Origin: Sulfurovum sp. | GTDB taxonomy: Bacteria; Campylobacterota; Campylobacteria; Campylobacterales; Sulfurovaceae | Length of the DNA: 60,799 bases | Direction: 5' to 3' | Assembly: GCA_030826885.1 (NCBI GenBank) | Contig: JAUUDF010000025.1 | Location: 1 to 60,799 of the forward strand | Shown here: piece by piece, positions 1 to 60,799 of the stretch | How the letters are laid out: every line of letters starts with the position of its first letter | Numbering within the stretch: position 1 is the stretch's first letter | Made by a program: the position numbers and the translations under genes | Notes under the pieces: model-generated | Database searches by the model: none | What the model was told of the DNA's origin: nothing | The model's input: only the letters and a program-made list of their open reading frames with translations

Positions 1-69
1 CGTCGAGCACACGCTGCTGCTCGAAGTAGGGTTTTGTCATGGTATCGTCAAAATCAAACTTCTCTTTTT
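1..69. repeat. Perfect 69-bp inverted copy of part of the M3 peptidase gene (contig-end chimera)
   Basis: Read on the minus strand, these bases are identical to 2235-2303, which lies inside the M3 oligopeptidase gene on the plus strand. The match stops in a run of five A/T bases at 65-69, exactly where the hslU reading frame should continue. An exact coding fragment in opposite orientation about 2.2 kb away is the signature of a chimeric read or multiple-displacement-amplification artefact, or of an assembly end error. A real inverted duplication that breaks hslU is less likely. Confidence 0.9.
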
Positions 70-138
70 GGCATCTTTCTGCCCAATCACATATTTGTCT
101 AAATGTTCTACAATCTCTCTGGGTGTCAAATTATCCAA
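70..138 (-). CDS. hslU: HslU ATPase subunit of HslUV protease, N-terminal fragment only
   Basis: Only the first 23 or so codons are present. They read DNLTPREIVEHLDKYVIGQK, the conserved N-terminus of HslU (ClpY), the AAA+ unfoldase that feeds the HslV peptidase. The likely start is a TTG codon at 138-136, preceded by GGAGTAGGA, which overlaps the hslV stop codon, so the two genes are translationally coupled. The frame is lost at base 69, where an inverted copy of M3 peptidase DNA begins. I read this as the gene being cut by the contig-end artefact, not as a natural pseudogene. Confidence 0.85.
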
Positions 139-147
139 ATCCTACTC

Positions 148-678
148 CTACAGTTCGAGTATTTTAATGTTCGTATTGGTATAGATACAGAGCTCTCCGG
201 CAATCTGTAGAGACTCCTCAACCAGTTTTCGAGGCTCAAGATCGGCATGCTTATCAAGTGCGCGTGCTGCAGAGAGCGCATAGTTTCCTCCACTCCCGAT
301 CGCTGCGATCTTTCCGTCCTGGGGCTCTACCACATCTCCGGTACCGGAAAGAATGAAAATATGCTCACGGTTAAGCACGATCATCATTGCTTCTAGCTGC
401 CGCAGATGCTTGTCTTTACGCCATGCCTTGGAGAAAGCGATAACCGATTTGAAGAGATCACCTTTTTTCTCATTGAGAAACCCTTCGAACATATCAAAAA
501 GATTGAAGGCGTCTGCCGTACTTCCGGCAAATCCGCCCAGTATTTCACCATTGTAAAGTGTACGAATTTTTGTAGCGTTGCTTTTAAGCACGGTATCACC
601 GAACGTTACCTGACCGTCACCGCCGATGACCGCCTTTCCGTTGGCCCTGTAGCCCAAAATCGTGGTTGCATGGAACAT
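148..678 (-). CDS. hslV: ATP-dependent protease peptidase subunit HslV
   Basis: The product is the 176-aa threonine peptidase of the HslUV (ClpYQ) complex, a cytoplasmic two-ring protease. The N-terminus [11 protein letters not shown] places the catalytic threonine at residue 5 behind a four-residue propeptide, as recalled for Helicobacter HslV; many other bacteria have only Met before it. GGDGQVTFG and [14 protein letters not shown] match conserved blocks. Length is normal for the family. It lies 2 bp downstream of rplI and 9 bp upstream of the hslU start, so the three genes probably form one operon. Confidence 0.97.
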
Positions 679-680
679 TA

Positions 681-1124
681 TCAGACTCCCACAACTTCCA
701 CTTTGGCCGTTGCATGAATACCATGACCGAGTTTAATATCGATGTCGTGGATACCGATCGACTTGAGCGCTTTTTTAAGATTGATGCTCTTTTTGTCCAC
801 TTCGATATTAAGCTGCTCTTTGATCGCTTTTGCAATATCGGCATTGCCCACAGAACCCTTTATGCCTACCGGTGCAGCCTGCTTTTCTATGCGTACGGTA
901 GTGGCCTCAAGTGCCTTTTTCTCTTTTTCAAGTCTCTCCAGTTCTGCCTTCAGTTCAGCTTCTTTTCTCGCCTGTTCCGCTTTCCAGTTCTCCACTACTT
1001 CCGGTGTCGCCAGTTTAGCAAAGCCCTTGTTAATGAGGAAGTTCTGTCCGTAACCATCCTTGACCTCTTTGATCTCTCCGGCCTTGCCCAGTGTCTTGAC
1101 ATCTTTAATCAGTAAAACTTTCAT
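681..1124 (-). CDS. rplI: 50S ribosomal protein L9 (bL9)
   Basis: This 147-aa protein begins [18 protein letters not shown] and continues with [12 protein letters not shown], the typical N-terminal rRNA-binding domain of bL9. A long charged helix at about residues 50-85 joins it to the C-terminal domain, which ends in [15 protein letters not shown]. It binds 23S rRNA near the base of the L1 stalk. Length is normal. It is the first gene of the rplI-hslV-hslU run. The sequence upstream of its start, AAGGATAAGGGTA, can act as a ribosome binding site. Confidence 0.97.
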
Positions 1125-1291
1125 TACCCTTATCCTTTATAGGCACTTTGCATACCCATGCAGTCGAGCATGGACTTTTTAGGATGTGCCCTTGTTTCTG
1201 TATAGATTAGTGCTATTTTAGCCAAAGTTTGTTAATACTCTTAACAGACGATGTGTTACAATCACGCAAATCAATCATTTACGGATATCCA
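1125..1291. other. Divergent intergenic region between rplI and the M3 peptidase
   Basis: These 167 bases hold the start signals for both diverging genes. A possible -10 box for the peptidase is TACAAT at 1257-1262, and on the other strand TAAAAT lies at 1220-1215 inside a GCTAAAATAGC context. No hairpin or RNA gene is evident. The promoter calls rest on the -10 hexamer alone. Confidence 0.4.
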
Positions 1292-3241
1292 ATGTTTCAA
1301 GAATTTAAAATAGACGATCTAGAAAGCTTTCCCAAAAAACTCGAATCGCTGCTGAATGGCCAGCGTACACAAATCAAAACAATCACCGAAGAGGCAGAAG
1401 CGACCTACGACGCCGTCCTTAAACCTCTGCAGGACATGGATGAAGAGCTTGACCTCTTCTTCACGCCGCTTTCTCATCTTAACTCGGTACAAAACTCTGA
1501 AGCGACACAGAAGGCCTACGAAGCTTCTCTGCCACTGCTTTCAAAATTTGGTTCGGAGATAGCCCAGAATGTACCGCTCTTTAAAAAAATAGAGCAGCTT
1601 CAAAGCCCTGATGTCCAACAGCAAAAAGTCATAGAAAATGACATTAAAGATTTCAAACTCTCCGGTATCGACCTGCCGGAGAAAGAGAAAAAACGACTTG
1701 AAGAGATCAGCCTTGCGCTTTCAGAACTCTCCAATGCATTCTCACAGAATCTGCTCAATGCCACCAACGCCTATGAACTCATCATCGAAAACGAAAAAGA
1801 TGTTGCAGGCATACCCGAAAGTGACATAGAAGCTGCAAAAACGGAGATTGAGGGCAAAACCGTCTACAGGTTCACCCTGCAGATCCCCAGCTATCTAGCC
1901 TACATGACCTATGGTCCCAACCGTCTCTACAGAGAGGAACTCTACAAAGCATACAGTACCCGTGCACCCGAAAATGCAGAGGTTATTGACCGTATTTTGG
2001 CACTCAGAGAGGAGAAGGCACAGATACTCGGTTTTAAAAACTATGCTGACTTCGCTCTGCAAAAACGCGACGCATCCAGCGAAGAGGAGGTACTTGCTTT
2101 CCTTAACTCCCTGCTTGATGCCGCTATTCCACAGGCCAAAGAGGAGCTTGAGGAACTCAAAGCCTTTGCCCTGCGCACAGACGGCATCAATGAACTGCAA
2201 AGCCATGATGTCGCCTACTATTCGGAAAGACTCAAAAAAGAGAAGTTTGATTTTGACGATACCATGACAAAACCCTACTTCGAGCAGCAGCGTGTGCTCG
2301 ACGGGCTGCTTGCCACTGTCTCGGAACTTTTCGGTGTAACCTTTAAAAAAGCGGATGTACCGGTATGGCATGCGTGTGTCAAGGTTTTTGATATTTTCGA
2401 GGACGATACACTTTCAGGACGTATCTACTTCGATCTGGAAGCCAGAGAGAGCAAACGCGGCGGTGCATGGATGCACGACTGGGAGACACACTTTACCGAT
2501 GCGAAGGGCAGACCACACCTCGCTTCGGCATTCGTTGTCGGTAACTTTGCTCCGTCAACCGACACGACACCCTCTTTGCTTCGGCATGATGACGTGGTCA
2601 CCCTCTTTCACGAGATGGGACACGCCATCCACCATCTCTTTGGCAAGTGCCATGAACGTTCTGTCAGCGGTATCAACGGCGTGGCATGGGATGTGGTAGA
2701 GTTCCCTTCCCAGTTTTTGGAGAACTTCGCCTACGAAGCAGCCATACTCAAACGTTTTGGATTTCACCATAAGACAGGAGAACCTATTCCCGATACGCTG
2801 TTACACAAGATAAAAGCGGCAAAAAACTTTCAGGCGGCACTGGGAATTTTGCGTCAGGTAGAGTTTTCACTCTTTGATTTCAAACTGCACCAAAAGCTCT
2901 ATCAGGGAGATGAGGTACAGGCACTTCTGGAGAGTATCCGAGAGAAAACTTCACTGCTCAAGCCACCAGGCTACAACCGCTTCCAGCATGGTTTCGCCCA
3001 TATTTTCGCCGGTGGATATGCAGCGGGCTATTACAGCTACAAATGGGCAGAGGTACTCAGTGCCGATGCCTTTTTCGAATGTCTTGACGAGAAAGAGGGT
3101 TTCGACAAAACCAAAGCCAAAGGCTATAAAGAACACATTCTGAGTAACGGCGGAGCAAAAGAGATGAGCGAACTCTACAACGAGTGGCTTGGACGCAAAC
3201 CAAAGGTCGAAAGTCTCATAAACCTGTATGAAATTGCCTAA
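1292..3241 (+). CDS. M3-family oligopeptidase (oligopeptidase A type)
   Basis: The product is a 649-aa cytoplasmic zinc metallopeptidase of family M3, which degrades short peptides such as cleaved signal peptides. The zinc motif HEMGH is at residues 440-444, in the context VTLFHEMGHAIHH, and the downstream block FPSQFLENFAYE supplies the third (Glu) ligand expected in the family. I chose the ATG at 1292 because MFQEFKIDDL looks like a family N-terminus; the in-frame extension to 1229 encodes 21 residues with no similarity that I recognise. Bases 2235-2303 are duplicated in inverted form at the start of the window. It matches the OpdA/PrlC group better than PepF, but no search was possible. 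Confidence 0.93.
   Translation: MFQEFKIDDLESFPKKLESLLNGQRTQIKTITEEAEATYDAVLKPLQDMDEELDLFFTPLSHLNSVQNSEATQKAYEASLPLLSKFGSEIAQNVPLFKKIEQLQSPDVQQQKVIENDIKDFKLSGIDLPEKEKKRLEEISLALSELSNAFSQNLLNATNAYELIIENEKDVAGIPESDIEAAKTEIEGKTVYRFTLQIPSYLAYMTYGPNRLYREELYKAYSTRAPENAEVIDRILALREEKAQILGFKNYADFALQKRDASSEEEVLAFLNSLLDAAIPQAKEELEELKAFALRTDGINELQSHDVAYYSERLKKEKFDFDDTMTKPYFEQQRVLDGLLATVSELFGVTFKKADVPVWHACVKVFDIFEDDTLSGRIYFDLEARESKRGGAWMHDWETHFTDAKGRPHLASAFVVGNFAPSTDTTPSLLRHDDVVTLFHEMGHAIHHLFGKCHERSVSGINGVAWDVVEFPSQFLENFAYEAAILKRFGFHHKTGEPIPDTLLHKIKAAKNFQAALGILRQVEFSLFDFKLHQKLYQGDEVQALLESIREKTSLLKPPGYNRFQHGFAHIFAGGYAAGYYSYKWAEVLSADAFFECLDEKEGFDKTKAKGYKEHILSNGGAKEMSELYNEWLGRKPKVESLINLYEIA
2235..2303. repeat. 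Source segment of the 69-bp inverted copy at the contig start
   Basis: This is internal coding sequence of the M3 peptidase, about codons 315-337. Its exact reverse complement occupies 1-69. The gene itself is intact here, so this is the original copy. Confidence 0.9.
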
Positions 3242-3250
3242 AGGAGCCCT

Positions 3251-3772
3251 ATGAAAGAGTATGGATATCTTGCGCTTACCATTGTCGCGATGTTCGGGAT
3301 CATCCTTGCAGGCGCATGGTTTAGCCCGACGTTTGAGGAGCAGAAGAGCTGGATGGAGCTTTTTTACCTAAGCGGCGCTCTTCTCTTCATCTTTTCGGCA
3401 CTGGTCATTTTTGCGACTATCGGATTTGGTTCCTTTGCCATTTACGGAGCTATTTTCCTTGCCGCGGTTATGGGGCTCTATGGGGTTGAGGGTGCATTTT
3501 TGGTTGTCGTGCTTACCTATATCACCTGGGGATCCATCTTTGCCATGCAGGTACTGCTCTTTTACAACCATCTGAAAAGTGCTATCCGATGGTTTAAAAA
3601 ACGTTATACATTCAAGTCATTCAAATATGAATATTATGTTTTCTACCCGATGCTCTGGATCGCTTATCTCTTTTTGGAAATCATTCCGAGTATTCTTTAC
3701 AGAGAAAATTTTTTAAAGTTTGTACCATCAAAGGTAGTTGAAGAGATGGAGTCCGTTCTTCAAAAAGGGTGA
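3251..3772 (+). CDS. Hypothetical four-to-five-pass membrane protein
   Basis: This 173-aa protein is of unknown function. Hydrophobic segments are visible at about residues 5-24, 38-58, 62-80, 82-105 and 130-150, separated by the basic stretch IRWFKKRYTFKSFKYEYY, so it should sit in the inner membrane. It starts 9 bp after the M3 peptidase stop with AAGGAG in the gap and is probably co-transcribed with that gene. It ends 17 bp before the convergent argG stop. I recognise no catalytic motif. The link to peptide degradation is based on position only. Confidence 0.8.
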   Translation: MKEYGYLALTIVAMFGIILAGAWFSPTFEEQKSWMELFYLSGALLFIFSALVIFATIGFGSFAIYGAIFLAAVMGLYGVEGAFLVVVLTYITWGSIFAMQVLLFYNHLKSAIRWFKKRYTFKSFKYEYYVFYPMLWIAYLFLEIIPSILYRENFLKFVPSKVVEEMESVLQKG

Positions 3773-3789
3773 GCGTACCCTCTTCGAGA

Positions 3790-5133
3790 TTATTTTTTGG
3801 GTGTACTGGTATTACCAAACCCAAAGAAGCGTTTAATACGTTCACATATCGTCATTGACCCTGTCTCTATACGACATACTTCTGTCTCATCAAAATCACC
3901 AATAAGTTCTTTAATACGCTCGGGCTGTTTTTTCCCCTCGATGATAAAGCGCAGGGCGTTCAGACGAATGAATCCTTCGGCATCCTTCTGGTTATAGACC
4001 TCATCCGCCTCGAAGGTAGAGTGCTCTTCAGAGTAGAGAGAGTTTTCCGATTTTCTTCCCACGACGATCACGTTACCCTTGTAGAGTTTCAAACGTACAT
4101 CACCGTTGACCTGTTCCTGTGTCGCATCGATGGCTGCCTGCATCATCTTGCGTTCAGGTGACCACCACAGACCGTTGTAGATCAGCTTGGCATATTTGGG
4201 CATCATCTCATCTTTGGCATGCGCCTCTTCACGGTCAAGTGTGATCGACTCGATCGCACGGTGCGCTTTAAGCATGATCGTACCGCCCGGTGTTTCGTAA
4301 CATCCTCGCGCCTTCATCCCCACCATACGGTTCTCGACGATATCGATACGTCCGATACCATGCTTCTTGCCGTATGTGTTGAGCGTCTCGAGGATCGTCG
4401 CAGGGCTCATCTCCTCACCGTTGATCGCTACTGGATCACCGTGTTTGTAAGTGATCGTGATGTATTCCGGCTTGTCAGGCGCCTCTTCGGGAGAGACAGA
4501 CCAAAGCCACATATCCTCTTCTGGTTCGTTGTATGGATTTTCGAGCCACTCCCCTTCGTAGGAGATGTGCAGCAGATTCGCATCCATCGAGTAGGGCTTC
4601 GGTTTGCCTTTGCCGTCAATGTCAATACCGTGATTTTTTGCATACTCAAGCAGTTTGGTACGGGAGTTGAGATCCCACTCTCTCCATGGTGCGATGACAG
4701 CGATATCCGGATCGAGTGCCAAATAACCCAGTTCGAAACGCACCTGGTCGTTTCCTTTGCCCGTCGCTCCGTGAGAGACGGCATCTGCGCCGGTCTCATG
4801 CGCGATCTCGATCTGTTTTTTGGCGATCAGCGGACGTGCAATGGAAGTACCCAGTAGATACTCTCCCTCATAGATCGCATTGGCTCTGAACATCGGAAAG
4901 ACAAAGTCTTTGACAAACTCTTCACGCAGATCGAGAATGAAGATATTTTCGGGCTTGATCCCCATATCGAGCGCCTTTTGGCGCGCAGGTTCGACCTCTT
5001 CGCCCTGACCGAGGTCAGCAGTGAAAGTGACCACTTCACAGTTGTACTCATCCTGCAGCCACTTGAGGATGATGCTCGTATCGAGCCCACCGCTGTACGC
5101 GAGGACTGCTTTTTTAATCTCTCTTTTTGCCAT
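3790..5133 (-). CDS. argG: Argininosuccinate synthase
   Basis: This enzyme joins citrulline and aspartate, using ATP, in arginine biosynthesis. The N-terminal P-loop of the ATP pyrophosphatase fold, AYSGGLDTS, is at residues 12-20, followed by [22 protein letters not shown] and the block around [20 protein letters not shown] are conserved substrate-binding regions. At 447 aa it is longer than the usual roughly 400; the excess is mainly a C-terminal tail ending [16 protein letters not shown], which I cannot assign. It is transcribed alone, convergent with the membrane-protein gene. Confidence 0.96.
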
Positions 5134-5189
5134 AGTTTACAGCCTTTACAATAATATTGTCGCGATTTTAGCGTAAATTTGGTTAAGCC

Positions 5190-5540
5190 TCACACAAGTC
5201 CCCACTTCTTCAAAATAATCTCCGCTACAGGCTTCTTGTAAGCACCTGTATGACGGAATACTTCATTGCCCGCCGCATCGAAAAAGATCTGTGTCGGCAT
5301 CTCTTTGAGTCGGTAGATATCACGGCTGATAATCCGTTCTTTCTGACCATCGATGGAGTAGATCTGCAAATGGGGATGTTCTTCGAGGATATTGGCAAAG
5401 ACTTTGGACATCGCCTGACAGCTGTAGCAGTGACTCATCCCAAAACTCAAAACTGTCGGCTGGCCGTTGCCGATGTTGTGTTTGATATCCGCATACCTGC
5501 TTACCGGCATGAGCGCATCATTTGGTGACTTTGGTGACAT
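5190..5540 (-). CDS. Thioredoxin-fold protein with CxxC motif
   Basis: This protein of about 116 aa belongs to the thioredoxin superfamily. The redox motif is in GMSHCYSCQAM, and the later segment LKEMPTQIFFDAAGNEVFRH carries the cis-proline characteristic of the fold. No signal peptide is seen with the chosen start, so it is probably cytoplasmic, acting in thiol-disulfide exchange or as a chaperone-like reductant. I place the start at the ATG at 5540, with GGAG 7 bp upstream; an ATG at 5552 sits almost on top of an AGGAG and is less likely. It diverges from pdxJ. Partner proteins cannot be inferred. Confidence 0.82.
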   Translation of the reverse strand: MSPKSPNDALMPVSRYADIKHNIGNGQPTVLSFGMSHCYSCQAMSKVFANILEEHPHLQIYSIDGQKERIISRDIYRLKEMPTQIFFDAAGNEVFRHTGAYKKPVAEIILKKWGLV

Positions 5541-5588
5541 TGGTGGCTCCATTCTCCTATTTTTGCCGATTATATCAAAAACTCTTGG

Positions 5589-5594
5589 TATAAT
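5589..5594 (+). promoter_or_regulatory. -10 box of the pdxJ-pdxA operon
   Basis: A perfect TATAAT preceded by GG lies 32 bp before the pdxJ ATG. No clear -35 box is seen, as is usual for sigma-70 promoters in Campylobacterota. Confidence 0.7.
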
Positions 5595-5626
5595 CAGAAC
5601 AATCATTCCATGAAGGAGAACTGCCT

Positions 5627-6409
5627 ATGCTTTTGGGTGTCAATATCGACCATATCGCCGTACTCAGGGAAGCCAGACAGATTGCCGACCCCGATCCGCT
5701 TGATGCCCTGGGTATCTGCAAACGTGCCGGAGCCGACCAGATCACGATCCATCTGCGAGAAGACCGGCGGCATATGCATGACAGCGATGCGGAACAGATC
5801 ATCGCCCTTTCTGCCCTGCCGGTCAATCTTGAATGTGCCATCGAGCCGGCGATGATCGACATCGCCTGCCGCCTTCGACCGCACCGTGTGACGCTGGTAC
5901 CAGAAAAACGCGAAGAGGTCACAACTGAAGGGGGGCTGGCAGTCACAGGAGAACAGCCTAGACTCAAGGAAGCCATCAAACGTCTGCAGGCAGAAGAGAT
6001 AGAAGTCTCTCTCTTCATCGATCCGACACTCGAAGCAGTCAGGGCCGCAGTCGATCTGCATGTCGAGTGGATCGAATTTCACACCGGCAAATATGCCAAT
6101 GTCTACGCCATGCTTTATGCCAATCTCGCCAAAACACACCACAGCATCCCCGAACTTGACCTGCCCCGCAAAGTCCTCAAACAGATGCTTGACGACGAGC
6201 TGCGCAACCTCCGCCTGCTCAGCTGTGACGCGATGGAGCTGGGGCTGCGTGTCGCTGCCGGACACGGGCTCAATTACCACAATGTCAAAGAGATCACCGA
6301 GATAGAGACCATCGAAGAACTCAATATCGGCCAGAGCATCATCGCCAGATCTGTCTGGACGGGGCTGGAGCAGGCGATTTTGGATATGAAAGCACTTTTG
6401 ATACGTTAA
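5627..6409 (+). CDS. pdxJ: Pyridoxine 5'-phosphate synthase
   Basis: PdxJ condenses 1-deoxy-D-xylulose 5-phosphate with the amino-ketone product of PdxA to form pyridoxine 5'-phosphate (vitamin B6, DXP-dependent route). The 260-aa TIM barrel begins LLGVNIDHIAVLREAR; the blocks QITIHLREDRRHMHD, NLECAIEP and RVTLVPEKREEVTTEGG are diagnostic. The start ATG has AAGGAG nine bases upstream. Its stop codon overlaps the pdxA start as TAATG, so the two consecutive enzymes are translationally coupled. Confidence 0.98.
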   Translation: MLLGVNIDHIAVLREARQIADPDPLDALGICKRAGADQITIHLREDRRHMHDSDAEQIIALSALPVNLECAIEPAMIDIACRLRPHRVTLVPEKREEVTTEGGLAVTGEQPRLKEAIKRLQAEEIEVSLFIDPTLEAVRAAVDLHVEWIEFHTGKYANVYAMLYANLAKTHHSIPELDLPRKVLKQMLDDELRNLRLLSCDAMELGLRVAAGHGLNYHNVKEITEIETIEELNIGQSIIARSVWTGLEQAILDMKALLIR

Positions 6410-7365
6410 TGAAAAAAGTAGCTATTTCTATCGGCGACCTCAACGGCATCGGTATGCAGCTTGCCCTCGAAAACCATGATGCCGTCTCTAAGATGGTTGA
6501 CCCCATCTACTGTATCGACCAAACGATGCTGACCCAGGCAGCACAGAAGCTCAATCTGACGATCCCGGATAACTTCAAAACGACAGAAGAGATCTCACCT
6601 GCATTCGATATCCAGCCCGGAAAGGTCAGCAAAGAGAGTGGGGCCTATGCCTATGCTTCCTTTGTCAAAGCAGTCGAAATGGCACGTAACAAAGAGGTCG
6701 ATGCCGTCACCACCCTGCCTATTCACAAAAAAGCCTGGGAGGTCGGCGGTGTTGCTTACAAAGGACATACCGATGCGCTTAGAGACTTCTTCGATGCAGA
6801 AGCTATCATGATGCTGGGCTGTCCAGCCATGTATGTCGCACTCTTTACCGAACATATTCCTCTCAGAGAAGTGGCAGGACATATTAATGAAACGGACCTT
6901 ACCCGCTTTTTGGTCGACTTCTACCGTACCGCCAAACCACAGAGCACGGTCGCAGTACTCGGCCTCAATCCGCATGCAGGTGATGAGGGTGTCCTCGGAG
7001 ACGAAGAGGAGATCATCAAAAAAGCCATTCGCAATGCGACTGAAATACTGCAAACCTCAGATGCCTCATTGCTTCCTGCCGACTCTCTGCTTTTTACGGA
7101 ACCTTTGGTACCTGATGTTGCCTTTACACCCCGTGTACGCCAACACTACACCCACTACGTTGCCATGTACCACGACCAGGGGCTTGCACCGCTCAAAGCA
7201 CTGCACTTTGATGAAGGGATCAATGTCAGCCTCAACCTTCCCATTCTCCGCACCTCAGTCGATCACGGTACGGCATTTGACATTGCCTATAAAAGAATAA
7301 CATTGAATAACCTGAGTTATTTGAATGCGGTCAGATACATTGTAGACAACACGTGGGGTGCGTAG
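6409..7365 (+). CDS. pdxA: 4-hydroxythreonine-4-phosphate dehydrogenase
   Basis: PdxA oxidises 4-phosphohydroxy-threonine to the amino-ketone that PdxJ uses, in the DXP-dependent vitamin B6 pathway. The 318-aa protein shows ISIGDLNGIG at the N-terminus, metal-ligand histidines in YKGHTDAL and MYHDQGLAPLK, and LNPHAGDEG. Length is normal. It overlaps the pdxJ stop. The last codons and the TAG stop lie within a palindromic repeat (GTGCGT...ACGCAC at 7358-7373), so the extreme C-terminus WGA may be repeat-derived. Confidence 0.97.
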   Translation: MKKVAISIGDLNGIGMQLALENHDAVSKMVDPIYCIDQTMLTQAAQKLNLTIPDNFKTTEEISPAFDIQPGKVSKESGAYAYASFVKAVEMARNKEVDAVTTLPIHKKAWEVGGVAYKGHTDALRDFFDAEAIMMLGCPAMYVALFTEHIPLREVAGHINETDLTRFLVDFYRTAKPQSTVAVLGLNPHAGDEGVLGDEEEIIKKAIRNATEILQTSDASLLPADSLLFTEPLVPDVAFTPRVRQHYTHYVAMYHDQGLAPLKALHFDEGINVSLNLPILRTSVDHGTAFDIAYKRITLNNLSYLNAVRYIVDNTWGA

Positions 7366-7373
7366 CCACGCAC
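7358..7373. repeat. Short palindromic repeat (GTGCGT/ACGCAC family), copy 1
   Basis: GTGCGT-agcc-ACGCAC is a perfect 6-bp-arm palindrome. It belongs to the family seen again near 13.86, 15.50, 20.33, 41.56, 41.64, 42.48 and 42.52 kb. It supplies the stop codon of pdxA and lies between two convergent genes, where its hairpin could also help end transcription. Confidence 0.75.
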
Positions 7374-7384
7374 AAAAGTGATAA

Positions 7385-7612
7385 TCAGCAGAACAGGCTT
7401 GGTTCCGCCTCATCATAGATGATCTCACACTCCTCATTCATTCTCGAACAGAGTTTCTGCTGGCAGCAGTCGCAGAGAAAACGGTAATTCTGCATATCAT
7501 AGTGGATGGTATCTCCCTCTTTGAGATCCCCATAGCACTCACCGCAGACATTGGTGACCTTGAGTAAAATGTCTTTTGTTGCAATTTGTGTGACAAAACA
7601 GGCACTGCTCAT
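7385..7612 (-). CDS. Small cysteine-rich protein, possible metal binding
   Basis: This 75-aa protein is of unknown function. It carries the cysteine pairs CGEC and CDCC plus further single cysteines in a spacing that suggests a zinc-ribbon-like fold. It has no signal peptide or membrane segment. Its ATG overlaps the stop codon of the upstream TPR gene by 4 bp (ATGA), so the two are translationally coupled. I cannot name a family. Confidence 0.7.
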   Translation of the reverse strand: MSSACFVTQIATKDILLKVTNVCGECYGDLKEGDTIHYDMQNYRFLCDCCQQKLCSRMNEECEIIYDEAEPSLFC

Positions 7613-8250
7613 TGTTCTCCCTCCAGTTCTTCGATCATCTTCTTCGCCTCCTCTATCTGAGGATCGAGTTCATAGGCTTTTTTGTAGTTTACAAGCGCTT
7701 CATCATAGCGTTTGAGATCATGGAGCGTATTGGCATAGTTAAAATAGTGCGCCGCATACTCCGGATCAATCTCGATCGCCTTTTTGTGATGTTCGATAGC
7801 GGCTCTCTCCTCTCCGAGCTTGTGCAGGGTATTGGCCAGCGCATCGTCGGCGATATCGTCATTTGGATCAAGAGAAAGGATCTTCTCATAGATTTTTTTG
7901 GCTTCATCATACGCCTCATCTTCCAGATGAAGATACCCTTCTCTTCGCAATGCTTCGATATTGTCCGGATCGATGATCAGCGCACTCTGCACCGCTTTTC
8001 GCGCTTCAAGCAGATCACCTCTTTCGATCGCTTCATCTGCCATGGTGATAAGCTCCTCGATACGTGAAGGCTTTTCGACAGGCTTGCTGAAAGTTTTGTC
8101 CGGACGGTTGATCCCCCCAATACGGTCATCGGGCACCTTCGCCTCAAAATCCACCCCCCTTTTGGGGTAGTTGCCTGAAAAAAGCTGTTTAAAAAAGAGG
8201 TAGAAAATCCCCCCGGCAACGATAAGTAAAAAAAGCTGAAAAACTGTCAT
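7609..8250 (-). CDS. Membrane-anchored TPR protein
   Basis: This 213-aa protein has one N-terminal membrane segment (residues 2-20, FQLFLLIVAGGIFYLFF), a charged linker and about four tetratricopeptide repeats from residue 65 to the end. Examples are DNIEALRREGYLHLEDEAYDEA and the block around AAHYFNYANTLHDLKRYDEAL. TPR units bind other proteins, so an assembly or scaffold role at the inner membrane is likely, but the partner is unknown. The start ATG follows GGGAG. It is translationally coupled to the cysteine-rich 75-aa gene downstream. Confidence 0.85.
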   Translation of the reverse strand: MTVFQLFLLIVAGGIFYLFFKQLFSGNYPKRGVDFEAKVPDDRIGGINRPDKTFSKPVEKPSRIEELITMADEAIERGDLLEARKAVQSALIIDPDNIEALRREGYLHLEDEAYDEAKKIYEKILSLDPNDDIADDALANTLHKLGEERAAIEHHKKAIEIDPEYAAHYFNYANTLHDLKRYDEALVNYKKAYELDPQIEEAKKMIEELEGEQ

Positions 8251-8309
8251 ACAAACTCCCTGAAGTAATGCCGAATCATAAGATAATAGACCTTAAATGA
8301 CAAGAAAGA

Positions 8310-9113
8310 CTACCATCCTTCCGCCATATCAATAAGCGAATACCCCGCTTCCTGACGATGGGCGAATTTCTCTTTGAAGCCCGTAACGGTATTGGCTGTT
8401 TCAAATCCCTGTGCAGAGGGGTTGTCTGTTTTAGAGAAGAGTACCATCCATCGTCCGAGCGTATACTCGATATTTGTGATACGGTAGCCTTTCTGCCAGT
8501 AGGATTCTATCATTTTCGATGCGGCATACCAGGTAGAGCGTACCCCCAGTGCCTGATTGCGATAGGGGGCATGCTGGGCAAAAATACCGGTATAGTGTCC
8601 CTCTCCATACTCGAAATCGATCAAGTCATACCCCTGCTTCCATCTCTCATGTACTGCTGCAATGAAATCGTCGCGCTTGCCTCTTCTCTCGTATGCTTGG
8701 TTGGTATAGCCTCTGTTCTTTTCAAACACAACCACCCATTCGGCAAGGCCCTGTTCTATATTGGTGATAAAATAGCCCTGTTTCCAGTAGCTCTCGACGA
8801 TCTCGTCAACGGCACTCCAGCGCGACGCTACCACATAGGTCTGGTGACTCTCGGGATTTGCTTTGCCAAAAACCCCGACCCAATGCCCGTTACCATATTT
8901 AAGCTCAACAAGATCATGACCCGACTGCCACTCCTTTCTGATCACCTTTCTAAAACTTTCAAGTCCCATAGTACTCTTGAGTGTCTGCGCCGCCCTGTGT
9001 GCATTGAAAACACCGATGTATTTGTATTGTGATGCTTCATATTGAGGATCTTTTGCCCACACCATTGTACCAAACAGGAAAATGGCAACCGCCTGTATGT
9101 ATTGCTTTATCAT
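8310..9113 (-). CDS. Secreted W-G-Y repeat protein (DUF7477-like)
   Basis: This 267-aa protein of unknown function has an N-terminal signal peptide (IKQYIQAVAIFLFGTMVWA) followed by four to five repeats of about 45 residues. Each repeat contains a tryptophan helix then a strand, for example SYWKQGYFITNIEQGLAEW and ERWKQGYDLIDFEYGEGHYT, and strands such as VVVFEKNRGYTNQAY. From memory, the same pattern occurs in the C-terminal repeats of plant casein-kinase-1-like proteins (DUF7477). I set the start at the ATG at 9113 (SD GGGAAG); the longer frame to 9284 has no signal peptide. An 89-aa gene lies just upstream. Confidence 0.75.
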   Translation of the reverse strand: MIKQYIQAVAIFLFGTMVWAKDPQYEASQYKYIGVFNAHRAAQTLKSTMGLESFRKVIRKEWQSGHDLVELKYGNGHWVGVFGKANPESHQTYVVASRWSAVDEIVESYWKQGYFITNIEQGLAEWVVVFEKNRGYTNQAYERRGKRDDFIAAVHERWKQGYDLIDFEYGEGHYTGIFAQHAPYRNQALGVRSTWYAASKMIESYWQKGYRITNIEYTLGRWMVLFSKTDNPSAQGFETANTVTGFKEKFAHRQEAGYSLIDMAEGW

Positions 9114-9123
9114 CTTCTTCCCT

Positions 9124-9393
9124 TTAACACTTTTGAAGTTGGGCCGCAATCTGGGCTGCGAGCGCATCCATCTCTTCTCTAGTTTTGAAGACAAAACTGT
9201 GTTTCTCCTCATCGCCCAGATGCACAAAAATACCGTAGCCCACCACTTCGACCTTTCCTTTTGCCTCCACATCCAGCCAGTCAAGGCTTACCTGCGTCGT
9301 TTCATCCTCATACCCCGTTTTAATGACTGCTGCCGGATAGAGCTGTGTCATCTCTTTTGTCTCGAACTTTTTATCTTCTATCGTAATTATCAT
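9124..9393 (-). CDS. Hypothetical 89-aa protein
   Basis: This small acidic protein has alternating charged and hydrophobic residues that suggest a beta-rich N-terminal part (MIITIEDKKFETKEMTQLY) and a C-terminal helix (REEMDALAAQIAAQLQKC). There is no signal peptide and no family that I recognise. It is 10 bp upstream of the W-G-Y repeat gene on the same strand and diverges from yqeY. Consistent codon use and position support it being real; function is unknown. Confidence 0.65.
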   Translation of the reverse strand: MIITIEDKKFETKEMTQLYPAAVIKTGYEDETTQVSLDWLDVEAKGKVEVVGYGIFVHLGDEEKHSFVFKTREEMDALAAQIAAQLQKC

Positions 9394-9406
9394 AGGCTCA
9401 TTATAG

Positions 9407-9412
9407 TATAAT
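9407..9412 (+). promoter_or_regulatory. -10 box of yqeY
   Basis: TATAAT preceded by TATAG lies 27 bp before the yqeY ATG. No -35 box is evident. Confidence 0.65.
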
Positions 9413-9439
9413 CGGAGTAAAAATCAAGGGAAACCAACC

Positions 9440-9883
9440 ATGACACTCAAAGAGAGAATCAAAAACGACATCAAAGAGGCCATGCGCGCCAAAGAGACTG
9501 CCAAAAGAGATACCCTGAGAAACCTTCAGGCCGCCATCAAACAGATTGAAATCGATGAACGCAGAGAACTCAGTGATGCTGATGTTGAAGCAGTACTGTT
9601 GAAGTATGCCAAACAACGTGAAGATGCCAAAACACAGTTTGCCGTTGCCGGGCGTGACGACCTGGTTGCCAAAGAGGAGGCGGAACTTGCCGTTGTCAAA
9701 AGCTATCTGCCTGAACCGCTCAGTGACGCAGAACTCGAAAGTATTCTTAAGGAGATCATTGCGCAAACCGGTGCCGAGAGTATGAAAGATATGGGCAAAG
9801 TCATGGGTGCGGCAAAAGCCCAAATAGGCAGTCGTGCAGACGGCGGAAGGATCAATCAGATCGTCAAGGGACTGTTGTCCTGA
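9440..9883 (+). CDS. yqeY: YqeY/GatB-tail domain protein
   Basis: This 147-aa protein belongs to the YqeY family, small helical proteins related to the tail domain of the amidotransferase subunit GatB. A tRNA-linked role is supposed for the family but not proven. The conserved blocks KRDTLRNLQAAIKQIEID, EEAELAVVKSYLPEPLSD and MGKVMGAAKAQIGSRADGG are all present. The 3' end from codon 115 onward is repeated, diverged, at 10650-10751, which marks an insertion scar just downstream. Confidence 0.93.
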   Translation: MTLKERIKNDIKEAMRAKETAKRDTLRNLQAAIKQIEIDERRELSDADVEAVLLKYAKQREDAKTQFAVAGRDDLVAKEEAELAVVKSYLPEPLSDAELESILKEIIAQTGAESMKDMGKVMGAAKAQIGSRADGGRINQIVKGLLS

Positions 9884-9914
9884 ATACTCCAGAGCCGGCA
9901 AACTGCCTGCTCTC

Positions 9915-10229
<315 letters not shown>

Positions 10230-10255
10230 TTTTTATCCTCCTATAATAAATTTAG

Positions 10256-10285
10256 CAGACCCATCACCGTAGGGGATGGTGTCTG
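10256..10285 (-). promoter_or_regulatory. Stem-loop in the leader of the katG remnant
   Basis: In the minus-strand RNA, CAGAC-A-CCATC pairs with GATGG-GTCTG, leaving a 9-nt loop CCCTACGGT and one bulged A. It ends 13 nt before the AGGAGG of the remnant. It could be a translation-control hairpin or a decayed riboswitch; I recognise no known class. Confidence 0.45.
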
Positions 10286-10392
10286 GTAAAAAAGTTGTGT
10301 TAGCATAAAGACGGTTGATGTTGCTACTTTATCCAATTCCCAGTCAATAGAACTAGAGATATACGATCTTTTTATCCTTGTCAATTCAAGAT

Positions 10393-10415
10393 AATCTAAT
10401 AAAACCTATTAGATT
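10393..10415. promoter_or_regulatory. Palindromic operator-like site upstream of the katG remnant
   Basis: AATCTAATA-aaacc-TATTAGATT is a perfect inverted repeat with 9-bp arms, about 165 bp upstream of the remnant start codon. Its size and AT-rich arms fit a Fur/PerR-type peroxide or iron regulator, which commonly controls katG. The regulator assignment is inference. Confidence 0.5.
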
Positions 10416-10649
10416 CAAGCCTTTAGTTTTATATAGAAAATTTTTATCCATAGAAATATTTCAGTATAAATAAATTTAAAAGAAAATTATTTTTATTTAA
10501 TATTATTTATCTTTTTATTTTTATACATCAATAAACTGAGACTAAAAATATTTTCTCTGGACTAGTTTATTTTCAAAGCTATATTTTTTTGTAAAATATC
10601 AGGAGAACAATGTCTTGTATTCAATTGCCATATCTAGTGATAATAAAGT
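10416..10649. other. AT-rich non-coding stretch
   Basis: These 234 bases are dominated by A/T runs and are visibly poorer in G+C than any neighbouring gene. I find no gene, RNA or repeat in them. A short frame that begins ATGTCTTGT at 10610 after AGGAG runs antisense into the cytochrome gene and is not credible. The composition suggests foreign DNA or a decayed regulatory region. Confidence 0.6.
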
Positions 10650-10751
10650 ATGAAAGATATGGGCAAAGTCATGGGTGCGGCCAAAGCCAGAGTAGGAAGC
10701 CGTGCAGACGGCGGAGGAATCAATACAATTGTAAAAGGATTGCTTGGGTAG
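10650..10751 (+). pseudogene. Diverged duplicate of the yqeY 3' end
   Basis: This 34-codon stretch (MKDMGKVMGAAKARVGSRAD... to TAG) repeats the last 34 codons of yqeY at 9782-9883. The first 32 bases are identical and overall identity is near 80 percent. It has no start region of its own. It flanks an AT-rich insert together with the intact yqeY, as if DNA entered by recombination at the yqeY end. Confidence 0.85.
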
Positions 10752-10788
10752 TAGTTGCGGGGAGATTTTCCCCGAACGGTATGAAAAA

Positions 10789-11220
10789 TTACTTCAACAT
10801 ACCTGCTGCTTTTTCAGTAGCTTTTTGTGTTGCAGTATCAACCGCTTTGTCTGCTACTTGTTTCGCTGCGTCATCCGCTGCATCTTTTGCTGCGTCAACC
10901 ACTTCGTCAGTTGCACTTTTCGCTTCTTCTTTTCCGCCAGCAATCTGCTCTGCAATCGCTTCGATATCTGCATCGGAAAGCCCTTTTGCCTGCCCTTGCA
11001 TTACACCCTTCATTGCAGAGTGTCCGCCGGTACCAGCTTTGTATGCCTTCAGTGATGCAATGATATCCTCTTTGGACATGTCTTTAACGACTTTAGACTG
11101 TCCCATCGCAGCTTTTTCAAAATCTTTGCCGTGACATCCTGCACATGCAGCTGTATTGGCTGCAAATGCAGCAGTTGAAAGGAAAGAGACGGCAGTCAGT
11201 AGCATTGCTGTTTTTTTCAT
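10789..11220 (-). CDS. Periplasmic monoheme c-type cytochrome with LEA-like tail
   Basis: This 143-aa protein has a signal peptide ending at about residue 20 and one heme motif, CAGCH at residues 26-30; MKGVM near residue 75 offers the axial methionine. Residues 22-95 are a class I (c553-like) electron carrier. The tail, about residues 98-143, is an unbroken amphipathic Ala/Lys/Asp repeat (EVVDAAKDAADDAAKQVADK) resembling late-embryogenesis-abundant helices, and is unusual for such cytochromes. It is transcribed alone, from a TATAAT box at 11273-11268. Confidence 0.9.
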   Translation of the reverse strand: MKKTAMLLTAVSFLSTAAFAANTAACAGCHGKDFEKAAMGQSKVVKDMSKEDIIASLKAYKAGTGGHSAMKGVMQGQAKGLSDADIEAIAEQIAGGKEEAKSATDEVVDAAKDAADDAAKQVADKAVDTATQKATEKAAGMLK

Positions 11221-11267
11221 AGTATATACTCCGATATAGAATTTAGTGCACTCTGAAAATGCACTGT

Positions 11268-11273
11268 ATTATA
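11268..11273 (-). promoter_or_regulatory. -10 box of the cytochrome c gene
   Basis: On the minus strand TATAAT sits in the context ATAGTATAATAC, 47 bp before the ATG at 11220. Confidence 0.6.
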
Positions 11274-11320
11274 CTATATTTTTGGGGAGAAGTTGTGAAA
11301 GTTTCCTACTTTATCAACTT

Positions 11321-12124
11321 TCATTCTGAAGCAGCTCCGTATTTTACTTCGCGTATTGCAGTAGTGATATCATCCTGACGCATAAAGTGTTCACCAACGA
11401 GGAAAGCGTCGGCACCGATTTTGCCAAGCTCTACAACCGTCTCATGATCGTTAATACCGCTTTCTGCAACAATGATCTTACTGTTGGGGATGAGCGGAAT
11501 AAGCTTTTGGCTTAGCGTCATGTCCATTTCGAATGTTTCAAGATTCCGATGGTTGATACCGACAATGGAGGCACCTGCAAACATCGCTTTGACAAGGTCA
11601 GCTTTGTCATGGATTTCGACAAGCACTTCCAGTCCAAGATGCCTGGCATACTCATACAACTCTTTAAGCTCTTTACGCGAAAGTGCTTTGGCGATCAGCA
11701 AAATAAAATCCGCTCCGTATGCCAACGCTTCGACTACCTGATATTTGTCCACAATAAAATCTTTGCGCAGCAGAGGGATGTTCACATAACGGCGGATCAT
11801 GCCAAGATACTCTTTGTCTCCCTTGAACCAGTGAGGTTCGGTCAGAACGGAAAGCGCATCCGCCCCGCCTTTTTCATACGCCTGGGCGATTTCGACAGGC
11901 TCGAAGTCCTCTCTGATGATCCCCTTGCTCGGACTCGCCTTTTTGACTTCGGCAATAATCCTATAGGGGTTCTCTTCTGTTGAACGCAAAAATCCCTGTA
12001 CATCTTTTGGTACAAACGGGTTGTATGCCAAAGAGCGTCCCAGCCAGTCAACCGGATACTCCACTTTCCGTTTCTCAAGATCCTCTTTGGTCTTGCGAAT
12101 GATCTCGTCTAAAATATCTGCCAT
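11321..12124 (-). CDS. trpC: Indole-3-glycerol phosphate synthase
   Basis: TrpC closes the indole ring of 1-(2-carboxyphenylamino)-1-deoxyribulose 5-phosphate in tryptophan synthesis. The TIM-barrel protein shows [42 protein letters not shown] and VAESGI, all conserved active-site segments. I start it at the ATG at 12124 (MADILDEI), with AGG upstream, giving 267 aa; five more codons are open upstream. It stands apart from other trp genes and has its own TATAAT box. Confidence 0.96.
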
Positions 12125-12153
12125 TTTACCTGCTCTCACTGACTTTTTGGCGT

Positions 12154-12159
12154 ATTATA
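12154..12159 (-). promoter_or_regulatory. -10 box of trpC
   Basis: TATAAT in the context GCGCTATAATACGCC lies about 29 bp upstream of the trpC ATG. It overlaps the space between trpC and the TPR gene, so trpC need not depend on the upstream genes. Confidence 0.65.
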
Positions 12160-12186
12160 GCGCAACACATGATGTGCCTGGCTGAA

Positions 12187-13449
12187 CTACTTTTTTTCAA
12201 GAGTATGCCTGCTGCATTTTTTAATCGCTCTCCAGTGCTCTGCAATTTCGGGTATGTCAAGTCCCTCTTCATTCACGACACGCTTCATAAGTCTGTACGC
12301 TTTTTTACACTGCTTCTGTTTATAGTACCCCCAGGCAAGCGAGTCAATATAGTATGTATTATTCGGCTGCTGTTTGAGTGCATGCTGAAGTATTCTGATC
12401 CCTTTTTGAACATCGATGTTTTTGTCGATAAGCGTATAGCCGTAATAGTTCAGATAGATACTGTCATCGACACCGAGCGCAATGGCTTTGTCAAATGTTT
12501 TCACCACATTCTCAATCATAGCCTTGTCATTTTTGTTCTTTGCCTTCTCGTAGGTCAGTATGGCAATTTCGGCAAGCCATTTTGGGTTTTCCTCTTTTTT
12601 ATAGAATCTGCGCGCAAGCTCCAATGCTTTGTTGAACTCTTTTTTGGCTTTGTAAAGCCCGTAAAGTGTTTTCAGCCCTGCTTGGTTCTTTTCCAAAAAG
12701 GCAATGGCTCCGTCAACATCCCCCTTGAATGCATAGGCTTTGATGATCTTGTCAAGATATTCGTCGTTTTTGTCCTTTTCATAAAGTGCCTGATAGATAG
12801 AGAGCACGCCGTCTACATCGTTCTCCTTGACATAGAGTGCCAGGAGTTTAAAATAGACATCGTTGCTTACGACCACATTCATACGACGGTGGGTTTCAAG
12901 AAGCTGTATGGCACGCTTTCGTTCACCGGTATACTCATCCATGATCGCCGCCATACGCAGCAACACATTTTCGTTCAATGACTTCTCATATGCCTTTTGC
13001 AGCAGTGCAAGCGCTTTTTTAAAATCACCCGAATAGAGATAGGGGTTGGATGCCAGATCGAGATCGGATGCCTCATCTGAACGCTCAAGCAGATAGTCGG
13101 CTTCACTTTTGGCCTCGCCAAGCTGCTGATTTGTCAGATAGAGCGGGATAAGCAGACGTTTGACCTCCAGTATATCGGGATGCTTTTTGTCATACTCTTT
13201 AAGCCGTTTGATACTTTCGGGAATATGTGTCTGCCCCAGCAGAGAAGCCGTCACTTCTCTAAACAGGTACTCTTTCTCCCCCGTCATGTCAAACAGCTGT
13301 TTAAACACTTCACGGCTGTTCTCGTAGGCACGGTATTGCGAATAGAGCAATCCCCTGACAATGAGTTCATCTTCACTGATCATCTGCAGCGTTTTGGCAT
13401 GCACAACACTGCTTCCGACTATCCATGCTGTAAACAGCATCAGGATCAT
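12187..13449 (-). CDS. Exported TPR-repeat protein
   Basis: This 420-aa protein starts at an ATG that overlaps the stop of the ykgJ-like gene (ATGA). Residues 1-19 (MILMLFTAWIVGSSVVHA) form a signal peptide; the rest is helical with many degenerate TPR units, for example NVLLRMAAIMDEYTGERKRA and TYYIDSLAWGYYKQKQCKKA near the end. Such proteins often act as outer-membrane or periplasmic assembly scaffolds in Campylobacterota. No enzymatic motif is seen, and the specific role is unknown. Confidence 0.85.
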   Translation of the reverse strand: MILMLFTAWIVGSSVVHAKTLQMISEDELIVRGLLYSQYRAYENSREVFKQLFDMTGEKEYLFREVTASLLGQTHIPESIKRLKEYDKKHPDILEVKRLLIPLYLTNQQLGEAKSEADYLLERSDEASDLDLASNPYLYSGDFKKALALLQKAYEKSLNENVLLRMAAIMDEYTGERKRAIQLLETHRRMNVVVSNDVYFKLLALYVKENDVDGVLSIYQALYEKDKNDEYLDKIIKAYAFKGDVDGAIAFLEKNQAGLKTLYGLYKAKKEFNKALELARRFYKKEENPKWLAEIAILTYEKAKNKNDKAMIENVVKTFDKAIALGVDDSIYLNYYGYTLIDKNIDVQKGIRILQHALKQQPNNTYYIDSLAWGYYKQKQCKKAYRLMKRVVNEEGLDIPEIAEHWRAIKKCSRHTLEKK

Positions 13450-13826
13450 ACGATACCGGGACACTCTCTTCTTACCTCATCTTCATCATTTTTGAATTGT
13501 TCCCAAAAGGGGAAGGTACGACACTGAAGCGGCCGTACCGGATAGATACTACACCGCTCTTTTTTTTCGTCGAAAAAGATGCAGGCATAATTGTCAGGTG
13601 CCAGCTGTTTTTCGACAAGCGAATAGCGGTGCTTTACTTTTTTCAAATACATTGTAGCAAATTCTTCCACCGAAAGGTTAACGAATGTCGCCATATTGAC
13701 GATCTCGTCATACTTTGCCCAAATGTACCCGCTTTCGCCCGTACAGCAGTGCCCGCCGCATGTCTCGCATGCCGATGGATCAAACTTGTAACTGTAGCCC
13801 TCTTTTTCCATAAGTTCTTGTTTCAT
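13446..13826 (-). CDS. YkgJ-family cysteine-cluster protein
   Basis: This 126-aa protein has the CxxCxxxCC cluster (CETCGGHCC at residues 20-28) and the second signature IYPVRPLQCRTFPFW, which define the UPF0153/YkgJ zinc- or iron-chelating family. Its biochemical role is unknown; some members occur near protein-modification or metal-handling genes. It is the first gene of a coupled pair with the exported TPR protein. Confidence 0.9.
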   Translation of the reverse strand: MKQELMEKEGYSYKFDPSACETCGGHCCTGESGYIWAKYDEIVNMATFVNLSVEEFATMYLKKVKHRYSLVEKQLAPDNYACIFFDEKKERCSIYPVRPLQCRTFPFWEQFKNDEDEVRRECPGIV

Positions 13827-13853
13827 ATGTTAGTTTCTTTATATCTATTTATT

Positions 13854-13874
13854 GGTGCGGTTACGCACCCTACA
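13854..13874. repeat. Short palindromic repeat (GTGCGT/ACGCAC family), copy 2
   Basis: GGTGCG-gtta-CGCACC followed by CTAC matches the family core with the tail in plus orientation. It lies between the ykgJ-like gene and the methyltransferase gene, and TTAATTC heptamers follow it about 45 bp away, the same order as at 20.3-20.5 kb. Confidence 0.7.
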
Positions 13875-13914
13875 TTGAGAGGCTTTTCCTTAGAAAAGCA
13901 TACCGACATTCCTA

Positions 13915-13942
13915 AGTTTTAATTCCTAATTCTTAATTCCTC
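13915..13942. repeat. TTAATTC-type heptamer repeats
   Basis: Three to four imperfect copies of the unit TTAATTC/CTAATTC are present. They encode the last residues (LRIRN) and the stop of the methyltransferase gene, so the repeat has become part of its C-terminus. Confidence 0.65.
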
Positions 13943-14656
13943 ACACGCAAACTCTCCCTTGATACTGTGTGTCCCGGCTTTTTCAAATGCCTGTACCGCT
14001 TCGGGCAGATAGTTGCTCTCTTCATCGAAGACCACCAGAGGCGGCAGGATTTTGGTCATCGACCTGGCATTGTTACGCGCAGCGATCATCACCAGTTTGG
14101 ACTCCCTGTCCATTTTGGGGTGCACAAAGCGTACCGCTTCAGGGTTGATACCGTACTCTTTGAGATGGTACATCACCACATCAACCTGTTTGGCATCATA
14201 ACAAAAGATAAACCATCCCTTTGGTTTGAGAAACGTTTTGACGCGCCGTATGAACTGTGAAACGGGCAAATGGTGTGCATACCGCGCAATGTTCAGATGG
14301 GTATTTTCGCTTTGGGTGACACTGGGGTCGTAAAAAGGCGGATTGGAGACGATAAAGTCGAACCTCTCCTCTGTCTTTAGCGTTGTAAAGTCACCTAGGT
14401 ATGCCGTTACATCCAGATGGTTAATCGCAAAATTGTGTTCGGCATAACGCAGCATCTTCTCCTGCTTGTCGATGATGCTTGTACGGGTGCCAAAGTCACG
14501 TGTCAGCAGCAACGAGATGATCCCTACACCGCACCCGACATCAAGCAGTGTGCCCCTGGGCTTGAAACGGCTGATAAAATCGTAAAGAAAAATGGAATCA
14601 CTGTTATAGCAGTAACCACTCGTAGGCTGGTAGAGAAACACCTCTGCTCCTGGCAT
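13919..14656 (-). CDS. tRNA1(Val) A37 N6-methyltransferase-like protein
   Basis: This 245-aa SAM-dependent methyltransferase has motif I LLDVGCGVGIISLLL near residue 40 and the catalytic NPPF motif (FIVSNPPFYDPS), which marks N6-adenine or N5-glutamine methylation. The overall arrangement resembles TrmN6/YfiC, which methylates A37 of tRNA1(Val). The YQP/GYCYNSDSI segment near the start fits that family. Two starts are possible: TTG at 14668 or ATG at 14656, both without a good ribosome binding site; I prefer ATG. The 3' end lies in heptamer repeats. Confidence 0.82.
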   Translation of the reverse strand: MPGAEVFLYQPTSGYCYNSDSIFLYDFISRFKPRGTLLDVGCGVGIISLLLTRDFGTRTSIIDKQEKMLRYAEHNFAINHLDVTAYLGDFTTLKTEERFDFIVSNPPFYDPSVTQSENTHLNIARYAHHLPVSQFIRRVKTFLKPKGWFIFCYDAKQVDVVMYHLKEYGINPEAVRFVHPKMDRESKLVMIAARNNARSMTKILPPLVVFDEESNYLPEAVQAFEKAGTHSIKGEFACEELRIRN

Positions 14657-14685
14657 AAAATATAGCAATTTTACAATAATTTCTG

Positions 14686-14691
14686 TATAAT
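14686..14691 (+). promoter_or_regulatory. -10 box of bpt
   Basis: TATAAT in TCTGTATAATCGCG lies 42 bp before the ATG at 14734. It is placed between the diverging methyltransferase and bpt genes. Confidence 0.6.
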
Positions 14692-14733
14692 CGCGATAAT
14701 ATTTTCCCCAACGGGCATGAAAGGAGGTGTGTG

Positions 14734-15489
14734 ATGAATGAAGATCTCGATCTGCTTAACCCTCCCTCTACCGATTTTTCCATGCTCGACTACGACTGTG
14801 CCTACCTTCCCGACCGCAGTGTGCGTATGCACTACAAGTATGTGGAAAAGGCATCAAAAACCTTCACTACCGCTGTTATTCAGCGTGGGTGGAGGCGCTT
14901 TGGAAAATACTTTTTCCATCCTATTTGCAACGGCTGCAACGAATGCAAAAGTATCCGCATCGAGACAGGCAACTACCAATTCAGCAAATCCGAACGCAAA
15001 ACCATCCGCCGCAACAAAGAGACACAGATCATTGTCCAAAAGCCGACCCTGACACAGTCACATATCGATCTTTACAACAAATACCACGCCTACAAGCACC
15101 AAAAAGATGGTTGGAGCCATCGCAACATCTCCCAGCGTGAGTATTATGAAAACTTCGTTGACGGCGCGCATGATTTCGGTAAAGAGGTGCTCTATCTTAT
15201 GGACGGAAAGCTCATAGGTGTCGACCTCATTGACATTCTCGATGACGGCATCAGCGCCATCTACTTCTTTTACGATCCGGACTATGCCAGACTCTCTCTG
15301 GGTACCTACTCGCTGCTGTACCAGATAAAGTTGGCAAAAATACTCGAACTGCCCTACATCTATCTTGGCTACTGGGTCGATGGGTGCAAAGCCTTTGCCT
15401 ACAAACCCAGATTTCAGCCGCAAGAGATCCTCGACGGCTTTCCGCATATCTCAGAGATCCCAGACTGGGAGCCGTGGGACAATCCGTAG
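14734..15489 (+). CDS. bpt: Aspartate/glutamate leucyltransferase
   Basis: Bpt transfers leucine from leucyl-tRNA to proteins with N-terminal Asp or Glu, marking them for ClpS/ClpAP (N-degron pathway). The 251-aa protein has the N-terminal Ate1-type domain with HPICNGCNECKSIRI and the C-terminal GNAT-like part with LGTYSLLYQIKLAKIL and YIYLGYWVDGCKAFAYK. The ATG at 14734 is 6 bp from AAGGAGG; a GTG one codon earlier is less likely. The TAG stop falls in a palindromic repeat. Confidence 0.95.
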   Translation: MNEDLDLLNPPSTDFSMLDYDCAYLPDRSVRMHYKYVEKASKTFTTAVIQRGWRRFGKYFFHPICNGCNECKSIRIETGNYQFSKSERKTIRRNKETQIIVQKPTLTQSHIDLYNKYHAYKHQKDGWSHRNISQREYYENFVDGAHDFGKEVLYLMDGKLIGVDLIDILDDGISAIYFFYDPDYARLSLGTYSLLYQIKLAKILELPYIYLGYWVDGCKAFAYKPRFQPQEILDGFPHISEIPDWEPWDNP

Positions 15490-15507
15490 GCTGCGTATCA
15501 CGCACCC
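15487..15507. repeat. Short palindromic repeat (GTGCGT/ACGCAC family), copy 3
   Basis: GTAGGC-TGCGT-atc-ACGCA-CCC is a variant copy. Its GTAG part contains the stop codon of bpt, as copy 1 does for pdxA. Confidence 0.65.
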
Positions 15508-16616
15508 TTTTGTTTTCTGCACCATTTCAAAAAAAGCCTGTCGGGATCGACACGTTTGTCCATCTCTTTTCCCTCAACGATCAACGCACTCAACCATGCT
15601 GCCATGAGTGGAGAGAATACAAAGCCCCTGCCCCCGATACCGTTGAGGATGTAAAGATTTTCAAGATGTTTCAGCGGTACTTTTGCTCCGCGAAAAACAT
15701 TGCGATGGTGCTCAATCATATAGGCGGTATCGACCACCTTACCGACAAGCGGCACATAGTCCTTGCTGCCCGCACGCATACCGCAGAAGGTCTCTTTGAG
15801 CACAAAATCGTCTGCATTGACCATAGTTTTTGCTTGTGCTTCAAGTGAAGCGAGCGGTCTGCCGTCACATACCATACAGGGGGATTTGGCCTTCACATGG
15901 GTCGCTCCCAGCTTCACAATGCCTCCGATGTTTGCCGAGACGGATATTTTTTTGTGCATACTCACTTCAAGCGGAAGTTTCGAATAGTAGTCTCCCCTGC
16001 TTCCCCATGTTCCCCGCACACCCATGTAGCGCATATCAAACAGAACATTTTCATGACCTGTCGCAAGCACAATATTTCGGGTAAACAGCGAGGAATTAGA
16101 ACCCAAAAGCTGCCATATCCCGTTTTCAAACGTTAAAGACTTTACATCAAACTGTCTAAAAGGGACTCTATCGGCCATGGCATTGCAGAGCTCCGGAGCA
16201 TCACACACGCCGGCTTCAGGGAAAAGAAAACTCTCTAGTGTCTCTTCAATACCCAGTTCCTGCAGCTGTGAGGCATCAAGCATTTCAAACTGTGACCGGT
16301 TATATATGGCGTACTCGGCAAATTTTTTCGCATCCTCTTCATCTTTTGGCATGCGAATGACCCCGGTCTGATGAAAATAGTCCGGAAAATAGTGAAGATA
16401 GAATGTTTTGGCATATTCGAATGCCTCGTTGGTCAGTACCTGTAGCGGCCCGCCCTTTCCTATTTTTGGAGAGACAAACGCCCCTGCCGCTCCGCTTCCG
16501 CCTGTTGCCGCATAGCTGCTGCGGTCAACAAGCAATACGTTCTGGCCCTTCTCTCGCAGCATAAACGCCGTAGAACAGCCGGCAATACCCGCACCAATGA
16601 CAACGGTGTCATACAT
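15498..16616 (-). CDS. FAD-dependent oxidoreductase, MnmC C-domain type
   Basis: This 372-aa protein has an N-terminal FAD-binding Rossmann motif (VVIGAGIAGCSTAFMLREKG) and a DAO fold with IVLATGH and a C-terminal GIGGRGFVFSPLMAAWLSALI. It matches the oxidase half of MnmC, which demodifies cmnm5(s2)U at the tRNA wobble position before methylation. The methyltransferase half is absent, so it may act alone as in other Campylobacterota. I use the ATG at 16616; a GTG at 16625 is possible. It follows glyS directly in the same operon. Confidence 0.8.
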   Translation of the reverse strand: MYDTVVIGAGIAGCSTAFMLREKGQNVLLVDRSSYAATGGSGAAGAFVSPKIGKGGPLQVLTNEAFEYAKTFYLHYFPDYFHQTGVIRMPKDEEDAKKFAEYAIYNRSQFEMLDASQLQELGIEETLESFLFPEAGVCDAPELCNAMADRVPFRQFDVKSLTFENGIWQLLGSNSSLFTRNIVLATGHENVLFDMRYMGVRGTWGSRGDYYSKLPLEVSMHKKISVSANIGGIVKLGATHVKAKSPCMVCDGRPLASLEAQAKTMVNADDFVLKETFCGMRAGSKDYVPLVGKVVDTAYMIEHHRNVFRGAKVPLKHLENLYILNGIGGRGFVFSPLMAAWLSALIVEGKEMDKRVDPDRLFLKWCRKQKGA

Positions 16617-16628
16617 CTGTGACACTGT

Positions 16629-18677
16629 TTAAACCGTGATCTCTTTAATGTCGGCTATCTCTTTGAACGTTTTATAGATCGAAGCGATGGTATGCAGTCT
16701 GTTTCTTCTCAACGCGTCATCCTCAACATTGACAAGAACATCATCAAAGTAGGCATCGAGTTCACGTTTGAGTCCAAAAAGCGCTTCAAGTTTTGTTTTG
16801 TAGTCCGGGTAGTCCTGATTAATCACCTTCTCATACGCATTATAGAGTGCTACCTCCGGCTCCTCTTTGAAAAGGGAAACATCGATGCTCAAATCGGCAT
16901 CAAGATCAACATCCTTCGAAATGTTCGCAACACGTTTAAAGGTACTGAACTGCTCTTTGAATGCGTCATCCGCGACAATTTCATTGAGTGCCGCAACTTT
17001 CTTTGCAATCTCGTTGATGTCTCTTTCTCCCGAAGCGAGTACCGCAGCGATCACCGACGGGTTGGCATCAAGCGATTTGTTGATACGCTCGATGATGAAG
17101 GCTTTGAGTAACTCCAGATCGAACGGTGCATAGGCATCTTTGAGCAGGGAGAGCATCGTATCGATATCGAATGCAATGTCATACGCTGTCACGATACGCA
17201 CAATCCCATTGACCGCACGACGCAGGGCAAACGGATCTTTGGAACCGGTAGGAATCTTGCCTACGGAGAAAAGCCCCATGAGTGTGTCAAGTTTGATGCT
17301 CATGGCAACAACAGCGCTAAAGAGTGAACTTGGCAGCTCGGCGCCTTCACCCACAGGCATATACTGCTCTTTGATCGCATTATATACCAGCGGATCCTCA
17401 CCCAGTGCCTTGGCATAGTAGTAGCCCATCAGCCCCTGAAGCTCGGTAAATTCATAAACCATCTCACTCATCAGGTCTGCCTTGGCAAGTTCTACCGCTC
17501 TGTCCATCAGTTTCTCAAGCTGGGCAGGTGTTTTTCCCGTTTGGGCTTCAAGCTGATCCATATAGAGTGCAAGCAATCTGAGCGCGATGGTTTTCTCCCG
17601 TTCAATCTTGTCTGCAAGGCTTCCCAGTCCATCAATGAACTGTACCTTCTCAAGTCCTGCCATACTCAGGCCATTTTTGAGGTCGTTTCGGTAGAAGAAG
17701 AGCCCGTCAGAGAGACGCGGGCGCAATACACGTTCATTCCCTGCGATGACCTTGCTGTAATCATCGGTATAGGCATTGGAGACGACCACAAACTTGTTGG
17801 TTATCTTGCCATTCTCAAAAACTGGGAAGTAGCGCTGGTGTTCTTTCATCGACGTAATGATCACCTCAGGGGGGAGTTCGAGAAACATTTCATCAAATCT
17901 GCCAAGCAGTGCCTTGGGATGCTCGGTAATGGCAACGACTTCAGCCAGCAACGCACTGTCACGCTCGATGAGAATCCCCTCTTTGCGCTCAATGGCATCA
18001 AACTCTTCGAGTATACACCGCTCACGCGCTTGTGGTTCCAGTGTCACCGCGCCCTCTTCCAGTACCGAAGCATAGGCATCAATGGAAGGTACCGCAACCG
18101 CATCATACGTGACCATGCGATGCACATGTGTAGTGGTACCGCTTTGCACGCCAAAAAGCTCCACTGGTACGGAATCTTCACCCAGTCTTACCTGAAGCCA
18201 GCGTACCGGACGGATGAACTCATCCTTGCGGTCACCCCAGCGCATCATCTTGCCAAACGCCATCGAAGCAATCCACTTGCCGATCATCTCCGAAAGCAGC
18301 GAGGCGGTCTCTTCACCTTTTTCCTCTTTTTTAAAATAGAGTACTTCCGTCTTTCCTTTCTGCGCTCTGCCGAGTTCATCAAGCGTTACACCGCATTTTC
18401 TGGCAAATCCGAGTGCTGCGGGGGTCGGTTCACCGTCTTTGAATGCTGCGGCTACCGGAGGTCCCATCAGTTCAACGGTACTGTCTTCCTGTTTCAGCGG
18501 CATCTTATCATGCATCAGTACCAGTCGTCTGGGAGTGTAGACAAATCGGAAGTCTGCAGCCAGCTTGTACTCCTCAAGCAGTTTTTTCCATGAGGCTTCA
18601 ATATTCTTTACAATTTTAAGCAGCGGTATCGCCGGCAGTTCTTCAACACCGATCTCGATAAGTAATGGTTGTGTCAT
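16629..18677 (-). CDS. glyS: Glycyl-tRNA synthetase beta subunit
   Basis: This is the 682-aa beta subunit of the alpha2beta2 glycyl-tRNA synthetase, which binds tRNA and assists aminoacylation by the alpha subunit (glyQ, not in this window). LLIEIGVEELPA at the N-terminus, the VTYTPRRLV-like segment, WGDRKDEFIRPVRW and SVGKIPTGSKDPFALRRAVNGIVRI are hallmark blocks. Length is normal. It is followed at 4-12 bp by the MnmC-like gene and preceded by a small membrane-protein gene. Confidence 0.97.
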   Translation of the reverse strand: MTQPLLIEIGVEELPAIPLLKIVKNIEASWKKLLEEYKLAADFRFVYTPRRLVLMHDKMPLKQEDSTVELMGPPVAAAFKDGEPTPAALGFARKCGVTLDELGRAQKGKTEVLYFKKEEKGEETASLLSEMIGKWIASMAFGKMMRWGDRKDEFIRPVRWLQVRLGEDSVPVELFGVQSGTTTHVHRMVTYDAVAVPSIDAYASVLEEGAVTLEPQARERCILEEFDAIERKEGILIERDSALLAEVVAITEHPKALLGRFDEMFLELPPEVIITSMKEHQRYFPVFENGKITNKFVVVSNAYTDDYSKVIAGNERVLRPRLSDGLFFYRNDLKNGLSMAGLEKVQFIDGLGSLADKIEREKTIALRLLALYMDQLEAQTGKTPAQLEKLMDRAVELAKADLMSEMVYEFTELQGLMGYYYAKALGEDPLVYNAIKEQYMPVGEGAELPSSLFSAVVAMSIKLDTLMGLFSVGKIPTGSKDPFALRRAVNGIVRIVTAYDIAFDIDTMLSLLKDAYAPFDLELLKAFIIERINKSLDANPSVIAAVLASGERDINEIAKKVAALNEIVADDAFKEQFSTFKRVANISKDVDLDADLSIDVSLFKEEPEVALYNAYEKVINQDYPDYKTKLEALFGLKRELDAYFDDVLVNVEDDALRRNRLHTIASIYKTFKEIADIKEITV

Positions 18678-18739
18678 GGTAGATGATCCTCTATGCAGAT
18701 AATAGAGGATATTTTACCCAATTGTTGGTAAATAGGGGG

Positions 18740-18901
18740 TTAGTCCGGTTTGTCGTCCGTTTTCTTCTCATCCTCGTCGACAAGGTCCTTGCGTCTTCCC
18801 TCTTCATCGAATTTAGAGAGGAAATTGTTGCGAACGATCACAAAGGTCATATAGGCAAAGAGCAGCGCTGCGAAAATGTAAACTATATCTCCAAACGACA
18901 T
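18740..18901 (-). CDS. Small single-pass membrane protein, 53 aa
   Basis: This short gene reads MSFGDIVYIFAALLFAYM, then continues TFVIVRNNFLSKF and a highly charged tail (RRKDLVDEDEKKTDDKPD). It has one membrane segment at about residues 5-24 and an acidic/basic cytoplasmic tail. Its ATG overlaps the trmL stop by one base (TGATG) with AAGGAG in the trmL end, so it is translationally coupled between trmL and glyS. Function is unknown. Good start signals and coupling make me confident that it is real. Confidence 0.82.
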   Translation of the reverse strand: MSFGDIVYIFAALLFAYMTFVIVRNNFLSKFDEEGRRKDLVDEDEKKTDDKPD

Positions 18902-19392
18902 CACAACTCCTTTTTATAAGGGATTGTGATCTTCTCAAACCCCTCATAGTTCTGTCTGAGTGCCTCATAAAGCACTACACCTACACTCACACCAAGATTG
19001 AGACTTCTGCCCTTTTCTCCCATGGGAATAGTAATACACTGCTCAGGGTGTGACAAAAGCACCTTCTCATCGATGCCTTTGGTCTCTGAACCGAAGAGAA
19101 TGTAGTCGCCCTTTTGAAACGGAGCATTAAAATAGAGCCTATCAGTCTTTGTCGTCGCCATAAAGGTATTCATACTAATGGGGTGCGCTTGCAGAAAATC
19201 TTCAAAGCTCTCCCACACCACCAGATCGAGCGATTTCCAGTAATCAAGTCCCGCCCGCCTGACCGCTTTGTCGTCAATGTCGAACCCCAAAGGTTTGACC
19301 AGATGCAGCGTTGCGCCCAGATTGACGCAGATACGCCCGATAGTACCGGTATTTTGGGGGATTTGGGGTTCAACCAGAACAATATTGAACAT
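18901..19392 (-). CDS. trmL: tRNA (cytidine/uridine(34)-2'-O)-methyltransferase
   Basis: TrmL methylates the 2'-O of the wobble nucleotide in tRNA-Leu isoacceptors. The 163-aa SPOUT protein begins FNIVLVEPQIPQNTGTIGR and has LFGSETKGI and IPMGEKGRSLNLGVSVGVVLYEALRQ-type knot motifs, as in the family. Length is normal. It starts 2 bp after the purU stop, in the run purU-trmL-small membrane protein-glyS. Confidence 0.95.
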   Translation of the reverse strand: MFNIVLVEPQIPQNTGTIGRICVNLGATLHLVKPLGFDIDDKAVRRAGLDYWKSLDLVVWESFEDFLQAHPISMNTFMATTKTDRLYFNAPFQKGDYILFGSETKGIDEKVLLSHPEQCITIPMGEKGRSLNLGVSVGVVLYEALRQNYEGFEKITIPYKKEL

Positions 19393-19394
19393 GA

Positions 19395-20231
19395 TTAAAA
19401 GACGATCGTTTTGTTGCCGTTGATAAAGACACGGTCATGCAGTACCAGATCGAGTGCACGGGAGAGTACGGTCTTTTCTACATCCCGGCCAGCACGTTGC
19501 ATATCTTTCCAGTCGAAACGGTGGTTTACCGGAATGACATCCTGCGCGATAATCGGCCCTTCATCAAGGTCGTCCGTGACAAAATGTGCTGTGGCACCAA
19601 TAATCTTCACACCGCGTTCATACGCCTGTTTGTACGGGTTTGCACCAATGAATGCCGGAAGAAAGGAGTGGTGTATGTTAATAATCTTCTCTGCGTAGGA
19701 AGAGACAAATGCAGGGGTAAGAATACGCATATATTTGGCAAGCACAATGTAGTCAAATGTATGGCTGTCTATCTCTGCCATCACTTTGGCTTCATGTTCT
19801 TCTCTCTCCATCCCCTCCGCGGAGATGTGAATGAAAGGAATATCGAAACGCTCTACCAGATCACGCAGGGTCTCATGGTTGGCAATGACACATTCGATGC
19901 TCGCACCCAGTTCTCCGGCTGCATTGCGGATAAGAATATCTCCCAACGCATGGGACTCCTTGGTTGCCAGAATGACGATCTTTTTCTCTTTTGGGGTAAC
20001 GACACGGATATGCGCATCTGTGGGTGCAACCTCTTTGAGTGCCGCATCGAGCTCATCAGGATCGAACTTTCCGCTGACAACGGTTCGCATGAAAAAACGG
20101 CCATTCTCTTTATCCACAAATTCACGGTTTGAATCAATATTGAGGTTCCTGTCATAAAAAACCTTGGAGATCTGATAGACCAATCCTTTGGCATCTTTAC
20201 AATCAATCAGTACCCTTGCCCTGCTCTCCAT
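19395..20231 (-). CDS. purU: Formyltetrahydrofolate deformylase
   Basis: PurU hydrolyses 10-formyl-tetrahydrofolate to formate and tetrahydrofolate, balancing one-carbon pools and supplying formate for PurT. The 278-aa protein has an N-terminal ACT domain (residues 1-85) and a C-terminal formyltransferase fold with NIHHSFLPAFIGANPYKQA and IGATAHFVTDDLDEGPII; the Asn-His-Asp catalytic set is visible. Length is normal. It is the first gene of the run that leads to glyS. Confidence 0.95.
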   Translation of the reverse strand: MESRARVLIDCKDAKGLVYQISKVFYDRNLNIDSNREFVDKENGRFFMRTVVSGKFDPDELDAALKEVAPTDAHIRVVTPKEKKIVILATKESHALGDILIRNAAGELGASIECVIANHETLRDLVERFDIPFIHISAEGMEREEHEAKVMAEIDSHTFDYIVLAKYMRILTPAFVSSYAEKIINIHHSFLPAFIGANPYKQAYERGVKIIGATAHFVTDDLDEGPIIAQDVIPVNHRFDWKDMQRAGRDVEKTVLSRALDLVLHDRVFINGNKTIVF

Positions 20232-20323
20232 ATACCCTCTTTATTTCATTAAAATCGCCAATTTACGGGATTTACCCCGTCAAAGTTTTTCGTAAAAAAA
20301 CACACTCACTGCTACCTGCGATT

Positions 20324-20346
20324 GGTGCGTGATTACGCACCCTACG
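20324..20346. repeat. Short palindromic repeat (GTGCGT/ACGCAC family), copy 4
   Basis: GGTGCGT-gatt-ACGCACC followed by CTACG is a full-length copy in plus orientation, between purU and leuB. Heptamer repeats follow 67 bp later, as after copy 2. Confidence 0.8.
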
Positions 20347-20412
20347 CGAGACTTCTCTCCGTTACGTTATCACCACATAGGTGAACAGATAAGCCATCTG
20401 CCAACCAGCACT

Positions 20413-20454
20413 CTTAATTCTTAATTCTTAATTCTTAATTCTTAACTCTTGATT
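20413..20454. repeat. Heptamer tandem repeat (CTTAATT)4 plus two variants
   Basis: Four exact CTTAATT units are followed by CTTAACT and CTTGATT. The array ends 6 bp before the leuB stop codon region. The 229-bp gap between purU and leuB holds only this array and the palindromic repeat. Confidence 0.85.
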
Positions 20455-20460
20455 CTTCAG

Positions 20461-21528
20461 TTATCTGCTGGCATAGTCAGCGATAATGCTTCCCATCTCC
20501 GCGCAGCTGACAATCTCTTTTGCGTCAAAGTCACCGATATCGCCGGTTCTATACCCCTCTGCAAGCGCTTTTTTGATCGCTTCGTCAATACGGTCGGCTG
20601 CTTCCTGCTCATCGAGTGCATAGCGTAGCATCATACTTGCACTGGCAATGGTCGCGATGGGGTTGGCAATGCCCTGTCCTGCGATATCCGGCGCGCTGCC
20701 GTGGATCGGTTCAAACAGCCCTACCCCTTTACCGGTACTTGCACTCGGCAGCAGACCGATAGAGCCGCTGAGCATACTTGCCGCATCGGAGAGGATATCA
20801 CCGAAAATATTTCCTGTCAGTATGACATCGAACTGTTTGGGATCACGGATGAGCTGCATGGCAGCGTTGTCTACATACATGTGGCTCAATTCCACTTCAG
20901 GATAGTCCTTTGCAACCTCTTCGACGATCTCTCTCCAGAACTGACTGACCTCAAGCACATTCGCTTTATCGACGGAACAGACACGCTTGCTGCGCTTCAT
21001 CGCAATATCGAACGCTACTACGGCAATACGTCTGACCTCTTCTTTGGTATAGATCATGGTATTGAACGCTTTGTCCTCATGAAGCTCTCTTGGCTGACCA
21101 AAGTAGATTCCCCCGGTCAGTTCGCGTACGACCATAATGTCAACCCCCTGAATAACCGCGGGCTTCAAACTCGAAGCATTGACCAGTTCGTCATAGACCG
21201 TTGCCGGTCTGAGATTGGCGAAGGTACCCATCTCTTTGCGCAGTCCGAGCAGTCCCGTCTCCGGTCTGAGATGACGCTCCAGCGTATCCCATTTTGGACC
21301 GCCTATGGCACCGAAGAGCACGGCATCACACTTCTTTACTCCCTGAATGGTCTCTTCGGGAAGCGGTACACCGGTTTCATCGATTGCGGCACCGCCCAGG
21401 AGGAACTCCTCATATTTAAGGTTGAACCCCTGTGCTACCGAGACAGCATCAAGTACTTTCAGTGCTTCATCGACAATCTCCGGACCGATCCCGTCACCTT
21501 TGATGACACCTATTCTATAGTTCTTCAT
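20461..21528 (-). CDS. leuB: 3-isopropylmalate dehydrogenase
   Basis: LeuB oxidises and decarboxylates 3-isopropylmalate with NAD+ in leucine biosynthesis. The 355-aa protein begins [20 protein letters not shown] and contains [11 protein letters not shown], the metal-site block around [20 protein letters not shown], and [19 protein letters not shown], all typical. Length is normal. Its ATG overlaps the leuD stop by 4 bp. leuA and leuC are not in the window. Confidence 0.97.
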
Positions 21529-22040
21529 GACTGCGCTCCTGCTTCTATCTCTTTTTTTGCGAAATTGATCAATCCGCCTGCGTCCACAAGCTCCTGCATA
21601 AATGCAGGGATTGGGGTGAATTTGTATGTTTTAGCCTGTGTTACGTTAATAACCTCGCCCGCATCCATGTCGATGCGTACGGTATCACCCTCATTGATCT
21701 CATCTGCCTCTTTAAGCTCAAAGATAGGCAATCCCATATTGAATGCGTTTCTGTAGAAAATACGCGCGAATGTCGGTGCAATGACTGCACTGATACCTGC
21801 TGCCTTGAGTGCAATAGGCGCATGCTCACGGCTTGATCCGCAGCCGAAGTTCTCACCTGCGACAATAATATCACCCTCTTTCATTTTGGACGTGAATTGG
21901 GGATCGGCATCTTCCATTACATGTTTTGCCAGCTCACCCGGCTCACTGGTGTTTAGATAACGTGCCGCGATGATTAGGTCAGTATCGATATTGTCACCGA
22001 ATTTCCAAACTTTTCCTTGCAATATGCATCCTTTGATCAC
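21525..22040 (-). CDS. leuD: 3-isopropylmalate dehydratase small subunit
   Basis: LeuD is the small subunit of isopropylmalate isomerase, paired with the [4Fe-4S] subunit LeuC. The 171-aa protein shows [37 protein letters not shown] and [15 protein letters not shown], as in this subunit of the aconitase family. It is the first gene of leuD-leuB, with a TATAAT box about 27 bp upstream. Confidence 0.97.
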
Positions 22041-22066
22041 AGGTCAAACCCGTAAAAATTTTCGCG

Positions 22067-22072
22067 ATTATA
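22067..22072 (-). promoter_or_regulatory. -10 box of leuD-leuB
   Basis: TATAAT in GGCTATAATCGCG on the minus strand, 26 bp before the leuD ATG. No attenuator-like hairpin is evident between it and the gene. Confidence 0.6.
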
Positions 22073-22126
22073 GCCAAAAAATGGAAAATTGCCAAATTTT
22101 GGTATCAAAAACGAAGAAAATTTCGG

Positions 22127-22132
22127 TATAAT
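22127..22132 (+). promoter_or_regulatory. -10 box of rpoD
   Basis: TATAAT after TTTCGG lies 47 bp before the rpoD ATG. It diverges from the leuD promoter. Confidence 0.65.
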
Positions 22133-22179
22133 CCACCTTAATTATCTCTTAATATATTCATCTACCCCAAAGGACTTCA

Positions 22180-24033
22180 ATGGCAGCAAAAGACACTATG
22201 AAAAATATCGAAGCACTCTTCAAATCGAAGAAAAAAGGGGATGTCGTCACCTTTGAAAACATCGCCAAAGAGTTTACCAAAGCCCCTACTGCTGCACAGG
22301 CAAAAAAGATCCACAAATTTGCCGAAGATGCCAAAGTGGAGATTGTCTCCGCTTCAGAGTATGCCAAACACCTCACCGACAAAGAGAGCAAACGCCGTGA
22401 AGATGCAAGAAAAAGAGCCGCTGACGGTGAAATAGAAGATGAATTCGATCTGCAAAAAGAGAAAGAGCTTCTTGAATGGAGCCGTTCAGACTCACCTGTA
22501 CGTATGTATCTGCGTGAAATGGGGAAAATTCCGCTTCTGACCAAAGAGGAAGAGGTAGAGCTTTCCAAACAGATCGAAGAGGGAGAGGAGATCATCATCG
22601 ACGCGATCTGTTCCGTTCCCTACCTCATCGACTATATTCTCAACTACAAAGAACCGCTGCTCAACCGTGAAAGACGGGTCAAGGAACTCTTCAAAAGCTT
22701 TGAGGACGACAAGGGCGACAGTGACAAAGAGGATGCTGACGATACAGAAGCCGAAACCGACAGCAGTGCCACTCCAAAAAACGACAAACGTGTCAAACAA
22801 GTTGTCGAGAGTTTCAAACGTCTGGAAAAGGCCAAAAAAGAGTGGATGAAAGCGCGTGAAGGTCTTGACGAACTTCTCGAAAACGAGACAGATCCGGTCA
22901 AGATCATTCATGAACGCCTCAAAATTGCTTTCAAAAAAGAGCAGCTCAAAGCGGCTCTGCTTGATCTTGGACCGACTTCCAAGCTCATCAACGAACTGGT
23001 CAAAGCCATGGAGACTGCACTCAAAAGTGACGACAGTTTCGACAAGGAGCTCAAGCGCCTTGAGTACAAACTGCCGCTCTTTAACGATATGCTGCGCAAA
23101 AACCACCAAAAGATTCTCGACAATATCATCAATATGGACAAAGAGGACATCATCGATGCCGTACCGGAGACAACGATGGTCAGTACTTATGTCGAAATCA
23201 AAAAACTCTTTGAAACAAGAGAGGCAAGCAAAGGCGGCTTCGACCTGAGTGAAGAGAAACTGCAAGAGATCCTCAACCAGATCCGTCAGGGGAAAGCCAA
23301 GAGCGAAAAGGCCAAAACGCGTATGGCAAAATCGAACCTGCGTCTGGTCGTCTCCATCGCAAAACGTTACACAAACCGTGGCCTGCCCTTCCTCGACCTC
23401 ATCCAGGAAGGTAACATCGGACTTATGAAAGCGGTCGACAAATTCGAATATGAGAAAGGGTACAAGTTCTCTACCTATGCGACATGGTGGATCCGTCAGG
23501 CGATCTCCAGAGCCATCGCCGATCAGGCACGTACGATCCGTATTCCGATCCATATGATCGAAACGATCAACCGTATCAACAAAATCATCCGTAAACACCT
23601 GCAAGAAACTGGTAAAGAGCCTGATCTCGACACCATCGCCAAAGAGGTGGGACTCTCTGTCGACAAGGTCAAGAACGTCATCAAGATCACCAAAGAGCCG
23701 GTCTCTCTCGAAACACCGGTCGGTGATGAAGATGACGGAAGGTTCGGTGACTTCATTGAGGACAAAACAACCCTCAGTCCGACCGATGTCGTCCTCAAAG
23801 ACGACCTGAACAATCAGATCGACGAAGTACTCGACCAGCTCAACGACCGTGAAAAGGCGGTCATTCGCATGCGTTTCGGTCTGCTTGAAGACGAGAGTGA
23901 CCGTACACTTGAAGAGATCGGCAAAGAGCTCAATGTCACCAGAGAACGTGTCCGCCAGATAGAATCTTCAGCCATTAAAAAACTCAAACATCCCAAAGTC
24001 GGACGTAAACTGAAAAACTATATAGAAGAGTAG
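22180..24033 (+). CDS. rpoD: RNA polymerase primary sigma factor (sigma-70)
   Basis: RpoD directs RNA polymerase to housekeeping promoters. The 617-aa protein has an N-terminal region 1.1-like domain (residues 1-75), an acidic non-conserved insert (about residues 180-210), region 2 ([20 protein letters not shown], then [20 protein letters not shown]), region 3 ([19 protein letters not shown]) and region 4 ([20 protein letters not shown]). Length matches Campylobacterota RpoD. The start ATG follows AAAGGACTTC. The diguanylate cyclase gene follows 19 bp downstream. Confidence 0.98.
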
Positions 24034-24100
24034 AGACAAACAGGAGTTTCCCATCACCAAGGAAGAGCAAAACCTCATTCGTATCATCAAGTATGCGCCG

Positions 24101-25798
24101 GTGATCCTTACTCCCCTCTTTGTCACTCTCATATTCTACATCATCCTGCAGTTTGACCACCATCAGTTCGAGCGCAGTATCCAACAGACAGAACATACCT
24201 TCACAGCCCAGAAACGTACTCTTCTTCAAGAAAAAGTAGACAATATTGCCAAATTGATCAACACACAGCAGAATATGACAAAAAAGACCCTGAAAGAAAA
24301 AGTCAAATCCAGAGTCGATGCCGCCTATGCAATCGCAAGCGACATCTACCGGCAGAATCACCAAAGCAAACCAGCGCAGGATATCCAAAAAATGATTGTC
24401 GATGCATTGCGCCCTCTTGTCTGGAACAACGGAGAGAGTTTTATCTTTATTTTGGATTTCAACGGTACCTTCCATCTTGCTCCTGCATACCTCAGAGACA
24501 AAGAGGGAACAAGTATCATCGATTTTCAAGATGCTACCAAACGCTATGTCATACGCGAGGAGATCGCTTTGGCAAAAGAAAAAGGAGAAGGTTATCTCTG
24601 GGACACCTTTACCCGTAAAGGCTATCCCAAAGAACAACAATTCAAACAGCTTGCCTTTATCAAGAGATTACCCGGTTACGACTGGTATATGGGATCAGCC
24701 GAATATCTCGATACGACCAAAAAGGAACGTATCAGAAGTATGCTTGACATACTCAATGCATTTCCCGCAAATAAAAGTGAATACTTTTTTATTCTTGACC
24801 ACAAAGGCAATGTCATCAAACACACATACGACAGTCATCTTGAGGGGAAGAATGTTTACAACATCAAAGATACACAGAATAAGTACTTTGTTAAAGAGAT
24901 GATTCATCAAGTTGAAAATAACGGCAGTACATTTCTCAGTTACCGGTGGAAAGACCCGCAAACGGGACAAACCGATACAAAATATACCTATGCACGTATC
25001 ATACCCGGTACCAACTGGATACTTGCCAGCGGTTTTTACAAAAATATGCTTGATGACGCGATTACAAAAAAACGCCAGTCCCTGACCCATACCTACTATA
25101 CGGAACTCAAACAGATACTGATTATCTCCGTTACACTCATTGTGCTTTCAATCATTCTCTCCTATATCGTTTCCAAATTTCTTTATCGGCGATTTGAGTC
25201 ATTCAGGCATACAATAGAGCATAACAATAAAGCACTTCAAGAACTCAACCATAATCTAGAAGAGAAAGTCTATCTGCGTACACAGGAACTGGATAGTGCA
25301 TATAAAAAAATGAAAAAACTTTCACATACTGATGCGCTTACTGCCATTTCGAACAGACATTTTTTTGAGAAAACACTCGAAGAGATGATAAAGGCATCCC
25401 GTTATCCAGACAAAACATTTGCTTTACTCATTTTCGACCTTGACCATTTTAAAAAAATCAATGATACCTATGGCCATGATATTGGAGATACGGTGCTTAG
25501 GCAACTGACAGAAAAAGTCAAACAGCTCATTGGAGAAGATACTGTATTTGCAAGAGTAGGAGGAGAAGAGTTTATCATACTCCTTCCGGAAAACGACCCC
25601 GATACAATATTTAATTTTGCTGAAAACATACGCAAATTGATCAGCCAGGCCTCTTTTACACAAGTAGTCCGTGTTACTATCAGTATAGGCTATACCATAT
25701 TTCAAACTGGGGATACACAACACACATTACTCAAACGGGCGGATATGGCACTATATCAGGCAAAGTCAAAAGGTCGTAACAGAACGGAGAAAAAGTAG
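24101..25798 (+). CDS. Membrane diguanylate cyclase with tandem Cache sensor domains
   Basis: This enzyme makes c-di-GMP from GTP. In order: membrane segment near the start, periplasmic Cache region with two sCache-like units (WNNGESFIFILDFNG and PANKSEYFFILDHKG, each with a YDWYMG/TNWILA partner), a second membrane segment at about 345-365, a short coiled coil, and a GGDEF domain whose active motif is GGEEF (VFARVGGEEFIILLP). No upstream I-site RxxD is obvious. The listed start is a GTG within the first membrane segment; the frame extends upstream to 24053, where an ATC with AGGAG six bases before it would add ITKEEQNLIRIIKYAP. That is a more natural N-terminus. Confidence 0.92.
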   Translation: MILTPLFVTLIFYIILQFDHHQFERSIQQTEHTFTAQKRTLLQEKVDNIAKLINTQQNMTKKTLKEKVKSRVDAAYAIASDIYRQNHQSKPAQDIQKMIVDALRPLVWNNGESFIFILDFNGTFHLAPAYLRDKEGTSIIDFQDATKRYVIREEIALAKEKGEGYLWDTFTRKGYPKEQQFKQLAFIKRLPGYDWYMGSAEYLDTTKKERIRSMLDILNAFPANKSEYFFILDHKGNVIKHTYDSHLEGKNVYNIKDTQNKYFVKEMIHQVENNGSTFLSYRWKDPQTGQTDTKYTYARIIPGTNWILASGFYKNMLDDAITKKRQSLTHTYYTELKQILIISVTLIVLSIILSYIVSKFLYRRFESFRHTIEHNNKALQELNHNLEEKVYLRTQELDSAYKKMKKLSHTDALTAISNRHFFEKTLEEMIKASRYPDKTFALLIFDLDHFKKINDTYGHDIGDTVLRQLTEKVKQLIGEDTVFARVGGEEFIILLPENDPDTIFNFAENIRKLISQASFTQVVRVTISIGYTIFQTGDTQHTLLKRADMALYQAKSKGRNRTEKK

Positions 25799-25820
25799 TC
25801 AGCAGGCAGTGAATCTGTGC

Positions 25821-25826
25821 TATAAT
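25821..25826 (+). promoter_or_regulatory. -10 box directly abutting the CinA-like start (leaderless)
   Basis: TATAAT ends 7 bp before the ATG at 25834. Transcription normally begins 6-7 bp after the -10 box, so the mRNA would begin at or next to the start codon. There is no ribosome binding site in the gap (CCTCTCC). Confidence 0.6.
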
Positions 25827-25833
25827 CCTCTCC

Positions 25834-26583
25834 ATGAAAACACCTCACTTTTTTGCACTTATCATTGGTACGGAGATACTCAACCTCAGACGCAAAGATG
25901 CCCACTTTGACTTTGTCACCAAGGCACTCAATGCAAAAGGACACAAGCTCTCAGGCTCTTTTGTTATAGAGGATGACCCTGCACTTATTGTACAGACACT
26001 CAAATTTATCGCCTCCCAGCCCAATCCTGTCCTTTTTAGCTTTGGCGGCATAGGTTCCACCCCTGACGACCATACCCGAAAATGTGCCGCAATCGCCCTT
26101 AAAGACGGCAGGCTTTATGAACATCCCAAAGCCAAAAAAATCATCGAAGAGACACTTAAAGAGCGTGCCTATCCGCATCCAATCAAGATGGCACAGCTTC
26201 CCAAAGGGGCAAAACTGCTGCATAACCCTGTAAACAATATGCCGGCCTTTTCACTCGATGACCGATACTTCTTCATGCCCGGATTTCCGGAAATGAGCCA
26301 TCCGATGGTTACACACATTTTAGAGACCATCATCCCAGAGGGGAGTCCGACCTACCGCTTTACCCTGACCGCGGCATGCCGTGAAAATGAGTTCATCGAA
26401 CTGATGGAGCGGACACCCAAAGGCGTGGAGGTCTCCTCTCTTCCCAAGCTCTCGGATGACGGGTGGTATGCCACTCTCTCCGTTGCCTCCAAAGAAAAAG
26501 AAAAAGCAGCATCTCTCTTTCATGCCTTTGAGGAGATGCTCACACGCAAACAAATCGACTACACCCTTGACGATACCCCCTGA
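25834..26583 (+). CDS. CinA/MoaB-like molybdopterin-binding-fold protein
   Basis: This 249-aa protein has the MoCF_biosynth (MoaB/Mog) fold found at the N-terminus of CinA: LIIGTEILNLRRKDAH at the start, SFGGIGSTPDDHTRKCAA as the signature loop, and FFMPGFPEMSHPM later. It lacks the C-terminal amidohydrolase domain of full CinA, so it may act in nucleotide-sugar or nucleotide turnover rather than NMN deamidation. It overlaps the MFS gene start (TGATG). Exact substrate is unknown. Confidence 0.85.
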   Translation: MKTPHFFALIIGTEILNLRRKDAHFDFVTKALNAKGHKLSGSFVIEDDPALIVQTLKFIASQPNPVLFSFGGIGSTPDDHTRKCAAIALKDGRLYEHPKAKKIIEETLKERAYPHPIKMAQLPKGAKLLHNPVNNMPAFSLDDRYFFMPGFPEMSHPMVTHILETIIPEGSPTYRFTLTAACRENEFIELMERTPKGVEVSSLPKLSDDGWYATLSVASKEKEKAASLFHAFEEMLTRKQIDYTLDDTP

Positions 26584-27767
26584 TGCGCTACCTCAAAACA
26601 CTCAGCCATCCGGTTGTCTCCAGACTCTCACTCATTCAGCTTATCAGCTATTTCGGTACCTGGTTCTCACAGGTCGCCATCTTTTCGATGCTTGTCGATC
26701 TGCAGGCGAGTGCACTGATTATCTCGCTGACTGCCGCTATGGCGATGCTTCCGGCTGTCTTACTCGCTCCTGTCATTGGCATCGTTGTCGACTATGTTCC
26801 GTTCAAAAAACTCATGACTATTCTGCTTGCTACCGAGGTTGCCGCAACACTCTCTTTCCTCTTCATTGATACCCTTTCACTTGTCTGGCTTCTGATGATA
26901 CTCATATTCATCCGCTCGGCGGCAGCATCCATGCTATTTAGCGCCGAAATGACACTCTTTCCAAAGATCATTGAAGGAGAGATGCTCAAGAACACCAACG
27001 AGATCCACTCTATCATCTGGTCGTTCACCTATGCAGCGGGGATGGCTGCAGGCGGCATTGTCACCCATCTCTATGGCTACCATGCCGCTTTCATGACCGA
27101 TGCCCTGCTCTATAGTGCGGCACTGTTCATTCTCTCCGGGTTAAAACTACAGCTTTCTTCACCAAAGAAAAAGCACTCCCACTGGCAGATGTTCCTGGAT
27201 GGATTTGGCTATGTCACCTCACAGCCAAAGCTGCTGCATCTGATCTTTCTGCATGCCGCTCTGGGGCTGACAAGTTTCGATGCACTCGTGACACTGTTAG
27301 CGGACTACGAATACAAAACCCTCATCGCCGTACCCCTTGCCATCGGCTACATCAACGCCGTACGCGCAACCGCTCTGATGATCGGCCCCTTTTTCATAGG
27401 CAAATGGATACGCAATGACAACCTGCATCTGTTTTTTCTGCTTGAAGGTATTGCCATACTCTTCTGGGCAACAATGCAGCATCACTTTTACTGGGCACTC
27501 TTCAGCCTCTTTGCCGTCGGTTTCTTCACCTCTACACTCTGGTCACAAACCTATCTGATGATCCAGCAGGAGACTCAAAAGGAGTATATGGGACGGGTCA
27601 TTTCCTATAACGACATGTTCTTCATGCTCTCTAACATTGTAACCGCCATGTTCATCGGGTATGCCTATGAGTGGGGAATGTCACTCGAAGCCATTACTGC
27701 AACACTGGGCGGTGGTTTCATCATCACTGCTTTCTACTTTTTGTGGTTTAAAAAACACTACCTATAG
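26583..27767 (+). CDS. MFS transporter, drug/multidrug exporter type
   Basis: This 394-aa inner-membrane protein has about 12 hydrophobic segments and begins with the TM1 block ISYFGTWFSQVAIFSMLVDL, followed by VLLAPVIGIVVDYVPFKKLM, which holds the loop 2-3 motif of the major facilitator superfamily. The overall pattern resembles MFS_3/enterobactin-exporter-like proteins. The substrate is unknown. It is translationally coupled to the CinA-like gene upstream and its 3' end overlaps that of the convergent YtfJ-like gene by 6 bp. Confidence 0.88.
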   Translation: MRYLKTLSHPVVSRLSLIQLISYFGTWFSQVAIFSMLVDLQASALIISLTAAMAMLPAVLLAPVIGIVVDYVPFKKLMTILLATEVAATLSFLFIDTLSLVWLLMILIFIRSAAASMLFSAEMTLFPKIIEGEMLKNTNEIHSIIWSFTYAAGMAAGGIVTHLYGYHAAFMTDALLYSAALFILSGLKLQLSSPKKKHSHWQMFLDGFGYVTSQPKLLHLIFLHAALGLTSFDALVTLLADYEYKTLIAVPLAIGYINAVRATALMIGPFFIGKWIRNDNLHLFFLLEGIAILFWATMQHHFYWALFSLFAVGFFTSTLWSQTYLMIQQETQKEYMGRVISYNDMFFMLSNIVTAMFIGYAYEWGMSLEAITATLGGGFIITAFYFLWFKKHYL

Positions 27768-28274
27768 GTGTTTTGCTATGAGCGTTATCAGACGCTCTAT
27801 CTCCATATCGGAAAGCTTTCCGAATTTTTTGTAGATAGGCTTTCCCAGCTTGTCGAATACCAGCACATCCGATTCATCATCGGCAAGCTGCCATTTTTTG
27901 ACCAGTACCTTTTTCCTGTCTTTGACATAGAGTGTATCAGGAAACTCCTTTTGCTTCTTTGCCAAAAGCGATTCAAGAATGACATTGGGCATCCAGGTTG
28001 CGGCAAGATTGATCACCGCGACCGATGCAAACTTTTGTCTGTCGAAATGACGCTTTTTGAGTGCCTTGGTCAATGCATCGTTCTTTGTGCGTTCATCCGG
28101 GTCGACATAAAAAAGAATATGCACTTTCTCTTTTAACATGGAGGAGTGCCAGGCACTTCCGTCTATTTTCGCACCGTTCTCGCCACTGAGTGTAACATCC
28201 GGAGGGGTACTCCCGACCTCTATAGCCATCACATATGCAGCCGTCATCAGCCATGTAAACCATATTTTTTTCAT
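27762..28274 (-). CDS. Periplasmic YtfJ-like thioredoxin-fold protein
   Basis: This 170-aa protein has a signal peptide (MKKIWFTWLMTAAYVMA) and then a thioredoxin-like fold without CxxC: VHILFYVDPDERTKND, VINLAATWMPNVILES and ADDESDVLVFDKLGKPIY match the YtfJ family. The family is poorly understood and lacks the redox cysteines. It stands alone on the minus strand, diverging from ppa. Confidence 0.8.
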   Translation of the reverse strand: MKKIWFTWLMTAAYVMAIEVGSTPPDVTLSGENGAKIDGSAWHSSMLKEKVHILFYVDPDERTKNDALTKALKKRHFDRQKFASVAVINLAATWMPNVILESLLAKKQKEFPDTLYVKDRKKVLVKKWQLADDESDVLVFDKLGKPIYKKFGKLSDMEIERLITLIAKHL

Positions 28275-28338
28275 TTTTTCCTCTCCTTTGTTTCATTTCT
28301 TTTATCATATCCAAATTTGATGAACTATTTATGATTTT

Positions 28339-28344
28339 TATGAT
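28339..28344 (+). promoter_or_regulatory. Probable -10 box of ppa
   Basis: TATGAT at this site lies 36 bp before the ppa ATG. One mismatch from consensus and no -35 box make this tentative. Confidence 0.4.
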
Positions 28345-28380
28345 ACTATCTGCTCACGATTTCAACCAAGGAGAACCCCT

Positions 28381-28899
28381 ATGGATATTACAAAACTCGG
28401 ACATGGTGAATGTCCCGATTCCGTGATCGCACTGATCGAAGTGCCGCTTAACTCCAACATCAAGTATGAGTTCGACAAAGAGGTCGGCGGTGTAGCCGTA
28501 GACAGAGTGCTCTATTCTGCCGTACATTACCCCGCGAACTACGGTTTTGTACCCAACACTCTTTCCGATGACGGTGACCCGGCAGATATCCTCGTACTGT
28601 GTGACTATACGCTTCAGGCAGGCTCTTACATCAAGTGTCGTCTTGTCGGTGTACTGATGACCGAAGATGAATCAGGCGGAGATGAAAAACTGCTCGCGGT
28701 ACCGACCGAAAAGATCGATCCGACCTATGCGAACATCAAAGACCTCGCAGATGTACCGGAAGCGACACTCAACCGCATCAAGAACTTCTTTGAAACCTAC
28801 AAAATGCTTGAACCGAACAAATGGGTCAAGGTAAGCGGGTTTAAAGACAAAGCGGCTGCGGCCGAGATCCTTGAAAAAGCGATCAAAAACTACAAATAA
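28381..28899 (+). CDS. ppa: Inorganic pyrophosphatase
   Basis: Ppa hydrolyses pyrophosphate released in biosynthesis. The 172-aa family I enzyme has YEFDKEVGGVAVDR, YPANYGFVPNTLSDDGDPAD with the DxDPxD metal motif, and KDLADVPE. Length is normal. It has AAGGAG upstream of the ATG and is transcribed alone. Confidence 0.98.
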   Translation: MDITKLGHGECPDSVIALIEVPLNSNIKYEFDKEVGGVAVDRVLYSAVHYPANYGFVPNTLSDDGDPADILVLCDYTLQAGSYIKCRLVGVLMTEDESGGDEKLLAVPTEKIDPTYANIKDLADVPEATLNRIKNFFETYKMLEPNKWVKVSGFKDKAAAAEILEKAIKNYK

Positions 28900-28965
28900 G
28901 CAGTAGCAGGCGGCAGATAGCTCTTATCCTGCCTTACCTGTTTCCTGCTCTTCACGGTACCCGGT

Positions 28966-29751
28966 TTAAAATCCCAACTCTTTCTGGCGTATGTCAAGAT
29001 AGTGATTCACCCCCTTGACAATCCCCTTGGCAATATGCTCCTGATAATCCGTATCGAACAGTCTGTTACGCTCTTTGGTATTGGTAATATACCCTACTTC
29101 CACCAAAATTGAAGGGCGACTCGCACCGACAAGTACATAAAAGGGAGCCGGCTTGACACCACCGTTCTTTACACCGTTATATGTACGTTGCAATGATCGC
29201 ATAATATTTCTCTGAACATCGATGGCAAGCTTGTTCGACTCGACAACTTTTGGGCCATTGAGGACAGAATCGATGATCACATTTTTACTCAGCTCATCCG
29301 TCCCTTTCAGTACAGCGGCATTCTCTCGTGCCGCAATACGCTGTGAGCGCGCTTCTCTCGTTTTTTGCAGGAAATAGGTCTCAACTCCTTCGATCTCCTC
29401 AAAACGATTCTTGTCTGCAATGGCATTGGCATGGATGGAGATGAACACATCGGCATTTTTCAAATCGGCGATGCGTGTACGCTGTCCGAGTGTTAAAAAA
29501 CGGTCATTGCCACGGGTCATATAGACTCGGTAACCTTCATTTCGAAACGCTTTTTGAAGCTTTTGGACAATCTGCAGTACCAGCGCCTTCTCCTGTTTCC
29601 CACCACACTGTGCCCCACAGTCATGTCCGCCGTGTCCAGCATCGATAACAACCAGTCTGTTCGTTCTCTTTGGGTCAGTACACCCATCAAGGAGCAGAAC
29701 CGTTAAGAGCAGAGACAATAACCAAAGTACATAGCGCTGTAACAACATCAA
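28966..29751 (-). CDS. N-acetylmuramoyl-L-alanine amidase, probable lipoprotein
   Basis: This amidase_3 enzyme cleaves the bond between muramic acid and the stem peptide of peptidoglycan. The 261-aa protein has a lipoprotein-like leader ending LLLDGC, then zinc ligands in DAGHGGHD, GVETYFLQ and SIHANA, and a catalytic Glu in VEVGYITN. It lacks the AMIN domain of its neighbour, to which it is otherwise closely similar, so the pair looks like a tandem duplication. It is the last gene of the pyrH-led run. Confidence 0.92.
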   Translation of the reverse strand: MMLLQRYVLWLLSLLLTVLLLDGCTDPKRTNRLVVIDAGHGGHDCGAQCGGKQEKALVLQIVQKLQKAFRNEGYRVYMTRGNDRFLTLGQRTRIADLKNADVFISIHANAIADKNRFEEIEGVETYFLQKTREARSQRIAARENAAVLKGTDELSKNVIIDSVLNGPKVVESNKLAIDVQRNIMRSLQRTYNGVKNGGVKPAPFYVLVGASRPSILVEVGYITNTKERNRLFDTDYQEHIAKGIVKGVNHYLDIRQKELGF

Positions 29752-29763
29752 TGATATCCTTCT

Positions 29764-30999
29764 TTAAAACTCGATCTCTTTTTTTCGGTTATTCAGATAG
29801 CTCTGAACCCCTTTGGCAATGCCTTCTGCCATGCGCTCCTGGTACTTTGAATTGAACAGACGTTTACGTTCACGCGGGTTGGAGATGTACCCTGTTTCTA
29901 TCAAAATGGAAGGTCTGCTTGCACCGACAAGAACCCAGAACGGTGCGGAGCGCACCCCCATGTCTCTTACCCCGCGATAGTGTTTTCGAAGGCTGCCGAG
30001 CATATACCGCTGCACATCAATGGCAAGTTTGTTTGACTCAATGATCTTTGGGCCGTTTAGTACTGCATCGACGATTACTTTTTTGCTTAGGTTACTGCCT
30101 GCCCCTTTAAGTACGGCCTTGTTCTCACGTGCAGCAATACGCTGGGACTTCGCATCACGTGTTGTCTGAAGGAAGTAGGTCTCTATCCCCTGTACTTTGT
30201 TTCGTCTGCTGCCTTTTGGAAGCGAGTTGGCATGAATTGAAATGAATACTTTGGCATCTTTTCTGTCTGCAATCTTCGTACGCTGCGGCAGTTTTAAAAA
30301 TACATCGGAACGTCTGGTCATATAGACACGGTACCCCCGTTTCTTAAGCTGTCGCTCCAGTCGCTTGGCGATCTGAAGTACCAGGTCTTTCTCACGTTTG
30401 CCGCCGCCGATCGCTCCCGTATCGTGTCCGCCGTGTCCCGGATCGATGACGATTAGTTCTCCCGATCCCCGTCGGTAGCTTTTAGAGGTATTGATCAACT
30501 TTGCCTTGGGTTTGTGTTGGTGTTGGTGTACAGCTTTTTTCTTTGGGCCGCTTGTTTTGTGCACAATGACTTTCGGTTTAACCCGCTGATGCTTTACAGT
30601 CTGTTTCTTCTTTACTTTGAATGGAGGCAGCGGTATGTGGTAGGACTTGTAGGAGAGTATCGGACGGTAAGGCATACAGCTGTACCCTTTGCCCGTTTCA
30701 AGCACTATACGCACTGTATTTGGTTTGTATTGGGAGACACGTATGGAGTGACAGTGCGAAGAGTGAAGCTGCTGACCGACATAACGGTTCTTGACCCTCG
30801 CCTGGGGAATATCAAACACCTCTCGGTGGGGGTGTTTCAATGTAAAATGGTGTATTTTGCCTTTGTTGTAGGCTTTGTTAAAATGCAGACGCAACTCATT
30901 CTTTTTGATCTCGGCTTTCTCCAGAATGGCAACGGCAGAAGCAAACATCAAGGTGCTACTGCACACAAGCAGCAGCCACAACAGCGCAGCACGTTTCAC
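29764..30999 (-). CDS. N-acetylmuramoyl-L-alanine amidase with AMIN domain
   Basis: This 411-aa periplasmic amidase has a signal peptide (residues 1-20), an AMIN domain (about 25-135) that targets the division site, a Lys/His-rich linker (about 140-180), and a C-terminal amidase_3 domain with DPGHGGHD, GIETYFLQ, SIHANS and IETGYISN. It corresponds to AmiA/AmiC-type septum splitting enzymes. FtsE, FtsX and EnvC, the usual activators, are encoded about 6 kb away. The gap to the nitronate monooxygenase stop is one base. Confidence 0.93.
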   Translation of the reverse strand: MKRAALLWLLLVCSSTLMFASAVAILEKAEIKKNELRLHFNKAYNKGKIHHFTLKHPHREVFDIPQARVKNRYVGQQLHSSHCHSIRVSQYKPNTVRIVLETGKGYSCMPYRPILSYKSYHIPLPPFKVKKKQTVKHQRVKPKVIVHKTSGPKKKAVHQHQHKPKAKLINTSKSYRRGSGELIVIDPGHGGHDTGAIGGGKREKDLVLQIAKRLERQLKKRGYRVYMTRRSDVFLKLPQRTKIADRKDAKVFISIHANSLPKGSRRNKVQGIETYFLQTTRDAKSQRIAARENKAVLKGAGSNLSKKVIVDAVLNGPKIIESNKLAIDVQRYMLGSLRKHYRGVRDMGVRSAPFWVLVGASRPSILIETGYISNPRERKRLFNSKYQERMAEGIAKGVQSYLNNRKKEIEF

Positions 31000-31000
31000 G

Positions 31001-32110
31001 CTACTTTTTCTCTCCGTTCATCAGTCTGTCCATCAGTTCTTTGACCGTAATAATTTCATTGAGTCTATATCCGTTGGCTCCTGTAAAGAAAAGCCCAGTT
31101 TCCGCTATGCCGTCATAGGCATCGGAAAGCCGGTCTGCGATGCAGTACCCCACTGCTTTTGCCTCTTCTCCGCGGTTACACGGTGCGACACAGTTGGAAA
31201 TACAGGCAACTTTCGGTGCTGTTCCCTCTTCAATACGCTTGTGCAGTTCCGTTTTTACCCCGCGCGCCGGATAGCCGACCGGCGATTTGAAGAGCTTGAT
31301 GTCCTCCTCTTTGGCATTGATGATAGTCTGTTTCATGACATCACTTGCATCACACTCTACCGTACCGATAAAACGTGTACCAAGCTGTACACCGCTCGCA
31401 CCCAGTTCCATCATGTGTACAATATCATCATGGTCCCACACACCGCCGGCAGCGATAACGGGAATTTCTCCCCAGTTCTTCGCTTCTTCAACGACGGGAG
31501 GCAGTATTGCTTCAAGCTGATTCTCCGGTAAAAAACACTCCTCATACTTGAATCCCTGATGTCCGCCGCTTAGAGGCCCCTCTACAATAACGGCATCAGG
31601 AAGCCGGTTGTGTGTCTTCTTCCATCGTCGGCATAGAATACGCAGCGCTTTTGCCGTTGAGACAATAGGCACCAGTGCTACATCAGGGTAATTTTTTGCC
31701 GCTTCGGGCATGGTAAGCGGCAGACCGGCACCCGTAATAATGATATTCGCTCCCGCTTCACAGGCATCTCTGACGACCCTGTCATATTCACTCTGCGCAT
31801 AGAGGATGTTAGCCGCAAGCGGCTTGTCCCCGCAGATTTTTCTTGCATTCTCAAAAATCTGTTTGAGCGCTTTGAATGAGTAGAAATTGATCGCATCGAG
31901 CGGCCTGTGCTCTTTGCCGACCATCTCTTTCTCATCAAGATAGGTACGATTCTTATAGACACCCGTTCCGACAGCCGATATCACACCGAGCCCCCCTTCT
32001 TTCGAAACGGTTCCGGCAAGCTGGTCCCAGGAAATACCTACACCCATACCCCCCTGGATAATCGGTTTTTCTATTGTGTATTTTCCAATTTTCAGCGGTT
32101 TGAATGTCAT
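31001..32110 (-). CDS. NAD(P)H-dependent flavin oxidoreductase / nitronate monooxygenase
   Basis: This 369-aa FMN protein has a TIM barrel with [17 protein letters not shown] at the start, [34 protein letters not shown] and [11 protein letters not shown], which mark the nitronate monooxygenase/2-nitropropane dioxygenase family. Members range from nitronate oxidation to enoyl reductase (FabK-like) activity, so the reaction is not certain. Its start overlaps the tyrS stop by 4 bp. Confidence 0.88.
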
Positions 32111-33312
32111 ACCCCTACCCTCACTTTCGCGAATTTACGCTTTCCTACCTGCAAAATATACTCTCCCTTGGGAAGTGTAATCTTTTCGTCAGCCACTTTT
32201 TCCTGGTCTATCCGTACAGCACCCTGCTTGATGTCACGACGTGCCTGTGATGTCGAAGGCTCTATACCCGCATCCACGAGTGCTTTGCATATCCAGGTGT
32301 CCTCTTCTACATCGACTTCCGGCATATCATCGGGCAGCTTGTTCGCCTTGAATACATTGTCAAATGCAGCCTTGGCATCGTTTGCCGCCGTTTCATCATA
32401 GAAACGTGCGACCAGTTCAAGTGCAAGATTCTCCTTGACAGCCTTTGGATGTACTCTACCTTCCGCCACATCCGTTTTCAACTGTTCGATCTCTTCAAGC
32501 GACTTGTTGCTGAGCAGTTCATAGTAACGCCACATCAACTCATCGGAAACAGAGAGTGTTTTGGCATAAATATCCTTCGGTGCTTCGGTAATGCCGATGT
32601 AGTTGTTCAGGGACTTGCTCATCTTCTGTACCCCGTCAAGGCCTTCGAGAATCGGCATCATCAGTACTGCCTGCTCCTTGCCTACACCGTAGGTACGCTG
32701 CAGCTGTCGGCCCATGAGCAGATTAAACTTCTGATCGGTTCCGCCTATCTCAATATCGGACTTGAGCGCAACGGAATCATACCCCTGAAGCAGAGGATAG
32801 ATAAACTCCGAGATGGAAATGCTCTGTCCTGCCTTGTAGCGCTTCTCAAAGTCATCGCGTTCAAGCATTCGGGCAACATTGAATGTAGTCGTCAATGCCA
32901 CCATTCCCGATGCGCCAAGCTCCTCGAGCCACTCGGAGTTGAATACCACATCGGTTTTTGACTCATCGAGAATATTGAAAACCTGCTCCGTATAGGTTTT
33001 GGCATTGGCCAGAATGGTCTCACGGTCGAGTACCTTACGTGTTTCACTCTTGCCCGTCGGATCGCCGATCATTGCAGTAAAATCACCAATAAGCAGCTGT
33101 ACACGTCCGCCATGGTTCTGAAAAATACGCAGTTTCTGAAGCAGTACGGTATGTCCAAGATGCAGGTCGGCACCGGTCGGATCGAAACCTGCTTTAACCG
33201 TATAGGTCTCTCCTGTTTCATAAAACTTTTTAACAAGGGTTTCGATACGTTCCATATCAATGATCTCGGCAGTACCTCTGCAGATCTCCTCTAACGCGTG
33301 ATTGACTGACAT
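32107..33312 (-). CDS. tyrS: Tyrosyl-tRNA synthetase
   Basis: TyrS charges tRNA-Tyr. The 401-aa class I enzyme has the HIGH-like motif HLGH ([17 protein letters not shown]), the KMSKS motif ([12 protein letters not shown]), and a C-terminal S4 RNA-binding domain ending near [17 protein letters not shown]. Length is normal. It is preceded by spoT and coupled to the nitronate monooxygenase gene. Confidence 0.98.
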
Positions 33313-33329
33313 ACTTTTGCTATCCTTTG

Positions 33330-35483
33330 TTATTTGTTGTAGGCATCATCAAGACTGATCATCTCGATCAGCTTGAACTTCTGTGCGATCTTCTCTTCAA
33401 GTACCTGTTTTTGCGATTCAGTACTCTCAACCTCTATCTGACAGTACTCCGCACTTTCGGAGTTCCTGATTCCCAGTTCGATACTGATGACATTCATATC
33501 GAGCCTGGAGAGTTTGGCAAGCAGATCGGCAAGTACACCTTTGTGATTCTGCAGGCTTATTATCAGCCTGTAGCGTGAGAGCTTGCTCGTACTCCAACTG
33601 ACAAAGAGCATCGGCTTGCCCTTGCGTATTTCGGCATATGCCTTCTTGCACAGTTTATGGTGTATAATAGCCTTACTGTCCTTATAAAACGCTACAATCT
33701 GGTCACCGACTTTCGGATGACAGCAATAATCGAACTCCACAGCTTCAATCGGTTTGTTGGTAAAGAATCTGAAGTGCTCTATCTCTTTGAGCTGAGGCTT
33801 TTTGTAACCTTTTTTCAACAACTCCCAGAAACGGACCTCCTTGGCCCCCATATAGACTGCCAGCTTATGAATGACCTCTTTAAAGTAATCGAGCTGGGTA
33901 GGAAGCTTGTAGATTGACTCGTCAAGCCCCATCGTCTCAATACGTTTTTTAATCGCATCGGGTGACTGGTCAAAGAGTGCAGCAAGTATATTGTAAGCCG
34001 TGAGGGTGTCTGTCTCTTTCAGCCTCGCACGACACTGGCTGCGTATCCCCTCTTTTGCTTTGGAGGTTTTGACTGTATCTTGCCATGAACAGTGCAGATG
34101 AGGCCTGTCATCCTTAATGATTTTGACAATATCACCGTTTTTCAGTACTGTCAGCAACGAGGATTTACGCTTGTTTACCAACGCACCGGTCGCATTGGCA
34201 CCGACTTCGGAATGGATGGCATAGGCGAAATCAAGTGCGACCGACCCTTTTGGAAGAGTGTAATAATCGCCCTTCGGTGAAAATACTGTAATATCTTCCG
34301 AGAAAAGATCACTCTTGGCAAGTTCATAAAACTCCTCGACAGACTCGTTCTGGTAGGAAAGGCTCTCCAGCCAGGCAAGGTTGACGCTGTTTCCCCCCTC
34401 TTTGTATTTCCAGTGTGCCGCAACCCCATACTCCGCCAATCGATGCATCTCTTCGGTACGTATCTGCGCCTCAACGATTCCCTCTTCATTGAAGAGTGTT
34501 GTATGTATGGTCCTGTATCCGTTCTCTTTGGGAACGGCTATATAGTCTTTAAATCGGGAGATAAGCGGTGTGAAATTCAAATGCATCAGCCCAAGTACCT
34601 TGTAGCACTCCAACGGCTCTTTGACAATGACCCGAATTGCCAACAGATCAAGCACCTCTTCGATGCTCACTCCCTTTCGGTGCATCTTCAGATAAATCGA
34701 ATAATAATGCTTGACCCGACCGATAATATCGAATTGATCATGGGCAAATCCGTTACTCTCCATCATCGCCCTGACTTTCTGAATGAAGGCATTGAGCTTA
34801 AACTGAAGATTCTGGGCATTCTCTTTGATATAACGATCAATTTTGTCATAATCTTCCGGATAGATGTAGAAAAAGCTCAAATCCTCAAGATAATTCTTCA
34901 AACGCGAGATCCCCAAGCGGTGAGCGATCGGTGCATAGACCACCAGGGTCTCCTCTGCAATACGCTTTTGTTTATCCGGTCTGAGTGCATCAAGTGTAAG
35001 CATATTGTGCAGACGGTCACAGAGTTTGATGACCAGTACACGGATATCCTTGATGGAGGCAATAAGCATTTTTCTAAATGTCAGTGCAGAAGAGACAAGC
35101 TTCTCATCGGAACCTGAAGGGGCAAGCTCCTCGTCACGGATCTCCACGATTTTTGTCAGTCCTGCCACCATATGCGTCACATCTTCTCCAAAATCGCGGG
35201 AGAGATCATCGAGGTCAAAGTCCGTATCTTCCACCACATCATGTAGCAGTGCAGCCTGTACCATGGTTTCGTCATTGGAAAGGGATGCGGTAATAGCGGC
35301 TACGAGAATGGGATGGACAATATAGGGTTCACCGCTTTTGCGGAACTGCCCGTCATGTGCCGTCATGGCAAGGTCAAGTGCTTTTTGTGTGGAAGAATGG
35401 GGAGATGGAAGCTGCTCCCAAAGAAGTGCTGTAGCACCTTCTATGGTGTGAGTCTCTTTAACTTTGACTAGAAACGCATCCAA
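33330..35483 (-). CDS. spoT: Bifunctional (p)ppGpp synthetase/hydrolase (RSH)
   Basis: This 717-aa RSH enzyme makes and breaks the alarmone (p)ppGpp. Domain order: HD hydrolase ([18 protein letters not shown], about residues 75-95), synthetase ([12 protein letters not shown] and [12 protein letters not shown]), TGS ([20 protein letters not shown]), then a helical region with [13 protein letters not shown] and a C-terminal ACT domain. Length is normal. Campylobacterota usually carry this single RSH. It sits between rpoZ and tyrS. Confidence 0.97.
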
Positions 35484-35489
35484 AGGGAA

Positions 35490-35696
35490 TTATCCCTCAA
35501 GGTTTACAACAAGTTTTCCCTCTGCAATTTCCTGCAGCGCAATATCCGTATGCTTTGTTGTTTTAGGATCGGCATCGACAAGCGGCTGGGCACCTTTTGC
35601 TATCTCTTCTGCTCTTTTGCCGACGGCATTTGCCAGCAGATATTTGTCAAAATCCACTTTTTCAAGTGCTTTGGCGGTAAGTTGTTCTGTTCTCAT
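35490..35696 (-). CDS. rpoZ: RNA polymerase omega subunit
   Basis: Omega assists assembly of the beta' subunit and, with RSH enzymes, the stringent response. The 68-aa protein contains FDKYLLANAVGKRAEEIAKG and KHTDIALQEIAEGKL, typical of the family. It is 6 bp upstream of spoT and 27 bp after pyrH. Confidence 0.93.
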   Translation of the reverse strand: MRTEQLTAKALEKVDFDKYLLANAVGKRAEEIAKGAQPLVDADPKTTKHTDIALQEIAEGKLVVNLEG

Positions 35697-35723
35697 AACT
35701 GTCCTTTTTTCTGTTTATTCTAT

Positions 35724-36431
<708 letters not shown>

Positions 36432-36457
36432 TTAGCGCCCCTCTATATAGTTTCGCG

Positions 36458-36463
36458 ATTATA
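36458..36463 (-). promoter_or_regulatory. -10 box of the pyrH operon
   Basis: TATAAT in GGATATAATCGCG on the minus strand lies 26 bp before the pyrH ATG. All genes down to the amidase at 28966 follow on the same strand with small gaps or overlaps. Confidence 0.6.
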
Positions 36464-36496
36464 TCCAAAGGTTGGTTAGGAGGGGTTTAAAGAAGA

Positions 36497-37867
36497 TTAG
36501 AGCCGTATCAGCTTGAGCGGATTGATGTGCTTGGAGTTTTTCGTTGCCTGAAAGACCAGTTTTCGGCGTACCTTTCCTATGACGTAGCCGCGGCGTATCT
36601 TCTTGCCTACACGTACCGTCGGTGCAATTTTCGAAAGGCCAGCATAGACCGTATGCATCTTGCCGCTGTGCGCGACAACAACCACTTTGCCCAGCATACT
36701 CGACTTTCCGGCAAACACCACTTTTCCGTTTAGAACATTCTTGACCTTTGCATCGGTTTTGGGTGCCTGCAGCGTTACCGACTCGTTAAAGATCTTGATT
36801 TTATATACCGGATCGACATAGGTACCGAATTTTTTTATCAGTTTCGCACCGGCGATAGGTGAGATGGTCTTTCCGCCACGGTATTTGTAAACCGCCTCTT
36901 TTTTGTAAGAAGAGTTGATATTGCGTACTTTCTGACTCTCTATGGCGATCTTTTTAGTCTCTTCTTCCGCCTCTTTTGCATCACGCTGCGCTTTTTTACG
37001 TGCTTCTTCCGTCTTCGCCCGTTTAAGTGCCTCCGCGGCTTTGCGTGCTTTCTCACGTGCTTTGGCTTTGGCTAGTCTGAGTTTGCGTTTACGCTCTTTC
37101 TCACGAAGCAGTGCCGCCTTGCGTGCTGCCGCACGTTTACGCGCCTCCTCCACCTCCTGCGCCCGAAGAATGTTCAGCTTGGCAAGCGTCGCCCGAAGCG
37201 CATTCTGTCTGTCAACAATCTTTTGCAGTTTGGCGGTATATTTCTCCTCATCTGCAGCAAGTCGCTTCAGCAGATTCTGCTTTTGTTTTTTCTTCTGTGC
37301 ATAGGAGTCACGGCGTTTGATAATACGTGCGAGCTGATTCTTTGTCCGGTTACGCTGATACTGCTTGTCCTCTTTCTTTTTCTTCAGCAGCGCAATCTCT
37401 TTTTTTAGACGAGCGAGCATCTTGGTATTTTGTGCTTTGTAGGCTTTGTAGACTTCCCGGTCAATAATGGACTGTCGAGTTGGCTCATGCGCTTTTTGCA
37501 TCGCAAAAAGTACCGAGAAACGATCGGAGAGAAGTGCAATGAACTGTTTGCGCTTTTTCTCAAGTTCGGCAGCAGTCTCCTGAAAGTCTTTCTGGGAGGT
37601 TGCAAGTTCCTGTTTCAGACGTACATAGGCTGCTTCTGTCTCATTTTTGTCTTTGGCAAGTGCCGCAAGCTTCTTGTCCAGATAGGCAATCTCCCTCTCT
37701 GTCATTTTAATATCTTTGGCAATCTTGTCGAGCCGTCTGCTGGCACGTTTCTGCTCTTTTTGCACTTTTGAGAGATGCTTCTTGGACGTACTGATCTTTT
37801 TGACCGTACTGCTGGCACCGAAAAGCAGAGAAACTGCCATAAAAACAAAGAGGACAAGCGCTCTCAC
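36497..37867 (-). CDS. envC: EnvC-like murein hydrolase activator (degenerate LytM)
   Basis: This 456-aa periplasmic protein has a signal peptide (residues 1-18), a very long coiled coil rich in Lys/Arg/Ala (about 20-320), and a C-terminal LytM (M23) fold. The zinc-binding residues are lost: where active enzymes have YAHL it reads YAGL, and HLHFE is replaced by KLVFQ. This is the hallmark of EnvC-type activators, which switch on amidases under FtsEX control. Its start overlaps the ftsX stop, so it is the last gene of trmB-ftsE-ftsX-envC. Confidence 0.9.
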   Translation of the reverse strand: MRALVLFVFMAVSLLFGASSTVKKISTSKKHLSKVQKEQKRASRRLDKIAKDIKMTEREIAYLDKKLAALAKDKNETEAAYVRLKQELATSQKDFQETAAELEKKRKQFIALLSDRFSVLFAMQKAHEPTRQSIIDREVYKAYKAQNTKMLARLKKEIALLKKKKEDKQYQRNRTKNQLARIIKRRDSYAQKKKQKQNLLKRLAADEEKYTAKLQKIVDRQNALRATLAKLNILRAQEVEEARKRAAARKAALLREKERKRKLRLAKAKAREKARKAAEALKRAKTEEARKKAQRDAKEAEEETKKIAIESQKVRNINSSYKKEAVYKYRGGKTISPIAGAKLIKKFGTYVDPVYKIKIFNESVTLQAPKTDAKVKNVLNGKVVFAGKSSMLGKVVVVAHSGKMHTVYAGLSKIAPTVRVGKKIRRGYVIGKVRRKLVFQATKNSKHINPLKLIRL

Positions 37868-38679
37868 TCACGCACTCCCTTGCTGCTGACAACAACTGTA
37901 TAGACCGCAACAATCACCAGTATCAGTGCTGCACCGAGCAAAATGGCCATATCGGTCGTTTTAAAAAGTGCTTCCTGCTTCTGTACCATCAGGTCGATTC
38001 CGCTCTGGGGTGCCCAGATATACTTGACATAGAAAAACACCCCGCTTGTCAGCAATGTCGCAATGAACGCATCAACAATAGCAATGCGAAACAGCACCCC
38101 CGAACGCAGCATAAGCGGTGCACCGAATATCTCCATTACCTGCATACGCTCTTTATGTGCATACTTCCATATCTCCATCTGCTTGATGACCAGCAGAAGA
38201 CTCACAATCCCCATAAACCCGATGAATACTTTCAGGAGAAACTTGATGAAGGAAAAGAGCCGGTAGGCAGAATTGTAACTGCTCCCGAACGTTTCCACAC
38301 GCTTAATGTTCAGGTCCTTCTCCAAATCACTTTTGATTTTTTCGAGTTCTCGGGTACCAAGGTAGCTGTCAAGTCCCACATTGTAGAAGTACGGCAGTGC
38401 GGCCAGTATTTCCTTCTTGCTCTCTTTGCTCACCCCTTTGGCAACTTCCGAGACAATATGCTCACGCTTGATCGTCTCCGCACTTGCAATGTGTCTATTG
38501 TGCTTTTTTAGCCGGGTAAGCGTGACCGGTTTTTTAGTAACGACAAGCATTGTGTAGCCCTCTTTGAGCCCTTTTTCATACGAATCGGTCATACGGTCGA
38601 AGACAAGGTAAAACTCGATACCCAGTAGTATGGCCATCAGCGGCAGCATGAACATCAGATGGTTTTTAATGAACTTCAT
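37864..38679 (-). CDS. ftsX: Cell division protein FtsX
   Basis: FtsX is the membrane part of the FtsEX complex, which couples ATP hydrolysis to activation of septal amidases through EnvC. The 271-aa protein has TM1 (MLPLMAILLGIEFYLVF), a periplasmic domain (about residues 35-150), and three TM segments at the C-terminus (FMGIVSLLLVI, VDAFIATLLTSGVFFYV, AILLGAALILVIVAVYTVVV). I start it at the ATG at 38679, inside the end of ftsE, because the longer frame to 38784 is antisense-like filler. Confidence 0.9.
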   Translation of the reverse strand: MKFIKNHLMFMLPLMAILLGIEFYLVFDRMTDSYEKGLKEGYTMLVVTKKPVTLTRLKKHNRHIASAETIKREHIVSEVAKGVSKESKKEILAALPYFYNVGLDSYLGTRELEKIKSDLEKDLNIKRVETFGSSYNSAYRLFSFIKFLLKVFIGFMGIVSLLLVIKQMEIWKYAHKERMQVMEIFGAPLMLRSGVLFRIAIVDAFIATLLTSGVFFYVKYIWAPQSGIDLMVQKQEALFKTTDMAILLGAALILVIVAVYTVVVSSKGVRE

Positions 38680-39340
38680 AGACACCCTTGCTTTCGATGA
38701 TAAAGTGACGATACGGCAGTGAGAAGATTGTCGGAATCTTGTGCGTAACGACAAGCACTGTCGTCTCAAGCTGCTGACAGGCATTTTCCATCAAATCCCA
38801 GATGACATTGGAGGAGTAGTCATCGAGGTTTCCGGTGGGTTCATCCGCCAAAATCACTACCGGATTTTTCGACAGTGCCCGCGCCACTCCGACACGCTGC
38901 TGCTCCCCGCCGCTTAGCTCCAACGGGTACTTGTCGGCATGTTCGGCAAGTTTGACATGCTTTAAGAGGCGATGCGCCTGTGTCTGCTGCACGTCCATAG
39001 AGTACCCTGCGATCATCAGCGGAAGTACGACATTCTTCGCAACTGTCCACTCGTTAATGAGCTTGTAGTCCTGAAAAATGATTCCAAGATGGGTACGCAG
39101 CTCCTGCAGTTTCCTGGGTTTGACATGCGCCAGATCGACACCGCCGATGACCAGATTGCCCGATTTTGGTTTGAGTTGCCCGTAAAGCGCTTTGAGCAGT
39201 GTGGACTTTCCCGAACCGCTCGGTCCGGTAATGAAGACAAAATCCCCTTTGCGTATGTCGAAACTGGCATTTTGTATGATCTCTTTACGTCCGCTGTCAT
39301 AGGCAAGGGTCAGGTTTTTTGCGCTAATTACATTCGACAT
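38666..39340 (-). CDS. ftsE: Cell division ATP-binding protein FtsE
   Basis: FtsE is the ATPase of FtsEX. The 224-aa ABC protein has Walker [10 protein letters not shown] (about residue 40), the signature LSGGEQQR, Walker [14 protein letters not shown], and the H-loop VVTHK. It overlaps the trmB 3' end by 17 bp and the ftsX start by 14 bp, so the cluster is tightly coupled. Confidence 0.96.
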
Positions 39341-40505
39341 CGCTGAGCAACTCCATTAGTTTTTTGTGGGCTTTATGGTTGACACGGGTTTTGACCGGAG
39401 GCGAGGCAAAGTATCGTCCTCCCTCTTCTGTAAGTAAAACATACTTGTGTTCTGGCCTGTCAAAACTGCCGAACGAACACTTCACAAGCAAAGTATCCTC
39501 CCCGGCCTTGTAGAGGCGTTCGATGTGCACAAAGTAATCTTCTTCGACCAGTGCTTTTTGAGGCAGCTTCTCTTCTATCCCTTTTCTATATTTTACAATA
39601 TTAAAGTTAAACTCACCCACCTCTTCTCTCTCATCCGAGGTTTCGAGCGCGCTCACATAGACATCGTAAATATCCTTTTCCATCCGTTTCCAGCGCGCCT
39701 CGTACTTACTGGTTACTTCCAGGTCGGCATTCTTGCGTACCTGTACTTCGGTCTTGGATACTGCAAAAAAAGTTTCCAGTGCATAGGAAAAGTAGTTGTC
39801 GCTGTCGGTGCGCAGCTCCAGTATACCCCCTTTGCGCAGCACACGCATCGACTCTTCCAAAAATTGCCCGCTTATGACCCTTCTGTGCGGTTTTTTATCC
39901 CACGGTACAGGAAAGTGCACATAAATACGTTCAAGCAGGTTTGAGGGCAGCATTTCCAGGAAAAGCCGTGCATCATAGTTGACCACCCAAATATTCTCCA
40001 GCGCCTGAAGCTCTATCTGTTTGAGGACCTGCTGCGCGGAAGGTGTATGGATTTCCAGTCCGATGTAAAGCGTGTCGGGATGTTTGTTCGCCTGATAAAG
40101 CAGATGCCTTCCCGAGCCAAACCCTACCTCAACGCAGACTTTCTCAAGCGGAAACTCCATCTGTTCAAAATCTTCAATGCGTTTTTCATAGCGTGAGGCG
40201 TATCGGCTCTCTTTGTGCTGCGCGATGTTCGACATTACTATCTCAAGATCCAACTCACTAGCTACTTTTGCAAGCGCCTCTTTCAACAGATTGACCTTCA
40301 ACGGACGTGTCACCTTGTCATACTTGATGAGTACATGGTCGTCAAAATATTTTGCCTGCAGCAGAAACTCTTTTCCCTCAAGCATCACACCCCATAACTC
40401 ATCTCCGCGATTTTGCGCTGTGGCACGAAATGTCAGTATGTCACTTTCTGGAATTTTCTGTTCCAATATGGCGGTATCGAACCGTTTCACTTTTATATGC
40501 GGCAT
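39324..40505 (-). CDS. trmB: tRNA (guanine-N7-)-methyltransferase
   Basis: TrmB makes m7G46 in tRNA. This 393-aa protein has an N-terminal domain of about 115 residues, then the SAM-binding motif VEVGFGSGRHLLYQA and the family block VHFPVPWDKKPHRRVI, and a C-terminal extension of about 120 residues. The long three-part form is typical of Campylobacterota; other bacteria have about 220 residues. It leads the ftsE-ftsX-envC cluster. Confidence 0.93.
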   Translation of the reverse strand: MPHIKVKRFDTAILEQKIPESDILTFRATAQNRGDELWGVMLEGKEFLLQAKYFDDHVLIKYDKVTRPLKVNLLKEALAKVASELDLEIVMSNIAQHKESRYASRYEKRIEDFEQMEFPLEKVCVEVGFGSGRHLLYQANKHPDTLYIGLEIHTPSAQQVLKQIELQALENIWVVNYDARLFLEMLPSNLLERIYVHFPVPWDKKPHRRVISGQFLEESMRVLRKGGILELRTDSDNYFSYALETFFAVSKTEVQVRKNADLEVTSKYEARWKRMEKDIYDVYVSALETSDEREEVGEFNFNIVKYRKGIEEKLPQKALVEEDYFVHIERLYKAGEDTLLVKCSFGSFDRPEHKYVLLTEEGGRYFASPPVKTRVNHKAHKKLMELLSDVECN

Positions 40506-40579
40506 GGCTTCCTGCTTTTAAATTAGGGATATATAATATCTTGAAAGTATATGCAAATCCTCACATACACCCTGCGTAC

Positions 40580-41530
40580 CTACTGCGAAAACCGCTCTTT
40601 CAAACGTGAAGGCTCCAACACCTTATCTACGCTTTGCGCATCGAAATATTTGGCAATGTACCCCTGCATATCATCAAAAAGCGGGGCAAGAAACTCCATC
40701 TTTTCGCCGCTTTTGGGGTGCATGAGGTAGAGCAGATAGGCATGCAGATAAACTCGGGGGATTTTATCTCGTTTGCTCTTAAATCCGTATAAATCATCTC
40801 CCAGAATATGCCGTCCCAGCGAACCCAGGTGTACCCGAATCTGGTGGGTGCGGCCGGTAAAGAGTTTTGCGGCGATCAGTTCAGTCTCATGCGGTGTCGC
40901 AAGCAGCTTTTTAAACGCAGTTTTCGCCTCTTTGCCATGTGGTACGACATCCATCTTCAAACGGTTGTTGGTGTTGCGTCCAATAGGCTTGTCCACCACG
41001 ACATCCTCTTTTAGCGGATGGTCGATGAGTGCGAGATAGTAGCGCCCCATACTTTTGTCCTGCAACTGTATAGAGAGTTTTTCATGCGCTTCATTGGTTT
41101 TGGCAACCACCAAAGCACCGGTTGTCTCCTTGTCAATGCGGTGTACAATGCCGTGTCTCTCTTCTCCTGATATTGTCGAAAGCGAAATCCCCCGCTGCAT
41201 CAGCCAGTCCACCAGCGTAGGCTCTTTCACCGAAGGAGCAGGATGCACCACCAGCCCGCTTGGCTTGTTGACCACCATCAGGTACTCGTCTTCGTAGAGT
41301 ACCTCCACATCAAAATCGACCTCTACAGGTTCCCGTTTCTCAGCCTCTTTGAACGCATAGGCTATCTCGTCACCTTCAGCTACCTTGAAACTTGGCTTGG
41401 TTACCGTCTTCCCATTCACAGAGACCAGCCCATCCTTAATGAGTTTTTCTATCTGGTTTCTACTGACCTCGAGCTCCTGTGCCAATACTTTGTCGATTCG
41501 CCCTGCTGTTTTAACATTAAAACGATTCAT
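40580..41530 (-). CDS. RluD-type 23S rRNA/tRNA pseudouridine synthase
   Basis: This 316-aa enzyme isomerises uridine to pseudouridine. An N-terminal S4 domain (residues 13-60, VLAQELEVSRNQIEKLIKDG) precedes the catalytic domain with GIVHRIDKETTGALVVAKT; the Asp in HRIDxxTTG is the catalytic residue. FTGRTHQIRVHLGSLG is also conserved. The exact target (RluD- or RluC-like) is not determined. It ends before a pair of palindromic repeats. Confidence 0.92.
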   Translation of the reverse strand: MNRFNVKTAGRIDKVLAQELEVSRNQIEKLIKDGLVSVNGKTVTKPSFKVAEGDEIAYAFKEAEKREPVEVDFDVEVLYEDEYLMVVNKPSGLVVHPAPSVKEPTLVDWLMQRGISLSTISGEERHGIVHRIDKETTGALVVAKTNEAHEKLSIQLQDKSMGRYYLALIDHPLKEDVVVDKPIGRNTNNRLKMDVVPHGKEAKTAFKKLLATPHETELIAAKLFTGRTHQIRVHLGSLGRHILGDDLYGFKSKRDKIPRVYLHAYLLYLMHPKSGEKMEFLAPLFDDMQGYIAKYFDAQSVDKVLEPSRLKERFSQ

Positions 41531-41553
41531 TCATCCACTCCTCAATATCCACA

Positions 41554-41652
41554 CGTAGGGTGCGTAAACACGCACCACATAATAAAATTTGCATATAAAA
41601 ACATTCTTGCCAAAAAGCGTAACAAAGGAGGTGCGTGTTTACGCACCCTACG
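41554..41652. repeat. Inverted pair of palindromic repeats (REPIN-like), copies 5 and 6
   Basis: Copy 5 (41554-41576, CGTAGGGTGCGT-aaac-ACGCACC) and copy 6 (41630-41652) are exact reverse complements over all 23 bases, separated by 53 bp. Together they form a 99-bp structure like the REPIN units mobilised by RAYT transposases. It lies between the rluD-like and ttcA-like genes. No transposase gene is in the window. Confidence 0.85.
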
Positions 41653-41654
41653 CG

Positions 41655-42413
41655 TTATATATCATCTCTGTCCCACCGATTGGGGTCGAGGAAGGTATCA
41701 TCATGAATATGTTTGAAGCTGGCTTTAAGCATTTTAAAGAGTTCACGGTTCTCTTTTTCCATACCGGAAAGCCACTCTTTTGTCGACGCTCTGGCATGGG
41801 GCATTTTGACATTTTTAAGCATTGCAGGACATGCTTCATCACCGATGACCTGCAGGTTGTTCTCTGTAGCAAAATCACGCAGCTGGCGTTCGCGTACCTG
41901 AATGAGCGGACGAATGAGATGGAAGCCTTTGGAGGTTTTGTAGATGGGTGCGAGCGTACGCAGTGAACCGTTGTAGAACATGTTCATAAAAAAACTCTCG
42001 ACCATATCGTCAAAGTGGTGTCCGAGTGCCACTTTGGTAAACCCGCCCTCCTGTGCAAAGCTGTAGAGTGCTCCGCGGCGCATACGGGAAAAATAGGAGC
42101 AGAAAGAGGAGTTTTCACGGATGGTTTCATTCGAGATGTCATAAATGTTGGTATCGTAGACCGTATGTTTGATGCCGTACTCCCTGCAGTGGGCGACAAG
42201 GTAGTCATAGTGCTCATCGGGCATACCGTACCTGACGGTACATGCTTCAAACTCAAAACGAAACGGTGCGTGTGCCTGTATGTGTTTGAGCGCATGTACC
42301 AGTGCGAGCGAATCCTTCCCCCCACTAAGTCCCACAAGTACTTTGTCACCCTCACCGATAAGCCTGAACTCTACATTGGTCTTGCCAATGACTTTCAAAA
42401 GCTTTTTGCTCAT
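41655..42413 (-). CDS. TtcA-like tRNA 2-thiocytidine synthetase family protein
   Basis: This protein of about 252 aa has the PP-loop ATP pyrophosphatase motif VGLSGGKDSLAL. TtcA normally has a [4Fe-4S] site with a CSLC-type pair before the RRG box; here the first Cys is kept (SSFCSYFSRMRRGALY) but the second position is Phe, while the third (GDEACPAML) is present. LGHHFDDMVESFFMNMF and IRPLIQVRERQLRDFA match the family. It may act on another tRNA position or bind a different cluster. I use the ATG at 42413; a TTG at 42455 is possible. Confidence 0.85.
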   Translation of the reverse strand: MSKKLLKVIGKTNVEFRLIGEGDKVLVGLSGGKDSLALVHALKHIQAHAPFRFEFEACTVRYGMPDEHYDYLVAHCREYGIKHTVYDTNIYDISNETIRENSSFCSYFSRMRRGALYSFAQEGGFTKVALGHHFDDMVESFFMNMFYNGSLRTLAPIYKTSKGFHLIRPLIQVRERQLRDFATENNLQVIGDEACPAMLKNVKMPHARASTKEWLSGMEKENRELFKMLKASFKHIHDDTFLDPNRWDRDDI

Positions 42414-42469
42414 CGGGATGCTTTTGTTTTTTTCTCTTCTGTTCGTCTCTTCCAATTTTTCTCTTTTTT

Positions 42470-42529
42470 GGTGCGTGGCTACGCACTCTACGTTTTTATA
42501 TCAATATGTAGGGCACGTAGTCACGCACC
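42470..42529. repeat. Inverted pair of palindromic repeats, copies 7 and 8
   Basis: Copy 7 (42470-42492, GGTGCGT-ggct-ACGCAC-tctacg) and copy 8 (42507-42529, TGTAGGGCACGT-...-ACGCACC) face each other with a 14-bp gap. They are slightly diverged. With copies 5 and 6 they bracket the ttcA-like gene on both sides. Confidence 0.8.
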
Positions 42530-42540
42530 ACAAAGATCAT

Positions 42541-43233
42541 TTACTTACGGACCTTTTCCACCATTGCAAGGATGAAATCTGCCGATATTTTTGCAGAACT
42601 TTCCAAAAATGCATCGAAGTCAAATCCTGCATCCATGTCTGCCGCATCGGAGATGGCACGCAAAATGAAAAAGGGCGTGTTAAAGGCGTTGCAGACCACG
42701 GCTACCGCTGCGCCTTCCATCTCCAGCGCATGCGCATTGAAAGTATCACCAATCCAGTTTTTTCTATCGGCATTGGCAATGAACTGATCGCCTGTGGCAA
42801 TAACACCTTCTTTGAGCACAATGCCTTTGTCAGCGGCAATCTCTTTGGCTATTGTACGCAGCTTCACATCGGTCGGGATGCACACCTCTCCTTCCGGTAC
42901 ATACCCAAACGGGTGTCCGAAAGCTGTAATGTCCAAATCATGCTGACAGAGTCCGTCGGCAATGACCAGATCGCCGATTTCCAGATCGTCTGCTATGGCA
43001 CCTGCGACACCGCTAAAAAGCAATACGTCACACCCGAACCTCTCCAGAAGTATCGTAGCCGTCAGCGTTGCAAAAACCTTGCCTATTTTGGAGTAGGCGA
43101 CAACCACCTCCTGTCCCTTGTAGCTACCTTCGTAGTATTTATTCTGGGCATAAACTGTCGTTGTGACGTTATCAAGCTGTGCAATAAGTGGCTCTATCTC
43201 TTCGGGCATGGCACCCATAATGGCTATTTTCAT
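42541..43233 (-). CDS. mtnN: 5'-methylthioadenosine/S-adenosylhomocysteine nucleosidase
   Basis: MtnN (Pfs) splits methylthioadenosine and S-adenosylhomocysteine, recycling methionine and sulfur; in some Campylobacterota it also acts in the futalosine menaquinone pathway. The 230-aa protein starts KIAIMGAMPEEIEPL and has LFSGVAGAIADDLEIGDLVI, ALEMEGAAVAVVC and LRAISDAAD. Length is normal. It is 3 bp after the fabD stop. Confidence 0.95.
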   Translation of the reverse strand: MKIAIMGAMPEEIEPLIAQLDNVTTTVYAQNKYYEGSYKGQEVVVAYSKIGKVFATLTATILLERFGCDVLLFSGVAGAIADDLEIGDLVIADGLCQHDLDITAFGHPFGYVPEGEVCIPTDVKLRTIAKEIAADKGIVLKEGVIATGDQFIANADRKNWIGDTFNAHALEMEGAAVAVVCNAFNTPFFILRAISDAADMDAGFDFDAFLESSAKISADFILAMVEKVRK

Positions 43234-43236
43234 CGC

Positions 43237-44178
43237 TTATCCTAACTTGCTTATCTCTTCAATGGTATTTGCCAGAGACTGCATGTCGGAAACAACAAAG
43301 TGCGGCTTTTTAGTCGCACGGCGGTTGAGCCCCTTGAGCACGCCGCCATGACCAAATTCTACATAACAGTCGACTTCATCATCAAACTTTGCAATGGACT
43401 GTTTATAAAGTACCGGAGAGACCAGCTGTTTGGGCAGCAGTTCCAAAGCTTCGGCTTTGGAACTGTACTTTTCAGCTGTAACATTCGAAACAACAGGCGC
43501 AGTGAACTCGTCACGCAGTACCGTTTCAAGCTTTTCTACCAGCGGTGCAGTTGCACTCTCGAGCAGCGGGCAGTGGGAGGCAACAGACATATTCAGCAGC
43601 ATAGCACGTCTTGCTTTAGCCTCTTTTAAAATAGGCTCCAGTTCCTGCAGGTCGCCTTTGATACCGGCAATGACAATCTGCCCCTCTGCATTGTAGTTTA
43701 CCGGCCACACCTGCTTGCCTGCGGCTCTCTGCTCCTCACATATCTTTTCAACCGTCTCATCATCGAGTCCCAGAGAGACCAGCATCCCCACATCCTCTCC
43801 TTCACACGCCTGTGCCATCAGTTTTCCCCGCAAATTGACCAATTCGACCGCATCGATCGTATCGAGAGCACCCACAGCTGTCAATGCCGAAAATTCACCA
43901 AGAGAGTGTCCCAGTGCATAGACCGGTTTAATAGGCATCTCATTCCCAAAAAGTCTGTGGGCAATAGCTGAAACCAGCAAAATCGCCGGTTGTGTGAACT
44001 CTGTCTTTTCAAGCTGGTCATTCTCGCTGAAAAGCAGTGCTTTAAAATCAATACCCGTACGCTCGCTTGCTGCCTCTACCATCTCTTTGGCAATATCGGA
44101 GCTGTTGTAAAAATCTTCTCCCATACCTACAGCCTGAGACCCCTGTCCCGGAAATAAAAATGCACATTTGATCGACAT
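43237..44178 (-). CDS. fabD: Malonyl-CoA-ACP transacylase
   Basis: FabD loads malonate onto acyl carrier protein for fatty acid synthesis. The 313-aa protein shows FLFPGQGSQAVGMG near the start, the nucleophile elbow ALGHSLGEFSAL, and SVASHCPLLESA with the catalytic His. I start at the ATG at 44178 (MSIKCAFLF), which has GAGAGG upstream; the open frame to 44334 adds 52 residues unlike FabD. It is followed by mtnN. Confidence 0.96.
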   Translation of the reverse strand: MSIKCAFLFPGQGSQAVGMGEDFYNSSDIAKEMVEAASERTGIDFKALLFSENDQLEKTEFTQPAILLVSAIAHRLFGNEMPIKPVYALGHSLGEFSALTAVGALDTIDAVELVNLRGKLMAQACEGEDVGMLVSLGLDDETVEKICEEQRAAGKQVWPVNYNAEGQIVIAGIKGDLQELEPILKEAKARRAMLLNMSVASHCPLLESATAPLVEKLETVLRDEFTAPVVSNVTAEKYSSKAEALELLPKQLVSPVLYKQSIAKFDDEVDCYVEFGHGGVLKGLNRRATKKPHFVVSDMQSLANTIEEISKLG

Positions 44179-44325
44179 ATGTCTCTCCTCTCTTTCAAAA
44201 TAGTGAGGGTATTTTACCATTTTAAATCCAAAATCTACCCAAGTCGGAAAATCTGTTGCTACACACAGACTCCACATATACATTTTATGATTTATCATAC
44301 AAGTAAACAACAATAAGGAGCTAAA

Positions 44326-44499
44326 ATGGCACAAAAATATATCTGTACCGTGTGTGAATATATTTACGACCCTGATATCGGAGATCCTGACAACGGCATA
44401 CCGGCAGGAACCCCCTTCGAAGACCTGCCTGATGATTGGGAGTGCCCAGATTGCGGCGTAAAAAAAGAAAATTTCGAACCCTATATTGAAGAAGACTGA
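44326..44499 (+). CDS. Rubredoxin
   Basis: This 57-aa iron protein carries two CxxC pairs ([12 protein letters not shown] and [13 protein letters not shown]) that bind one iron, and the [20 protein letters not shown] loop typical of rubredoxin. It transfers single electrons, often to oxygen- or peroxide-reducing enzymes. The ATG has AAGGAG upstream. It is convergent with the Mrr-like gene and diverges from fabD. It is easily missed because of its size. Confidence 0.97.
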
Positions 44500-44509
44500 A
44501 AACAGTTCA

Positions 44510-45001
44510 TCACACTGTTTTTCGGATCATCTTCACCAGTGACACTCCGTCAATAAGTGTCATATTTTTCTCTTCCACAAACCGTTCACACTCTTTGGTG
44601 AACCCGCTTGTGGTGATTACATATGCATGATCGACACCATACTCATACATCAATCCGTACATCTCGCGTATTACCTTTACCGTTACTTTTGCATCTTCAT
44701 ATTTTTTACACTGCACAATAGCATGTATGCGGCGTTTTTGCATCCACAGGTCAACCCCGCCGTCTGCGCCTCGCTGTTCGTTGCCTTTCACTTTCCATCC
44801 CTGCTCTCTAAACAGAAGCAGGCAAAGGTTCTCAAACTCCACCCAGGAGAGTTTTTTCAGCTTTTTAACCGATTGGTAACGACGCAAATAGCGTTTCGGT
44901 TTCGAACGCAGCAGCACACGCAACCCATGAAAAAGAAAAAGGGAGCAAAACAGTATCAGGATACCGGCAGAATAGATCTGTATATCACTATAGGATTTCA
45001 T
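44510..45001 (-). CDS. Membrane-anchored Mrr-type restriction endonuclease-like protein
   Basis: This 163-aa protein has one N-terminal membrane segment (YSAGILILFCSLFLFHGL) and a C-terminal Mrr_cat PD-(D/E)xK nuclease-like domain: WVEFENLCLLLFREQGWKV, GADGGVDLWM, HAIVQCKKY and VITTSGFTKECERF. The D...QxK pattern suggests an intact active site. Such membrane Mrr-like proteins are common but of unknown function, perhaps DNA degradation or uptake quality control. Confidence 0.82.
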   Translation of the reverse strand: MKSYSDIQIYSAGILILFCSLFLFHGLRVLLRSKPKRYLRRYQSVKKLKKLSWVEFENLCLLLFREQGWKVKGNEQRGADGGVDLWMQKRRIHAIVQCKKYEDAKVTVKVIREMYGLMYEYGVDHAYVITTSGFTKECERFVEEKNMTLIDGVSLVKMIRKTV

Positions 45002-45070
45002 AAATGTAATATAGGCTCTTTAGCCAAACGATAGCAAAAGCATGTCATATTGGCATCTTTTGCCTTCTGG

Positions 45071-46408
45071 CTAATGTTTTTGAAGATAGGTGTTGATCTC
45101 TGTAAAGAGTTTTTCGATTTCCAAATGGTATTTTCCGCTGTATACCGGCAGCATGTCGAGATTGTTATAGACAAAAAGCAAACTGATCTTTTCGGCAAGT
45201 TTCGCAAGACGCTCTGCCCCGATTATCTTTGCCTGTTTCTCCAGATCAATCGCGAACTCTTTGATCTGCCATGCCGCCTTGTTTTTGACTATATCTCTGA
45301 AATAACGGTCAGACCCGTCAAACGTTTCCAAAAAGTTTTTCAGTGCTTCTTTATAATCAAGCCCCATCGCTTTTGTCCTGGATAGTCCCTCCTCAATATT
45401 CAATACAATGGAAGTATCTGCTGCCTCCTCACGCTCCATCTCTTTAAGCATGGGAGAGAGCTTATGCTGAGACATGAGCTTGGACTGTATTTGTTCCATC
45501 TCTACATAGGCTTCTTCACTTTTTCGAAATGCATCGAGAATATATTTTTCCATATTGATAATAGGCTTGCCTGCCTCTTTTTTAATCTTTCTGTCCTTGA
45601 TGTCCTTTTCAAAAAGTGCAATGATCAATTCATAAATACTCTCCTGCATTACCGGTTTCACCAGGTATGCGGAAACAAATGCTTTGTGTTTCAAGTTTGC
45701 GGTTTCAGCATCTTCAAGGAGAACAAATTTCAAATCATGTTCTTTCTGTATGGTTGTTACCAATGATTCTATTCCTTCGGTCAGCAAATCATTTTCAAGA
45801 ACAAAAATATCGTAATGCGCAAGATTACTGCCGCGTTTTTTGTACTCCTCTGCGCCCACATCTACCTCATACAGGAAATATTTGAACATTTTGTGCAGAC
45901 TTTCTGAAACGATCCTGCTCTTGCAGATAAGTAGTACTTTTTTACCAAGCATGCCGATATCAGGCAATCGATAGTAGCGTCTGTTGCCAAGGTCATGCAA
46001 CTTAAAAGGAATGGAAATGCCTATTTTCCCCGTTGCAGGATCGAAAGATGCAGTACCATCAAGCCGTTCAAGTACAGATTTAAGTCTGGCATTTAAAAAA
46101 CTTTTTGCTTTCGATTCACTGATGTCCGTGTCATCAATCTCAAACGTAATCGCCTCTTCGTACAAAAAATCTTCCGGTGCATGCAGTGCCAGTACCACTT
46201 CCTTGTTATCCGTATTTTGGAAAACGAACGACAGCAGTTGCGTCAGCGCATGGGAAACAGACTCCGCGTCACCTTTCAGTTCTTTTGGAATTGTCGGGTC
46301 AATATCATAAACCAGCTCAATGTTTTTTTCTTTTCTTATAGACTCCAGTGCCGAAAAAATCGTCATCAAAACCATATTGATATCGAAATAATGCTCAACT
46401 TTTTTCAT
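45071..46408 (-). CDS. Pseudo-phosphorelay protein: dead HATPase, pseudo-receiver and pseudo-Hpt
   Basis: This 445-aa cytoplasmic protein copies the layout of a hybrid sensor kinase but its catalytic residues are changed. Residues 1-135 resemble HATPase_c just after a lost HisKA domain: KGDAESVSHALTQLLSF lacks the N-box Asn (Phe61), and the G1 box reads DDTDIS with both glycines gone. Residues 156-265 resemble a receiver: the acceptor Asp is Glu205 in YDIFVLENDLL, while the Lys of YLVKP (251) is kept. Residues 335-440 resemble Hpt (NIEEGLSRTKAMGLDYKEAL, IIGAERLAKLAEKI), but the phospho-His is Ile387. It probably acts by binding, not by phosphotransfer. I start at 46408 (MKKVEHYF). Confidence 0.78.
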   Translation of the reverse strand: MKKVEHYFDINMVLMTIFSALESIRKEKNIELVYDIDPTIPKELKGDAESVSHALTQLLSFVFQNTDNKEVVLALHAPEDFLYEEAITFEIDDTDISESKAKSFLNARLKSVLERLDGTASFDPATGKIGISIPFKLHDLGNRRYYRLPDIGMLGKKVLLICKSRIVSESLHKMFKYFLYEVDVGAEEYKKRGSNLAHYDIFVLENDLLTEGIESLVTTIQKEHDLKFVLLEDAETANLKHKAFVSAYLVKPVMQESIYELIIALFEKDIKDRKIKKEAGKPIINMEKYILDAFRKSEEAYVEMEQIQSKLMSQHKLSPMLKEMEREEAADTSIVLNIEEGLSRTKAMGLDYKEALKNFLETFDGSDRYFRDIVKNKAAWQIKEFAIDLEKQAKIIGAERLAKLAEKISLLFVYNNLDMLPVYSGKYHLEIEKLFTEINTYLQKH

Positions 46409-46569
46409 GATGTTCTCTCTCCCGGACACATAATATATGGAAATGGTAACACAAAATAGATAATAAGCCGCGTGAGCCGTGTGAAAAGAAGAAGAAAAAT
46501 AGAATAAGAGAAAAGACTCCCCCCCTTCTGCCTGCAGCATCAAAGGGGAAATTTAGAGAAGCATGCTCC

Positions 46570-47073
46570 CTAGTGGCAGCCGCATCCTGAACCACAGCTC
46601 TCGCCGCCGCCCACCTGACCGGTAGCGGCTTCGTCTGCTGTGGCATCTCTTTCGGAAAGTACCTTGACTGAGAACATCAGGTCTTTGCCTGCAAGCGGAT
46701 GGTTGAAGTCAATTGTCACTTCTTTGTCGTTGAAAGACTTCACGACAACCTGAACAGTCTGTCCGTCTTCACCCTGTCCGTAAAGTGTCATACCTTCTTT
46801 CAGGTCAACACCTTCAAACTGCTCGATAGGCAGTGTCTGTACCGCTTCCGGGTTGAGTTCACCGTATGCATCTTCCGCTTTGACAAGGATGTCTGCACTT
46901 TCACCTTCATTCATACCCTCAAGTGCTTTTTCAAGACCGGGAATGATCTGTCCTTTTCCTGTTACGAATTCAAGCGGCTGTGCACCTTTGTTCGAATCGA
47001 CGATTTCATTGCTTCCCGCTTCTTTGACTTCATACTCAATACCTACAACACTGTTTTCAGCTTTTACTGCCAT
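46570..47073 (-). CDS. slyD: FKBP-type peptidyl-prolyl isomerase SlyD
   Basis: SlyD is a proline isomerase and metallochaperone that delivers nickel to hydrogenases and urease. The 167-aa protein has the FKBP core with PLEFVTGKGQIIPGLEKALEG, the IF domain (about residues 70-125), NHPLAGKDLMFSVKV, and a C-terminal metal tail GGGESCGSGCGCH with Cys and His ligands. The tail is short, as in other Campylobacterota. It is transcribed alone between proA and the pseudo-phosphorelay gene. Confidence 0.93.
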   Translation of the reverse strand: MAVKAENSVVGIEYEVKEAGSNEIVDSNKGAQPLEFVTGKGQIIPGLEKALEGMNEGESADILVKAEDAYGELNPEAVQTLPIEQFEGVDLKEGMTLYGQGEDGQTVQVVVKSFNDKEVTIDFNHPLAGKDLMFSVKVLSERDATADEAATGQVGGGESCGSGCGCH

Positions 47074-47143
47074 AATTGGTTCCTAATGTTAAATTTGGTG
47101 CTATTCTATCCAAGCAAACTTTACGAATGCTTAACCGATGAGC

Positions 47144-48385
47144 TTATGCACGCGTTTCTCCATGACCGTATATTTTGTATTTATAGGTTGTCAGCTCATT
47201 TACACCCATTGGTCCTCTTGCATGCAGTTTGTTCGTGCTGATGCCCACTTCCGCACCAAATCCGAACTCTCCACCATCCGTAAACTGTGTCGAGGCGTTC
47301 AGATAGACACAGGCCGCGTCCACACCGTTAAGGAATGTCTCCGCTGTAGTGTAGTTCTCGGTAATGATCGCTTCGGAGTGCTGTGATCCGTACTTCTCAA
47401 TATGTGCGATCGCCTTATCGACGCCATCGACCACTTTAATGCTCAGAATGTTCTCCAGGTACTCCGTATCGAAATCCGCTTCGGTTGCAGGCGCGATCTC
47501 AATAATGCTGCAGGTACGTTCACATCCGCGAAGCTCGGTACCCTGCGCATCATACGCCTCTTTTAGCTTCGGCAGTATCTCTTCCGCTACGCAACTGTCA
47601 ACCAGCAACGTTTCCATAGCTCCGCAAATACCTGTACGGCGGCACTTGGCATTGAGTACTACATTCAGAGCCTTTTGCATATCGGCATCTTCATCAATGT
47701 AGGTATGGCACAGCCCTTTGTCATGTTTGACCACAGGCACTGTTGCGTTGGTCGAAACATAGCGTATGAGCGCTTCACCGCCGCGGGGGACAATCAGATC
47801 GACATAACGATCCTGCTTGATCAGCCTGGCCACACCTTCACGGCTGCTGTCAGGCAGCAGTGCTATGGCCGCTTTGGGCAGACCGTTTGCCTCAAGCACT
47901 CCCTGCAATACCGCAGCAATGGCACGGTTGGAGTGTTCTGCCTCTTTCCCCCCTTTGAGAATGGCAACATTACCGCTTTTAAAACAGAGCGCCCCCACAT
48001 CGGCTGTCACATTCGGGCGTGACTCGTAGATCACGCCGACTACACCGATGGGCACACTGACCTTCTCTATTTTAAAACCTGCGTCGGCATACCAGCCGTC
48101 AAGTACCCTTCCCACAGGTTCCTTGAGCGCTGCTATCTGCTCTATCGCCACGGCAACCCCCTCTACCCGCTTCTCATCGAGAAAGAGCCTGTCCTTGAGT
48201 GCCGACGTGAGATTGTTCTCTTCAGCCAGGCGCATATCCTCTGCATTGGCTTCAAGAATGGCAGACCTTGCGTCCCTGAGCCCCTGTGCCATCGCAAGCA
48301 AAATACGGCTTTTCTCCGCCCCGCTAAGCGTGGAAAGAATACGGCTCGACGCCTTTGCTTCCTGTAAAAACGCTTCCATCTTCAT
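47144..48385 (-). CDS. proA: Gamma-glutamyl phosphate reductase
   Basis: ProA reduces gamma-glutamyl phosphate to glutamate semialdehyde with NADPH in proline synthesis. The 413-aa aldehyde dehydrogenase-fold protein shows PIGVVGVIYESRPNVTADVG, the catalytic Cys in CRRTGICGAMETLLVD, and DGGEFGFGAEVGISTNKLHARGP near the end. Length is normal. It diverges from proC, the next enzyme of the pathway. Confidence 0.97.
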   Translation of the reverse strand: MKMEAFLQEAKASSRILSTLSGAEKSRILLAMAQGLRDARSAILEANAEDMRLAEENNLTSALKDRLFLDEKRVEGVAVAIEQIAALKEPVGRVLDGWYADAGFKIEKVSVPIGVVGVIYESRPNVTADVGALCFKSGNVAILKGGKEAEHSNRAIAAVLQGVLEANGLPKAAIALLPDSSREGVARLIKQDRYVDLIVPRGGEALIRYVSTNATVPVVKHDKGLCHTYIDEDADMQKALNVVLNAKCRRTGICGAMETLLVDSCVAEEILPKLKEAYDAQGTELRGCERTCSIIEIAPATEADFDTEYLENILSIKVVDGVDKAIAHIEKYGSQHSEAIITENYTTAETFLNGVDAACVYLNASTQFTDGGEFGFGAEVGISTNKLHARGPMGVNELTTYKYKIYGHGETRA

Positions 48386-48422
48386 CGTCCTCTTTTTTGC
48401 TTTGATTGTAACAAATTAATGC

Positions 48423-48428
48423 TATAAT
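48423..48428 (+). promoter_or_regulatory. -10 box of proC
   Basis: TATAAT in ATGCTATAATCC lies 32 bp before the proC ATG, within the proA-proC divergent gap. Confidence 0.65.
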
Positions 48429-48460
48429 CCTACCATATCATACCCACAAAGTGAGGAAAC

Positions 48461-49225
48461 ATGCAGACCATCACATTTATCGGCAACGGCAATATGGCAC
48501 TCAGTATCGCCAAAGGACTCAAAGGCAAATACAACATCGAAGTCGTCGGACGCAATATGGCACACCTTGATGATTTTGAAAAATCACTGGGGAAAAAGGT
48601 GCAAAAGTCCCTCCTTGAAGATTTTGACATACACGACAAAACCCTGCTGCTCTGTGTCAAACCGGCAAACCTCGAAAGTGTCGGCAAACAGATTAAAGGC
48701 AAAGCGAGACTGCTTATCTCCGTACTTGCAGGCGTCAAGGTCGATGAGCTTAGGAAGAGAATCAAAAGCAAAGCGGTAGTACGTGCCATGCCCAACCTCG
48801 CCGCATCGGTCGGTGCATCCATGACCACACTAACCGGTGATGCCGACCATCGTGAAGAGGCGGAAGTACTCCTTCGCAGTGCGGGAGAGGTACTCTGGCT
48901 CGAGAACGAGAAAGAGATAGACATCGCTACGGCTCTTGCGGGCAGCGGTCCGGCATATCTTGCCCTCATTGCCGAAGCACTTGCAGACGGTGCAGTCGCA
49001 CAGGGACTCAAACGTGACGACGCCATGAAGGTCATGCAGGGACTCTTTGCAGGGTTTGGTGCGCTTGTACAGACAGAACACCCCGCTTTGCTCAAAGACG
49101 GTGTCATGAGCCCCGGAGGCACCACCGCTGCCGGGTACGAGGCGCTTGAAAAAGGCAAAGTGCGTGCTGCATGCATGAATGCTGTGGAAAAAGCATACAA
49201 AAGAGCGGTTGAACTCTCCAAATAG
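48461..49225 (+). CDS. proC: Pyrroline-5-carboxylate reductase
   Basis: ProC reduces pyrroline-5-carboxylate to proline. The 254-aa protein has the NAD(P) motif FIGNGNMALSIAKGL, MPNLAASVGASMTTLTG, ALAGSGPAYLALIAEALADGA and SPGGTTAAGYEALEKG. Length is normal. It has GTGAGGAAAC upstream of the ATG. The stop is 7 bp from the convergent L,D-transpeptidase stop. Confidence 0.96.
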   Translation: MQTITFIGNGNMALSIAKGLKGKYNIEVVGRNMAHLDDFEKSLGKKVQKSLLEDFDIHDKTLLLCVKPANLESVGKQIKGKARLLISVLAGVKVDELRKRIKSKAVVRAMPNLAASVGASMTTLTGDADHREEAEVLLRSAGEVLWLENEKEIDIATALAGSGPAYLALIAEALADGAVAQGLKRDDAMKVMQGLFAGFGALVQTEHPALLKDGVMSPGGTTAAGYEALEKGKVRAACMNAVEKAYKRAVELSK

Positions 49226-49232
49226 ATATTGC

Positions 49233-49808
49233 CTAATAGATACGCCGCAGATCCTCTCTTGCAAAGGGCATGTAACTGTGACGTGTGATGACGATCGGCA
49301 TACCGATGCGTACCCAGTTATAGAGTGTAACGACATCGTTCGGATCGATGTGAATGCAGCCGTGTGACATCCAGTTGACATCCCCTTTGTGCAGCGCGTG
49401 TCCCCACTTCGTAAACTTCATCATATAGTCCATATTGTTTACACCGCTCTCGTCAGGATACCGGTTAGACATATGATGACGCGCTTTTTGGCGTACATGA
49501 AAGACACCTGATGGCGTGCGAAACTGTGCCGCACCCGATGTCACAGGACCGCTTAGCCATACCGTACCGTCTTTGTCCACGGCATAGAAACGGCCGTCAC
49601 TGCCCGGTTCGCGTACCGAAACAAGTACAAAATCTCTGTTGGTCAGATCGACCGCATGTTCCCGTCCACTCCGATAATCGATGATTTCAAAATGTGTTTT
49701 ATCCAGTGGAACAAAATCCCGTTTAATCGGCACGGGAAGTGCCCTGGCATCAAATACGGTATCGGCAAAAAGGAAAAGAGGAAAAAGGAGAAACAGTAGA
49801 CGAACCAT
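49233..49808 (-). CDS. L,D-transpeptidase (YkuD domain)
   Basis: This 191-aa periplasmic enzyme forms or modifies 3-3 peptidoglycan cross-links or attaches proteins. It has a signal peptide (VRLLFLLFPLFLFA) and the YkuD catalytic motif in NWMSHGCIHIDPNDV, with catalytic Cys and His. It starts 2 bp after the CpoB-like gene stop and is the last gene of the tolB-pal-cpoB run, a fitting place for a cell-wall enzyme. Confidence 0.9.
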   Translation of the reverse strand: MVRLLFLLFPLFLFADTVFDARALPVPIKRDFVPLDKTHFEIIDYRSGREHAVDLTNRDFVLVSVREPGSDGRFYAVDKDGTVWLSGPVTSGAAQFRTPSGVFHVRQKARHHMSNRYPDESGVNNMDYMMKFTKWGHALHKGDVNWMSHGCIHIDPNDVVTLYNWVRIGMPIVITRHSYMPFAREDLRRIY

Positions 49809-49810
49809 AC

Positions 49811-50545
49811 TTAAAGTTTTTTAAGCTTTCGTTTCGCAATGGATGCTGCCTTTCTTCCCGGATAGCTCTCGACGACATTCTCGTAAAAAAGCTTCGCCTG
49901 CTTCTTCTTGCCGGTTCGTTCCAGAGAAACGGCAGTATGCAGCAGCAATACATCCATATAGCCTGCCTTATCGTAAAGCCCTGCGCTCTTTTTGTAATAA
50001 AAGATCGCATCTTCGTACTGTTTGGTATAGTAGGCTATCTCACCGAGGTAGTAATTTGACGCTGCCGGTTTATACCCCTTCTGTGCAGTCAGACTAAAAC
50101 GTTTTGCCGCTTCATCATACTGTTTCTTCACAAAGAGTCGTACCCCTTCACTGTAGAGCTTCGAAGCCGGTTTGGAAGCAAGTGTACTGTCGGTTGAAGA
50201 GGTCTGTTTTGGAGGTTTTGCCGTATTCCCCGAAGCAGTATTGTTTTGACGGGCAAAAGCTTCTTTGGTAACATACGTTGACTCTATGGTATTGAGCTTT
50301 GTCTCCAGCACCTGCAGGCGTTTTTTCAGTTGCGTATCCTGCCCTTTGCCATCCTGTATCTGCGCCAAAGAGGCGCTGAGTCCCTCGACAAGAGAGGTCA
50401 GTCCGTCTATACGCTCTTTCTGCTCGACAATTTGCTGCTGAAGCAGCATAATGCGGTTGCGGTTCTCCTGCGCGAGTGCGTCACCAAAGGCATGGGCACC
50501 GACGGTCCCCGCAAGCAGCGCCAGCATCATCCGTTTTGTCATCAT
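49811..50545 (-). CDS. cpoB: Tol-Pal system protein CpoB/YbgF-like
   Basis: This 244-aa periplasmic protein has a signal peptide (TKRMMLALLAGTVGAHAFG), a coiled coil at about residues 30-95 (QQQIVEQKERIDGLTSLVEG), a low-complexity linker (about 105-130) and C-terminal TPR repeats (QYDEAAKRFSLTAQKGYKPA and onwards). That order is that of CpoB (YbgF), which links Tol energy to peptidoglycan synthesis at division. It follows pal. Confidence 0.88.
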   Translation of the reverse strand: MMTKRMMLALLAGTVGAHAFGDALAQENRNRIMLLQQQIVEQKERIDGLTSLVEGLSASLAQIQDGKGQDTQLKKRLQVLETKLNTIESTYVTKEAFARQNNTASGNTAKPPKQTSSTDSTLASKPASKLYSEGVRLFVKKQYDEAAKRFSLTAQKGYKPAASNYYLGEIAYYTKQYEDAIFYYKKSAGLYDKAGYMDVLLLHTAVSLERTGKKKQAKLFYENVVESYPGRKAASIAKRKLKKL

Positions 50546-50564
50546 TGTTTATGTTTGCCTCTTA

Positions 50565-51092
50565 TTATCGTGCCAAACGCAGATCGACCCTTCTGTTCTG
50601 CGCATAACAGGCTTCAGTCGCATCACTGCATGCGGGATTGCTCTCTCCGTAACTGACCATGACCATTCGCGATGCAGGAACGCCCTGCATTGAGAGTGCA
50701 TCTTTCACCGCTTTTGCCCGTTTGAGTCCCAGCGCATAGTTGTACTCGTCGCTGCCGAACTCGTCACAGTTACCCTCTATCCTGATCTTGCTGCCTGAGG
50801 TACTGTTTGCCACGGAAGCATTTTTTGCCATGTAACTCTCCATATCCGCAGGAATAGTGTACTGGTCAAACCCAAAATAGATACTCTGGAATCCGTCACT
50901 GCTGCTGTTGGCATTGGCAAGTGAGTTGCTGTTGCTGCCGCCGTAGCGGTTTTCGTCTATACTCACCGTATCGGCTTCATAGGCATTGCCTTTTTTGCTT
51001 CCCGCATCGAGTCCGCCCGGTGCAGGCTGTCCGCATCCTGCCAGAAGGAGTACCGCCACTGCTGCCGTTGCAAAAATTTTCTGATTGATCAT
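50565..51092 (-). CDS. pal: Peptidoglycan-associated lipoprotein
   Basis: Pal anchors the outer membrane to peptidoglycan and binds TolB. The 175-aa protein has a lipobox leader ending VLLLAGC and a C-terminal OmpA-like domain with IYFGFDQYTIPAD and GNCDEFGSDEYNYALGLKRA, including the peptidoglycan-binding residues. I use the second ATG (51092), which is 6 bp from AAGGA, over the one at 51098. It lies between tolB and cpoB. Confidence 0.95.
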   Translation of the reverse strand: MINQKIFATAAVAVLLLAGCGQPAPGGLDAGSKKGNAYEADTVSIDENRYGGSNSNSLANANSSSDGFQSIYFGFDQYTIPADMESYMAKNASVANSTSGSKIRIEGNCDEFGSDEYNYALGLKRAKAVKDALSMQGVPASRMVMVSYGESNPACSDATEACYAQNRRVDLRLAR

Positions 51093-51115
51093 ATTCATTC
51101 CTTTGTTGTAAAAGT

Positions 51116-52354
51116 TTACCAGTCAATCGACTGAATGCGCCTGCCGTTCATGGGGAACAGCACACTCTGTTTGCTCTGTAGGTTGATATAGCCGATGGAT
51201 GAACCTCTTGGTGTATGTTTAATATACTGTACGACTGAACCATCAGACGAGAAACGGGGGAACTGGTTGCTCCCTGTTGTCGTAAGCGGTCTGGTAGAGG
51301 TACTGTCCATTGCTGTCAGATAGAGATTGAAGGTATTGTTCCCAAATGCACTGCTGCTCTCTCTGCTCGTATAGACGATCTTTTTGCCATAGGCATCTAC
51401 AGCATTGTTGTTGCGACCATGATAGACTACCTGAGAGACAGCAGAGCCGCGAATGGATTTTTTGAAGATGTTCGCATACCCCAGTCTGTTGGAAACAAAC
51501 ACGATTCGGCTCTCATCGTCGACATATTTACCGCTTACGTCAATACCGTTAAATGTGGTAATGCGTGTTTTGGCTCCCGTTGCGAGGTTGAGCTCGTAAA
51601 TATCCGGCTGGCCGTTCGGAGCCATTGTAAGCAGCAGTTTGTTGCCGTCACGACTGACATCCGAGCAGACCATCATCCCTTCAGAGGCAATGACCTTCGT
51701 TCTTGCACCTGTATAAATATTCAGCTTGTACAGTGTTGGTACCAATCCACGGTAAGAGGTGTAGTAAAAGGCTTTCTGGTTACGGTCTGCCCAAACCGGA
51801 AAGAGGTTCAGCCCTCCGCGAATAATTGTTTTCTGATAGGTAAACGTATAGTCTGCCAGTACGATCTCACTGCGTCTGGGTGACGTGTAGCGTGAAAAGA
51901 CCACATAGCGGTTTATCCATGCTATACTCGGATATTTCAGCACATCGTTAATGTCGGAGACTGCCTTGTGTACCAGAAACGGCATTTTGGCTGTCGAGGC
52001 AATGGCATAGCTCTTTTTGAACACTTCGTGTCCGTTGGCAGTCTGCAGCAGCCTGACAGTCAGCTTCGTACCCGCTCCCTGTGCCATTTGGTATTTGAGC
52101 ACATACTCCTGTCCCTTAAACACAGGTGCGATCATACTGCTGTCAAACGCTCCGTTATGTGGTGTCTGATCGACAAGAAAATGACCCGATATTTTCAGAT
52201 CGGAAGAGAGCAGATGAAAGAGTCTTTCATTGGGGAATGCCGAACCGTCCTCGAGCCCGATACGTGTACGCTGCTCCACATCTTTTTCAATGGTCAGTGT
52301 CGCATCGACAGCAAAAAGGTTTAGGGTCAGAAGCAGCAGTAACAGAAATCGCAC
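51116..52354 (-). CDS. tolB: Tol-Pal system protein TolB
   Basis: TolB is a periplasmic protein that switches between Pal and the Tol motor. The 412-aa protein has a signal peptide (RFLLLLLLTLNLFA), an N-terminal alpha/beta domain (about residues 20-160) and a six-bladed beta-propeller with repeats such as LLTMAPNGQPDIYELNLATG and SRIVFVSNRLGYANIFKKS. Length is normal. It is separated from tolA by the oppositely oriented MEMO gene. Confidence 0.94.
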   Translation of the reverse strand: MRFLLLLLLTLNLFAVDATLTIEKDVEQRTRIGLEDGSAFPNERLFHLLSSDLKISGHFLVDQTPHNGAFDSSMIAPVFKGQEYVLKYQMAQGAGTKLTVRLLQTANGHEVFKKSYAIASTAKMPFLVHKAVSDINDVLKYPSIAWINRYVVFSRYTSPRRSEIVLADYTFTYQKTIIRGGLNLFPVWADRNQKAFYYTSYRGLVPTLYKLNIYTGARTKVIASEGMMVCSDVSRDGNKLLLTMAPNGQPDIYELNLATGAKTRITTFNGIDVSGKYVDDESRIVFVSNRLGYANIFKKSIRGSAVSQVVYHGRNNNAVDAYGKKIVYTSRESSSAFGNNTFNLYLTAMDSTSTRPLTTTGSNQFPRFSSDGSVVQYIKHTPRGSSIGYINLQSKQSVLFPMNGRRIQSIDW

Positions 52355-52487
52355 AACATATCCTTTTTCTATGGATTAACTATTGTTTTTGTCAAACATT
52401 GTATCAGGGCGGAGTTAAAATCTTCATTAATAAATATCAAATTAAATCATATACACAAGTTGTGGTAGAATTGTAGAAGAGGAGTTT

Positions 52488-53291
52488 ATGATGCAACCAG
52501 AAAGAGAGATGGCTGTTGCCGGTACGTTCTATCCGCGTTCATGTACCAAACTCAAACGCATGATCCGGGAATTCAACCGTGAATTTGATACCCATACCAT
52601 ACCCGAAGAGGCCGCTTCCATCATTCCAAAGGCCGTCATTGTACCCCATGCCGGCTATGTTTACAGCGGGTTTACCGCCAATTTCGCCTACCGTTTTCTT
52701 GCCAACAGCAAAGCCACACGTTTTATTGTCATCGGACCGAGCCACAAAGTCTATTTCAAAGGCATCAGCGGCAGTTTCTTCGAACAGTTCCAGACACCCT
52801 GCGGCGATATGACCATTGACAGTGCCTACCTCTTCGCACTTGCAAAAACATTCAACATAGGTTTCATTCCCCAGGCGCATGCCCAAGAGCACTCTACCGA
52901 AGTACAGGTGCCCTTTTTGCAGCATTACTTCCCCAAGAAAAAGATAATTGAGCTCATTTATGGTGACATTAGCTACAAAGCACTCTCCAAACTCATAGCA
53001 GCACTGCTAAGCAACGAAGAAAACGCGGTGATTATCAGCTCTGATTTAAGCCACTACTATGACTTACATACGGCAAGAGAACGTGACAGGCACTGTCTTG
53101 TCGGCGTACGTGATCTCAGCCTGGAAAAACTCCGTTTATGTGAAGCCTGCGGAAAGACCGGTATAGAAGCGATGGTCTATGCCGCCAAGCGGCTAAAACT
53201 GCACTCCCTGCTGCTCGACTACACGACCAGTGCCAAAGCCAGCGGCGATACCCGATCTGTCGTCGGCTACATGTCCACCTTGTTTTACTAA
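52488..53291 (+). CDS. MEMO/AmmeMemoRadiSam system protein B
   Basis: This 267-aa protein belongs to the MEMO1 family, related to non-heme iron dioxygenases, and often occurs with an AMMECR1 protein and a radical SAM enzyme. It shows VAGTFYPRSC, KAVIVPHAGYVYSGFTA, VIGPSHKVYFKG, HSTEVQVPFLQ and IISSDLSHYYD. The partner genes are not in the window. It sits on the plus strand between tolA and tolB and interrupts the tol run. Function in bacteria is not settled. Confidence 0.92.
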   Translation: MMQPEREMAVAGTFYPRSCTKLKRMIREFNREFDTHTIPEEAASIIPKAVIVPHAGYVYSGFTANFAYRFLANSKATRFIVIGPSHKVYFKGISGSFFEQFQTPCGDMTIDSAYLFALAKTFNIGFIPQAHAQEHSTEVQVPFLQHYFPKKKIIELIYGDISYKALSKLIAALLSNEENAVIISSDLSHYYDLHTARERDRHCLVGVRDLSLEKLRLCEACGKTGIEAMVYAAKRLKLHSLLLDYTTSAKASGDTRSVVGYMSTLFY

Positions 53292-53309
53292 AGGGCACCT
53301 CTAAAGACG

Positions 53310-54095
53310 TTACTCCTTGGCAACGAACTCCGCTTCAAAAAGATAGGTACGGCTCCCTTTATGCGGACCGAAACCAAACTCCTGCAGCTGTATCAGGTAA
53401 TCAGAAAGTGCCCTGTTAAACGCAGGGTTCTGTGAACGCCGTTTGATGACAAACTCAAAATGTCCGGTCGGGTCGATTTTAAGATGCACCTTGACCTTCT
53501 CCCCTGCAAAATCACTCTGTGCCGGCCACCCTTCAAGCATCTCCTGCACATGCGCAAGGTAGGCATCTTCCACACCGCTCTCATACTGTTTTTGCTGCTT
53601 AAGCGAACGGTTCGGCCGTCTGTTTGCCGACGGCTTCGCCTCGACCATCTCAAAAAGTTTCTTTTTGGGTGTGGAGACTACCGGTTTGTCAGTCACCCTG
53701 ATAAGCGGTTTCTTCTTTGCCTTGATCTGCGCAAAAAGATCTTTGGTCTGCTTTTTCGGACGGGTCACATTACGGTCGCGTTTTTTGACACGCTTTTTGG
53801 TTACCTTCTCTTTGAGCACTCTCTTTTTTTTCGTCTCTCTTTTCTTTTTGGCTTTTGCTTTCTTTTTGGGAGCGGGTTTTGGCTTTGGCTTCACCGCCTT
53901 CTTTTTCTTTGGAGCAGGTACTTTGGGCGATGCCGCTGCAATGGCCACCTGTATGCGGTGTTCATCTTTTTTTACATAATGCTTTTTACTTTCCTGATTG
54001 CGATGGTTAAAATAGAAAAAGAGTAAAAAGACAAGCAGCAGATAAAGTGTAACCGATACAGCACCCCAGACAATACGCAAAATATGCTGTTTCAT
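53310..54095 (-). CDS. tolA: TolA/TonB-like energy-coupling protein
   Basis: This 261-aa protein has one N-terminal membrane segment (VSVTLYLLLVFLLFFYF), a very Lys/Pro-rich spacer (about residues 55-125) and a C-terminal TonB/TolA domain (EGWPAQSDFAGEKVKVHLKI and PTGHFEFVIKRRS). By place, after tolQ and tolR, it is the TolA-like spanning protein that reaches the outer membrane. A TonB role cannot be excluded. It overlaps the tolR stop by 4 bp. Confidence 0.88.
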   Translation of the reverse strand: MKQHILRIVWGAVSVTLYLLLVFLLFFYFNHRNQESKKHYVKKDEHRIQVAIAAASPKVPAPKKKKAVKPKPKPAPKKKAKAKKKRETKKKRVLKEKVTKKRVKKRDRNVTRPKKQTKDLFAQIKAKKKPLIRVTDKPVVSTPKKKLFEMVEAKPSANRRPNRSLKQQKQYESGVEDAYLAHVQEMLEGWPAQSDFAGEKVKVHLKIDPTGHFEFVIKRRSQNPAFNRALSDYLIQLQEFGFGPHKGSRTYLFEAEFVAKE

Positions 54096-54478
54096 AGCGT
54101 TATGAGAGAAACCTTCTCAAAACCTGCAGCTTTGACACTTTTGAGAAGATACATCACATCTTTGTACTGCAGGCGTTCATCCGCACGGATATAGACTTCC
54201 CTGTTCTTGTCCATGGTTGCCGCCTTGTTGACAAAATCGTCCGCAAATGTCGCCAGCGTATAGGTCTCTTTGCCAAGATAGATCTTTTGTGTTTTGTCCA
54301 TACGTATGGTGAGTGTTTTTGGTTTGGTCACTTTAACGGTCTTGGAACCCTGCGGCAGGTCGATCTGCTCCTGAAAGGTAATCGTAGGTGCCGTAATCAT
54401 CAAAATCGCCATAAGCACAAGCATGACATCCACAAGCGGTGTGATGTTCAGGTCGGGGTTATCATCCCATGAGAACAC
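54092..54478 (-). CDS. tolR: TolR/ExbD proton-channel subunit
   Basis: This 128-aa membrane protein shows NITPLVDVMLVLMAILMIT, in which the Asp is the essential proton-carrying residue, followed by a periplasmic domain. The family is ExbD/TolR. It sits 2 bp after tolQ and overlaps tolA, consistent with TolR. Confidence 0.92.
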   Translation of the reverse strand: MFSWDDNPDLNITPLVDVMLVLMAILMITAPTITFQEQIDLPQGSKTVKVTKPKTLTIRMDKTQKIYLGKETYTLATFADDFVNKAATMDKNREVYIRADERLQYKDVMYLLKSVKAAGFEKVSLITL

Positions 54479-54480
54479 GG

Positions 54481-55050
54481 CTACGCCTCCTGTGAAAGAA
54501 TGACCTCCGACTGCGATGTCAGAAGCGAAGAGAGCTCATACGCCTTGCGCTTGAGGATCAAATGGAACGAATAGGCAAAAACAGCCACCAAAATTCCCGC
54601 AGCTGTCGCGATCAGTGCTTCGGAGATGGCCGGAGCGACGACATTCAGTGATGCCGAAGACTGCGAGCCAAGCTTTGAAAAGGTCTCTAAAATGCCCACG
54701 ACCGTACCGAAAAGCCCAATAAACGGTGCAGTGGAAGCGAAAATAGAAAGCCATGTCAGCCCTTTTGTAGAGACTCTGATCGCATCGGAAGTTGCCGCCT
54801 CAAGGATCGCTTTGTTTGGTTTAACGACTCTAGAGAGATAAGTAAAAAGCAGTGAATTGCTGTTGACTGTTTTTGACTGACCTGAATAGAGTCCTTTAAG
54901 CGAACGTGCTTCCGAACTGATACGTGATTTGAGAATATAGAAACGATCGAGAAATATCCAGAATGTGGCTATAAAGTACAACGAGAGTACAAGCAGCACG
55001 AAAATCGTGATCGCACTGCTGTGAATGAAATAATCGAGAAGAGAGCCCAA
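54481..55050 (-). CDS. tolQ: TolQ/ExbB proton-channel subunit
   Basis: This 189-aa MotA/TolQ/ExbB protein has three membrane segments (AITIFVLLVLSLYFIATFW, APFIGLFGTVVGILETF and ALIATAAGILVAVFAYSF) and the conserved GLFGTVxGI loop. The start appears to be a TTG at 55050, directly after the atpC stop (TAAGTTG), so translation is probably coupled to the ATP synthase operon. It precedes tolR. Confidence 0.9.
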   Translation of the reverse strand: MGSLLDYFIHSSAITIFVLLVLSLYFIATFWIFLDRFYILKSRISSEARSLKGLYSGQSKTVNSNSLLFTYLSRVVKPNKAILEAATSDAIRVSTKGLTWLSIFASTAPFIGLFGTVVGILETFSKLGSQSSASLNVVAPAISEALIATAAGILVAVFAYSFHLILKRKAYELSSLLTSQSEVILSQEA

Positions 55051-55051
55051 C

Positions 55052-55438
55052 TTAAAGTGTTTTCCCTATGCTTTCTACTTTGCTTACCGCCGCTGCGATA
55101 ACCGTACTGGAAGATTCCGCTTTCTTCAAAAGCTCTTTGGCTTCATTAAGTGCTTTTGCAAGATCCGTACCTTCACCTGAAAGGGCAACCGCTCCATCGA
55201 CAATACAGGTTGTTTTTTCTTCGTCAACCTTGACATAACCGGAGTTGATGGCAACCGCCACCTTCTTTCCGTCTGCCTTGATGATCTCGATCACACCGGT
55301 CTCAAGGAGAGAAACAAGTGTTGCGTGCTTTGGAAGTACCCCAAATTCACCTTCTGAACCCGGAAGTGTTACCTGACGTACTTCATTATCGAATATCACA
55401 CCGTTTGGCGTGACAATTTCAAGCTTCATTAGTTCCAT
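55052..55438 (-). CDS. atpC: ATP synthase epsilon subunit
   Basis: The epsilon subunit regulates F1 and joins it to the c-ring. The 128-aa protein shows KLEIVTPNGVIFDNEVRQV, LPGSEGEFGVLPKHATLVS and the C-terminal helix. It is the last atp gene, 2 bp from the tolQ start. Confidence 0.96.
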   Translation of the reverse strand: MELMKLEIVTPNGVIFDNEVRQVTLPGSEGEFGVLPKHATLVSLLETGVIEIIKADGKKVAVAINSGYVKVDEEKTTCIVDGAVALSGEGTDLAKALNEAKELLKKAESSSTVIAAAVSKVESIGKTL

Positions 55439-55469
55439 AAGTATCCTTTATTAAAGACAAGAACTAAGC

Positions 55470-57772
<2,303 letters not shown>

Positions 57773-57784
57773 GCTCAGCCTTTC

Positions 57785-59299
57785 TTATGCTGCAAAAGAA
57801 GCTTTGAAATCTTCGATCGCTTTTCTCAACTCAGCTTCTGTCTCATCTGTGATCTTCTTATCATTTCTGATCGCATCGAGAACATTCATATATTTCGCTT
57901 CCATAAACGGCATCAGTTCTGCTTCGAACTTCACAACGGAAGATGCAGGGATATCATCGAGGTAACCGTTCGCTCCGGCAAAGATGATCACAACCTGCTT
58001 TTCGATAGGTACTGGAGAGTATGGCCCCTGTTTTAGAACCTCTACCATTCTCTGACCACGCTCAAGCTGCGCTCTTGTGTGATCATCAAGATCGGATGCG
58101 AACTGGGCAAATGCCTGAAGTTCACGGAATGATGCAAGATCAAGTCTCAGTGTACCGGAAACCTGCTTGGTCGCTTTGATCTGTGCTGCACCACCAACTC
58201 TCGATACGGAAAGACCGACGTTGATCGCAGGTCTGATACCGGAATTGAACAGGTCAGTCTCAAGGAAGATCTGTCCGTCAGTTATAGAGATGACGTTAGT
58301 AGGAATATACGCTGCAACATCACCAGCCTGTGTTTCAATAATCGGGAATGCAGTAATTGAACCAGCCCCCAGATCGTCATTGAGTTTCGCCGCACGCTCA
58401 AGCAGTCTTGAGTGCAGGTAGAAAACGTCACCCGGATATGCTTCACGACCTGGAGGACGTCTGAGGATCAGTGACATTTCACGGTATGCCACTGCATGCT
58501 TGGAGAGATCATCGTAAAAGATAACCGCATGTCTTCCGTTGTCTCTGAAATACTCTGCCATGGTTACACCGGCATACGGTGCGAGGAACTGAAGTGCCGC
58601 GGAGTCTGCCGCACCGGCATTGACAACGATGGTGTAGTCCATTGCACCGTGCTCTTCGAGTTTCTTGACTGTTGCCGCAACTGTAGACTGTTTCTGTCCG
58701 ATTGCAACGTAGATACAGACAACATCTTGACCCTTCTGGTTAATGATTGTATCGATCGCCAGTGTTGTTTTACCTGTCTGTCTGTCACCAATGATAAGTT
58801 CTCTCTGTCCACGTCCGACAGGAACAAGTGCATCAATCGCTTTGATACCTGTCTGAAGCGGTTCATGTACGGATTTACGTGCCATAATCCCCGGTGCTTT
58901 CTCTTCAACAAAGCGATACTCGGTCGCTTCAACAGCACCTTTTCCGTCAAGCGGTTCACCAAGCGGATTGACCACTCTACCCATCAGACTGTCACCTACC
59001 GGTGTTTTAAGAAGTTCGCCGAGTCTTTTAACACTCATGCCCTCTTTAATGCCTTCGCTGCTTCCAAGAACAACAACACCGACATTTGCTTCTTCGAGGT
59101 TCAGAACAAGTCCTCTCGCGCCGTTCTCAAATTCAACAACCTCGCCTGCCATAACATTGTTCAAACCATAAACGGTTGAGATACCGTCCGCGATTCCTAC
59201 TACTTTACCTACCTCATTGATGTCAACATCAATCTCAAAGTTCTCTATTCTCTCTTTGATGATCGAACTTATCTCATCTGCTTGCAATTTTACTGCCAC
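57785..59299 (-). CDS. atpA: ATP synthase alpha subunit
   Basis: The non-catalytic nucleotide-binding subunit of F1. The 504-aa protein has Walker A GDRQTGKT in [17 protein letters not shown], the ATP synthase alpha/beta signature region around [17 protein letters not shown], and [15 protein letters not shown] near the end. Length is normal. Confidence 0.98.
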
Positions 59300-59323
59300 T
59301 GATACTCCTTTACTGTTAGATAA

Positions 59324-59851
59324 CTACAAAGATTTCTTGATGAAATCAATGAGCTGCTGCTTCACTCTCTGCTTGGAGAAGTTAACCTCAATTCCTAGAT
59401 CGTCCACCGATACACGCAAACCGTCAATATCACCCTTTTCCTGTTTGAGCTTAATAGAAGCGCCTGTATATTTTCCAAGTGTCTCTTCCAGTCTGCCAAG
59501 TTCCTCTTTACCGAGTTCCTTGCTGCTTTTTAGGACACCTTCATATTTGTTCGATGCTTTCTGAAGATCTGTATTTAATACTCTCGCGATTGCCGGAATC
59601 AGGTCAAGTCGCTTGTTCTCACCAAGTATTTTAAGGAAATTCACAAGTGTCTTGTCCGCATTGTCTCCCAATGCCGCAAGAATCATTTCAGTCTTCTTTT
59701 CCGCTGCAACGATAGGGGATGTCAATGCAGTCATCACCTCGTCAGTTGCAATCGCTTCTGTCAATACGTTCAGTACATCGGCAACCGCAGCGACATCTTT
59801 GCTTACAGAAGAAAGCGCCGTTGCATAACGTTTAGCGATTAGCTCTTCCAT
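59324..59851 (-). CDS. atpH: ATP synthase delta subunit
   Basis: The delta subunit (OSCP) joins F1 to the peripheral stalk. The 175-aa protein begins ELIAKRYATALSSVSKD and ends ...FIKKSL, as in Campylobacterota AtpH; the middle has LVNFLKILGENKRLDLIPAI. It is 2 bp after atpF. Confidence 0.94.
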   Translation of the reverse strand: MEELIAKRYATALSSVSKDVAAVADVLNVLTEAIATDEVMTALTSPIVAAEKKTEMILAALGDNADKTLVNFLKILGENKRLDLIPAIARVLNTDLQKASNKYEGVLKSSKELGKEELGRLEETLGKYTGASIKLKQEKGDIDGLRVSVDDLGIEVNFSKQRVKQQLIDFIKKSL

Positions 59852-59853
59852 TC

Positions 59854-60402
59854 TTATGCCACCTTCCTTGAAATAATATCGACGATCTTTGACTCATCAA
59901 GCATGATGTCATCGTTCGTAATGTTCTCACTCAGTACTTCGTCGATCGTCTCTCTGGAGGCTTTGCGCTCTTCAAGCTCGATCTTCTCTTGGAACTGTTT
60001 TTCCATTATTTCAAGTTCCTGAGCATTTGCTTCGGCAATCTTCTGTGCAAGAATTACTGCCTCTTTCTTTGCATCTTCAATAATCTGCTCAGCTCTCTTC
60101 ACACTTTCATCAAGACGGGCCTGAGCCTCTTTTTTCTCCTCTTTGGCAGCCTGAAGCTTCTCTTCGATCTCTTTAAGCTGTCCGGCAATTCCTTCGGATC
60201 TTCCCTTGAAGAAGTTTTTAATAGGATTCGCCAGCAGATACCATAGGAGTATCGCGAAGATGGTAAAGTTGATCACTCTAGGCCAGTAGTCACTCTCTCT
60301 ACCGGTTTGCGCGAAATAGCGGCTTGCTTCCTCTGTATGTCCACTGCTTGCCAATGCTGCTGCAGGCAGTACAATCAGAGACCATAGTAATACTTTTTTC
60401 AT
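59854..60402 (-). CDS. atpF: ATP synthase b subunit
   Basis: A peripheral stalk subunit. The 182-aa protein has an N-terminal signal-like segment (KKVLLWSLIVLPAAALA), a membrane span (VINFTIFAILLWYLLANPI) and a long charged helix (EEKLQAAKEEKKEAQARLDE). It follows the b' gene. Confidence 0.93.
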   Translation of the reverse strand: MKKVLLWSLIVLPAAALASSGHTEEASRYFAQTGRESDYWPRVINFTIFAILLWYLLANPIKNFFKGRSEGIAGQLKEIEEKLQAAKEEKKEAQARLDESVKRAEQIIEDAKKEAVILAQKIAEANAQELEIMEKQFQEKIELEERKASRETIDEVLSENITNDDIMLDESKIVDIISRKVA

Positions 60403-60410
60403 ACCTTCTC

Positions 60411-60799
60411 CTATAGCTTACTGAATTTGGCTTTGAGGCTCTCTTTGAAAAGAGGCATTTGTGAAAGGAGTTCATTCTTGAGACTCTCTTTCTCACCGGC
60501 CAACTTCTCTGCGAACTCCGCATATGCCTTGTCCAGTTCACTCTGCTTTGTCTCAACTCTGCTTGCAGCCAACGCTTTCTCTTCTTCGATCGCTTTTTGT
60601 CTGATTGCAGCAGCTTCGGCTTTTGCCTTACTGATGTTCTCTTCTGCTTTTGCATTGAGTTCATCACTGTTGCCGCTCAGACTCTTTGCCGCTTCAAGAT
60701 CTTTTGCTATGGAACGGTCACGGTCGTCCATAAATTTCAACAGTGGTTGAAACAGCATCCGATTCAAAACGACAAGGAGAGTCAAAAACAGTACCAGCA
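60411..60799 (-). CDS. atpF': ATP synthase b' subunit, partial at window end
   Basis: The second, diverged peripheral stalk b subunit. The available 129 codons read LVLFLTLLVVLNRMLFQPL (membrane span) and then KFMDDRDRSIAKDLEAAKSL and a charged helix ending SLKAKFSKL. The frame is open at the right window edge; an internal TTG at 60785 is not the true start. The pair b'/b resembles the arrangement of photosynthetic and Campylobacterota ATP synthases. Confidence 0.92.
   Translation of the reverse strand, partial: LVLFLTLLVVLNRMLFQPLLKFMDDRDRSIAKDLEAAKSLSGNSDELNAKAEENISKAKAEAAAIRQKAIEEEKALAASRVETKQSELDKAYAEFAEKLAGEKESLKNELLSQMPLFKESLKAKFSKL

Follow-up and report, generated by a model that had tools for sequence, protein, structure and literature searches.

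BarA/GacS tripartite kinases, with the module order HisKA-HATPase-pseudoREC-REC-Hpt, share the origin and order of their modules with the protein described here (P445). They differ in that P445 has no sensor, transmembrane (TM) segment, DHp module or second receiver (REC2), and its CA (HATPase) and Hpt modules are catalytically dead. ShkA of Caulobacter has the same CA-pseudoREC arrangement and is the best structural match of P445. Unlike P445, ShkA has DHp and REC2 and is active as a kinase, and it binds c-di-GMP at the β5-α5 face of its REC1-type pseudo-receiver. In RetS, DivL and other regulatory pseudo- or atypical histidine kinases, kinase modules became binding modules, as is predicted for P445, and RetS CA domains are among its top matches. 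However, RetS and DivL have the DHp dimerisation module, and the architecture of neither is that of P445. A DHp contacting a partner kinase or response regulator marks the regulatory pseudo-histidine kinases, and P445, without DHp, falls outside that class. The plant pseudo-HPt AHP6 is an Hpt bundle without the His and a competitor of phosphotransfer. P445 has the Hpt homology and the missing His in common with AHP6, and receiver binding by its bundle is predicted; AHP6 differs as a single-domain eukaryotic protein with no CA or receiver part. RitR and aspartate-less receivers resemble P445 in profile and fold, having the receiver fold with an incomplete site, but RitR is a response regulator that binds DNA. 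It is widespread among hybrid kinases to have a pseudo-receiver between CA and REC; in the BarA/GacS family this is the REC1 ahead of the phosphorylated receiver (PMC7010744), and the receiver of P445 is of the same REC1 type. A pseudo-receiver (PsR) is a receiver in which any of five conserved residues is missing, and PsRs are common (PMC12632262). Pseudo-kinases are established too, DivL being one of them (PMC4211667). Pseudo-kinases, pseudo-receivers and pseudo-Hpts are each known; in P445 all three are joined, dead and conserved. No paper on the P445 family was found in a search confined to open-licence papers.

The window is a stretch of 60,799 nucleotides from a Sulfurovum genome. P445 is encoded at 45071..46408 on the minus strand, and its reading frame is intact from ATG to stop over 445 codons, as the first-pass annotation had read it. 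A Shine-Dalgarno-like GGGAGAGAACATC lies immediately 5' of the ATG (46409..46421, minus strand). The ORF with its translation, the orthologs and the low omega define a 445-aa CA - pseudo-receiver - pseudo-Hpt protein. All of its parts are read on the minus strand: a degenerate CA/HATPase module (residues 5–137, 45998..46396), a linker (residues 138–152, 45953..45997), a pseudo-receiver of REC1 type (residues 153–268, 45605..45952), a variable linker (residues 269–333, 45410..45604) and a pseudo-Hpt helix-bundle module (residues 334–443, 45080..45409). The order HATPase-like, receiver-like, Hpt-like had been proposed by eye and is now borne out by structure prediction, NCBIfam BarA and the profiles of longer paralogs.

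Profile searches, which had been suggested as a check, answered only in part. No Pfam model matched P445 itself at E≤10, whereas NCBIfam BarA was the best model and matched residues 8–99 at 3.2e-7. Homology is therefore shown through paralogs, NCBIfam and structure. The structural check gave a CA fold, a receiver fold and a helix bundle. The full-length AF2 model, built from 10 sequences, shows a CA-like α/β sandwich (residues 5–137) and a C-terminal helix bundle (residues 338–443), and it did not resolve the receiver (pLDDT <50 over much of it). Foldseek of this model ranked ShkA first (2.5e-8), followed by RetS, ETR1, AdeS and other CA domains. The receiver part modelled alone reached pLDDT 75 and pTM 0.74, and its Foldseek list consisted mostly of receiver domains at modest TM-scores of about 0.5–0.6. 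The P445 profile matched the RitR receiver at 0.0048. Against canonical REC2, the P445 receiver gave only a weak match in a local comparison of profiles (E 0.0014); the receiver assignment therefore rests on the fold and on REC1 homology. For the C-terminal part, profile-profile comparison gave E 1e-13 against the Hpt regions of longer paralogs and E 1.5e-5 against His-bearing Hpts.

The conservation of P445 follows this module plan. Mean pairwise identity in the family is 0.29 in the linker 269–333 versus 0.53–0.55 in the modules, and in long paralogs a canonical second receiver occupies the place of this linker. In the first linker, R144, Y146, R147, L148 and P149 are each invariant in 28/28 family members, and the motif [KR]RxYRLP is also present in the long and the active relatives. 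Other well-conserved stretches are the KPVxQES segment of the receiver and IKEF..DLEK..IGA of the bundle. Together with the YRLP linker, these probably mark the CA-REC1 joint and the face where Hpt contacts receiver.

Catalytic residues were counted in 28 P445 family members, partial sequences included. HisKA is absent, as had been noted, because the protein begins at the CA domain; P445 is thus without the DHp/HisKA module and the phospho-accepting His of an active BarA-type kinase. In the CA module, the N-box Asn is replaced by Phe61, and Phe is found in all 27 members having the position. The G1 glycines (GxG) are both replaced in P445, by Asp95 and Ser97, but this loss varies among lineages: the first Gly is kept in 13 members and the second in 2, and the G1 region of L032 reads D-T-G-I-G. 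The ATP lid and the G2 box are deleted, as seen against a related 510-aa protein. In the receiver, the acid pair is Cys162-Lys163, and DD1 is C, S, V or A in the family and acidic in none. The receiver Asp is indeed Glu205 in the window copy. Glu is not fixed in the family, however, where site 205 is Glu in 14, Asp in 11 and Ser in 3, and close orthologs differ (Glu in L034, Asp in L035). The canonical T/S position is also lost (residues 231/232 are L/V/I and Q/E/K and others), and Lys251 is kept in 26 of 27 members. With a receiver fold, DD1, DD2, D and T missing and K kept, P445 has a pseudo-receiver by definition. In the bundle, LKG reads LEK and the Hpt His is Ile387, as previously called; this site is Ile in 24 members and otherwise Thr, Lys or Leu. 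Retention of the Asp and the His in orthologs had been named as evidence against dead modules. The outcome is mixed: the Asp does recur, always without an acidic DD1, while the His recurs in none.

P445 is constrained at the protein level. Full-length orthologs occur across Sulfurovum at 43–78% identity, and whole-protein dN/dS is 0.041–0.059 for pairs with unsaturated dS, which is purifying selection. The CA, receiver and Hpt regions are each constrained and the linker 269–330 least; in the two most closely related pairs of orthologs, omega is lowest in the receiver. Since omega is about 0.04–0.06, P445 is functional. Three dead modules under purifying selection therefore indicate a non-enzymatic role, in agreement with what the first-pass annotation had proposed.

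The position of the gene is conserved as well. A slyD-type FKBP peptidyl-prolyl isomerase gene lies directly upstream (46570..47073, minus strand), in the slyD-P445 order seen in the ortholog loci whose sequence covers this flank, and fabD (43237..44178, minus strand) is the downstream border of a conserved slyD-P445-fabD block. Where the sequence of an orthologous locus covers both flanks, the block runs on a single strand. In outgroup genomes, slyD and fabD are adjacent or have another gene between them. A neighbour at 44510..45001 (minus strand) encodes a membrane-anchored protein with an Mrr-type nuclease domain (Pfam Mrr_cat at 1.4e-31 in a close ortholog). It is an accessory gene, absent from many P445 loci, and in L021 an mrr-like ORF sits between slyD and P445. 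PADLOC matched the neighbour to Mrr-like nuclease domains; for P445, as a check on a defence role, it gave no match. Another optional gene, between the Mrr-like gene and fabD, encodes a 280-aa CA-REC paralog without Hpt and with long tree branches (L034:8168-8998, plus strand; also L035, L037–L039 and L054).

About half of the well-assembled genomes of the genus lack P445, and tblastn found no remnants near slyD in three genus genomes without it. A 304-aa form is present in G043. The gene is split into two overlapping ORFs in G055 (L047:2108-3423, minus strand) and broken close to the N-terminus in G020 (L016), which may be assembly error or real loss. The patchy presence, the split gene of G055 and the 304-aa form of G043 are what a decaying pseudogene would leave. 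For the intact copies this reading is refuted by the low omega, and with frames intact at 43–78% identity in a conserved position it is scarcely credible.

Judged from its sequence and relatives, P445 is a shortened, soluble derivative of a BarA-like hybrid histidine kinase and is catalytically inactive. NCBIfam BarA is also the best model for a 708-aa long paralog in the same genome (L040:1867-3990, minus strand; G000:C29; 5.8e-66) and for an active relative (L077; 2.2e-132), and this shared model, with the graded relatives, supports common descent with BarA-type kinases. L077 retains the HisKA His, N-box, G1, G2, canonical REC2 and Hpt His, and its HisKA, HATPase, receiver and Hpt domains are each above Pfam cut-offs. 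L040 has a membrane segment and a DHp-like region whose His has become Glu; its CA is degenerate, the second of its two receivers is canonical, and its Hpt has Met in place of the His. Some two thirds of the well-assembled genomes of the genus have a long paralog of this type. Relatives across the order form a loss series from L077 through L072 to the Sulfurovaceae long forms. In L072 (family f16) the HisKA His is already Glu, yet the CA is intact and the Hpt His is present. In all long forms sampled from Sulfurovum, and in most of those from other genera of the Sulfurovaceae, the HisKA His (nearly always Glu instead), the N-box Asn and the Hpt His are gone. In the Sulfurovum long forms, REC2 alone still has every catalytic residue (E/D-D-D-T-K in each one sampled). 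REC1 is non-canonical already in the active relatives. In trees of the CA-REC1 part, which are of the quick type with long branches, P445 and the short paralogs form one clade (100) that groups with Sulfurovaceae pseudo-hybrids (SH-aLRT 96–98).

The likely course of this descent can be outlined. An active Campylobacterota kinase of the order TM-HisKA-HATPase-REC1-REC2-Hpt would have lost the HisKA His in the Sulfurovaceae, and then ATP-binding residues and the Hpt His, giving a membrane pseudo-kinase with REC2 as its sole canonical site. One copy would then have shed its membrane part along with DHp and REC2, and come to lie between slyD and fabD. The earlier description of P445 as a complete phosphorelay protein does not hold, because the sensor, membrane anchor, DHp/HisKA module and canonical receiver of its relatives are all missing.

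Two observations concern other relatives. L077, L080, L050 and L056 have an N-terminal SPOR-like periplasmic region ahead of the TM segment (only L077 and L080 match Pfam SPOR, weakly and below cut-off), which suggests that the ancestral kinase had a periplasmic SPOR-like sensor. In family f1, the hybrid-kinase relatives L102 (2561-4072) and L084 have a last receiver that also lacks the Asp, and these proteins are apparently dead throughout.

A protein with the P445 architecture is also found in genus g70 (family f16), in four single-contig genomes. This 510-aa protein has CA, YRLP linker, pseudo-receiver and pseudo-Hpt, but no DHp and no REC2. Its gene (L097:3874-5406, plus strand; also L111–L114) lies just upstream of a hybrid kinase, with a gap of 11 bp in G248. 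A single origin of the 510-aa proteins and P445 was neither supported nor rejected by quick trees (p-AU 0.42), and the g70 protein looks like a parallel or ancestral form. Its place beside a hybrid kinase ties the P445 architecture to hybrid kinases whatever its origin.

The long paralog is a candidate partner of P445. Among 43 genomes of the genus (filtered at 90% completeness, with the window's own genome kept at 89%), 20 had both proteins, 2 only P445, 9 only the long paralog and 12 neither (Fisher p 0.001, phylogeny ignored). Strict pairing is ruled out by the two genomes with P445 only, G024 (one contig) and G015 (99% complete). G024 carries another pseudo-hybrid, a 677-aa type, but G015 had no match to this type at E≤1e-40; fixed pairing of P445 with either protein is therefore not general. 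The 677-aa type is also encoded in the window's genome (L092:2006-4039, plus strand; G000:C32) and at L093 and L094. It has a TM segment, no DHp, a degenerate CA and REC1, a canonical REC2 and an Hpt-like end without His. At L093 and L094 its gene adjoins one for a PP2C-type phosphatase, which in L093 has a kinase-like end. The P445 genome also has two independent Hpt-domain ORFs, so the REC2 of pseudo-hybrids could get phosphate from elsewhere. One of the genome's stand-alone Hpt proteins (L099:1223-2191, minus strand; G000:C43), with one TM helix and the His present (LTHSIKG), is a possible donor for orphan receivers.

We tentatively favour the view that P445 is a cytosolic protein that acts without catalysis by binding to two-component proteins; both the binding role and the partners are inferred, and a titrator or scaffold remains the leading idea. 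Hpt-type helix bundles normally bind receivers. The docking surfaces left in P445 would be this bundle and the CA-REC1 unit, which includes the invariant YRLP linker. Through them, P445 could dock to receivers, whether those of the long pseudo-hybrids, those of response regulators or both kinds, and/or to the CA-REC modules of kinases. Once docked, it would compete with, or scaffold, phosphotransfer done by other proteins, an action comparable to that of AHP6 or RetS. The retained structure suits ligand binding equally well, and a small-molecule sensor is the main rival, although an unlikely one: c-di-GMP or another small molecule would bind to the pseudo-receiver, and the signal would be relayed by the CA and pseudo-Hpt parts. 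Full-length ShkA is the best PDB match to the whole P445 model (303 columns), c-di-GMP is documented to bind a pseudo-receiver that lies between CA and a true receiver (PMC7010744), and the receiver region is where omega is lowest in the two closest pairs. The P445 genome has 19 GGDEF matches, which leave room for a ShkA-like c-di-GMP reading. However, the TM-scores of the ShkA match are low and the receiver part of the model is poor, the ShkA binding residues could not be mapped onto P445, and no known ligand motif was seen.

The remaining explanations keep some phosphorylation chemistry, real or mimicked, in P445. A constitutively phosphorylated scaffold, as first suggested, would have Glu205 mimicking phospho-Asp and the receiver locked active. 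Glu at the Asp position with K251 kept agrees with this, and Glu is a common replacement in pseudo-receivers (PMC12632262), but the T/S position is lost and site 205 lies in REC1, which was non-canonical already in the ancestor line. Because site 205 varies among Glu, Asp and Ser, a conserved phospho-mimic is improbable. Still more so is residual phosphotransfer through non-canonical residues such as D205/E205 or the Hpt bundle. Asp205 in some members, the second G1 Gly in two and the D-T-G-I-G of L032 would allow it, but the lack of any acidic DD1, the I/T/K/L at the Hpt site and the loss of N-box, lid and G2 argue strongly against it.

Proteins like P445 bear on how signalling systems are counted. 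One survey of signalling in Campylobacterota used HisKA plus HATPase as its criterion for counting kinases (PMC9239204), and the P445 family would escape such counting. Counts by HisKA plus HATPase, or by Pfam, overlook proteins of this kind. A bolder possibility, which we consider less probable than the ligand sensor and more so than the phospho-mimic, is that the membrane "kinase" and soluble P445 are both dead and REC2 alone is alive; a separate His-bearing Hpt would phosphorylate REC2, and the pseudo-Hpt and CA-REC1 surfaces of P445 would read or gate its state. If true, a whole tripartite kinase would have turned into a phospho-sensor complex in Sulfurovaceae. With living relatives at several steps of loss, this family makes it possible to ask which non-catalytic surfaces of a phosphorelay merit keeping.
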